41,441 nucleotides of DNA, from the NCBI GenBank assembly GCA_031291595.1, contig JARLIU010000268.1, positions 1 to 41,441 on the forward strand, read 5' to 3'. The DNA comes from Ancalomicrobiaceae bacterium (GTDB lineage Bacteria > Pseudomonadota > Alphaproteobacteria > Rhizobiales > Ancalomicrobiaceae). The notes beneath the pieces were generated by a model. The model was not told where the DNA came from. It did not search any database and saw only the letters and a list, made by a program, of their open reading frames with translations. A program made the translations under genes and the position numbers. This document shows, piece by piece, positions 1 to 41,441 of this stretch (position 1 is its first letter; each line of letters begins with the position of its first letter).

Positions 1-195
1 CACCACCCCGACGAATTCGTGCCCGATGATCAACGGCGCCGCCGCCCGCGGATGCTTGCCCGCGTGGATCGCAATGTCCGTGCCGCACACCCCGCAATAC
101 CGCATGCGGATCTTCGCCGCACCCGCCCGCGCCACCGGCGCCGCAACATCCCGAACCTCAACCCGCAATGGGGCCGTGTAAACAAGCGCTTTCAT
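1..195 (-). CDS. Zinc-dependent alcohol dehydrogenase, N-terminal part (runs off the window)
   Basis: Only the first 65 residues lie in the window; the rest continues beyond base 1. The start MKALVYTAPLRVEVRDV, the Cys37 in CGVCGTD and the GHE at 58-60 are the hallmark N-terminus and catalytic-zinc ligands of the medium-chain (GroES-like) alcohol/polyol dehydrogenases. The family oxidises an alcohol or polyol with NAD(P). The ATG is chosen because AAGGAG lies about 7 bases upstream on the minus strand. The gene is divergent from the importer operon starting at 847 and shares its 650-bp upstream region, so it may belong to the same sugar/polyol pathway (inference). Substrate cannot be assigned from the fragment. 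Confidence 0.85.
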   Translation of the reverse strand, partial: MKALVYTAPLRVEVRDVAAPVARAGAAKIRMRYCGVCGTDIAIHAGKHPRAAAPLIIGHEFVGVV

Positions 196-390
196 ATTGA
201 TCGTTCTCCTTGGAGAGCCCGACGGGCGGGACAGCTCCGTGCCCAAAGCGGCATTTTCCGCCGCATGCCAGCGGGCGCCCGCCTCGGAATGCCGCGCGAC
301 CGCTGCCCGTCCGATGACGTCGGACAGCTGCCCCGAGCGCTCCCAGCTGGTGATCCCGCTTGTTGATGCCGGAACCCCGAATGCCCCCCC

Positions 391-419
391 TTGTGCTCAC
401 TCGGCAACGGATATATAAG
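391..419 (+). promoter_or_regulatory. Candidate sigma-70-like promoter for the LIV-type operon
   Basis: TTGTGC at 391-396 and TATAAG at 414-419 are separated by 17 bp, inside a locally AT-rich patch that stands out in this GC-rich region. The operator-like repeat begins at 428, at or just after the expected transcription start, an arrangement that suits repression. The leader would be about 420 nt. This is inferred from sequence only; a promoter closer to 847 is possible. Confidence 0.35.
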
Positions 420-427
420 AAATCAGG

Positions 428-520
428 TGGTAGGACAAGCCGGCAGCCGTACCTATTGAGATGCCGGTGGGAGGAGAGATACGATGGTAGGACAAGCCGG
501 CCGCACTACGTATTGAAATC
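428..520. repeat. Two imperfect direct repeats (57-bp period), probable GntR operators
   Basis: TGGTAGGACAAGCCGGC occurs identically at 428-444 and 485-501, and similarity (including TATTGA) continues to about 463 and 520. Read on the minus strand the core is TTGTCCTACCA, which resembles TTGTCGTATAA at 9890-9900 in front of the GntR/FCD gene. FCD-type GntR proteins typically bind short TTGT/ACAA-like palindromes. The simplest reading is a pair of operator sites for that regulator. Confidence 0.5.
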
Positions 521-642
521 GCGGGCGGGAGGGGGCATCAAGGCGGCGTGTCGTCACGCCGTCACGGCACGCCAAGTGCCGGACCAGCCAATTCCCGTCT
601 TTTCAAGCGATGAATTGCGCACAGGCAGTCGGGCTCGTCGGG

Positions 643-712
643 CCACCCGCGAGGGGTGGTCGTGTCTCACCTTCCGAGAGGTTACCACCCAGACGTGCAG
701 GGGGACGGTGGT
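643..712 (+). promoter_or_regulatory. Leader segments able to form alternative hairpins
   Basis: CCACCC (643-648), GGGTGGT (654-660), ACCACCC (684-690) and GGTGGT (707-712) are successively complementary. Segments 1/2, 2/3 or 3/4 can pair, but not all at once. The 2/3 hairpin has a nested TCTC/GAGA stem (665-668 with 676-679). Alternating pairings of this kind are typical of attenuators and some riboswitches. No U-rich terminator run and no known riboswitch core were recognised, and 6-7 bp matches can arise by chance in GC-rich DNA. Confidence 0.25.
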
Positions 713-846
713 TGCGGGGCGACCGGCACCGGACCGTTCGAAATTGGGCTGAGGACGGCGCGGCAGCGCTCACAATCGCCATGCGGTTCTCGAGAGCCAA
801 AATCAGCATCCGAACAATACGGATCGTTGCAGGAGGAAACAGGCAA

Positions 847-2079
847 ATGAGACTTGGTATCACATTGGGGCTGCCGCTCGCGGCCGCACTTCTGTCCGGG
901 ATCGCCGCACAAACCGCTCTGGCGGAAGACGGCGAGATCAAGGTCGGCGTGGTCGCCGCCGAATCCGGATCGTTCGTCTCGGCCGGCAACACCATTGCCG
1001 CGGCCGCGAAGCTGGCGACCCAGCAGATCAACGACGCCGGCGGCATCAAGATCGCCGGCAAGACCTACAAGTTCAAACTCTTCATCCGTGACGACCGCAC
1101 CAACGTCGATACCGCCATTGCCGCGGCGCGCGAACTGGTCAACGACGTCGGCGTCTCCGCGGTTTGGGGCACCGAATCGCACGACTTCTCCGTGTCGATG
1201 GCCAAGATTACCGGTCCGGCCAAGGTGCTGCAGTTCACCGGCAACTCGTCGCTCGGCGGCGTGCTGTCGGACCAGACGGTCGCCAAGGACGGCTGGCTGC
1301 ACTATACGTTCCAGACCGAACCGCAGGAATGGCAGCGTTCGACCAGCACGGCCAAGGGCGTCTTGTCGCTGGTCGGGCCGCAGCTGAAGACCCCGCCGAA
1401 GCATTCGGTCGTGTTCGTCGGCAATGACGCCACCGGCCAGTATCTCTCCGAGAACTACGTCACGGCGCTCAAGGCCGAGGGGCAGACGGTTGATCTGGTC
1501 AAGTATCCGCCGGATACCACCGACTTCTCGCCGCTGTTGACCCGCGTCAAGAGCCTCAATCCGGATGTGGTACACTTCTGGTATAATGGCGATTCCACGC
1601 TGATCGCCTTCCCGCAGGCCCTGAAGCTCGGCGTCGCGCCGTCCTACTTCCTGTTCGGCGTCGACCCCGGCATCTACAAGGAACGCGGCCTCAAGGCTGA
1701 CCAGCCGGTCACCATGAGCTGCGTGCCGATGTGCTGGGGCTCCGCTCCGTTCCAGGCGGTCAAGGACTACTTCGTGAAGTACTTCGCGCTCGGCGCCGCC
1801 AAGGGACCGCAGTCGTCGGTGTCGCTGCTCTACTACGACTACTTCTTCATGTACGCCAAGGCGCTCGAGCAGGTTGGCAAGCTCGACGATCCCGACGCCG
1901 TCGTCGCGGCGCTGGAAAAGATGCAGTACCAGGGCGTGGTCTCGGCGGTGCCGTTGAGCTTCAACAACCACCACCAGGTCACCTTCGCTACCGAAGTCTG
2001 CCTGGCGGAACCCGGCACGTCCGACCAGTTCAAGTGCGCGGTCGAAGCCCCGCCTGCCACCGCCCCCAAGGCGGACTGA
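847..2079 (+). CDS. LIV/HAAT-type ABC transporter, periplasmic substrate-binding protein
   Basis: 410 residues, with a Sec signal peptide (about residues 1-26, cleavage after ALA) followed by a type I periplasmic binding fold of the branched-chain-amino-acid receptor class (Peripla_BP_6, LivK-like): IKVGVVAAESG at the start of the mature protein, then QQINDAGG and RDDRTNVDTAIAAAREL. It would capture the substrate and deliver it to the LivHM-type channel encoded next. The ATG is chosen because AGGAGG lies at 831-836 and the signal peptide begins there; an upstream in-frame extension has no function. Although LivK-like by family, the downstream genes are sugar/lactone enzymes, so the ligand is probably not an amino acid (inference). 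A 344-bp gap with a hairpin separates it from the permease genes, a common way of making extra binding protein. Confidence 0.9.
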   Translation: MRLGITLGLPLAAALLSGIAAQTALAEDGEIKVGVVAAESGSFVSAGNTIAAAAKLATQQINDAGGIKIAGKTYKFKLFIRDDRTNVDTAIAAARELVNDVGVSAVWGTESHDFSVSMAKITGPAKVLQFTGNSSLGGVLSDQTVAKDGWLHYTFQTEPQEWQRSTSTAKGVLSLVGPQLKTPPKHSVVFVGNDATGQYLSENYVTALKAEGQTVDLVKYPPDTTDFSPLLTRVKSLNPDVVHFWYNGDSTLIAFPQALKLGVAPSYFLFGVDPGIYKERGLKADQPVTMSCVPMCWGSAPFQAVKDYFVKYFALGAAKGPQSSVSLLYYDYFFMYAKALEQVGKLDDPDAVVAALEKMQYQGVVSAVPLSFNNHHQVTFATEVCLAEPGTSDQFKCAVEAPPATAPKAD

Positions 2080-2423
2080 GCCTATCGCATCGACAATGGA
2101 TACGATCCCGCCGCTCTCCAGGCGGGGTCGTGCCCGGCAACCGAAGCCGCACGCACGGTACTGCCCAAACCTGCAGGCCGCTTCGGCGCACGGCCGGCAG
2201 TTCGGCCTCAAAGGTCGGACTGCCCGGACCGCGGCGCCAGTGCATCAGCCCAGTCCGACGCAACGGCGCGAAGGCCGCATCCGACTGGACAAGCTGTTGC
2301 GCCAACCTAAGAGACTCTAGTGCACGGCTGATGGCGAGACGCAAATCGTGCGGCAGCATCCGTGCGCCGGGAGTAGGATGCCGTCCAATCGAAATGCGGC
2401 GGCGTGCCTGACGGGGGACCTCA
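2080..2423 (+). other. Gap between the binding-protein gene and the permease genes
   Basis: 344 bp with no supported gene. The main structure is a hairpin at 2103-2130: arms CGATCCCGCC (2103-2112) and GGCGGGGTCG (2121-2130) form ten pairs, one of them G-U, around an 8-nt loop. No U tract follows, so it is more likely an mRNA-stabilising or partial-termination structure than a full terminator. A weaker GCATCC/GGATGC pair lies near 2367-2390. No promoter is convincing. Confidence 0.5.
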
Positions 2424-3293
2424 ATGGAAATCCTAATTCAACAGCTGGTGAACAGCCTGTCGGTCGCCAGCGTTACGATCCTGATCGGCATGGGTATCAC
2501 GCTGATCTTCGGCCTCGCAGGCATCGTGAACTTCGCCCACGGCGAGTTCCTGATGATCGGCGGTATCGCCACTTGGTTCTTCGTCGGCATGGGGCTGAAC
2601 TTCTTCGTCGCTCTGGTGCTGGCAATGGTGGTGGTGGGGGCGCTTGGCTTTGTCGCCGAGCGAGGCCTGTTCCGATTTACGCTCGATCGACCGATGAACG
2701 GCTTCATCATGTCGATCGGTCTCAGCGTCATCCTGCAGCATGTGGTGGTGCGCGTCTTCGACGAGTTCCAGAAGAGCACGCCCGATCCGCTCAACACGGT
2801 CTGGGTGGTCGGCGATGTGCACATCATCGCCATGCGAGCCGTCGTGGTGGCGATTACCGCCGTCGTCGTGGCGATCACCTATTTCGGCATCTCGCGCAGC
2901 CGTTACGGTCTGGCGCTGCGGGCCAGCGTCGCCGACCAGAGCACGGCGGAGCTCATGGGTATTCCGGTCCGGCGATACGTCACCGGGGTGTTCGTCTACG
3001 GCAGCATCCTGGCCGGGCTCGGCGGCGCGCTGATGATCGGCCTGTTCCCGATCACCCCCTTCGTCGGCAGCGTCATCATCACCCGCGGCTTCGTGGTGTC
3101 GCTGATGGGCGGTCTCGGCAACGTCAACGGCGCCGTGCTGGCCGGCCTCGTCCTCGGCTTGGTCGATGGCTTCAGCGCCGGCTACGGCTATCCCGAATGG
3201 ACCGATGCCTATTCGCTGGTGATCATGATCGTCATACTGGTGGTGCGCCCGCAGGGTCTGCTCGGCGGCACGCTCGGTCCCAAGGCTTCCTGA
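2424..3293 (+). CDS. LIV/HAAT-type ABC transporter permease (LivH-like)
   Basis: 289 residues of mostly hydrophobic sequence, the BPD_transp_2 family. Family landmarks are LIFGLAGIVNFAHGEFLM near residues 27-44, ALRASVADQSTAELMGIPV (coupling region to the ATPases) and the C-terminal GGLGNVNGAVLAGLVLGLVDG. Length is normal for LivH. It forms half of the inner-membrane channel with the LivM-like protein encoded 39 bp downstream. The ATG follows GGGGGA; no other start is better placed. Confidence 0.92.
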   Translation: MEILIQQLVNSLSVASVTILIGMGITLIFGLAGIVNFAHGEFLMIGGIATWFFVGMGLNFFVALVLAMVVVGALGFVAERGLFRFTLDRPMNGFIMSIGLSVILQHVVVRVFDEFQKSTPDPLNTVWVVGDVHIIAMRAVVVAITAVVVAITYFGISRSRYGLALRASVADQSTAELMGIPVRRYVTGVFVYGSILAGLGGALMIGLFPITPFVGSVIITRGFVVSLMGGLGNVNGAVLAGLVLGLVDGFSAGYGYPEWTDAYSLVIMIVILVVRPQGLLGGTLGPKAS

Positions 3294-3332
3294 CGTCGAC
3301 GGCGCGGGGATGCGCCGGGAGGACGGAGTACT

Positions 3333-4391
3333 ATGACAATGGAGTTCCTAAACTTGAAGATGCCGATGGTACGCGGCGGCTCACATGCCAAGGCCGGAAC
3401 GGATCCGCACAGTCCGGATCGGCGGATCGAACAGATCGTGTTCGCCGTCGCGCTCATCGTCCTCGTGGCCGCACTGCCGTCGCTCAATATCGGCTATCGG
3501 TTCCTGTCGATCGCCATCACCACCGGCTATACCGCGATCGCGCTCTACGGGCTCGGGCTGCAATTCGGTCAGGCCGGCATCATGTCGGTCGGCCATGCAG
3601 CGATGCTTGGGATCGGCGCCTATACGGCGGCAATGCTGTCCAACCATCTCGGGATCGGTTTCTGGGCAGCCTTGCCGGCCTCGATCGTGTTGGCGGCGAT
3701 CGCCGGCGGCCTGGTCGGGCTGCCGTCACTGAGGGTCAGCGGCCAGCACTACATCATCATCACCTTTTGCTTCTGCGCGCTGCTGGTCATCTGCCTGACC
3801 AATGGCGGCAGCTTCACCGGTGCCGCGACCGGGCTCGACGTCGGGTCGATCCCGCGTGTCCTCGGCATCAACTTCGATAAGCTCTTCAACTACTACTATC
3901 TGGTCCTCGGCGCGCTGGCGATCACGCTCGCAACGACGTATGCGATCATGAATTCCAGCTACGGCCGGACGCTGCGCGCGATCCGCGAGAACGAGCAGCT
4001 GGCCAGGGCCATCGGCATCAACGTCGACATGCACAAGATCGGCGTGTTCATGGCGAGCGGTGCCTTCGCCGGCCTCGCCGGCATCCTGCAGGTCTACTAC
4101 CTCAGGCACATTTCGCCGACGCTCTATGGCGCATTCCCCAGTCTCTATCTGGCGCTGATGGTGATGCTCGGCGGCGGGCGGCTGCTCTACGGCCCGCTGA
4201 TCGGCGCGATCATCGTCAACTTCCTGCCGGAAGTGATGGACCTCAACCCGGTCGATTCGCGCATCGCCTATGGCGTCGCGCTGCTCATCGTCATCCTGCT
4301 GCTGCCCGGCGGCGTCAGTTCCGGCCTGCTGGCGATCTATCGCTGGGTCGGTGGCTTGCTGGTCCGGCGCGGCTCCAAGGCCGGTTCTTGA
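3333..4391 (+). CDS. LIV/HAAT-type ABC transporter permease (LivM-like)
   Basis: 352 residues. A cytoplasmic N-terminus of about 30 residues is followed by the multi-pass BPD_transp_2 core with GLGLQFGQAGIMSVGHAAMLGIGAY and the cytoplasmic coupling motif RTLRAIRENEQLARAIGI. It partners the LivH-like subunit. GGGAGGA at 3317-3323 supports the ATG at 3333; a second ATG two codons later is an alternative. Its stop lies 34 bp before the ATPase start. Confidence 0.92.
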   Translation: MTMEFLNLKMPMVRGGSHAKAGTDPHSPDRRIEQIVFAVALIVLVAALPSLNIGYRFLSIAITTGYTAIALYGLGLQFGQAGIMSVGHAAMLGIGAYTAAMLSNHLGIGFWAALPASIVLAAIAGGLVGLPSLRVSGQHYIIITFCFCALLVICLTNGGSFTGAATGLDVGSIPRVLGINFDKLFNYYYLVLGALAITLATTYAIMNSSYGRTLRAIRENEQLARAIGINVDMHKIGVFMASGAFAGLAGILQVYYLRHISPTLYGAFPSLYLALMVMLGGGRLLYGPLIGAIIVNFLPEVMDLNPVDSRIAYGVALLIVILLLPGGVSSGLLAIYRWVGGLLVRRGSKAGS

Positions 4392-4425
4392 GCGCAAAAC
4401 AGACGAGAGAATGGAGGAAGCGTTC

Positions 4426-5151
4426 ATGGCAGCGCTCGAAATCAACGGCCTTCGCAAGGCTTTCGGCGGCGTCATCGCGCTCGGCGGTGTCGACTTGTCG
4501 ATCCCCGACGACCGGATCACCGGCGTCGTCGGTCCGAACGGCTCCGGCAAGACCACGCTGTTCAACGTCATCACCGGGGTCTATCCGCCGACCGGCGGCA
4601 GCATCACCTGGCACGGCGAGGACATTTCCGGTCGGGCGCCGCACCAGATCGCACGCAAAGGTCTGGTGCGCACCTTCCAGCAGGCCATGTCGTTTCCCGG
4701 CCTGCCGGTCAAGGAAAACGTGCAGATCGCGCTTGAACGCGGCGGTCGGCAGCTTCGCGGCGGCGAACCGCGTTGGCATAGCCCGGAAGAGCTGCTCGAC
4801 TTCGTCGGTCTCGGCGGCCGCGGCAACGACGACGCCGGATCGATGCCGTTCGGCAACCTGCGCCGGCTCGGCGTGGCGGTGGCGCTTGCGGCCAACCCGG
4901 TGCTGCTGCTGCTCGACGAACCGGCAGCCGGCCTCAGCGACGGCGAAGCCAGCATGCTGGCCGACCTGATCATCAAGCTGCCCGGCATGGGCATCGGGGT
5001 GTGTCTGATCGATCACCACATGACGTTCATGACGGCGTTATGCCAGCGGCTGATCGTGCTCGACTTCGGCACCAAGATCGCCGACGGCACGACGCAAAGC
5101 GTGCTGACCGACCCGAAAGTGATGGAAGTCTATCTGGGAGGCGAGCTGTGA
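4426..5151 (+). CDS. LIV/HAAT-type ABC transporter ATP-binding protein (LivG-like)
   Basis: 241-residue nucleotide-binding subunit. Walker A is GPNGSGKTT, the Q-loop is in RTFQQ, Walker B is LLLLDEP with the catalytic Glu, and the H-loop His is in LIDHHM. The ABC signature is clearly divergent: where LivG usually has a LSxGQ-like motif this protein reads MPFGNLRRLGVAVALA. It should still pair with the canonical LivF-like partner. The start at 4426 is preferred because GGAGG lies 8 bases upstream; an in-frame ATG at 4411 overlaps that ribosome site. Its last four bases overlap the GTG start of the next gene. Confidence 0.9.
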   Translation: MAALEINGLRKAFGGVIALGGVDLSIPDDRITGVVGPNGSGKTTLFNVITGVYPPTGGSITWHGEDISGRAPHQIARKGLVRTFQQAMSFPGLPVKENVQIALERGGRQLRGGEPRWHSPEELLDFVGLGGRGNDDAGSMPFGNLRRLGVAVALAANPVLLLLDEPAAGLSDGEASMLADLIIKLPGMGIGVCLIDHHMTFMTALCQRLIVLDFGTKIADGTTQSVLTDPKVMEVYLGGEL

Positions 5152-5882
5152 CACTGCTGACGGTCGAGCACCTCTATACCGCCTACGGCGCGGTCAAGGT
5201 CAACCACAACGTATCGATGACTGTCGGCGAGGGCGAGATCGTGACGATCATCGGCCCGAACGGCGCCGGCAAATCGACCATCCTCAGGGCCATCTCGGGT
5301 CTGTTGAAGCCCAAGCAGGGCGCCATCACCTTCGACGGCCGCAATGTGACCGGCCTCGCGGCCGACCGGATGGCCGGGCTTGGCGTGGTGATGGCGCCGG
5401 AGGGCCGCAAGATCTTCGCCGATCTCACGGTGCGCGAGAACCTCAAGCTCGGCGCCTACGCCCGCAAGGACCAATCCGGCGTCGATGCCGACATCGAGCT
5501 GATGGAATCCTATTTCGACATCCTCGCCACGAAGCGCGATGCCAAGGGCGGCACGCTATCGGGCGGCCAGCAGCAGATGCTGGCGATCGCGCGCGGCCTG
5601 ATGGCGCGACCGCGGATTCTGATCCTCGACGAACCGTCGCTGGGGTTGGCGCCGGTGATGGTGAAGGAAGTGCGGTCCGTCGTTGCCGCCGTTCGCGACA
5701 AGTTCAATGCCGCGGTGCTGCTGGTCGAGCAGAACGCGTCGCTGGCGCTGGCGGTCTCCGAACGCGGCTACCTGTTGCAGCATGGGCAGATCGTGGCCTC
5801 CGGCCCGATCGAAGAACTGCGTGAATCGTCGCTGATGCGCGAACTCTATTTCGGCGAGCAGAGCGCTCAGGCCGGCGAATGA
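5148..5882 (+). CDS. LIV/HAAT-type ABC transporter ATP-binding protein (LivF-like)
   Basis: 244-residue ATPase, canonical in all motifs: Walker A GPNGAGKST, signature LSGGQQQ, Walker B LILDEPSLGL and the H-loop in LLVEQNA. The LivF-typical APEGRKIFADLTVRENL stretch is present. It uses a GTG start inside the GTGA overlap with the preceding ATPase gene, so the two are translationally coupled and made in equal amounts. It completes the importer: one binding protein, two permeases, two ATPases. Confidence 0.92.
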   Translation: MTLLTVEHLYTAYGAVKVNHNVSMTVGEGEIVTIIGPNGAGKSTILRAISGLLKPKQGAITFDGRNVTGLAADRMAGLGVVMAPEGRKIFADLTVRENLKLGAYARKDQSGVDADIELMESYFDILATKRDAKGGTLSGGQQQMLAIARGLMARPRILILDEPSLGLAPVMVKEVRSVVAAVRDKFNAAVLLVEQNASLALAVSERGYLLQHGQIVASGPIEELRESSLMRELYFGEQSAQAGE

Positions 5883-5899
5883 TCGAAGGAGACATGACA

Positions 5900-6889
5900 A
5901 TGCACACAAGACGTTTCGGCTCGACCGCCCGCCAGGTTTCCGAGATCGGGTTCGGCACCTGGGCGCTCGGAGCCGACTGGGGATCGGTCGATGACAGCGA
6001 CGGCATCGCCGCGCTGAACCATGCGCTCGATCATGGAGTCAACTTCATCGACACTGCCGACGTCTACGGCAACGGCCGGGCGGAAAAGCTGATCGCTGAG
6101 GTGCTGAAGACGCGCACCGGCAAGGACGCGCCGATGGTGGCCACCAAGGCGGGCCGCCGGCTGAACCCGCATGTCGCCGAAGGCTACAACCGCGACAACC
6201 TCACGGCGTTCATCGACCGCAGCCTGCAGTATCTCGAGGTCGAAGCGCTCGATCTCGTGCAGCTGCACTGCCCGCCGACCGAAACCTACTATCGCCCCGA
6301 AACGTTCGAGGCGCTTGACGGCCTCATTCGCGCCGGCAAGATCCGGCGCTGGGGCGTCAGCGTCGAGAAGGTCGAGGAAGCCATCAAGGCGCTGGAATTC
6401 CCCGGCCTGACCAGCGTCCAGATCATCTACAACATCTTCCGGCAGCGCCCGGCCGAGCTGTTCTTCGACATGGCCAAGCGCCGCGACGTGGCAATCATCG
6501 TCCGGGTGCCGCTGGCCAGCGGCATGCTGTCGGGCAAGTTCCGTCCCGACAGCCAGTTCGCGGCGAATGATCACCGCAACTACAACCGGCACGGCGAAGC
6601 CTTCGACGTCGGCGAGACCTTCTCGGGCGTGCCGTATGACGCCGGTCTGGCGGCGGTCGAGGACCTGCGCTCGCTGTTGCCGGCAGGCGTCACCATGGCG
6701 CAGTTCGCGCTGCGCTGGATCCTGATGCAGGACGCGGTGACGGTGGTCATCCCCGGCGGCAAGAATCCCCGCCAGGTCGGCGAGAATATCGCCGCCGCCG
6801 AATTGCCGGAGATCCCCGCCGATACGATGCGCAAGGTCGCCAAGATCTACGACGAGCGGATCAAGCCGTTCGTGCATCAGCGTTGGTGA
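5900..6889 (+). CDS. Aldo/keto reductase
   Basis: 329 residues, an AKR superfamily TIM barrel (COG0667 type). The catalytic tetrad is visible: Asp and Tyr in IDTADVYGNG, Lys in VATKAG and His in LVQLHCP. C-terminal VTVVIPGGKNPRQVGEN fits the NADP(H)-binding end. It would interconvert a carbonyl and an alcohol (or lactol and lactone) of the imported compound. AAGGAG at 5886-5891 lies 8 bases before the ATG at 5900; ATGs at 5879 and 5894 are too far from or too close to it. It follows livF by 17 bp, so it is co-transcribed. The exact substrate is unknown. Confidence 0.88.
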   Translation: MHTRRFGSTARQVSEIGFGTWALGADWGSVDDSDGIAALNHALDHGVNFIDTADVYGNGRAEKLIAEVLKTRTGKDAPMVATKAGRRLNPHVAEGYNRDNLTAFIDRSLQYLEVEALDLVQLHCPPTETYYRPETFEALDGLIRAGKIRRWGVSVEKVEEAIKALEFPGLTSVQIIYNIFRQRPAELFFDMAKRRDVAIIVRVPLASGMLSGKFRPDSQFAANDHRNYNRHGEAFDVGETFSGVPYDAGLAAVEDLRSLLPAGVTMAQFALRWILMQDAVTVVIPGGKNPRQVGENIAAAELPEIPADTMRKVAKIYDERIKPFVHQRW

Positions 6890-6900
6890 GGGAGCACGTC

Positions 6901-7794
6901 ATGGCTCACGTCAAGATCGACGCCCATCAGCACTTCTGGCATCCGGAGACCGGCGGCGACTACGGCTGGCTGAGCGGCCCGTTCGAGCGGCTCAACCGGC
7001 GCTTCGACCCGCACGACCTGCAGCCGTCGCTGGCCATCAACGGCATCTCGGGAACCGTTCTCGTGCAGACGTGGAACGATCTCGACGAGACCTGGGAGTT
7101 CATCCGCATCGCCGCGACGACCGATTTCGTCGCCGGCGTCGTCGGGTGGGTCGACCTCACCGACAGACAGGTCGGCGACACGCTCGCCGCCCTCAAGTCC
7201 AGCCCGGAAGGCCGCTGGCTGGTCGGCATCCGCCACCTGATCCAGACCGAGGCCGATCCGAACTGGCTGTTGCGCGACGACGCCCGGCGCGGGCTGAAGG
7301 CGGTCGAGCAGGCGGGCCTCGTCTACGATCTGGTTCCGAATCTGCCGCAACTGCCGTCCTGCGTGCAGACGACGCGCGATTTTGCCGGTTTGCGCTTCGT
7401 GCTCGACCATATCTCCAAGCCCGAGATCCGCAATCGCGAGTTCAAGGCGTGGTCGGGCCTGATGCGCGGCTTCAAGGCGGAGCGCGATCATGTCTATTGC
7501 AAGCTCTCCGGCATGGTGACCGAGGCCAATTGGGCGACATGGACGCCGGCGGACCTCAAGCCCTACGTCCTGGAGGCGCTCGACGTCTTCGGTGCGGAGC
7601 GCTGCATGTTCGGCTCCGACTGGCCTGTCTGCCTGGTCGCGGCCAGCTACGACCGGGTGCACGACGCGCTCATGGAATGTGTGCAGGAGCTGTCGCAGGC
7701 CGAATGTGATCGGATCTTCGGCGGCACGGCGATCGAGTGCTATGGCCTCGCCGACTTGGTGTCGGTCAGCGCCAAGGGAGAGGTTCATGCCTGA
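6901..7794 (+). CDS. Amidohydrolase-family lactonase (L-fucono-/L-rhamnonolactonase-like)
   Basis: 297 residues, amidohydrolase_2/COG3618. The N-terminal IDAHQHFW supplies the HxH metal-ligand motif, LDHISKP the middle conserved His and FGSDWPV the C-terminal Asp. Characterised COG3618 members include L-fucono-1,5-lactonase, L-rhamnonolactonase and similar sugar lactonases. Next to an L-fucose-dehydrogenase-like AKR, it fits hydrolysis of the lactone product to the aldonate. A TTG at 6883 is in frame, but GAGGGAG at 6888-6894 favours the ATG at 6901. The last bases overlap the next gene's start. Confidence 0.85.
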   Translation: MAHVKIDAHQHFWHPETGGDYGWLSGPFERLNRRFDPHDLQPSLAINGISGTVLVQTWNDLDETWEFIRIAATTDFVAGVVGWVDLTDRQVGDTLAALKSSPEGRWLVGIRHLIQTEADPNWLLRDDARRGLKAVEQAGLVYDLVPNLPQLPSCVQTTRDFAGLRFVLDHISKPEIRNREFKAWSGLMRGFKAERDHVYCKLSGMVTEANWATWTPADLKPYVLEALDVFGAERCMFGSDWPVCLVAASYDRVHDALMECVQELSQAECDRIFGGTAIECYGLADLVSVSAKGEVHA

Positions 7795-8779
7795 TATCAA
7801 CGCGCCGCGATTGACGTTTCCGACCAAGCTCGGCTTCGGTGCCAGCGGCCTCGGAACGCTCTACCACGACGTCTCGGAAAGCGAGGCGGCCGCGGTGTTC
7901 CAGGAGGTGTATGACGCCGGCTGGCGCTATTTCGATACGGCGCCGCTCTATGGTCACGGCCTCAGCGAACTGCGTCTCGGCCACTTCCTGCGCACGATCC
8001 CGCGCGCCAGCGTGACCGTGTCGACCAAGGCCGGGCGCTACATGGTGCCGCCGCGCGGCGAGACCGTCGACTACGGCTACTGGGCCGCTCCACTGCGACT
8101 GAAGCCGGTGTTCGACTACAGCTACGACGGCACGATGCGGTCGATCGAACAGTCGGCCAACCGGATCGGCATTACCGATTTCGACCTCGTGTACATTCAC
8201 GATGTCGACCGGTTCACCCATGGCGCCGGCTTCGAACGGCGGTTCGACGAAGCGGTCGAGGGCTGCTACCGCGCGCTCGCCGATCTCAGGAAGGGCGGCT
8301 ACATCAAGGCCGTCGGCGTCGGGGTCAACGAGAGCGATATCGCCACGCGGTTCGTCCAGGCGTGCGATCTCGACGTGGTGATGATGGCCGGCCGATACAC
8401 GCTGTTGGAGCGCGGCGCGACCGTCGATCTGTTCCCGGCGGCCAAGGCGGCGGGGACCCAGATCGTGGCGGCCGGCGTGTTCAATTCGGGCATTCTCGCT
8501 GCCGGGCCGGACAGCGCCAAAGCAACCTACGATTATGGCGCGCCGCCCGCCGACGTGGTGGCCAAGGTCAGGCGACTGCAGGAGATATGCAGGTCCGAGA
8601 ATGTGCCGCTGCAGGCCGCTGCGGTGCAATTTCCGCTGCGCCATCCGCAGGTTTCGGCCGCCGTCTTAGGGATGAGCCGCATCGGCCGCGCCGCCCAGAA
8701 TATGGAATGGTACAACTGGCCGATCTCGGACGCTCTCTGGGCGAAGCTCGATGCAGCGGTGGCGCTGACGACGGTCTGA
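7787..8779 (+). CDS. Aldo/keto reductase, L-fucose / D-threo-aldose 1-dehydrogenase-like
   Basis: 330 residues. AKR tetrad: Asp and Tyr in FDTAPLYGHG, Lys in VSTKAG, His in VYIHDVD. The N-terminus (LGFGASGLGTLYHDVSE) and the YSYDGTMRSIEQS region resemble the NAD(P)-dependent L-fucose (D-threo-aldose 1-) dehydrogenase branch, which makes aldonolactones. Pyridoxal 4-dehydrogenase belongs to the same branch and is an alternative. The ATG is inside the lactonase stop region (8-bp overlap) behind GGGAG. With the upstream lactonase this gives a plausible two-step conversion of an aldose to the aldonate. It is the last gene of the operon. Confidence 0.82.
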   Translation: MPDINAPRLTFPTKLGFGASGLGTLYHDVSESEAAAVFQEVYDAGWRYFDTAPLYGHGLSELRLGHFLRTIPRASVTVSTKAGRYMVPPRGETVDYGYWAAPLRLKPVFDYSYDGTMRSIEQSANRIGITDFDLVYIHDVDRFTHGAGFERRFDEAVEGCYRALADLRKGGYIKAVGVGVNESDIATRFVQACDLDVVMMAGRYTLLERGATVDLFPAAKAAGTQIVAAGVFNSGILAAGPDSAKATYDYGAPPADVVAKVRRLQEICRSENVPLQAAAVQFPLRHPQVSAAVLGMSRIGRAAQNMEWYNWPISDALWAKLDAAVALTTV

Positions 8780-8800
8780 CCATCCGGCCCGATCGGTTCG

Positions 8801-8821
8801 GAGGCGGCGCATCGCCGCCTC
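8801..8821 (+). terminator. Hairpin after the LIV-type/sugar operon
   Basis: A perfect 9-bp stem, GAGGCGGCG (8801-8809) and CGCCGCCTC (8813-8821), with a 3-base loop begins 21 bp after the last stop codon of the plus-strand operon. No U run follows, so termination may be weak or Rho-assisted. Confidence 0.5.
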
Positions 8822-8912
8822 GAGAGCGATCCTGAGGCCTGCGCCCGGGCCGATAGCGCCGGCCCCGGCATTCATTCCACCCAATTCGGCGGCCCCCCCA
8901 AGCAGGCCAGGC

Positions 8913-8955
8913 GATCGGCGTCCCGCCCCGACATCTGTCGGTCGGGACGCCGATC
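8913..8955 (-). terminator. Long hairpin overlapping the end of the GntR gene
   Basis: A perfect 13-bp outer stem pairs 8913-8925 with 8943-8955, and a second 6-bp stem inside it pairs CCGACA (8928-8933) with TGTCGG (8936-8941). The right arm overlaps the regulator's stop codon (8954-8956). It sits between converging transcripts and probably serves both as a terminator-like structure. There is no T tract on either side. Confidence 0.5.
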
Positions 8956-9733
8956 AGCTTTTGGCCGCGGCGAAGGCGGAGGCATATTTGCCGTCGGGGT
9001 CGCCCGAAGGCGGGCCGTAAGGCGAAATCGACAACAGGCCGACGCGCTGGGCCGCGCCGGCGAGGTGGGCCCGCATCGCCGCGCGGGCGGCGTCGGGATC
9101 ACCGGACTCGAGCGCCACGGCAATCCGTTCGTGCTCGATCATCGTCGCCATCGTCATGTCTTCCGATCTGTGCCAGGCCCCGGCGAGTTGGATGCTTTCA
9201 CCGACCCGGGCCGAGACGAAGACGAGAAATTCGATCAGATAGGCATTGTGTGTCGCGGCCGCGATCATGCGGTGAAATTCCAGATCCGCCCGCATCTGGG
9301 ACAGGCTGCCGTCCGGCTCGGCGACCATCTGGGCAATGGAGTCCCGAATCGCCTTCAGTTCGTCCGGCGCGCAGCGCACCGCCGCCAGCGCGGCGGCTTC
9401 ACCCTCAAGAATGCCGCGGAATTCGAACAGGCTGCCCAGCGCTTCGGCTTGTTGCAGAGCCTCATTGTCGATGGTGATGCTGTTGGCGGTCGGCGTTTCG
9501 GCGACAAATGCACCGCGCCCCTGCTGCGACCAAATGCGACCCTCGGATCGCAACCGGGCGATCGCCTCCCGCACGACGTTGCGGCTGACGGCGAAGGTCA
9601 GAGCCAGCGTCTGCTCCGAGGGCAACTGGTCACCGGGCTTGAGACGCCCTTGCGCGATCTCACGAGCGATGGATGTCGCGACCAGCGTCGGCAGGTGCGG
9701 TCCGCGACTGACTTTGTCCAGTTTCAATGTCAT
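8954..9733 (-). CDS. GntR-family transcriptional regulator, FadR/FCD subfamily
   Basis: 259 residues. The N-terminal winged helix-turn-helix (about 10-75) shows the GntR pattern: LKPGDQLPSEQTLALTFAVSRNVVREAIARLRSEG. The C-terminal all-helical FCD ligand domain includes LEFRGILEGEAAALAA-type sequence (here LFEFRGILEGEAA), FHRMIAAATHN and H-containing EHERIAVAL, fitting a metal-assisted acid or sugar-acid effector. The ATG at 9733 has GGAG about 6 bases upstream; GTG 9748 and ATG 9739 are weaker. It converges on the catabolic operon and probably represses it and itself, because related operator-like sites occur at 428-498 and 9889-9902. Confidence 0.9.
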   Translation of the reverse strand: MTLKLDKVSRGPHLPTLVATSIAREIAQGRLKPGDQLPSEQTLALTFAVSRNVVREAIARLRSEGRIWSQQGRGAFVAETPTANSITIDNEALQQAEALGSLFEFRGILEGEAAALAAVRCAPDELKAIRDSIAQMVAEPDGSLSQMRADLEFHRMIAAATHNAYLIEFLVFVSARVGESIQLAGAWHRSEDMTMATMIEHERIAVALESGDPDAARAAMRAHLAGAAQRVGLLSISPYGPPSGDPDGKYASAFAAAKS

Positions 9734-9888
9734 GACCATCTCCAACACAAACGGCGTCTGTCCGGGCCGCCTGCCGGTGCGCCGTCGTCCCGCTCAGTTT
9801 CGTCGGCCGGTCGGGTCGCTGACCGCGTGAACAACCAGCGAAGGACACCGGTCGCAGCACCGGCCTGGCCAACTAATCCTGTTGCACG

Positions 9889-9921
9889 GTTGTCGTATAA
9901 GCTATATTCATTTAACACCAA
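9889..9921 (-). promoter_or_regulatory. Putative gntR promoter with embedded operator
   Basis: On the minus strand TTGGTG (9921-9916) and TATACG (9899-9894) are spaced by 16 bp. The -10 region is overlapped by GTTGTCGTATAAGC (9889-9902), a FCD/GntR-like half-palindrome that matches the duplicated sites near 430 and 487 at 8 of 11 core positions. This is a typical autorepression layout. The same site could also affect gloA on the other strand. Confidence 0.4.
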
Positions 9922-9991
9922 ATGCGACCTGTTGGGAACAGCGTCATCGCTTTCAACCACAACGTACGGTACTATTTTTCGGGAGGTGACG

Positions 9992-10423
<432 letters not shown>

Positions 10424-10479
10424 GCGGATGCCGGCGCGACGACGGTGACCGATCGGCAGGCATCGGAGCCGCAGCCGGC

Positions 10480-11712
<1,233 letters not shown>

Positions 11713-11830
11713 GGGCAGCGGTCCTCTTCATCGGCAGGGATCGTCGCCCGATATAATCACGATCCAAGCGCCGAAGAACGCCCCCTCGCCACAAGATCTG
11801 CATGGCGGCAATCATCGTGCCGCCGCAGCG

Positions 11831-11858
11831 GCTTTCCCGCCGCAGCGCCGTGGCGGGA
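11831..11858 (-). terminator. Hairpin downstream of the cox cluster
   Basis: Perfect 9-bp inverted repeat TTTCCCGCC (11831-11839) / GGCGGGAAA (11850-11858) with a 10-base loop, 70 bp past the coxG stop. As a DNA palindrome it could terminate the minus-strand cox transcript. No strong U tract follows. Confidence 0.4.
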
Positions 11859-11927
11859 AACGACCGGCCTGCAGGCGGCAGCGGAACGAACGAAGGCGCC
11901 GGTTGCCGCTGTGAATGGCGGATAACT

Positions 11928-12635
11928 TCAGCTGGCGACGCCGCCGCAGATGACCATGCCGGCAAGCGCGTCGTGCGACCCGTCGACGCAGCAGACGTGC
12001 AGCGCGGCATAAGAGAGCCCGAGCAGCCCGAGCAGCACCATGGTCTTGGCGCCGAACATCCGCTTCAGCCAACCGGACTTCGCCTTTGCGGTCGCGGCCA
12101 CGTCGGGGGCTGCCACGTCGGCGCCAGCGGCATCGACCTCGGGCGCCGGCATTGCCTCGACCAGTTCGATCGCCGGCCCGGCAACCGGTTCGTCGAGCGA
12201 GACTTCGGCGCTGAACGTCTCGAAGAACTCGCCGGCGAGCTTGCGGGCAGTGGAATCGATCAGCCGTGCGCCAAGCTGGGCAAGCTTGCCGCCGATCTGC
12301 GCGTCCACCTCGTAGGCGAGCAGCGTCGCGCCCGATCCGTCGTCGCTGAGGCGGACGACGGCGCCGCCCCTGGCGAAGCCGGCGACCCCGCCGGATCCCT
12401 CGCCGCTGATCCGGTAGCCATTCGGCGCGTCAATGTCGGAGAGGGTCACCTTGCCGCCAAAGGTCGCCTTAACCGGGCCGATCTTCAACGTCACCTTCGC
12501 CGTCATCTCGGTCGGCGACGTCATCTCCAGGCTGTCGCAGCCGGGAATGCAGAGTTTCAGCACCTCTGGATCGTTGAGCGCGGCCCAGACCACGTCGCGT
12601 GGCGCGCCGATGCGCCGGGAGTCGTTCATTTGCAT
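11928..12635 (-). CDS. coxG: CO dehydrogenase accessory protein CoxG (SRPBCC fold, membrane anchored)
   Basis: 235 residues. Residues 1-145 form a SRPBCC/CoxG domain, with APRDVVWAALNDPEVLKLCIPGCDSLE and the DAQIGGKLAQLGARLI stretch characteristic of CoxG. An Ala/Pro-rich linker (about 150-185) leads to one membrane segment (about 197-216). In Oligotropha carboxidovorans CoxG is tied to membrane attachment of CO dehydrogenase, and the fold can hold a hydrophobic ligand such as a quinone (family knowledge). GAGGA precedes the ATG; a second ATG two codons later is possible. It is the last gene of the cox operon, 12 bp after the XdhC-like gene. Confidence 0.88.
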   Translation of the reverse strand: MQMNDSRRIGAPRDVVWAALNDPEVLKLCIPGCDSLEMTSPTEMTAKVTLKIGPVKATFGGKVTLSDIDAPNGYRISGEGSGGVAGFARGGAVVRLSDDGSGATLLAYEVDAQIGGKLAQLGARLIDSTARKLAGEFFETFSAEVSLDEPVAGPAIELVEAMPAPEVDAAGADVAAPDVAATAKAKSGWLKRMFGAKTMVLLGLLGLSYAALHVCCVDGSHDALAGMVICGGVAS

Positions 12636-12647
12636 GGCGGATCATCC

Positions 12648-13475
12648 TCAGGTTGGCAGAAGCTGGCGCACGCCGCGGCGGCGGAGCGCGGTAATCTCGG
12701 CGATGATCGACAGCGCGATCTCCTCCGGAGTGACGGCGCCGATGTCGAGCCCGGCCGGCGCCTTCAGCCGATCGAAGCGCTCGGCGGCCACGCCTTTGGC
12801 GACCAGATCCTCGCGCAAGGCCGCCACCTTGCGGCGGCTGCCGACGAAGGCGACGTAATCGCATTCGGCCGCCAACGCCGCCGTCAGCGCCGCCTCGTCC
12901 GACCGGCCTTGCGTCGAGACGACGACATAGCGGTGCTCGGCGGCCTGCAGTTGCAGTTCGAAGCCGACGATGCGCTCGTCGGCCGTCGCAAACAGCGGCT
13001 GATCGTCGGCCGGAGCACCGACGCTGACGCGGAAGCCGAAGCGCGGGCCGACGTCGGCGAGCGCCAAGGCGACCGGACTGGCGCCGAGCACGACAAGGTT
13101 CGGCTTCGGCAGCATCGGCTCGATGAAGATGTCCATGGTGCCGCGGCTTGGGCACATGTTGCGGGCGAACTTGACACCCTCCCGCTCCTCGCCCGGCTTG
13201 ATGCCCAATTCGGCGAGAATGTCCTTCGGCACGACGGAGATGAGACGCGGCTGTCCATCGGCCAAAGCATCGCGGGCCGCCTTCAGCACCGCGCCGCGCG
13301 CGCAACCACCGCCGATCCAGCCATCCGAGATGGTGCCGTCGGGGCGAACCACCGCCTTGGCGCCGGCTTTGGCCGCCGTCACCGAGACGGTGCGCACCAC
13401 GGTCGCCAGACAGAAGGCTTCGCCGCGCGACTTCAGGTCGGCGGCGAGTTCGATGAGGTCGGGCTGCGGCTGCAT
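12648..13475 (-). CDS. coxF: XdhC/CoxI-family molybdenum-cofactor maturation protein (CoxF-like)
   Basis: 275 residues. The N-terminal XdhC_CoxI domain has ATVVRTVSVTAAKAGAKAVV and SDGWIGGGCARGAV; the middle CPSRGTMDIFIEP is the family's conserved turn; a C-terminal Rossmann-like domain begins at PNLVVLGASPVALALADVG. Relatives bind molybdenum cytosine dinucleotide or deliver sulfurated cofactor to xanthine-oxidase-family enzymes, and cox homologues act in maturing the Cu-S-Mo site. Position after coxE makes CoxF the best name, but only one XdhC-family gene is in this cluster, so it may also cover the CoxI role. Confidence 0.85.
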   Translation of the reverse strand: MQPQPDLIELAADLKSRGEAFCLATVVRTVSVTAAKAGAKAVVRPDGTISDGWIGGGCARGAVLKAARDALADGQPRLISVVPKDILAELGIKPGEEREGVKFARNMCPSRGTMDIFIEPMLPKPNLVVLGASPVALALADVGPRFGFRVSVGAPADDQPLFATADERIVGFELQLQAAEHRYVVVSTQGRSDEAALTAALAAECDYVAFVGSRRKVAALREDLVAKGVAAERFDRLKAPAGLDIGAVTPEEIALSIIAEITALRRRGVRQLLPT

Positions 13476-13487
13476 GGGCAGAACTCC

Positions 13488-14681
13488 TCAAAGACGGGCG
13501 AGATAGGGTTCGAGCGCCCGCAGGCTCTCGATCGAATGGGCGGCCGAGAACAAATCGACGAACGGCAGTGCCGCCGCCATGCCCCGCGCCGACGGCTGGT
13601 AATCGTCCCAGCCGAGGAGCGGATTGAGCCAGACGATGCGCCGGCAGCGTCGCCTGAGCGCGGCCATCTCGGCCGCGAGCCGTTCCGGCGTGCCGGTGTC
13701 GTAGCCGTCGGACAGAATCATCACGCAGGTGCGCGAATGGATGACGCGGGGCGCGTGGTGCCGGTTGAAATCGGCAAGGCTGTCGCCGATGCGGGTACCA
13801 CCGCCGACGCCTTCCGCCATCAACCCCAGCCGGTCGAGCGCGCGCGCGGCATCCTTTTCCTTCAGCACATCCGATACATGCACGAGACGCGTGTGGAACA
13901 GGAACGCTTCGGCTTCGCGGAAATGGTCCATGACGCCGTGGACGAAGCGCAGGAACACGGCGGTGTACAGGCTCATCGATCCGGACGCGTCGAGCAGCAC
14001 CACGAGCCGCAGCGGCTTGTGGCGCGGACGGCGTCGCACCAGCTCGATCGGGGTGCCGCCGGTCGAAAGGCTCGCCCGGATGGTACGGCGCAGGTCGAGG
14101 CGTGGTCCGCGCCGCGCCGCCCGATCGCGCCGGGTGAGACGGGCGCGCATGCTCTCGGCCAGGCGGCCGGCAAGCGCATGCGCTTCAGCCAGCGCCTCCG
14201 GGTCGGCGATTTTGCGGAAATCCGTCCGCGCCACGCTTTCGATGCGGCTGGCGCCCTCGCGCCGCGCCGCCGGATCGGTGGGCAGGTCGGATCCATCGGA
14301 CCCGCGCGACACATCGACCGGCAGGCCGCCGGTGCCGTTCGTCCGGCCCGCTTCGGCAAGCGCGCGGATGGTGCGCTGGCTGACCTTGGCGCCGCTGGCT
14401 GCGACCGCGACACGGGTCTTCACCCGCTCGCCGCTCCAGAAAGCGTCAAACAGCGCGTCGAAGCTCTCCCAATCGGATCGCCGCCCGGAGAATAGTGACC
14501 TGAGCGCCGGCTTGACCTCGGCCGGTCGGTTCATCCCGCGAGCCGCCAGCAGCTTGAGCGCGTCGCGGGTCTCGGCGAAACCGATCCGGAAGCCGTTGTC
14601 ACGCAACGTGCGGGCGAAACCGGCAAGCCGCCGGCGGATGGCGGGGCCGAGATCGGAGGATGTCGCCAGAGCGGGGCGCAT
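13488..14681 (-). CDS. coxE: CoxE, VWA-domain protein of CO dehydrogenase maturation
   Basis: 397 residues. The C-terminal half is a von Willebrand factor A domain with an intact MIDAS site: DASGSMS (Asp231), Thr in GGGTRIGDS and Asp in ILSDGYDTG. The N-terminal part matches the CoxE extension (FARTLRDNGFRIGFAETRDAL). It works with the MoxR-type ATPase CoxD in post-translational assembly of the copper-molybdenum site (known for O. carboxidovorans). The ATG lies 1 bp after the coxD stop, so the pair is translationally coupled, as is usual for MoxR-VWA partners. Confidence 0.92.
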   Translation of the reverse strand: MRPALATSSDLGPAIRRRLAGFARTLRDNGFRIGFAETRDALKLLAARGMNRPAEVKPALRSLFSGRRSDWESFDALFDAFWSGERVKTRVAVAASGAKVSQRTIRALAEAGRTNGTGGLPVDVSRGSDGSDLPTDPAARREGASRIESVARTDFRKIADPEALAEAHALAGRLAESMRARLTRRDRAARRGPRLDLRRTIRASLSTGGTPIELVRRRPRHKPLRLVVLLDASGSMSLYTAVFLRFVHGVMDHFREAEAFLFHTRLVHVSDVLKEKDAARALDRLGLMAEGVGGGTRIGDSLADFNRHHAPRVIHSRTCVMILSDGYDTGTPERLAAEMAALRRRCRRIVWLNPLLGWDDYQPSARGMAAALPFVDLFSAAHSIESLRALEPYLARL

Positions 14682-14682
14682 G

Positions 14683-15555
14683 TCAGGCCACCCTGCCGAT
14701 CAGCCGATCAACCACTTCGGGCGTCACCCGGGAGCGGTCCTCGCGCGTCTTCAGCACACAGGCGAGCGTGTCGTAGACGGCCTCGCGTGCACCTTCGAGC
14801 CGCGACACATTCAAGCCGACCAGCGCCGCCGCCCAATCGAGCGTCTCGGCGATGCCGGGGATCTTCGACAGGTCCTCCTTGCGGACGCGCTCCATCAGCC
14901 GCGCCATCTGCAGGGCCAGCGTCGCATCGATGCCGGGCACGCGGGCGAGGAGGATGCGCGCCTCGCGGTCGACGTCGGGGAAATCGAGGGCGTGATAGAG
15001 GCAGCGGCGGCGCAGCGCGTCGGACAGTTCGCGCGTGCCGTTCGACGTCAGCACGACATGCGGGATGGTGGTTGCGACGATGGTGCCGAGTTCGGGAATG
15101 CTGACCTGGAAATCCGACAGCACCTCTAAGAGAAAGGCCTCGAATTCGGTGTCGGCGCGATCGATCTCGTCGATCAGCAGCACAGGGGCGACCGGCTGGC
15201 GGATGGCGGCCAGGAGCGGGCGCTCAAGCAGATAGGTTTCCGAGAAGATATGCGCTTCCGTCGCTTCGGCATCGCGGCCCTCGCGCGCCTTGATCGCCAA
15301 CAGCTGGCGCTGGTAGTTCCATTCGTACAGCGAATCGGCGCGGTCGAGCCCTTCGTGGCACTGCAGCCGGATCAGCCTGGTCTCGTAGATCTTGGCGAGC
15401 GCCTTGGCGACCTCGGTCTTGCCGACACCGGCTTCGCCCTCGATCAGCAGCGGCCGTTTGAGCAAGTCCATCAGCTGCACGGCGGTGGCGAGCGCCGGGT
15501 CGGCGATATAGCCGACGCCGGCGAGCCGATCCGCGATGGTCTGGCGATCAAGCAT
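14683..15555 (-). CDS. coxD: CoxD, MoxR-type AAA+ ATPase for CO dehydrogenase maturation
   Basis: 290 residues, AAA+ of the MoxR group: Walker A GEAGVGKTE (40-48), Walker B LLIDEIDRAD (126-135), sensor 1 in LTSNGTRELSDALRRRC. CoxD is a membrane-associated chaperone-like ATPase that remodels apo-CO dehydrogenase so that sulfur and copper can be inserted (family knowledge). It begins a second gene block (D-E-F-G) 191 bp after coxL; that gap contains an inverted pair of intergenic repeats, so coxDEFG may be expressed at a different level from coxMSL. Confidence 0.93.
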   Translation of the reverse strand: MLDRQTIADRLAGVGYIADPALATAVQLMDLLKRPLLIEGEAGVGKTEVAKALAKIYETRLIRLQCHEGLDRADSLYEWNYQRQLLAIKAREGRDAEATEAHIFSETYLLERPLLAAIRQPVAPVLLIDEIDRADTEFEAFLLEVLSDFQVSIPELGTIVATTIPHVVLTSNGTRELSDALRRRCLYHALDFPDVDREARILLARVPGIDATLALQMARLMERVRKEDLSKIPGIAETLDWAAALVGLNVSRLEGAREAVYDTLACVLKTREDRSRVTPEVVDRLIGRVA

Positions 15556-15613
15556 GGGGTGCCCTCGGGGATGACTAGCGAGAGAGGTCGGAGCCCCGTG
15601 GCGTACCCCTCTC

Positions 15614-15706
15614 CCTGTCCCTCTCCCACAAGGGGAGAGGGGACGAAAGTTGCACCATCGTGCTGCGATGCCCCTCCCCCCTTGTGGGAGAGGGTGCCCG
15701 AAGGGC
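15614..15706. repeat. Two inverted copies of a palindromic intergenic repeat
   Basis: At 15619-15641, CCCTCTCCC and GGGAGAGGG flank 5 bases and form a 9-bp hairpin. At 15671-15694 the same sequence recurs in opposite orientation with one change (TTGTGGGAGAGGG visible), followed by a GCCC-gaa-GGGC hairpin at 15696-15706. Dispersed palindromes built from CCCTCTCCC/GGGAGAGGG are common REP-like elements in proteobacterial intergenic space. Here the pair lies in the coxL-coxD junction and could fold into alternative long hairpins affecting read-through. Confidence 0.65.
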
Positions 15707-15746
15707 GGCAGAGGGGGCGGACGATGGCAGACGTGCCGCCCTCACC

Positions 15747-18157
<2,411 letters not shown>

Positions 18158-18161
<4 letters not shown>

Positions 18162-18673
18162 TCTGCGGCCTCCTGGAAGGTGCGACCGTTGAGCCGGGCC
18201 GCAGCGAATTGGATGGCTTTGACGATGTTCTGATAGCCGGTGCAGCGGCAGAGGTTGCCGGCGATGCCGAAGCGGATCTCCTCCTCGCTCGGATCCGGGT
18301 TTTCGGTGAGCAGCACCTTGGCGCGCATCAGCATGCCCGGCGTGCAGAAGCCGCACTGCAGTCCGTGCATCTGCCGGAAGCCTTCCTGCAGCGCGTGCAG
18401 CGTGCCATCGGCGTTGGCAAGGCCCTCGACCGTGGTGATCGACGAGCCATTCGCCTGGACGGCGAAGGTGGTGCAGGATTTGATCGACTCGCCGTCGATC
18501 TCCACGGTGCAGGCGCCACAATGGCTGGTGTCGCAGCCGATATGCGTGCCGGTGAGGCCGAGGTCCTCGCGCAGGAAATGCACCAGCAGCGTGCGCGGTT
18601 CGACGAAGCGCTGCACCTTGCTGCCGTTGACCGTGACGGTGATCGGAAGAGTTTGCGTCTCAGACATGGGCAT
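18158..18673 (-). CDS. coxS: Carbon monoxide dehydrogenase, small (iron-sulfur) subunit
   Basis: 171 residues carrying two [2Fe-2S] clusters. Plant-type ferredoxin ligands are Cys47, Cys52, Cys55 and Cys67 ([10 protein letters not shown]...SC); the second, helical cluster uses Cys107, Cys110, Cys142 and Cys144 (CGFC...CRC). It carries electrons from the Mo site in CoxL to FAD in CoxM. Start and stop overlap both neighbours: TGATG with coxM, ATGA with coxL. An ATG two codons in is an alternative start with wider spacing from GGGAG. Confidence 0.96.
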
Positions 18674-19542
18674 CAGGCTCCCTTCACCCGGCCGAAGGCC
18701 TTCACCAGAGCGCGGGCGACCATCACGCCCGCCATTTCGCGGCGGTATTCGGCCGTGCCGCGGCCGTCGGCGGCCGGGTCGGCGATCGCCTTGGCGGCGG
18801 CCGATGCGGCCTTCAGCGTGGCGGCATCGAGGCTGGTGCCGACGACCAGCCGGGCTGCCTCCTCGGCCAACAGCGGCGTCGGCGCGACATTGGTCAGCGC
18901 GATCGACGCGGTGGCGATGCGGCCGGCCGTCGCGCTCAGGATGACGGCAGCGGCAGCGGTGGCATAGTCGCCGATCTTGCGCTTCAGCTTTTCATAGGCT
19001 TGGCCGTGGCCCGCCGACGGCAGCGGAATGCGCACCGCCACCAGCAGTTCGCCCGGCTCAAGCAGGGTGAAATAGGGTCCGAGGTAGAAGTCGCGTGCCG
19101 CGACACTGCGTTCGCCGGAAGGGCCGGCGAGCACGTAGCTCGCGCCCAGGCACTGCATGACCGCCGGCATGTCGTTGCCTGGATCGCCGTTGGCAACGTT
19201 GCCGCCGATGGTGCCGCGGGTCCGCACCTGCGGATCGGCGATCTGCAGCGCCGCATCGCGCAGGATCGGCAGGCGATCGGCAATGAGCGCCGAGCCGATC
19301 ACCTGCGCCTGGGTGACGGCCGCCCCGATGCGGATCCCGCCGGGCTCGACGTCGATCCCCTTCAGGCCGGCAACGCCGCCGAGATCGACAAGATGCTCGG
19401 GCGTCGCCATGCGCAGCTTCATCATCGGGATGAGGCTTTGGCCGCCGGCCAGAGGCCGCGACTCCTCGCCGAGCGACACAAGCAGGCCGACCGCCTCCTC
19501 GATGCTCGCCGGACGATGATAGGTGAATGGTCCTGGGATCAC
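18673..19542 (-). CDS. coxM: Carbon monoxide dehydrogenase, medium (FAD) subunit
   Basis: 289 residues, FAD_binding_5 plus CO_deh_flav_C. FAD motifs AGGQS (32-36) and TIGGN (111-115) are both present, in the positions usual for CoxM (about 288 residues). It takes electrons from CoxS and passes them towards the quinone pool. The start is GTG, chosen because GGAGGG sits 7 bases upstream and translation begins with the family-typical [10 protein letters not shown]; the frame stays open upstream but without homology. First structural gene of the cox operon. Confidence 0.95.
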
Positions 19543-19907
19543 CGCGCTACCCTCCGCTTTCGCTGGTGCGGAGGACGCAATCGGCTGGGGCGCCGCCGTC
19601 TCCGCATTTTTGCGTAGGCGATCACAGGCCGCGGTGCAGCAGCAACCGGCAATACACGACCGGTGGCGCAATTGCACGGATTGGCCGGATGCTGCACGAA
19701 ATGCGTCAGTATGTCTGCCGCATTTCCCGGCAAAAGCCGGCTCCGGCCGTCCGACGCGACACCGCCGGGCGCGGCATTTTGTGCAGCGCACAAGGACGCA
19801 TTCCGCAGCGTGTCGAACGACGGCTCGCCGGACTGCGGCGGATCCGGCCGGGGGCGCACGGGGGCGCACCCTAGCGCGAAAATGCCGCTCGTCGACGTCC
19901 CAGGCGG
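19543..19907 (-). promoter_or_regulatory. coxC-coxM control region with five GCATTT-core motifs
   Basis: 365 bp without a gene. Motif copies lie at 19602-19614 (CCGCATTTTTGCG, plus), 19695-19705 (CGCATTTCGTG on minus), 19718-19729 (CCGCATTTCCCG, plus), 19771-19784 (GCGGCATTTTGTGC, plus) and 19874-19888 (GCGGCATTTTCGCG on minus). Copies two and three make a perfect 8-bp inverted repeat, GAAATGCG (19698-19705) / CGCATTTC (19719-19726), 21 bp centre to centre, two helical turns. A CCGGC-n4-GCCGG hairpin is at 19727-19740. No clear -35/-10 pair was found, which suits an activator-dependent promoter. CoxC (LytTR) is the obvious candidate binder, unproven. Confidence 0.5.
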
Positions 19908-21116
19908 TCAGGAGGCCTTGCCGAGCCGAGCCTCGAGCCGTTGCTTCAGCCACCGGTTACGCGACCGCGCCACCGGCGCCCAATAGGCGGTCCGCGTCGA
20001 CAGCGCGACCTGGCTGGCGTCGCCGCTCTGTTTCAGCATCGAAACGCGGTCGATGTTGACGATGTGGCTGCGGTGGATGCGCGCGAAAATCGCCGGGTCG
20101 AGACGCGCCGCGACCTCGGAAATGGTCAGCGGGCAGAACCAGGTTTCCTCGCCGTCGAACAGCTGGGTGTAGTGGGCCTGCGCCTTGACGGCCGAAAGTC
20201 TGTTGACGTCGAGCGCCCGCCGCAAGCCGTCCCGTTCGACCGGCAGGCTTTTTGCCCAGCCGCCGGCCGGCGTCGTCGGCACCGCGTCGTGCTCCTCGTC
20301 GCGGAACTCGTTCTCCGCCGAGTCCAAGCCATCCGGCTTGGCGTCACCGGACGGCACATCCGCAGCCAGCACGGCGCCGATCGGAGCCGCAGCCGATGCG
20401 GCAGGACCTCTGCCGGGTATCGGCACCAGCGACAGCATGAACAGGCCGGAAACCAGAAAGGCGACGATCGACACAACGACGGCGAGGAGGCCTTGCGACA
20501 GCACCGGCTGGCTGCTCGGCAGCACGCCTGAGATCGGATGCATCGAGGTGCCGGCCATGGCGGTGTAGTGCATGGCGGAAATCGCCAGCGCCATCAGCGC
20601 CGCCGAGCCGACGATCGATTTCGGTGCGCCGATGCCGAAACCGAGCCAGAGCGCCATGCCCGACGCCAGCACGCCGATGACGATGCTGGCGGCGACGAAG
20701 GCGGGGGCATGGGTGAGATGCAGCGTCGCGTGCAGCGCCGACATGCCGAGGTAATGCATGGCGACGATGCCGCCGCCCATGGCGAAGGCGGCAACCGCGA
20801 TGCGTTGAGCGTCTGGAGGGTTGGTGCCGACGAAAATCACGGCGATGCCGACGACCAGCACGCAGATCAGAAAGGAGATCAGGGTCGGCAGCACCAGAAA
20901 ATCCACCGCAAACGGCAGGTTCAGCGCCAACATGCCGATGAAGTGCATCGTCCAGATCGCCAGTGCTAGCGACAGCGCCGAAGATGCGATCAGACGACGA
21001 TAGCGAAGCCCTTGCGCCTCGCCGATCTGGCGAGCCAGATGCAGGCCGACAAAGCTTCCCTGAAAGGCGACGATCAATGACAATGCAACGAGCCAAGGCT
21101 CGTGCTGCAAGCTCAT
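19908..21116 (-). CDS. coxC: CoxC-like membrane sensor-regulator (MHYT domain plus LytTR DNA-binding domain)
   Basis: 402 residues. Residues 1-235 hold about seven membrane segments with the three MHYT-type motifs MHFIGM (57-62), MHYLGM (120-125) and MHYTAM (182-187), proposed in this family to bind a metal and sense a diatomic gas such as CO, O2 or NO. A charged linker (about 250-295) leads to a C-terminal LytTR domain (about 295-395: FCPLTISEVAARL, IHRSHIVNIDRV). This is the architecture of CoxC and CoxH of O. carboxidovorans. Position directly before coxM and the shared strand support CO-responsive control of cox. ATG 21116 gives the standard N-terminus; ATG 21179 would add 21 residues. 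Confidence 0.9.
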   Translation of the reverse strand: MSLQHEPWLVALSLIVAFQGSFVGLHLARQIGEAQGLRYRRLIASSALSLALAIWTMHFIGMLALNLPFAVDFLVLPTLISFLICVLVVGIAVIFVGTNPPDAQRIAVAAFAMGGGIVAMHYLGMSALHATLHLTHAPAFVAASIVIGVLASGMALWLGFGIGAPKSIVGSAALMALAISAMHYTAMAGTSMHPISGVLPSSQPVLSQGLLAVVVSIVAFLVSGLFMLSLVPIPGRGPAASAAAPIGAVLAADVPSGDAKPDGLDSAENEFRDEEHDAVPTTPAGGWAKSLPVERDGLRRALDVNRLSAVKAQAHYTQLFDGEETWFCPLTISEVAARLDPAIFARIHRSHIVNIDRVSMLKQSGDASQVALSTRTAYWAPVARSRNRWLKQRLEARLGKAS

Positions 21117-21153
21117 CGGCCCTCTAGCTCCCCGTGGCGTCACAGCCGTTTCA

Positions 21154-21177
21154 GATTGCGTCTGATTGGTCGCAATC
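21154..21177 (-). promoter_or_regulatory. Palindromic operator candidate in front of coxC
   Basis: Perfect 7-bp arms GATTGCG (21154-21160) and CGCAATC (21171-21177) with a 10-base spacer, 38 bp upstream of the chosen coxC start. It would lie inside the gene if translation began at 21179, so its status depends on the true start. Confidence 0.3.
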
Positions 21178-21313
21178 ATAAGCGAGATCCCGATGCGACG
21201 CCACGGGTCGCGCAAGGCTTGCGGCACGGCCGAGACGGCGACGGACCGCCATTTCGCGCTCGCTCGCCGCCCCGGCCGAGGCGCCGGCGGCAACCGGTAC
21301 CTGTGGCGACATC

Positions 21314-21329
21314 CGAAGCGAAAGCTTCG
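21314..21329 (-). terminator. Small hairpin after the HAD phosphatase gene
   Basis: CGAAGC (21314-21319) and GCTTCG (21324-21329) enclose a 4-base loop 14 bp past the stop codon. A compact stem with no U run; weak terminator candidate. Confidence 0.35.
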
Positions 21330-21342
21330 CGGTTGACTTGGT

Positions 21343-22026
21343 TCAGACCAGCGTCAGCGGCAAGCGCCCGCCACCGTTCAATTCGACCCGCAAGGCATCG
21401 AACGTCGCCACCGAAGGATGGCGGTCGGTCGGTCGGTGCGGACTGCACGCCGTGATGATCACGACCGAGGCGCCGGCTGCCTCGGCGGCTTCGACGCCGG
21501 CGGGAGCGTCTTCGAAGACGAGACAGTCGGCTGCAGCGACGCCGAGCCGTGCGGCGGCGAGCAGATAGCAGTCGGGCGCCGGCTTGCCGTTGGCAACGTC
21601 CTCGCCGGCGACAAGCATCGGCGGCACAGGCAGTCCGGCGGCCGCGATCCGCCGCAAGGCGAGCGCACGCGGGGCCGAGGTCACCACCGCCCATCGATCG
21701 GCCGGCAGTGACGCGAGCAGCGCCGCGGCGCCCGGAATTGCATCGATCCCGTCGACCAGGTCGATCTCGGCCCGAGTGATCAACTCCGCTTCCGCCAGCG
21801 GATCGACGCCCGGCAGGCCGAGGCGCGCGATCGTATCGAAGGCCCTGACGCCATGGATGGTCGGCAGAAATGCTGCAACATCGAGCCCGTGTCGCACCGC
21901 CCAGTCGGTCCAGATGCGCTCGGCCACGGCAATCGACGTCAGGATCGTGCCGTCCATGTCGAAGAGAAAGGCCGCGAACTCTCTGCCAATGTGAATACCC
22001 TTCTCCCGCAATGGATTAACGATCAT
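21343..22026 (-). CDS. HAD-superfamily phosphatase (subfamily IA, sugar-phosphatase-like)
   Basis: 227 residues. Motif I is LFDMDGTI (nucleophile Asp23, acid/base Asp25), motif II the Thr/Ser in VVTSAPR, motif III Lys in NGKPAPDCY and motif IV FEDAPAGVEAA. The alpha-helical cap between motifs I and II is C1 type, as in small sugar-phosphate or glycerol-phosphate phosphatases. It would hydrolyse a small phosphate monoester in the cytosol; the substrate cannot be told. The ATG lies 7 bases after GGAGGG and overlaps by one base (TGATG) the stop of a short upstream open frame. Same strand as coxC but 226 bp away and probably separate. Confidence 0.88.
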   Translation of the reverse strand: MIVNPLREKGIHIGREFAAFLFDMDGTILTSIAVAERIWTDWAVRHGLDVAAFLPTIHGVRAFDTIARLGLPGVDPLAEAELITRAEIDLVDGIDAIPGAAALLASLPADRWAVVTSAPRALALRRIAAAGLPVPPMLVAGEDVANGKPAPDCYLLAAARLGVAAADCLVFEDAPAGVEAAEAAGASVVIITACSPHRPTDRHPSVATFDALRVELNGGGRLPLTLV

Positions 22027-22268
22027 CAATTGTCCCTCCAACCCCGGCGGCGCGCCCGACCGGTTCGCGCTTCAACGCGGCCCAGCCGCCGCGACAGCTT
22101 ACCCGACGCGCCGGCCGATGCCAGAAATTCCGACAGCGTCCGGTGGAAATCGGCGACATGAGCTGCCGCGCCCACGGTCTTTGCCGCGCATCGATGGAGC
22201 GAGCGGAGGCCGCTCCGACGAACGACGACGCCCGCGGCGAAGCGGCTGGCGAGCCCGGCGAATGCGCT
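22026..22268 (-). pseudogene. Possible 3' remnant of an unknown gene, cut by the palindromic element
   Basis: On the minus strand a frame is open from the CTAG edge of the palindromic element (about 22268) to a TGA at 22026-22028 that overlaps the HAD gene's ATG. It could encode about 80 residues including HVADFHRTLSEFLASAG and GKLSRRLGRVEARTG. There is no good start codon apart from an internal GTG near 22170. The stop-start overlap with the next gene is what a true upstream operon partner would leave. GC at third positions is only moderately high and no family was recognised, so it may be chance. Confidence 0.25.
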
Positions 22269-22435
22269 CTAGTGGAGCGAATTTGACATTTGAGTCCCAC
22301 TCGCGGCTTGCATAGTCTCAAATGTCGAATTCAAAGCCCCACTGGATTCAGTGAATTGCCAGTGGTCCTGAAATTCCGACATTTGCGTATGAGCGCGCGG
22401 CAAGTGGGATGCAAATGTCGGAATCGGACCGCTAG
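22269..22435. repeat. 167-bp nested palindromic element with CTAG ends (MITE-like)
   Basis: The element is nearly symmetric about base 22352. Four copies of GACATTTG alternate in orientation: 22285-22292 (+), 22319-22326 (-), 22378-22385 (+), 22413-22420 (-). Left half: arms 22279-22294 and 22317-22332 match at 15 of 16 bases. Right half: 22373-22386 and 22411-22424 match perfectly. The centre holds CCACTGG (22339-22345) / CCAGTGG (22359-22365). Both halves also share CCCACT and both ends are CTAG (22269-22272, 22432-22435). It is clearly more AT-rich than its surroundings. A non-autonomous TA-target (IS630/Tc1-type) miniature element or a REP-like repeat are the main readings; no transposase is present. 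Confidence 0.65.
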
Positions 22436-22553
22436 GCTGGACATCCGAAGGCGCCCGCCGGTTCGGTCCCGTCAGCCAGGCGCTCGCAGCGGGGCGGCGG
22501 CAACGCCAGCGGTGCCGTATCGGACGGCCGGCGAGTGCCGGATGGAGGCAGGG

Positions 22554-23096
22554 ATGGAAAGTCTGCCGATCGGCAAAGCCTTCACATTGATCGAGCCTGG
22601 GCCAGTGGTGCTGGTAACGACGCATGCCGGCGGCAAGGACAACGTGATGACGATCAGTTGGACCATGGTGCTGGATTTCTCCGCATCGTTCGCCATCACG
22701 ACCGGTCCCTGGAACTTTTCGTATCGGGCGCTGCAGGAAACCAAGGAGTGCGTGATTGCGATCCCGACGGTGGACCTGGTCGACACGGTCGTCGGAGTGG
22801 GAACCTGCTCGGGCAAAGACACGGACAAGTTCGAAAGGTTCGGCCTGACCCGGGAGAAGGCGAGACATGTTCGGGCGCCGCTCATCCGGGAATGTCTGGC
22901 AAATATCGAATGCCGGGTCGTCGACATCATCGATCGACACAGCATCGTCGTTCTTCAGGGCGTTGCCGCCTATTTCGACAGTTCCCGTAAGGAAAGACGG
23001 ATGATCCATGCCGTGGGTGACGGCACGTTTGTCGTAGATGGGCGCAGGATCGACCGCAAAACAATGATGCAGTCCAAGCTGCCGAGCGGACTATAG
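22554..23096 (+). CDS. Flavin reductase-like domain protein (FMN-binding split barrel)
   Basis: 180 residues. The pattern PGPVVLVTTHAGGKDNVMTISWTMVLDFSASFAITTG is the N-terminal signature of the flavin_reduct family (COG1853), and the middle ECVIAIPTVDLVDTVVGVGTCSGKDTDKF continues it. Members bind FMN and either reduce free flavin for a partner monooxygenase or act as small oxidoreductases. The ATG at 22554 is 5 bases after GGAGG; an ATG at 22542 overlaps that site. It stands alone on the plus strand between the palindromic element and the converging ROK gene, so no partner can be inferred. Confidence 0.85.
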   Translation: MESLPIGKAFTLIEPGPVVLVTTHAGGKDNVMTISWTMVLDFSASFAITTGPWNFSYRALQETKECVIAIPTVDLVDTVVGVGTCSGKDTDKFERFGLTREKARHVRAPLIRECLANIECRVVDIIDRHSIVVLQGVAAYFDSSRKERRMIHAVGDGTFVVDGRRIDRKTMMQSKLPSGL

Positions 23097-23128
23097 CGAT
23101 CGTCCGGCTGTTGCGGCAGCGTTCATGC

Positions 23129-24337
23129 CTATACGCAATCCGGGCAAGCTCTGGCGGCAAAACGCGCGATCGTCGCTTCGACGTCCGCTGCCGACAGCCG
23201 CACCTCTTTGACCAGCAACGCCGCCCCGAGCAGTCCGGCATCGCTGCCGGAGCGGGCCGGCTCGATCCGGAGGTCGCGCTTGGCGAGCGGCAGGACACGT
23301 TCGCGCACCACGTGATCGACCTCGTCGAACAGCGGGGTTCCGAGCGCCGACAGCGTACCGCCGATGACGATGACGCCGGGATTGAGCACGCTGACCACGT
23401 CGGCAGTGACCTCGCCCAGGACCTGTCCGGCCTTTCGCGCCGCCTCCAGTGCCGCACCATGCCCGTCGCGGACGAGCCGCACCACGTCGCGCGACCCGCG
23501 GACCGCAAAGCCCTGGGCTCGCAGGTCGCGCGCCAGCGCCCAGCCGGCCGAGCGCGCCTCGACGCAGCCGAACTTGCCGCAGCGGCATAAGGGCCTCGGC
23601 TCGCTGGCGAGCTGGATGTGGCCGATGTCGCCGGCCGCGCCCTGGGCACCGCGGTAGATCCGCCCATCGGAAATGATGCCGCTGCCGATACCGCTGGCGA
23701 ACTTGATGAAGAACAGGTGCCCGAAGTCCTGCCAGAACGTCCGCCATTCGTACAGCGTCAGCAGGTTGACGTCGTTCTCGGCGAGCACGGGAACGCCGAG
23801 CCGCTGCTCGAGCCAGGTTCGGATGTCGAAATCATCCCAGTTGGTCATGATCGATGGGCCGAAGACGCGCCCGGACGTGTAATCGACCGGCGCCGGCAGG
23901 CTGAGCCCGATGCCGATGGCCTCGCCGGGCGACCGCCCGCAGCGGGTCAAGAGATTGGCGAAGCGTTCGGCGATGGCGCTCAGTACCACCTCCGGCCCCG
24001 CGGCGAGTTCGACGTCGAACATCTCGTCGACAATGACCGCCGGGGTCAGGTCGGTGACCGCCAGCCGGACGCTGGTCTCGCCGATGTCGGCGGCCAGGAT
24101 GACGCCGAAATCGGCGCCGATCGCCAGCATGCGGGTCGGGCGCCCGCCGCTGCGCATCGTCTCTTCCGCCTCGCGCAACAGTCCGGCATCGAGCAAGGCC
24201 TTGAGCCGACTGACGATCGTATTGCGCGACAGCCCGCTCAGCGCCATCAGGTCGGCGCGCGAACGCGCCTGTCCGCTGGCGACCAGGGACAGCAGAATAC
24301 CCGTTCCCGCAAGGGACTCACGACCGGAAGGCTTCAT
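23129..24337 (-). CDS. ROK-family transcriptional regulator
   Basis: 402 residues. An N-terminal winged helix (about 15-75; SRADLMALSGLSRNTIVSRLKALLDAGLL) precedes an actin-like ROK domain beginning ILAADIGETSVRLAV. The ROK zinc motif GHIQL...PLCRCGKFGCVEA is intact. Such XylR/NagC-type proteins are sugar-responsive repressors. It follows the SDR gene by 70 bp on the same strand and probably controls the pentose operon; a palindrome in front of the kinase gene (29813-29834) is a candidate site. The ATG at 24337 is preferred to a TTG at 24343; no strong ribosome site is visible. Confidence 0.9.
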   Translation of the reverse strand: MKPSGRESLAGTGILLSLVASGQARSRADLMALSGLSRNTIVSRLKALLDAGLLREAEETMRSGGRPTRMLAIGADFGVILAADIGETSVRLAVTDLTPAVIVDEMFDVELAAGPEVVLSAIAERFANLLTRCGRSPGEAIGIGLSLPAPVDYTSGRVFGPSIMTNWDDFDIRTWLEQRLGVPVLAENDVNLLTLYEWRTFWQDFGHLFFIKFASGIGSGIISDGRIYRGAQGAAGDIGHIQLASEPRPLCRCGKFGCVEARSAGWALARDLRAQGFAVRGSRDVVRLVRDGHGAALEAARKAGQVLGEVTADVVSVLNPGVIVIGGTLSALGTPLFDEVDHVVRERVLPLAKRDLRIEPARSGSDAGLLGAALLVKEVRLSAADVEATIARFAARACPDCV

Positions 24338-24407
24338 CCGCAACGCCAGACCGCACAGTCGACACCAACGAAACAGCCTGAATTCGCAGCTACTTCGCCG
24401 TCAAGCC

Positions 24408-25178
24408 CTACCAGAGCGTATATCCACCATCAACGACAAACACCGAGCCGGTGGTAAAGCTCGAAGCGTCGCTCGCCAGCAACAGTGCCGTCGGCGCGAT
24501 CTCGTCGGCGCGAGCGTAGCGGCGCATCGGCACCTCGTCGCGCCAATAGTGCCGATAGTCCTCGTATTCGGTGCTGGCGATGCCGGTCTTGACGTAGCCC
24601 GGAGCGATGGCGTTGACCCTGACGCCGGCGGTGGCCCATTCGGCCGCCAGCGAGCGGGTCAGATGGTGCACCGCTGCCTTGGAGATGCCGTAAGGCGAGT
24701 GCCATTGCGGCCGGTTGATGATGAAGCCGGAAATCGAGCCGATATTGACGATCGATCCCTTGCCGCGGCCAACCATATGCCGGCCGACGATCTGGCAGGC
24801 CTTCCACATGCCTTCGAGGTTGATCGAGAACAGCCGATCCCAGTCGGCGTCTGGCAGCTTCAGCGCGTCGGCATGAAAGCCAATGCCGGCGCTGTTGATC
24901 AGCACGTCGATCTGGCCGAATTCGGCGATTGCCGTCTCGGAGAGGCGCTCGATGTCGTCGCGGCTGGCGACGTCGGTGGTAACGGCGATGACCTTGACGC
25001 CGGTCTTGCGGCGCAGGTCCTCAGCGACGGCGGTGTTGCGCGCGCCGTCGCGCGCGGCGATGACGATCGCCGAACCGGCTTCCGCCAGACCTTCGGCGAT
25101 TGCCAATCCGATGCCGTTGCTGCCCCCGGTGACCACCGAGACCTTGCCTTGCATCGAGAATTTATCCATGATTGCCAT
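24408..25178 (-). CDS. Short-chain dehydrogenase/reductase, probable sugar or polyol dehydrogenase
   Basis: 256 residues, classical SDR. Cofactor motif TGGSNGIG (17-24), NSAG (95-98), catalytic Ser150, Tyr163 and Lys167 (SPYGISKAAV), C-terminal VFVVDGGYTLW. It should oxidise a secondary alcohol with NAD(P). AAGGAG lies 8 bases before ATG 25178. Together with a ribulokinase-like kinase and a CUT2 importer, the natural reading is oxidation of an imported pentitol to a 2-ketopentose which the kinase then phosphorylates (inference). Function as a 3-ketoacyl-type reductase is less likely given the operon. Confidence 0.88.
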   Translation of the reverse strand: MAIMDKFSMQGKVSVVTGGSNGIGLAIAEGLAEAGSAIVIAARDGARNTAVAEDLRRKTGVKVIAVTTDVASRDDIERLSETAIAEFGQIDVLINSAGIGFHADALKLPDADWDRLFSINLEGMWKACQIVGRHMVGRGKGSIVNIGSISGFIINRPQWHSPYGISKAAVHHLTRSLAAEWATAGVRVNAIAPGYVKTGIASTEYEDYRHYWRDEVPMRRYARADEIAPTALLLASDASSFTTGSVFVVDGGYTLW

Positions 25179-25214
25179 GGAGTTGTCTCCTTGTTCGTTG
25201 GTCGGCGGCCGTCC

Positions 25215-26015
25215 TCACGCCGCAACGGGCGCGAGGAGGGCGGATGGGACGGACGCGGCGTCGAGGGCGCCGGTCATGATCGCCACGACCTGGTTCGGCT
25301 TAACGACTTTGGGATCGACCACGGTGGCGCGCCGACCGAGGCGATGGATGTGGATGCGATCGGCGATCTCGAACACATCCGGCATGTTGTGACAGATCAG
25401 CACGACGGCGAGGCCGTGGTCACGCACGCGCAGGATCAGGTCGAGCACCTGGCGCGTCTCGCGCACGCCGAGCGCGGCGGTCGGTTCGTCGAGGATCACC
25501 ACCTTGCGGCCCCAGGCGGACGCCCGCGCCACCGCCACCGCCTGGCGCTGACCACCCGAGAGGGTTTCCACCTTCTGGCGGATCGATTGGATGCGGATGC
25601 CGAGCGCCTGCATGTGCTCGGCCGCCTGGGCCCGCATCTCAGCCTTGTCGAGCTGGCGGAACCAGCGTCCGGCCCAGCCCGGCTTGCGCAACTCGCGCCC
25701 GAGGAACAGGTTCTGCGCCACGTCCATCTCGGTCGCGACCGCCAATTCCTGGTAGACGGTCTCGATGCCGACAAGCCGCGCCTCGAGCGGGCTGCGGAAA
25801 TGCACTTCCTCGCCGTCGAGAAACACCTTGCCTTCGTCCGGCACCGACGCCCCCGACAGCACCCGGATCAAGGTGGACTTGCCGGCGCCGTTGTCGCCGA
25901 CCACGGCCATGATCTCGCCCGACGCCAGTTCGAAATCGGCGTGGTCCATCGCCACGACATGCCCGAAGCGCTTCGACAGGCCGATGCCCTGCATGACGAT
26001 CCGCTTATCGCTCAT
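25215..26015 (-). CDS. CUT2 sugar ABC transporter ATP-binding protein (single-domain, FrcA-like)
   Basis: 266 residues with one nucleotide-binding domain, unlike the double RbsA/XylG type. Walker A GDNGAGKST, Q-loop in VYQELAVATEMDVAQNLFLGREL, signature LSGGQRQ, Walker B VVILDEPTAALG and H-loop CHNM are all present. The frame continues upstream inside the permease gene, but translation starts at ATG 26015 in an ATGA overlap with the permease stop. It powers the importer formed with the next two upstream genes. Confidence 0.92.
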   Translation of the reverse strand: MSDKRIVMQGIGLSKRFGHVVAMDHADFELASGEIMAVVGDNGAGKSTLIRVLSGASVPDEGKVFLDGEEVHFRSPLEARLVGIETVYQELAVATEMDVAQNLFLGRELRKPGWAGRWFRQLDKAEMRAQAAEHMQALGIRIQSIRQKVETLSGGQRQAVAVARASAWGRKVVILDEPTAALGVRETRQVLDLILRVRDHGLAVVLICHNMPDVFEIADRIHIHRLGRRATVVDPKVVKPNQVVAIMTGALDAASVPSALLAPVAA

Positions 26016-27037
26016 GCCTTCCTCCCGGAGCGGAAATACTGGTCCCAGCCGACGGCCAGGATCACCAGGATACCGGTGCCGATCTGCTGGTAGAGCGAGT
26101 CGATGCCGGCCTGCGTCAGCCCGTTCTTCAACACCGTGACGATCAGCGTGCCGACGAAGGTTCCCGCCACGCCGCCACGTCCGCCGAACAGGCTGGAGCC
26201 GCCGATCACCACGGCGGTGATGCTGTCGAGGTTCGCAGCCTGATAGCCGCTCGGGTCGGCGATCGGCGTGCGGCCGAGCGCCTGCCAGGCGGCCAGGAAA
26301 TAGAACACGCCGGCAAGCGCGTAGACGCTGAAGATCACGCGGTCGACGTAGATGCCGTTCAGTCGGGCCGCGCTCGGCGAACTGCCGACAGCATAGACAT
26401 GGGTGCCCCAGGCGGTCTGGGTGAGCGCGTAGCTCAAGAGAAACGTCAGCCCGATCCATAGCATGCTGCCGTAGGAGAAGGTGACGAGCCCGCTCGCCGG
26501 CCCCGAACCCATCAGCATCAGCCAATCCGACGAGATCGGATAGCTGCGCGAATTGGTGTAGAGGCGCGCGCCGGCGGTGATGATCGTCAGCATGCCGAGC
26601 GTCGCGATGAAGGGCGGCAGGCGGAAGCGCGTCACGGCGATGCCGTTGATCGCCGCCACCGCGACGCAGGCGACCGCGCCGAGCACGAAGGCAAGTGCCA
26701 CGTTGCCCTCGGTAGCAACGCTGCCGATGACCACGGTCGCCAGCACCATGATCGCGGCGCAGGCGAGGTCGATGCCGGCCACCAGAATGATCAGCGTCTG
26801 GCCGAGCGCCAAGGTGCCGATGACGACGGATTGCTGGAAGATCAGCGACAGGTTGCCAACGTTGAGGAAGGTCGTGGTGGTGAGCGAAAACACCGCCTTG
26901 ATCACGACGAGCGCAAACAGCGGCCCGGCGACCGGCTGGGCCACGGCGATGGCGACGGCTTGCCTCCAGCCCTCCTCGCGGGGGGCGGACGCGCCGCCCC
27001 CCGTCAGGTCAGGCCCCACGTTCGGGGACGAATTCAT
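26012..27037 (-). CDS. CUT2 sugar ABC transporter permease (RbsC/FrcC-like)
   Basis: 341 residues, BPD_transp_2 family of ribose/fructose-type permeases. Landmarks: TLALGQTLIILVAGIDLACAAIMVL, FIATLGMLTIITAGARLYTNSRSY and VIGGSSLFGGRGGVAGTFVGTLIVTVLKNGL. A cytoplasmic N-terminus of about 30 residues precedes the membrane core. One gene gives a homodimeric channel in this class. The ATG is 3 bp after the binding-protein stop, with GGGGAG upstream; its end overlaps the ATPase start. Confidence 0.93.
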   Translation of the reverse strand: MNSSPNVGPDLTGGGASAPREEGWRQAVAIAVAQPVAGPLFALVVIKAVFSLTTTTFLNVGNLSLIFQQSVVIGTLALGQTLIILVAGIDLACAAIMVLATVVIGSVATEGNVALAFVLGAVACVAVAAINGIAVTRFRLPPFIATLGMLTIITAGARLYTNSRSYPISSDWLMLMGSGPASGLVTFSYGSMLWIGLTFLLSYALTQTAWGTHVYAVGSSPSAARLNGIYVDRVIFSVYALAGVFYFLAAWQALGRTPIADPSGYQAANLDSITAVVIGGSSLFGGRGGVAGTFVGTLIVTVLKNGLTQAGIDSLYQQIGTGILVILAVGWDQYFRSGRKA

Positions 27038-27040
27038 GCC

Positions 27041-28033
27041 TTACTCTCCCCAGCAGTTCGCCAGACCCCACTTGGAGTCCTTGGACTCGATACCGGCAAC
27101 CGGCTGGTCGGTGATCAGCACCGTGCCGGAGTTGTTGATACCACTCGGCTTTTCGCCCGTCTTCACCGCCTTGTCGATGGCATCGACGGCAAGCCGCCCC
27201 ATATTGGACGGGAACTGCATGACCGTTGCGCCGATGGTACCGTCGACGACACTGCGGACGCCGGAGCAGCTGCCGTCGATCGAGGTGAAGACCACCTTCT
27301 TGCCGGCCCGCTTGGCGGCGAGCGCGGCGCCCTGGGCGGCCGGCTCGTTGATGGTATAGGCGACGTTGATGTCGGGATGGGCGGCGATCAGATTCTCCAT
27401 CGCCTGCTGCCCGCCATCGACATTGGCTTGCGTCAGCGCGGTGCCGGCGATCTCCTTCGAGGTCTCGGTCAGCCCGAAGCCCTTGAGGAAGCCGTCGTGG
27501 CGGGCCTTGGAGGTCTTGTCGGACAGGTCGTAGTCGATCAAGGTCACACGCGGATTGGCGCCGATCTTGGCCTTGGCCCACTGGCCGATCAACACGCCAG
27601 CGGCGAAATTGTCGGTCTCGTAGGACGCGTCGGCCGCCGTCGGCGGTTCGAGCGAGGTGTTGGTCGTCACCACGATGATGCCGGCGGCACGCGCCTTCTT
27701 GACGATGGGCACCAGCGCGCTGGCGCTGCCGGGATCGAGCACGATGCCCTTGACGCCCTGGTTGATCATGTTCTCGATGCCGTTGACCTGGGAGGCGGCG
27801 TCGCCGGCCACGGTGGATTCGGCCGTCATGGTGGTGAGGCCGAGTTCCTTGGCGCGCTGCACGGCAGCCGCCTGCAGCTTGCCGAAGAATGGATTGGCGA
27901 GTTGCTGCTCGACGACGCCGATCTTGTAGCCGTCGGCAAAGGCGGCCTGCGGAGCCGCAAACAGTCCGGCCGCCAACAGGGTTGTGCCCAACAGCTTGCC
28001 GGCGCTTCTGAATTTCCTCTCGTTCATAGTCAT
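27041..28033 (-). CDS. CUT2 sugar ABC transporter, periplasmic binding protein
   Basis: 330 residues. A signal peptide (about 1-33, cleavage after AFA) is followed by a Peripla_BP_4 fold: YKIGVVEQQLANPFFGKLQAAAVQRAKELG, VKGIVLDPGSASALVPIVKKARAAGI and a C-terminal TDQPVAG. Ribose/fructose-binding-protein class, so a monosaccharide or polyol ligand is expected. The ATG has AGGGAG 8 bases upstream. It lies 65 bp after the kinase gene. Confidence 0.92.
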   Translation of the reverse strand: MTMNERKFRSAGKLLGTTLLAAGLFAAPQAAFADGYKIGVVEQQLANPFFGKLQAAAVQRAKELGLTTMTAESTVAGDAASQVNGIENMINQGVKGIVLDPGSASALVPIVKKARAAGIIVVTTNTSLEPPTAADASYETDNFAAGVLIGQWAKAKIGANPRVTLIDYDLSDKTSKARHDGFLKGFGLTETSKEIAGTALTQANVDGGQQAMENLIAAHPDINVAYTINEPAAQGAALAAKRAGKKVVFTSIDGSCSGVRSVVDGTIGATVMQFPSNMGRLAVDAIDKAVKTGEKPSGINNSGTVLITDQPVAGIESKDSKWGLANCWGE

Positions 28034-28098
28034 GCCTTTCGCTCCCTCGTGTTGGTCGGGTACGCCAGGAGGCCCGGCAGTCTGCCGGGTGTGCTCGC

Positions 28099-29784
28099 TT
28101 AGCGTTGTCCCGACGCTCCGGCCGCGATCTCATCCGCACGGCCTGTCTCATTGCGCCCGGTCTCGTTGTGCCCGGTCGCGTTGTGCTCGACCTCGTTGCG
28201 CCCGGCTTGGGAGTTGGCATAGGTGCGCGAGGCGAGCGCCGACAGCGAGCGCATCGTCTTCCGCACCTCGTCATCCTCCGTCAGGGCCCGATAGTGGGCG
28301 TAGATTTCATCGTAGATCGGCGCCAACTCGGCATCCGGCCGGTAGCGCTGCATGCGCTCGGCGCCGAAGCGGGCCTGGCCTTCGGCAAACCCGGCGACCA
28401 CTCCGGCCGCGACCGCGCGGTGTATGGCGGCGCCGACCGACGTGGCGTTATCGATCAGCGGCACCTCGGCGTCGAGCCCGGTGACGTCGGCAAGCGTCTG
28501 CACGATCAGCGGGCTGCGCTCTGCGACGCCGCCCGTCACGATCAGCCGCTCGGTCGGCAGGCCGCCGGCTGCCAGCACTTCGATGATGGTGCGCGCGCCG
28601 AAGCACAGACCCTCGATCAGCGCGCGGTAGATCGCCGGAGCCGTGGTCGTGAGGTTCAATCCGACCAGAAGGCCGCTGAGATTGGTATCGGCGAAAGGAA
28701 CGCGGTTGCCGCTCCACCAGTCGATGGCGAGGACCGGATGCGTGCCCGGCCGGATCGCCGCCGCCGCCGCATTGTAGAGCTCGAAGTTGCGGCCATCGTC
28801 GGCGTCGCGCGGGAAGGCGCGGGCAAACCAGGCGAGCACGTCACCGAAGGCCGGCTGGCCGGCTTCGTAGCCCCAGAACCCCGGCAACGCGGCGTTTTCC
28901 GCGGCGCCTTCGAGCCCGCGCGGCAGCGGCTGGAAACGGTCGGTCAGGTAGAGATAGGCCGCCGAGGTGCCGAGGGCTGAGACCAGCGTGCGGTTGTGAA
29001 CGGCATTTACCGCCGGAACGACGGCGTGGGAATCGATGGCGGCAACGGCGATCACCGTCGGCCCGGCGATCCCGGTGCGTTTCAGCCAGTCGTCCGTCAA
29101 CTCGCCGGCCGGCGAGCCGACCTCGAGCGGCGCAGCGAGCCTGTCGGCCAGCCCCGGCACGGCGTCGCGCGGATAGCCGGTCGCGGGCAAGTATTGTGCT
29201 TTGTAGGCAGCGAAGTTCAGGCTGCGGGCCTCGCGTCCGGCGAGCTGCGACACCAGCCAGTCGCCGGCCTCGATGAAGCGCTCAGCCAGCTTCCAGATGT
29301 CCGGCGCCTCATCGCGCAGCTGTGCCGCCTTGGCCAGCAGCCATTCGCCCGACAGCCGGCCACCGAAATTCTGCAGGAAATCGCCGCCCCGCCGATTGAT
29401 CGCCTCGGCATAGGGTTGGGCCGCCGCGTGCTTCCACAATTTCACATAGGCGTGCGGCTGGTCCGGCAGCAGGCGGCTGAGCGGAGTGCCGTCCCGCGTC
29501 GTCGGCAGCGGCGAACTGGCAGTGAAATCAATGCCGATCGACACGATGCGCCGGCCGGCGCCGAGCATGGTCAGGATCGCCGCGGCCGCAGCCAAATAGT
29601 CGTCCGGGTCCTGCAGCGCGAATGCCGGCGGCAATGCCCGCCCCCCCGGCAAGGCCGCGGTGATGACGCCGTGGTCGTAAGGGTGGACGACGCTGTCCTC
29701 CTGGCGGCCGGTCACTACGTCGATCCGCACGCCACGTGCCGATTCCGTGCCGAAATCGAGACCTATCAGATATGCCTTCGCCAT
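28099..29784 (-). CDS. FGGY-family kinase, ribulokinase-like
   Basis: 561 residues. The N-terminal phosphate loop IGLDFGTESARGVRIDV, KLWKHAAAQPYAEAI, EAGDWLVSQLAG, AIDSHAVVP, IDWWSGNRVPFAD and VTGGVAERSPLIVQTLADVTG match ribulokinases (AraB type), which phosphorylate 2-ketopentoses at O-5. The C-terminus carries an extra tail with four tandem pentapeptides (GRNEV, EHNAT, GHNET, GRNET), encoded by 15-bp DNA repeats and not part of the kinase fold. First gene of the operon. Two adjacent ATGs (29787 and 29784) follow GAGGGG; the second gives better spacing. No araA or araD is in the window, so the substrate could be D- or L-ribulose or D- or L-xylulose. Confidence 0.9.
   Translation of the reverse strand: MAKAYLIGLDFGTESARGVRIDVVTGRQEDSVVHPYDHGVITAALPGGRALPPAFALQDPDDYLAAAAAILTMLGAGRRIVSIGIDFTASSPLPTTRDGTPLSRLLPDQPHAYVKLWKHAAAQPYAEAINRRGGDFLQNFGGRLSGEWLLAKAAQLRDEAPDIWKLAERFIEAGDWLVSQLAGREARSLNFAAYKAQYLPATGYPRDAVPGLADRLAAPLEVGSPAGELTDDWLKRTGIAGPTVIAVAAIDSHAVVPAVNAVHNRTLVSALGTSAAYLYLTDRFQPLPRGLEGAAENAALPGFWGYEAGQPAFGDVLAWFARAFPRDADDGRNFELYNAAAAAIRPGTHPVLAIDWWSGNRVPFADTNLSGLLVGLNLTTTAPAIYRALIEGLCFGARTIIEVLAAGGLPTERLIVTGGVAERSPLIVQTLADVTGLDAEVPLIDNATSVGAAIHRAVAAGVVAGFAEGQARFGAERMQRYRPDAELAPIYDEIYAHYRALTEDDEVRKTMRSLSALASRTYANSQAGRNEVEHNATGHNETGRNETGRADEIAAGASGQR
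28146..28205. repeat. Four tandem 15-bp repeats inside the kinase gene
   Basis: Units at 28146-28160, 28161-28175, 28176-28190 and 28191-28205 follow the consensus TCTCGTTGYGCCCGG with one to four changes each. Being a multiple of three, the repeat keeps frame and adds pentapeptides of the type GxNET at the end of the kinase. Repeat number could vary by slippage without disrupting the enzyme. Confidence 0.75.
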
Positions 29785-29812
29785 CATCCCCTCGGGACCA
29801 CATGTTCTCGTT

Positions 29813-29834
29813 CTCTGTAACGCAAGTTGCAGAG
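29813..29834. promoter_or_regulatory. Probable ROK-repressor operator in the kinase leader
   Basis: CTCTGTAAC (29813-29821) and GTTGCAGAG (29826-29834) are inverted copies (8 of 9) separated by 4 bases, 29 bp before the kinase start. Size and symmetry suit a dimeric repressor; the ROK protein encoded at the end of the same operon is the best candidate. Confidence 0.4.
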
Positions 29835-30025
29835 TGCATTGTTGGGCAACACTGAAGAGTATGCCGAGACGTCCCGTCGCGGGACTGTCAGAACCAACGT
29901 GAACGACGAGACCAGCTCATGCGTGCCCAGCGCCATCAGCGGCGGAAGATCTGTTCCGCTGCCCGCATATCGTTCGGCCTATAGTCACGGATACAGGCTC
30001 GGCGTTCGTTTCCTCCTGGAATGCT

Positions 30026-30053
30026 ATTATGCACCGGGATCGGTGACTTGCAA
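30026..30053 (-). promoter_or_regulatory. Candidate promoter of the pentose/pentitol operon
   Basis: On the minus strand TTGCAA (30053-30048) and CATAAT (30031-30026) are 16 bp apart, a good sigma-70 match in an AT-rich patch. The expected start near 30019 would leave a leader of about 235 nt before the kinase. Confidence 0.5.
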
Positions 30054-30054
30054 G

Positions 30055-30074
30055 CCAATTTTGCGCATAATTGG
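30055..30074. promoter_or_regulatory. 20-bp palindrome, LacI-type operator candidate
   Basis: CCAATTTTGCGCATAATTGG is symmetric at 18 of 20 positions around a central GC (TGCGCA core). It lies immediately upstream of the -35 element of the candidate pentose promoter, where an activator or a looping repressor would bind. Its core differs from the AAACGTTT sites of the LacI protein encoded at 36769-37818. Confidence 0.45.
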
Positions 30075-30473
30075 GCAAAAGATGCGAGCAGCGAGCAGTC
30101 GCCACTGCGATGCGCCGAATCCGGCCTGCCGCCGGTTGTTCTGACGGCGGCTGCAAACGCTCTGATCCGAGCATTTGAGATCGGCGGCGGTAACGGACGC
30201 GGCCCTGCGCCGGCGGCATGCCGCTCCGGCAACGCGGTTTTCGGGCGGCGTTCCGGCAACGGCACCAAGCGTCGGCCGCACCGATTCGGACGGTCAGGGC
30301 CGGTTGATGAACTGGATTTCCGCCGCAATCGGGCTGGAGCGACCGCAGAACACCTAGCTCATCGATATCGATCGCATTGTTTTTGCGGCCGTTCTTATCC
30401 GAGACGTCTTCAACTGCTCAGGACCAGGCTGCGAGCGAAGACGCATTTCGATCCGTTCGAACTCGGTCGAGGT

Positions 30474-30500
30474 CGGCCGATGGCGATGGCGCATCGGCCG
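30474..30500 (-). terminator. Hairpin ending the GH127/CUT1 operon
   Basis: Perfect 9-bp arms CGGCCGATG (30474-30482) and CATCGGCCG (30492-30500) with a 9-base loop start at the base after the stop codon of the last gene. No U run; probably a weak or Rho-dependent end. Confidence 0.45.
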
Positions 30501-31598
30501 TCATCGCAACCGTTGGCCATTGTCGTCGAACACATGGACGCCGTCGGCATCGAACGTCAGCCGCAGTCTGTCCCCGGTTTGCGGCAGGCGGCTGCGGTCC
30601 GCCTTGTGCACGACGCGGGCACCGTGCTGCGTCTGTGCATGCACATAGGCGGCATCGCCCAAATACTCGACCACGTCGACGTCCGCCTCGAGCCCCGGTT
30701 CGTCGCCGCCGGCGATACGCAGCAGGTCGGGGCGCACGCCGATCCGCACCGGCAGATCGCCGTGGCGGGCGGCGAAATCCGCCGGCAGTTCGAAGCGATG
30801 CCCTTCGCAGATCAACGCGCCTGCATCGGTCACCGCCGGGATGACGTTGATCTTCGGCGTGCCGATGAAGCCGGCGACGAAGAGATTGTCGGGATCGCCG
30901 TAGATGGCGGCGGGCGTACCCACCTGTTCGATGCGGCCGGCCCTCAACACGACGATGCGGTCTGCAAGCGTCATCGCTTCGGTCTGGTCATGGGTCACGT
31001 AGATCATGGTGTTGCCGAGCTGGCGATGCAGCTTGGCGATCTCGATGCGCATCTCGATCCTGAGTTCGGCATCGAGATTGGACAGCGGCTCGTCGAACAG
31101 AAAGATCTTGGGATCGCGGACGATGGCGCGGCCGATGGCGACGCGCTGGCGCTGTCCACCCGACAGCTGCGCCGGCCGGCGATCGAGCAGCGGCGTCAAA
31201 TGCAGTTTGGCCGCTGCGGCCGCGACCTTGGCGGCGATCTCCGCCTTGGGTCGCCCGGCCATCCTCAGCGAAAATCCCATGTTCTCGGCAACCGAGAGAT
31301 GCGGATAGAGCGCGTAGGACTGGAATACCATGGCGATGCCGCGCATCGCCGGATCGACCTCGGTAACATCGCGCCCGCCGATCGAGATCGCGCCTTCGGA
31401 CACTTGTTCCAATCCGGCGACGAGCCGCAACAGCGTCGACTTGCCGCAGCCGGACGGGCCGACGAAGACAATGAATTCGCCCTCGTCAACGCTGAGGTTG
31501 ATGTCCGTCAACACGTCGACAGCGCCGAATCCCTTGTAGATGCCGTCGAGCACCAGACCACGGCCAGGCGCGGAAGCTGCTTGGGACGTATCGGCCAT
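30501..31598 (-). CDS. CUT1 sugar ABC transporter ATP-binding protein (UgpC/MsmK-like)
   Basis: 365 residues. Nucleotide-binding domain with Walker A GPSGCGKST, signature LSGGQRQR, Walker B IFLFDEPLSNLD and H-loop VTHDQTEAMTLAD, then a C-terminal TOBE/regulatory domain (about 240-365) with RIGVRPDLLRI. This is the MalK/UgpC type that energises oligosaccharide importers. ATG 31598 overlaps the GH127 stop by one base and follows GGAGGG by 6 bases. Last gene of the LacI-led operon. Confidence 0.93.
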   Translation of the reverse strand: MADTSQAASAPGRGLVLDGIYKGFGAVDVLTDINLSVDEGEFIVFVGPSGCGKSTLLRLVAGLEQVSEGAISIGGRDVTEVDPAMRGIAMVFQSYALYPHLSVAENMGFSLRMAGRPKAEIAAKVAAAAAKLHLTPLLDRRPAQLSGGQRQRVAIGRAIVRDPKIFLFDEPLSNLDAELRIEMRIEIAKLHRQLGNTMIYVTHDQTEAMTLADRIVVLRAGRIEQVGTPAAIYGDPDNLFVAGFIGTPKINVIPAVTDAGALICEGHRFELPADFAARHGDLPVRIGVRPDLLRIAGGDEPGLEADVDVVEYLGDAAYVHAQTQHGARVVHKADRSRLPQTGDRLRLTFDADGVHVFDDNGQRLR

Positions 31599-33544
31599 CA
31601 CATACCCTCCTGCCGGATCCACACCAGCATTTCGCCGGGTGTCCGGTTGTCCCAGGCATAATAGGGCACGGCGCTGAGGATTGCCCTGGCACGGTTGGGC
31701 GCCATGGCCGAGTAGAGCGCCCGCGGTTCGGCCGGCGTCTCGCGCCAGCCCGCAGCGGTGACGCGGACGACGCCGCCGAGATCGGGGACCTCCTCGCAGA
31801 CGAAGCCGCCGGTCGCCGCAAGCCCCAGCGAATTGAGCTTGCCGCCGTTGTCGTCCTCCTCGAGGCAGTAGACGAGCGGCCCGCGCTGCAGCGCGACGCG
31901 GCCCTGGTCGGCGCCGACCTCAGGCGCGGCATGCACGGTCTCGACCGGCATCGGCAGCGTCAGGTCGACGCGGTCGCCTGCCGTCCACTGGCGCAGCACG
32001 CGGGCATAGCCGTCGTGCGTTACCGCCGCCACGTCGACCTCCTCGCCGTTGAGCAGCAGTTCGGCCGAATGCGCCCAGCCGGGAATCCTGAGCGACAAGG
32101 CGAACGGCGCGGCCGGGACGGCTTCGAGCGTCAGGCTCACATGCCCGTCGTGGGGATAGCGCGTCGTCTCGACGATCCGGACCGTCCCCGCGGCGAGCTT
32201 CAGCTCCGCCGTGCTGTCGCAATAAAGATGCACGGCGATCTCGTCGTCGGCGACGCCGAACAGGTAGAGGCCGATCGAGGCGACGAGGCGCGAGATGTTG
32301 GGCGGGCAGCACGGACATTTGTGCCAGATCCAGCGATGGTGCTGACCTCGGCTTTCGAGCGGGTTGTCATAGAAGAAGCGGGTGCCGTCGAGCGAGAGAC
32401 CGGTCAGGGCGCCGTTGTAGAGCGCGCGCTCGAGGATGTCGGCATAGCGGGCATTGGGGCCGAGGCCGAGCATGCGGTTGGCCCAGAAGATGAGCGCCAC
32501 CGAGGCACAGGTCTCCTGATAGGCGGTATCGTTCGGCAGGTCGTAGTCGAAGGTGAGGCCCTCATTATCCGGAGAAGGGCCAAATCCGCCGGTAACATAG
32601 AGGTTCTTCTCGGTCAGATGCGCCCACAGGGCTTCGAGCGCCGGCTCCAGCGTCTCATCGGCGAATTCGGTCGCGATGTCCGCCATGGCTGAATAGAGAT
32701 AGGCCGCCCGCACGGCGTGGCCGACGACCTGGCGCTGCTCGCGCACCGGCACGTGCGACTGATTGTATTGGTAGGTCATGAAGTGGTAGTCGGCCGGGTC
32801 ATCGCCGCGCACGGCGGCTTCCGCGTCGAAGTAGTGCGGCTGACGCCCGCGCTCGTCGACAAAGTAGCGGGCGAGTTGCAGAAACCGCCGCTCTCCGGTC
32901 GCGCGCGCAAGGCGGACGAGGGCGAGCTCGATTTCCGGATGACCGCAATAGCCGCGCTGCTTGCCCGGTTCGGTGCCGAACACCGAGGCGATGTGATCGG
33001 CGTAGCGCATCATGATGTCGATGAACTTGCGCTTTCCCGTCGCCTGATAGTAGGCGACCGCCGCCTCGATCAGGTGCCCGGCATCATAAAGCTCATGGCA
33101 GTCGCGCAAATTGGACCAGCGCGGCTTGGTATCGACCCGCTGGTACCAGGAGTTCAGATAGCCGTCCTCGGCCTGCAGCCGGCCGTAGGCGTCGATGATG
33201 GCGTCGACGCGCGCCTCGAGTTCGGCATCGCGCTTGCGGTAGAGCGCATAGGCCGCCGTCTCGATCGACTTGGCCAGATCGGAATCCCAGAACATCTGGG
33301 TGGTGCACTTCGAATTGCCGATCTGGAAAGGGATGCGGAGGCCCGGGCCCGGGCGATCGGGATCGATCTGGTCGAGCATGCCGGCCTCGACGCAGCGGTC
33401 GAGCAGGATCCGGGCGGTGACGGAGGCGATCGTATCGATGCGGGGGCCGAAGAAGCCGCCGACCTGAACGTCGCCAAGCGCCGGCGGACGGAATTTTCCG
33501 CGAGTGGCACGCGGCGTGGACGGAGCGGAAGTGGACTGGATCAT
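31598..33544 (-). CDS. GH127-family beta-L-arabinofuranosidase
   Basis: 648 residues, the DUF1680/GH127 family typified by HypBA1 of Bifidobacterium longum. The zinc-cysteine active site is conserved: Glu344 and Cys346 (YQETCAS) and Cys412-Cys413 in CPCCPPN, corresponding to Glu338, Cys340, Cys417 and Cys418 of HypBA1. A catalytic (alpha/alpha)6 barrel is followed by beta-sandwich sequence (LSLRIPGWAHSAELLLNGE). There is no signal peptide, so it acts in the cytoplasm on imported oligosaccharide, releasing L-arabinose. The start has only a weak ribosome site. It is flanked by the importer genes of the same operon. Confidence 0.92.
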   Translation of the reverse strand: MIQSTSAPSTPRATRGKFRPPALGDVQVGGFFGPRIDTIASVTARILLDRCVEAGMLDQIDPDRPGPGLRIPFQIGNSKCTTQMFWDSDLAKSIETAAYALYRKRDAELEARVDAIIDAYGRLQAEDGYLNSWYQRVDTKPRWSNLRDCHELYDAGHLIEAAVAYYQATGKRKFIDIMMRYADHIASVFGTEPGKQRGYCGHPEIELALVRLARATGERRFLQLARYFVDERGRQPHYFDAEAAVRGDDPADYHFMTYQYNQSHVPVREQRQVVGHAVRAAYLYSAMADIATEFADETLEPALEALWAHLTEKNLYVTGGFGPSPDNEGLTFDYDLPNDTAYQETCASVALIFWANRMLGLGPNARYADILERALYNGALTGLSLDGTRFFYDNPLESRGQHHRWIWHKCPCCPPNISRLVASIGLYLFGVADDEIAVHLYCDSTAELKLAAGTVRIVETTRYPHDGHVSLTLEAVPAAPFALSLRIPGWAHSAELLLNGEEVDVAAVTHDGYARVLRQWTAGDRVDLTLPMPVETVHAAPEVGADQGRVALQRGPLVYCLEEDDNGGKLNSLGLAATGGFVCEEVPDLGGVVRVTAAGWRETPAEPRALYSAMAPNRARAILSAVPYYAWDNRTPGEMLVWIRQEGM

Positions 33545-33565
33545 GGCTGGCTCTCGATTCTGGGG

Positions 33566-34441
33566 TTACTTGACCGCGCCGGCGGTGAGGCCGCGGATGT
33601 AGTAGCGTTGCAGCACGAGGAAGAGAGCGAGGCAGGGCAGCATCATCACCGCGACGCCGGCCTGCACCGCGCCCCAATCGATGGCGCCGAAGCGGCCGGA
33701 GCGCACGGCGGTCATCAGCACGGGAAGCGTGTATTTGTCCTGCTCGGACAGGAAGATGAGGGCGCCGAGGAACTCGTTCCAGGCGTTGAGGAAGGCGATC
33801 AATCCGACCGAGGCGATGCCGGGCAGGACGAGGGGACCGAGCACGATGACCAGCAGCTTCAGGCCGCGGGCGCCGTCGATGCGTGCGGCTTCCGCGATCT
33901 CGTGCGGCACCGAGTCGAAGGCGTTGCGCATCATGAACACCGAGAACGGCAGCTGCAGCGTCACGTAGATCAGCACCAGTCCGGTCAGCGTGTTGTACAA
34001 GTGCAGCCGGCTGAGGATCAGGAATAAGGGCGTCAGGATCGACTGGAACGGCACCATCATGGCGGCCAGGATCACGACGAAGAAGGCGCCCTTCATCGGA
34101 AATCGGAAGCGCGAAAAGCCGTAGCCGGCGAGCGTCGAGACGACGATGGTGAGCGCTGCGGTGGCGCTCGCCACGATCAGACTGTTCAGCGTGTGGTGGA
34201 TCAGGCCCGCGCCGAAGTTCTCCAGCGTACGATAGTTCTCGATCGACCAGCCGCCAACCGGCCACGGCGGCAACGGCGGCAGGCCCGCCTCGGCTTTCGA
34301 CTTGAAGGTGACCAACACCGTCCAGACCAGCGGCGCCAGAAAAATGGCCGCCACCAGGATGCTCGCCGCGTGCATGGCGAGCTGGATCCGCCAGGGATGA
34401 CGCCGCCGAATGCTGCGAACGGCCGATGCGGTCTCGGTCAT
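33566..34441 (-). CDS. CUT1 sugar ABC transporter permease (MalG/AraQ-like)
   Basis: 291 residues with six predicted membrane segments. The cytoplasmic EAA loop EIAEAARIDGARGLKLLVIVLGPLVLPG is at about 190-217, and the first periplasmic region holds the MalG-type ENYRTL. Its ATG lies in an ATGA overlap with the preceding permease stop. A long open frame in the same phase runs through the upstream permease and binding-protein genes but is out of their frames and is ignored. Forms the channel with the MalF-like partner. Confidence 0.93.
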   Translation of the reverse strand: MTETASAVRSIRRRHPWRIQLAMHAASILVAAIFLAPLVWTVLVTFKSKAEAGLPPLPPWPVGGWSIENYRTLENFGAGLIHHTLNSLIVASATAALTIVVSTLAGYGFSRFRFPMKGAFFVVILAAMMVPFQSILTPLFLILSRLHLYNTLTGLVLIYVTLQLPFSVFMMRNAFDSVPHEIAEAARIDGARGLKLLVIVLGPLVLPGIASVGLIAFLNAWNEFLGALIFLSEQDKYTLPVLMTAVRSGRFGAIDWGAVQAGVAVMMLPCLALFLVLQRYYIRGLTAGAVK

Positions 34442-35376
34442 CGGCGATCCTCCCGGCTTTGCAGGAACTGCAACTGGACCAGACTCAGAACGAGCAGGAT
34501 CGCTAGGAGCACCATGGACAACGCCGAGCCATAGCCCAACCGGAAGGAGACAAACGACTGATTGAAGATCCAGTAGACGGCTGTCAGCGTCTGGTTCTGC
34601 GGGCCGCCGGCGAGGATGATGTAGAACTGGTCGAAGGCCAGCATCGACCCGGTGACCGACAGGATCAGCGCCAGGACCAAAGACCGGCGGATGAGCGGCA
34701 GGGTGATGTGGAGGAAGCGCTGACGATAGTTGGCTCCGTCGATGCGGGCGGCCTCGTAGAAGTCGGTCGGAATTGCCTGCAGGCCGCTCATCAGGATGAT
34801 CATGTAGAAGCCCGACACCTTCCAGATCACCATGATGGTGACCGACCAGAAGGCGGCGTCGAAATCGGCAAGGAGGTTGTAGGGCGCCGCCGTCAGCCCC
34901 AACCATTGCGCCACCGGAGAGAACAGACCGGAGTCGACATTGGAAAGCCACGCCCACAACAGGCTGGCCGAGGCGAAGCCGACGACGACGGGCAGGAAAT
35001 AGGCGGTGCGGTAGAAGCCGATCCCGGGGCGTGGCTTTTCCACGAACAGCGCCAGCGCCAAGCCGACGGCGAGGAGGCCGATGGTCGCCCAGACGGTGTA
35101 GTAGACGGTGAAGCCAAGCGCGTGCCAGAAGCGCTGGTCGTTCCACAGTGCGATGTAATTGCCGAAGCCGATCCAGCGGATGCGCCCGATCAACGGCCAG
35201 TTGTGCAACGACATCCAGGCCGTCATCACCAGCGGCACGACGAAGAACACGACGACGAGGAGAATCGCCGGCGCGATGTAGAGATAGCCCGCATAGTCGA
35301 CACGGCGGCGGCGCCTGACCCGCCGGGCCGGGGAGGTAGGCCCCTTTGGGACATCGTCGGTCTGAGAGCCTGACAT
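34438..35376 (-). CDS. CUT1 sugar ABC transporter permease (MalF/UgpA-like)
   Basis: 312 residues. A basic N-terminus (RRVRRRRRVDYAGYLYIAPAILL) leads into six membrane segments; the EAA loop reads DFYEAARIDGANYRQRFLHITLPLIR. Partner of the MalG-like subunit encoded next. The ATG is 66 bp after the binding-protein stop. Confidence 0.93.
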   Translation of the reverse strand: MSGSQTDDVPKGPTSPARRVRRRRRVDYAGYLYIAPAILLVVVFFVVPLVMTAWMSLHNWPLIGRIRWIGFGNYIALWNDQRFWHALGFTVYYTVWATIGLLAVGLALALFVEKPRPGIGFYRTAYFLPVVVGFASASLLWAWLSNVDSGLFSPVAQWLGLTAAPYNLLADFDAAFWSVTIMVIWKVSGFYMIILMSGLQAIPTDFYEAARIDGANYRQRFLHITLPLIRRSLVLALILSVTGSMLAFDQFYIILAGGPQNQTLTAVYWIFNQSFVSFRLGYGSALSMVLLAILLVLSLVQLQFLQSREDRR

Positions 35377-35442
35377 GGCCGGCGTTCCGTCTGCTGGGAA
35401 GAGAGTGGCGGGCGCTTTGCGAGGCGCCCGCCGGTTTGACAG

Positions 35443-36687
35443 TTACTTGGCAGCGTCGATGATCGACTGCATCGTCGCGTCGCACTCCTTCAGCGCCGGC
35501 TCGATCGCCGCTGCGTCGGCGAAGAACACCTTGTTGAGCGTGGTGTTCCACGGGCCGTTCGCCGAATTGATCAGGTCGTTGAACACCACCGAATACGGCG
35601 TCTTGCCCTTGGCCATCGCTTCGGCGGCGACGAGGTAGCGGCTGTCGAGGCCGGCGAGCGCCTCCTTGGCGATGTCGGAGCGAATCGGCAGCGAGCCGTA
35701 CTTGGCGAGCAGCGTCTGGCCCGGCAGCGAATAGGCGAACTCCAGGAATTCCTTGATGAGCGCCAGCTTCTTGGTGCCCTTGGTGACCACGAAGTTGTCG
35801 CCGCCGGCGAACGACGACCAGCCGCCGGTCTTGCCCGGCAGGAAGGTCACGCCGTAATGCAAGTTCGGGTACTGAGTATTGAGCGCCCCGATGGCAAAGG
35901 CACCCGACGGCGCGATGCCGATCTTGCCCGTGGCAAACGCCGCGAAGAAGTTGGAGCCGGTGTCGGTCCTGGAGCCCGCCGGAACCAAGCCGTCCTTTAC
36001 CATACTCTGGTAGAAGGCGACGGCGTCGCGCATCTGCGGACTGTCGAGCTTGGCTGTCTTGCCGTCGGCGGAGAAGATGTCGCCGCCCGAGGCCCAGATC
36101 AGTGGCGTGAAGGTGAAGATGTTGCAGCCGCCGCAATTGCCGGAGAAATAGTAGCCGTAGATGTCCGGCCCGAGCTTCTTCACCTTCTCGGCATCGGCAC
36201 GGATTTCCGCCCAGGTGGTCGGTCCTTTTTCGGGATCGAGGCCGGCCTGCTTGAACAGGTCCTTGTTCCAGATCAGCACCGAAGAGTCCGCCGAGAACGG
36301 CACGCCGTAGATGTGGCCCTCGAAGGTGCCGACGGAGAGATGCGCCTGCGACAGCGATGCGTAATACGGCAGTGACTTGGCGAGATCGGTCATGTCTTCG
36401 AGCTGGCCGGCGGCGGCAAACGACGGCGTGTAGATCAGGTCGAGCGACAGCGCATCGGGTGCATTGCCGCTGGCGGCGGCGACCGCGTATTTCGGCACCA
36501 GTTCGGCGTTCGGCACGATCTGCAGTTCGGCCTTGGTCTGGTGGCTGGCGTTAAAGGCATCGACGATTTTCGGCATAAAGGTCGAGCCGTCGGCGCGCAC
36601 CCACAGCGTGAAGCTGTCGGCAAGGGCCGGTGCGGCGGAGGCTAGGGCGGCGGCTGTCACGGCGGCGAGTAACGTCAAGCGCTTCAT
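35443..36687 (-). CDS. CUT1 sugar ABC transporter, extracellular solute-binding protein family 1
   Basis: 414 residues. Signal peptide about 1-23 (cleavage after ALA), then a type II binding fold: TLWVRADGSTFMPKIVDAFN, the YGVPFSADSSVLIWNKDLFKQAGLDPEKGPTTWAEI segment typical of SBP_bac_1, and a C-terminal half rich in the usual hinge motifs. An unusual CGGC pair (SGNCGGCNIF) could form a local disulfide in the periplasm. ATG 36687 is 7 bases after GGGAGG. With GH127 the expected ligand is an arabino-oligosaccharide (inference). Confidence 0.93.
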   Translation of the reverse strand: MKRLTLLAAVTAAALASAAPALADSFTLWVRADGSTFMPKIVDAFNASHQTKAELQIVPNAELVPKYAVAAASGNAPDALSLDLIYTPSFAAAGQLEDMTDLAKSLPYYASLSQAHLSVGTFEGHIYGVPFSADSSVLIWNKDLFKQAGLDPEKGPTTWAEIRADAEKVKKLGPDIYGYYFSGNCGGCNIFTFTPLIWASGGDIFSADGKTAKLDSPQMRDAVAFYQSMVKDGLVPAGSRTDTGSNFFAAFATGKIGIAPSGAFAIGALNTQYPNLHYGVTFLPGKTGGWSSFAGGDNFVVTKGTKKLALIKEFLEFAYSLPGQTLLAKYGSLPIRSDIAKEALAGLDSRYLVAAEAMAKGKTPYSVVFNDLINSANGPWNTTLNKVFFADAAAIEPALKECDATMQSIIDAAK

Positions 36688-36737
36688 GGTCTTTCCTCCC
36701 ATTCTTCCCCCTTTGCGGGGCTTCGAATACGACTGCT

Positions 36738-36763
36738 GCGGACGGCGCTGCGGCGTCGTCCGC
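36738..36763 (-). terminator. Hairpin between lacI-type gene and the binding-protein gene
   Basis: GCGGACG (36738-36744) and CGTCCGC (36757-36763) pair perfectly with further pairing inside. It lies between the regulator and the highly expressed binding-protein gene and may partly terminate or process the transcript. Confidence 0.35.
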
Positions 36764-36768
36764 CCTGT

Positions 36769-37818
36769 TCAAAGCGGCTGGGCGCCGCAGGACGAGCGCA
36801 CCACCAACCGGCAGGCCAGCCGGCGCACGCCGGGTTCGACGTGCTTTCCGGCGACGAGGTCGAGCAGCGTGCTCCCGGCCTGGCGCCCGAGTTCGTTGAG
36901 CCCCATGTCGATCGTGGTCAGCGGCGGACGCGTCGCCTTGGCCAGGACCTCCCAATTGTCGAAGCCGACGACGGAGACGTCGTCCGGCACCCTGAGACCG
37001 CCAACCGTCAGGGCATCGATCAGTCCCCTGGCGATCTGGTCGTTGCCGCAGAATACCCCGTCGGGGCGTTCGGCCGGCGGCATGGCCAGCAGCTGTTGAC
37101 CGCTGCGAAAGCCGAAGGCTTCCGACCAGTCGCCGGACTGCGGCCCATCGAGGAGCGGCAGACCTGCTGCCTGGACTGCCTGCTCCCAGCCTTCGGCGCG
37201 CAGCCGGACGGCCAGAAAACTCGTCGGCCCGGTGACGTGGGCGATGCGGCGGCGGCGGCAGGCGATCAGATGATTGACCGCGGTCAGCGCGCCCTCGCGG
37301 TCGTCGGGAACGAAGCCGATCTGGTCGTCGCTGCACAGCGAATTGACCCGCACCACCGGCATCGGCAGGCGCGGAAGCTCGATCGGCAGGCCGCGGTCGA
37401 TGCGCTTGCCGGCGATGACGAGGCCGTCGACACGCTTCTCCAGCATCGAGCGCAGGTTGATGGCGGCCTGCCCGGCGTCGTCCTCGAAGGCGCACAGGAA
37501 CACCGACACGCCGCAATCGATCAGCGCAGCCGAGAGGCCGGCGGCAACCGGCAGGGTGAAGCGGCCGTAGGTGTCGTTGGTCAGAAGGCCGATGGTGAAC
37601 GAACGCTGGCTGACGAGTGCGCGTGCCATGGCATTGGGCATGAAGCCGAGCGAGGCGGCGACATCACGGATGCGCTGGCGCGTCTCCACCGTCATGCGGC
37701 CGCGATCATTCAGCGCTTTCGACGCCGTCGCAATGCTGACTCCGGCGGCACGGGCGACGTCCTTGATCGTGACGCGCGCGTTTTCCATGCCGGGCATCTC
37801 GTAGAGATCCGAGTCCAT
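36769..37818 (-). CDS. LacI-family transcriptional regulator
   Basis: 349 residues. The N-terminal helix-turn-helix and hinge are canonical: VTIKDVARAAGVSIATASKALNDRGRMTVETRQRIRDVAASLGFMPNAMARAL. The effector domain has IGLLTNDTYGRFTLPVAAGL, VDGLVIAGKRID, FCGNDQIARGLIDAL and VSVVGFDNWE. It leads the CUT1/GH127 operon and two LacI-type palindromes lie just upstream, so it probably represses the operon and itself until the sugar is present. ATG 37818 follows AAGGA closely; ATGs at 37797 and 37788 are alternatives that keep the DNA-binding domain. Confidence 0.92.
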   Translation of the reverse strand: MDSDLYEMPGMENARVTIKDVARAAGVSIATASKALNDRGRMTVETRQRIRDVAASLGFMPNAMARALVSQRSFTIGLLTNDTYGRFTLPVAAGLSAALIDCGVSVFLCAFEDDAGQAAINLRSMLEKRVDGLVIAGKRIDRGLPIELPRLPMPVVRVNSLCSDDQIGFVPDDREGALTAVNHLIACRRRRIAHVTGPTSFLAVRLRAEGWEQAVQAAGLPLLDGPQSGDWSEAFGFRSGQQLLAMPPAERPDGVFCGNDQIARGLIDALTVGGLRVPDDVSVVGFDNWEVLAKATRPPLTTIDMGLNELGRQAGSTLLDLVAGKHVEPGVRRLACRLVVRSSCGAQPL

Positions 37819-37857
37819 TTTCCTTGGTCCTGGCGCTTCCGTCGGCTTTTTTGCTTT

Positions 37858-37895
37858 GAGAAAACGTTTTTTCTCGATTGGGAATACGTTTTCTC
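37858..37895 (-). promoter_or_regulatory. Two LacI-type operators in front of the lacI-like gene
   Basis: Site 1 is GAGAAAAC/GTTTTTTC (37858-37873) and site 2 GGGAATAC/GTTTTCTC (37880-37895); both are centred on CG, matching their mirror halves at 7 of 8 and 6 of 8 positions, and sit 22 bp apart centre to centre, so on the same DNA face. A TTGACA box lies on the minus strand at 37915-37910; the expected -10 region falls in site 2, though no good TATAAT match is seen. Confidence 0.6.
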
Positions 37896-38039
37896 TAAAC
37901 GAATGGCGATGTCAAGTGAAAATCTGGTGACAGGAATCGGCCGTCGGATCGGATCGAAAAGTCCGTGTTTGGACCGTGTGCGGCCAGGCACCGGCGGACG
38001 GTCAGGAGATCAAAACGCAAGCCGCGGATCGCCGTCGGA

Positions 38040-38053
38040 CGGGCGTCCGCCCG
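38040..38053 (-). terminator. Hairpin after the Opp-type ATPase gene
   Basis: CGGGCG and CGCCCG arms (38040-38045, 38048-38053) form a short GC-rich stem 16 bp past the stop codon of the double ATPase. Weak terminator candidate without a U run. Confidence 0.3.
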
Positions 38054-38068
38054 GGCGACATTGCCCGA

Positions 38069-39844
38069 TCAGCCTTCGACGAACCCGGGGTGGGTGACGC
38101 CCACCGCATCGCGTCCGCTGCCGGCGGCCCTCGTGGACATCGCCGCCTTCGATCCCCCTCGCCTTGCGGTTCGAGGGTCGGCGTGGGGAACCGCGGCGAG
38201 AAGCTCGCGCGTGTAGGGATCGCGGGGCGATTCGAAAATCTCCCGACGCGTGCCGATTTCGACGATTTCGCCGGCGCGCATGACCGCGACGTGATGGCTC
38301 ATGCGCTCGACCACGGCCATGTCATGCGAGATGAAGAGATAGGCGATGCCCATCGTCTCCTGCAATTCGAGCATCAGGTCGAGCACCCGGGCGCGGACGG
38401 AGACGTCGAGCGCGGAGACGCTCTCGTCGGCGACGATCAGCTTCGGTCGCAAGGCGAGCGCCCGGGCAATGCAGATGCGCTGGCGCTGACCGCCGGAGAA
38501 CTCGTGGGGAAAGCGGCTGGCGGCTTCCGGCGCCAGCCCGACCCGCCTGAGCAACTCGGCGACCATATCCCACCGCTCGGACGAGGAGCCGGTGCGATGG
38601 ATCGCCATCGGCTCGGCGATCGCCGCGCCGACGGACATGCGCGGATCGAGCGAGGCGTAAGGATCCTGGAAGATCATCTGCGCCACTCGCCGCAGCGGCT
38701 TCATCTCGCGCGGGCCCAGATCTTCGATCGGCTGGCCGTCGAGCACGACACTGCCAGCGAACGGAACCAGCCCCAGCACAGCCCTGCCGGTGGTGGATTT
38801 GCCCGAGCCGCTCTCGCCAACGAGGCCGAGGGTGCCACCGGCCGGCACCGTGAACGATACATTGCGTACGGCCGAGAAGCCGGCGGCGCCGGCGCCGAAC
38901 CATCCACCCTTGCCGCGATAGGTCACGCCGAGATCGATGACTTCGACGATCGGTCGCGGCTTCTTCGCACCAGGCGCCGGTTCGGGCGCCGGCATGGTCA
39001 CGCGCGGCGGACCATCGGTTCCCGTATGCGCGCCGAGACGCACGACCGCGCCGATCAGCTCCTGCGTGTAGGCCTCACGCGGAGTCTCGAACACATCGAT
39101 CGCCGTGCCGGTCTCGATGATCCGCCCGCCGTTCATCACCGCGACCCGGTCGGCCATTTCGGCGACGACACCCATGTCGTGGGTGACCAGGATGAGCGAC
39201 GCGCCGAAATCGACCTTCAGTTCGCGCATCAGCTTCAGGATCTGCGCCTGAACGGTGACGTCGAGCGCCGTCGTCGGTTCGTCGGCGATCAGCACCTTGG
39301 GACGGCACGACAGCGCCATGGCGATCATCACCCGCTGGCGCATCCCGCCGGAGAGCTCATGCGGATATTGTTCGAGCCGCCGTGCCGGCTCGGTCATATG
39401 GACGGCATCGAGGATGTCGCGGGCGGCCCGGCGCGCGGCCCCGGCGTCGAGGCGCTGGTGGGTGCGGATCGCCTCGGCGAGCTGGTCGCCGATCCTGATC
39501 ACCGGGTTGAGCGACGTCATCGGCTCCTGGAAGATCATCGCGATCTCGCCGCCGCGCACGTCGCGCATGCGGCGTTCGGTGAGACTTGTCAGTTCGCGTC
39601 CCTCAAGCTTGATCGAGCCGGCGACCATCCGCAGCGAGGCCTTGGCCAGCAGGCGCATGATCGACAGCGACGTCAGCGACTTGCCGGAGCCGGATTCGCC
39701 GGCGAGGCACAGCGTCTCGCCCTCTGCCAGTTCGAACCCGACGCCATCGAGCACGCGCTTCGCCCCCTCGGGCGTCAGCGCGTCGACCGTCAGGTTCGAG
39801 ACTCGCAGGAGCGGTCGCGGCTGCCCCGGAGCGGTCACCGTCAT
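38069..39844 (-). CDS. Opp/Dpp-type ABC transporter, fused double ATP-binding protein (OppDF fusion)
   Basis: 591 residues containing two complete nucleotide-binding domains. Domain 1 (about 10-270): Walker A GESGSGKSLT, signature LSGGMRQR, Walker B LIADEPTTALD. Domain 2 (about 300-560): GESGSGKSTT, FSGGQRQR, Walker B LIVADESVSALD. Each is followed by the oligopeptide_HPY end (TPREAYTQELIGAV and SPRDPYTRELLAAVPH). This is the GsiA/YejF layout, in which one chain replaces separate OppD and OppF. ATG 39844 overlaps the amidase stop (ATGA), so translation is coupled. Permease partners are not in the window. Confidence 0.93.
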   Translation of the reverse strand: MTVTAPGQPRPLLRVSNLTVDALTPEGAKRVLDGVGFELAEGETLCLAGESGSGKSLTSLSIMRLLAKASLRMVAGSIKLEGRELTSLTERRMRDVRGGEIAMIFQEPMTSLNPVIRIGDQLAEAIRTHQRLDAGAARRAARDILDAVHMTEPARRLEQYPHELSGGMRQRVMIAMALSCRPKVLIADEPTTALDVTVQAQILKLMRELKVDFGASLILVTHDMGVVAEMADRVAVMNGGRIIETGTAIDVFETPREAYTQELIGAVVRLGAHTGTDGPPRVTMPAPEPAPGAKKPRPIVEVIDLGVTYRGKGGWFGAGAAGFSAVRNVSFTVPAGGTLGLVGESGSGKSTTGRAVLGLVPFAGSVVLDGQPIEDLGPREMKPLRRVAQMIFQDPYASLDPRMSVGAAIAEPMAIHRTGSSSERWDMVAELLRRVGLAPEAASRFPHEFSGGQRQRICIARALALRPKLIVADESVSALDVSVRARVLDLMLELQETMGIAYLFISHDMAVVERMSHHVAVMRAGEIVEIGTRREIFESPRDPYTRELLAAVPHADPRTARRGGSKAAMSTRAAGSGRDAVGVTHPGFVEG

Positions 39845-40785
39845 TGCAGCACGATCCGCGGGAAGTAGAGCGAAACCACCCAGTTGGGCATGTCGACGAT
39901 TTCCGAAATGCGCAGATCGGCGCAGACCGAGCACAGCATGTAGGCGTCGACCGGAGCGAGGCCGTGCTCGGCCGACAGAAGATCGATCATCCGCATCAGC
40001 GCTTCGCGCGCGCCGGTCATCAGGTCGGGGCCGATGCCGGTCGTCACCTCATAGCCGGCGCCATCGAGGTGACGCGTGACCGGCCCCGGCGTGGTGAAGC
40101 GCGGCGAGGCGAGCGGCCGCCCCTTGATGACCTCCAGCGTCACCTCGACATCCATGCGGCTCTCGATCGCCGTGCCGCACACCTCGCCGTCGCCCTGCGC
40201 GGCGTGAGTGTCGCCGATCGAGAACAGCGCGCCCTCGACCTCGACCGGCAGATACAGCGTCGTGCCTTCGGCGAGATCGCGGATGTCCATGTTGCCGCCG
40301 ACGCGACGCGGCGGGACGATCGCATGCAGTCCGGGCTCAGCCATGGCCAGGCCGATCGTGCCGGCAAACGGCTTCAGCGGCACCTTGCCGCCGGGTCCGT
40401 AGAGAGCAGGCGCCATCGTTGCCGGATCATAAGTCCAGATGTGGAGCGCCGGCTCGCGGAACTGATCGGCGAGCAAGCCGAAGCCGGGAATATTGGCGGT
40501 CCAGCCAATGCCTGACGGGATGAACTTGCGCAACATCACCTTGAGCACGTCGCCGGGCGCCGCTCCTTCGACGAACACCGGTCCCGTCACGGGATTGATC
40601 TTGCCGAAGTCGAGATCGATGACGCTTTGAACGGTCGATTGGGCGTCGAGCTGACCGGCAGAACTGTCGGAACACTCGAAATGAATGGTGGAGCCGGATT
40701 TGGCGGTCAGAACCGGCGCGAAATCGCGGTTCCAGCCGAAATGGTGGCTCGAACGGTGGATCGTATGGTCGCATGCCACGCACAT
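39841..40785 (-). CDS. Acetamidase/formamidase family protein
   Basis: 314 residues, FmdA_AmdA family. Conserved landmarks are HFGWNRDFAPVLTAKSGSTIHFEC near the N-terminus, NPVTGPVFVEGAAPGDVLKVML, and GDTHAAQGDGEVCGTAIES, the family's metal/active-site segment. Members hydrolyse formamide, acetamide or related small amides to the acid and ammonia in the cytosol. ATG 40785 has GGAG 9 bases upstream; a longer frame to 40866 runs through the intergenic hairpin. Located inside an Opp-type importer operon, it probably processes the imported amide (inference). Confidence 0.9.
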   Translation of the reverse strand: MCVACDHTIHRSSHHFGWNRDFAPVLTAKSGSTIHFECSDSSAGQLDAQSTVQSVIDLDFGKINPVTGPVFVEGAAPGDVLKVMLRKFIPSGIGWTANIPGFGLLADQFREPALHIWTYDPATMAPALYGPGGKVPLKPFAGTIGLAMAEPGLHAIVPPRRVGGNMDIRDLAEGTTLYLPVEVEGALFSIGDTHAAQGDGEVCGTAIESRMDVEVTLEVIKGRPLASPRFTTPGPVTRHLDGAGYEVTTGIGPDLMTGAREALMRMIDLLSAEHGLAPVDAYMLCSVCADLRISEIVDMPNWVVSLYFPRIVLQ

Positions 40786-40824
40786 GGCAGACGTCTCCAG
40801 GTTACATCGGATTGACGATGGGTA

Positions 40825-40847
40825 AGCCGGACGGACTCCGTCCGGCT
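40825..40847 (-). terminator. Strong hairpin between the binding-protein and amidase genes
   Basis: AGCCGGACGGA (40825-40835) and TCCGTCCGGCT (40837-40847) are perfect inverted copies around one base. In the RNA the tip must open, leaving about an 8-bp stem. It lies within the operon after the solute-binding-protein gene, a typical position for a transcript-stabilising or partly terminating structure. Confidence 0.45.
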
Positions 40848-40878
40848 CCCTCGGAAGGCTGCGCATCAGACGCTGCGG

Positions 40879-41441
40879 TCACTGCTTCACGTAGATGGCC
40901 TCGAAGTTGATGACGTGTGTCGGATCGATATAGACCTCGTCCGGACCTCCCATCCGCTTCGACCGTGCAATCACCCGCCGCTCGTTGAACACCGGGACCC
41001 ACGGCGCATAATCGGTCTGGATGTCGGTGAAGATCTGCTTCCACAACGCCGCGCGCTCCACCTTGCGGGCGGGATCGGACATCGCGTCGGCCTTGGCAGC
41101 GCGGTCGTCGATGTCCTTGTTGCAGAACCACGACCAGTTCCAACCACCCTGCACGGCGCTGCCGCAACCGAGGATCGGGCCGTAGAAGTCGGACGGATCC
41201 GGGAAGTCGTCGATCCAGCCCATGCCGCCCGACCAGATCAGCGGCGCCTTTTCCTTGGTGCCGCCGATGGCGATGACGTTGGCCTGATCCTGCGCCCTGA
41301 CCTCGGCCTTGATCCCGACGGTGGCAAGATCCTGCTGGATCGCCTGGGCGATGCGCGGGTTGGGATCGGCGTTCATCGCGTAGAGTTCGGTCGAGAAGCC
41401 GTTGGGATAGCCGGCCTCGGCGATGAGCGCCTTGGCCTTGG
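40879..41441 (-). CDS. Opp/Dpp-type ABC transporter, solute-binding protein family 5 (C-terminal part)
   Basis: About 187 residues; the N-terminal two thirds lie beyond the right edge. At the window end the frame reads AKALIAEAGYPNGFSTELYAMNADPN, a SBP_bac_5 hallmark, followed by IAQAIQQDLATVGIKAEVRAQD, WSGGMGWIDDFPDPSDF and the C-terminal DYAPWVPVFNERRVIARSKRM. This is the periplasmic receptor of a peptide/nickel/opine-type importer. It precedes the amidase and the fused ATPase on the same strand. Confidence 0.92.
   Translation of the reverse strand, partial: KAKALIAEAGYPNGFSTELYAMNADPNPRIAQAIQQDLATVGIKAEVRAQDQANVIAIGGTKEKAPLIWSGGMGWIDDFPDPSDFYGPILGCGSAVQGGWNWSWFCNKDIDDRAAKADAMSDPARKVERAALWKQIFTDIQTDYAPWVPVFNERRVIARSKRMGGPDEVYIDPTHVINFEAIYVKQ

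Follow-up and report, generated by a model that had tools for sequence, protein, structure and literature searches.

A CTAG-bounded double-hairpin repeat of alphaproteobacteria with the features of an IS630-type MITE

Among the described systems nearest to the repeat reported here are the IS630-family MITEs Correia/NEMIS of Neisseria and Nezha of cyanobacteria. RIME1 of rhizobia, about 106 to 112 bp long and with two large palindromes, may also be compared, and a search of the open-licence literature together with one look-up returned no paper or record of it. REPINs/BIMEs and the GTAG/CGTC-tagged REPs are portrayed, in PMC3733652 and PMC3116915, as hairpins that often stand in inverted pairs, bear a tetranucleotide tag and occur in many copies, and the CGTC-tagged REPs are placed mostly in alphaproteobacteria, seemingly without a dedicated transposase (PMC3733652). 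In Brucella, IS711 duplicates TA at YTAR sites and has been linked to the Bru-RS repeats, of which Bru-RS1 and Bru-RS2 are described as IS711 insertion hot spots (PMC2266754 and PMC3163539).

The repeat found in Ancalomicrobiaceae bacterium shares something with each of these systems. Like the IS630-family MITEs, it is short and geneless, has terminal inverted repeats and a TA-containing target, and possesses ends that are common to IS630 genes; unlike them, it is built of two halves, in each of which an end pairs with a bulged inverted copy of itself to form a hairpin, and it has an inner CTAG, a linker of near-fixed length, and arms that vary between lineages. The inverted pairing of hairpins, the tetranucleotide tag and the high copy number are REP-like, but the tag here is CTAG, pairs with itself at the foot of the stem and is present on both sides of each hairpin, and the element measures 167 bp compared with units of 20-40 bp in REPs. 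It is also, like Bru-RS (Bru-RS1 is 103 bp), a palindromic intergenic repeat of the same bacterial class, a likeness drawn from description. The open-licence literature that we searched yielded no published description of the element.

The window, by which we mean the whole 41,441-nucleotide stretch of DNA that was analyzed, carries the element at 22269-22435, a span of 167 bp including the terminal CTAG tetranucleotides at 22269-22272 and 22432-22435; no strand is assigned to the element or to these ends, which were placed by aligning 30 copies found in this genome and which we read as the target tetranucleotide with a presumed duplication of TA. Hairpin A (22269-22345, plus strand) consists of an outer arm at 22269-22292, a loop at 22293-22318 and an inner arm at 22319-22345 that has a bulge and ends in the inner corner CTGG, a variant of CTAG. 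A 13-nt linker, ATTCAGTGAATTG (22346-22358, plus strand), lies between the inner corners and is followed by hairpin B (22359-22435, plus strand), in which an inner arm at 22359-22385 with a bulge and the inner corner CCAG is followed by a loop at 22386-22411 and an outer arm at 22412-22435. The element lies in the 500 bp separating two divergent genes identified by Pfam: on the left a HAD-family hydrolase gene (21343-22041, minus strand; PF00702, E 5.1e-20) and on the right a flavin reductase-like gene (22542-23096, plus strand; PF01613, E 4.6e-26), both outside the element.

The original prediction for this locus, a 167-bp nested palindrome with CTAG at both ends, was borne out in most of its particulars. 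Four cores do alternate in orientation, with GACATTTG at 22285 and 22378 and its complement CAAATGTC at 22319 and 22412, and these sites account for four of the five occurrences of the octamer GACATTTG on both strands of the 41-kb window. Each half is palindromic, as had been proposed, since inverted-repeat arms pair at 94% in the left half (22279-22294 with 22317-22332) and at 100% in the right (22373-22386 with 22411-22424). The two halves are indeed inverted versions of each other about position 22352, but they are inexact copies, and their outer 24-mers agree at 18 of 24 positions. The element is also more AT-rich than its surroundings, having a GC fraction of 0.51 compared with 0.67 and 0.63 in the 500 bp on either side. 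Folding of 22240-22465 gave a z-score of -6.2, with none of 200 shuffled sequences equally stable, and a search of 22100-22600 against Rfam returned no match up to E 1.

Copies are abundant in the same genome. BLAST, for which 40 of the 95 candidates were scored, returned at least 125 pieces that match the element, and the arm pattern, allowing up to three mismatches, matched 58 times on the forward and 72 times on the reverse strand while the reversed pattern matched on neither. In the alignment of 30 of these copies with 25-base flanks, agreement ends at CTAG on both sides wherever the contig does not break off inside a copy, and the flanks are unrelated to each other. The repeat was found in five of 41 genomes (its own and 40 relatives): besides its own, the congener G002, with at least 33 pieces, of which at least 20 are near-full copies (20 of its 63 candidates were scored), G001 with one match, G013 with three, and G016 with two short matches. 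The joined 64+64-base flanks of the window's locus had no match in G001 or G002. The MITE reading thus agrees with what its copies reveal, as the element is multicopy, short and without a transposase gene, and has sharp borders and unrelated flanks in its own and related genomes. The opposite expectation, a single-copy sequence or one with no relative in any genome, does not describe an element with dozens of copies elsewhere, and the proposal of an operator array dedicated to the flavin-reductase or HAD gene fails because the same sequence recurs at dozens of sites whose flanks are unrelated.

Several contigs of this genome begin in a copy, so the repeat evidently fragments assemblies; C65, C112, C165, C197, C227, C238, C259, and C260 all start in a copy or within about 25 bases of one. 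Two copies on contigs C129 and C305 (L016 and L023) have nearly identical flanks, either because the region is duplicated or because the assembly contains strain variants.

The repeat is widespread among alphaproteobacteria. An exact arm pattern, CTAGTGGANTGAATTTGACATTTG, chosen so as not to match the subtype of the window's copy, was present in 112 stretches of the genome contigs database, from Rhizobium, Agrobacterium, Allorhizobium, Jiella, Martelella, Aurantimonas, Mesorhizobium, Phyllobacterium, Brucella, Ochrobactrum, Chelatococcus, Nitrobacter, Asticcacaulis, and others, genera that we take by name to be alphaproteobacteria. The exceptions are one unclassified bacterium and five loci labelled Marinicella sp. 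W31, a name absent from the taxonomy dump. Exact outer arms number from 1 to 45 per genome in fifteen of these. A covariance model of the element matched at least 15 of 240 alphaproteobacterial genomes, its own included, a lower bound given the strict filters and the 11 candidates scored per genome, and revealed subfamilies with the same plan and arms of GAAGTTCG or GAAATTCG. Among viral sequences, one viral contig matched the arm pattern, and phage records gave no match to one whole element used as the query.

Some of these copies stand in settings of their own. In Martelella mediterranea (L116, near 1575), the left CTAG seems to provide the stop codon of a gene resembling purH; through its CTAG the element can furnish a TAG stop codon. 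Two inverted copies surround about 1.5 kb at L142 (574-2402), an arrangement like a compound transposon. One copy in Martelella (G045, G046, G047) is adjoined by a different repeat of about 100 bp (query 1431-1532) with dozens of matches, and in two organisms (L102 and L114) a sequence starting AGCGCCGTGCGT directly follows a truncated element at the break point.

The build of the element is best seen in an alignment of 49 copies, comprising 48 representatives less than 87% alike and the window's copy, with L062 left out. Two separate hairpins pair in 95.7% of cells, and sliding the partners by 1-3 columns lowers the pairing to 26-45%. Both sides changed in 24 of 50 pairs, compared with 12.4 in shuffles, none of 500 of which reached as high a count. 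Each half pairs with itself in 95-96% of cells, whereas outer arm pairs with outer arm in 85.3%. Pairing and covariation together therefore indicate that each half is kept complementary to itself, and more so than to the other half.

This plan is kept while the arm sequence differs between lineages. Outer arms are continuous and inner arms carry 3-5 extra bases as a bulge; a loop of about 26 bases, reduced to a few bases in one lineage, separates the outer end from its inverted copy. The CTAG feet pair together (alignment columns 1-4 with 82-85 and 102-105 with 179-182). Inner corners read CTAG in 292 of 376 cases, as called by a parser that favours CTAG, and are joined by a linker some 13 bases long, such as AATCATAAAGTTG and AATCAATGAATTG, which has the same place and a similar length in the parsed copies, among them a list of 45 diverged copies, several of which were parsed wrongly or not at all. 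The short-loop lineage (G112; L314 and L341-L350) follows the same plan in 118-121 bp, with loops of a few bases, and in its size and two palindromes this form is similar to RIME1 as described.

Mispairs of G-T and A-C are about equally frequent in 188 copies (60 and 46 over 374 arms), though not in the 49 aligned copies (54 and 30), so that the excess weakens in the larger set; on balance this argues against selection acting on an RNA from one strand. The loops were also compared with each other in the 45 of 49 representatives that could be parsed: loop A and loop B of the same copy had a complementarity of 6.93 compared with 5.97 for permuted pairs, a value reached in 0 of 2000 permutations, but with relatedness left in, the own pair beat the mean of the others in only 28 of 45 and loop A against itself scored 6.33. 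A column-wise test of loop-loop complementarity was not convincing.

Variant forms were encountered alongside the complete ones. Single or hybrid hairpins occur at L097, L102, L150, L166, L180, and L251 and among the plasmid matches H39-H45, and may perhaps be deletion products of the double element. In seven plasmid records from Agrobacterium vitis/Allorhizobium the B half alone matches. L316 (1551-1645) consists of one long hairpin, 95 bp in length, which is bounded by CTAG and has GACATATGG arms, and L315 (1501-1618) has a similar double-hairpin plan with different arms and inner corners that are not clear CTAG.

The outer tetranucleotide is CTAG at 324 of 376 ends, a proportion biased upward by the many copies collected with a pattern requiring CTAG at one end; these 188 copies were kept from 210 candidates by mismatch and length. 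The bases beyond the tetranucleotide display no strong preference across the 210 candidates, about 20 of which are poor matches. Adjoining elements share one terminal CTAG at L185 and L146 (two subfamilies) and at L025/L030 in the window's genome. A second family with the same plan and the unrelated arms CTAGTGCACCGACTCATTC... and CTAGTGCAG...ACACAAACACTTG is present in this genome at L030 (156-323) and near 1663 of L025, where it abuts the terminal CTAG of a first-family copy (contigs C165 and C29).

Empty sites were sought with the joined flanks of 27 loci (8 + 16 + 3), and eight alignments at five of these loci have four bases at each junction, CTAG or near it; the other 22 gave no usable empty site. 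The 8 loci in eight genomes yielded empty sites for three copies of Agrobacterium vitis; in every case one strain carries the copy and two others lack it. The 16 loci, 13 from the window's genome and 3 from Jiella, gave one usable empty site, in G002, and one of the three G013 loci gave another, in G004. The junctions read CTAG (L194), CTAG (L202), CCAG (L201), CAAG (L193), CGAG (L300), CCAC (L192), TCAG (L282), and TAGG (L200, with CTAG one base over), so that an exact in-register CTAG is seen in only two of the eight, both at one locus, and the L201 and L282 alignments have small indels further out. Five of six G002 matches, L212, and three of four G004/G010 alignments were unusable as empty sites, and three Jiella flava matches lie outside the count. 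Four-base empty junctions imply that insertion added, besides the element, a second copy of the tetranucleotide or of the TA within it, and the single CTAG-like tetranucleotide at empty sites sustains the earlier suggestion that the CTAG ends arose by insertion at a TA target. Because duplication of TA and of CTAG at a CTAG site yields identical sequence, that TA rather than the whole CTAG is duplicated is our inference.

All three copies in G013 depart from this pattern, with CCAG-like outer corners on the left and CTGG-like corners on the right (CCAG/CCGG, CCAG/CTGG, and GCAG/CTGG). The corners of a copy thus repeat in inverted rather than direct orientation, an outcome that duplication of TA or of CTAG does not predict.

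A candidate for the mover emerged from a sister subfamily, that with GAAGTTCG arms, whose outer end CTAGTGTCCCGAATCCGAAGTTCG (L305, G179) is identical at 24 of 24 positions to the 3' terminus of a gene in Roseomonas mucosa whose annotation is IS630 family transposase. In a search of plasmids with L305, the first 24 bases were the sole match (E 0.04, a weak value by itself); it carries weight because it opens with CTAG precisely where the gene has its stop codon. The encoded protein scores 276.6 bits against NF033545 IS630 (cut-off 100) and matches DDE_3 at 1.7e-21. Matches were found in 748 plasmid records, from which ten loci of related IS630 elements were examined. Seven of them show CTAG with a similar end on both sides, two on one side, and one (L358, 93% identical to the Roseomonas locus) on neither; the ends of these loci agree with that of L305 at 16 to 21 of 24 positions.

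For the window's own family, the resemblance is at 17-19 of 24 positions. Contig C183 of G002, a member of the same genus, stops inside an IS630-like gene of which the last 81 codons are present; the product is 54% identical to the Roseomonas protein (P0001) over 72 aa, and the stop codon lies within CTAG. The fragment falls below the Pfam cut-off (24 vs 28.6 bits), and of the three matches in the Pfam search of G002 for IS630, it is the one later found to have the right kind of end. Of the 24 positions of this end, CTAGTGGATCGACTCCAACGCTTG, 19 are the same in the B end of L037, 18 in that of L005, and 17 in that of the window's copy. Beyond the first seven bases the agreement with L037 is 12 of 17, a value reached by 11 of 1739 CTAG-anchored 24-mers of the collected sequences, after simple word filters had taken out the obvious ends of this family. 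Another IS630 in G002 (L077) has CTAG at both ends and other arms.

In sum, IS630 ends match (sister subfamily) or resemble (this family) those of the element, but Pfam detected no DDE_3 (IS630) gene in the window's genome, a draft of 319 contigs that is 95.65% complete. A full-length IS630 with a GACATTTG end was not found in the sequences searched. Longer elements with the same ends were limited to pairs of neighbouring copies and the IS630 at L077, and no pair of element ends at IS distance was seen among the matches listed for 15 genomes, read by eye.

We conclude that the element is very probably a non-autonomous MITE of the IS630 (IS630-Tc1-mariner) kind, with an IS630 transposase as the likely mover into CTAG. 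The assignment to insertion by an IS630/Tc1-type element, as originally predicted, is supported, and IS630 transposase as the mover of this element, and movement by it, are what the shared ends suggest at the level of sequence. An IS630-family transposase made elsewhere would recognise both outer ends, each about 24 bases long, and insert the element at CTAG sites, such that each copy reads C-TA-element-TA-G. Each end is followed by a loop and by an inverted copy of itself with a bulge of 3-5 bases, making each half a hairpin, and the pairing within each half is upheld by compensatory changes, presumably through selection or through template-switch correction of palindromes.

Different movers or functions would need to account for the same observations. 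Were the element REPIN/BIME-like or derived from IS200/IS605, its two tetranucleotide-footed hairpins would be moved as single-stranded DNA by a Y1 (RAYT-type) transposase, with the inner CTAG as a guide for the target. The covarying stems of the two-hairpin build, the conservation of the inner corners, which almost equals that of the outer ones, and the complementary fashion in which the G013 corners are altered all fit such a scheme, although the target-guide idea draws on only three G013 copies, with one of four G004/G010 alignments usable. However, Y1_Tnp (PF01797) was found in none of 15 element-bearing genomes tested, nor in the window's genome, a further difference from REPs; in a second set of 15 genomes Y1 occurred only in G002 and G013, was IS200-like, and had no GACATTTG-type arm in the surrounding sequence that was examined. 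IS630 genes with ends of the required type do exist, and the unpaired GTAG/CGTC tag at one end of a REPIN hairpin is not seen here, where the CTAG feet pair together. A RAYT/IS200 mover was rejected, as Y1 genes are absent or without element arms nearby in the genomes searched, and we regard the scheme as highly improbable. A regulatory array of four operator sites, or a structured RNA of the neighbouring genes, could explain the placement of palindromic sites within 500 bp between two divergent genes and the strong fold, and seems scarcely credible given the same element at dozens of places with unrelated flanks, the lack of an Rfam match, the about equal G-T and A-C mispairs (60 vs 46), which give no clear sign of RNA selection, and the empty sites in sister strains for other copies. 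The element is likewise no single-copy operator in its own genome.

A further alternative concerns the build only and is compatible with a MITE. The hairpins may be functionless and kept palindromic by template switching (quasi-palindrome correction), the bulges and linker being left over from a master copy. The compensatory changes, which show no clear excess of G-T across the 188 copies, speak for such a process, as do single and hybrid hairpins that resemble deletion products, but the place of the bulge, the inner CTAG and the linker are kept while the arms differ between lineages, and the short-loop form of G112 has the same plan. We consider this explanation a serious one that falls somewhat short of being probable.

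What is new about this MITE is its plan of two bulged hairpins, each an end with its inverted copy, whose form is kept while the arms change; the conserved inner corners, the bulges of the inner arms and the linker exceed the needs of a plain MITE. DDE transposons are not known to require such hairpins. It is conceivable, though in our judgment rather unlikely, that the fold itself is read by the transposition machinery or by the host, and that the double hairpins constitute a class of IS630-dependent elements across alphaproteobacteria. If this were true, arm sequence would be free and structure conserved in CTAG-footed IS630-dependent elements, and the bulged inner copies of the ends could serve as decoys or regulators that confine cutting to the outer ends. 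The result ties a widespread alphaproteobacterial repeat to IS630 transposases and provides a case in which the ends of a MITE are maintained as two independent hairpins.
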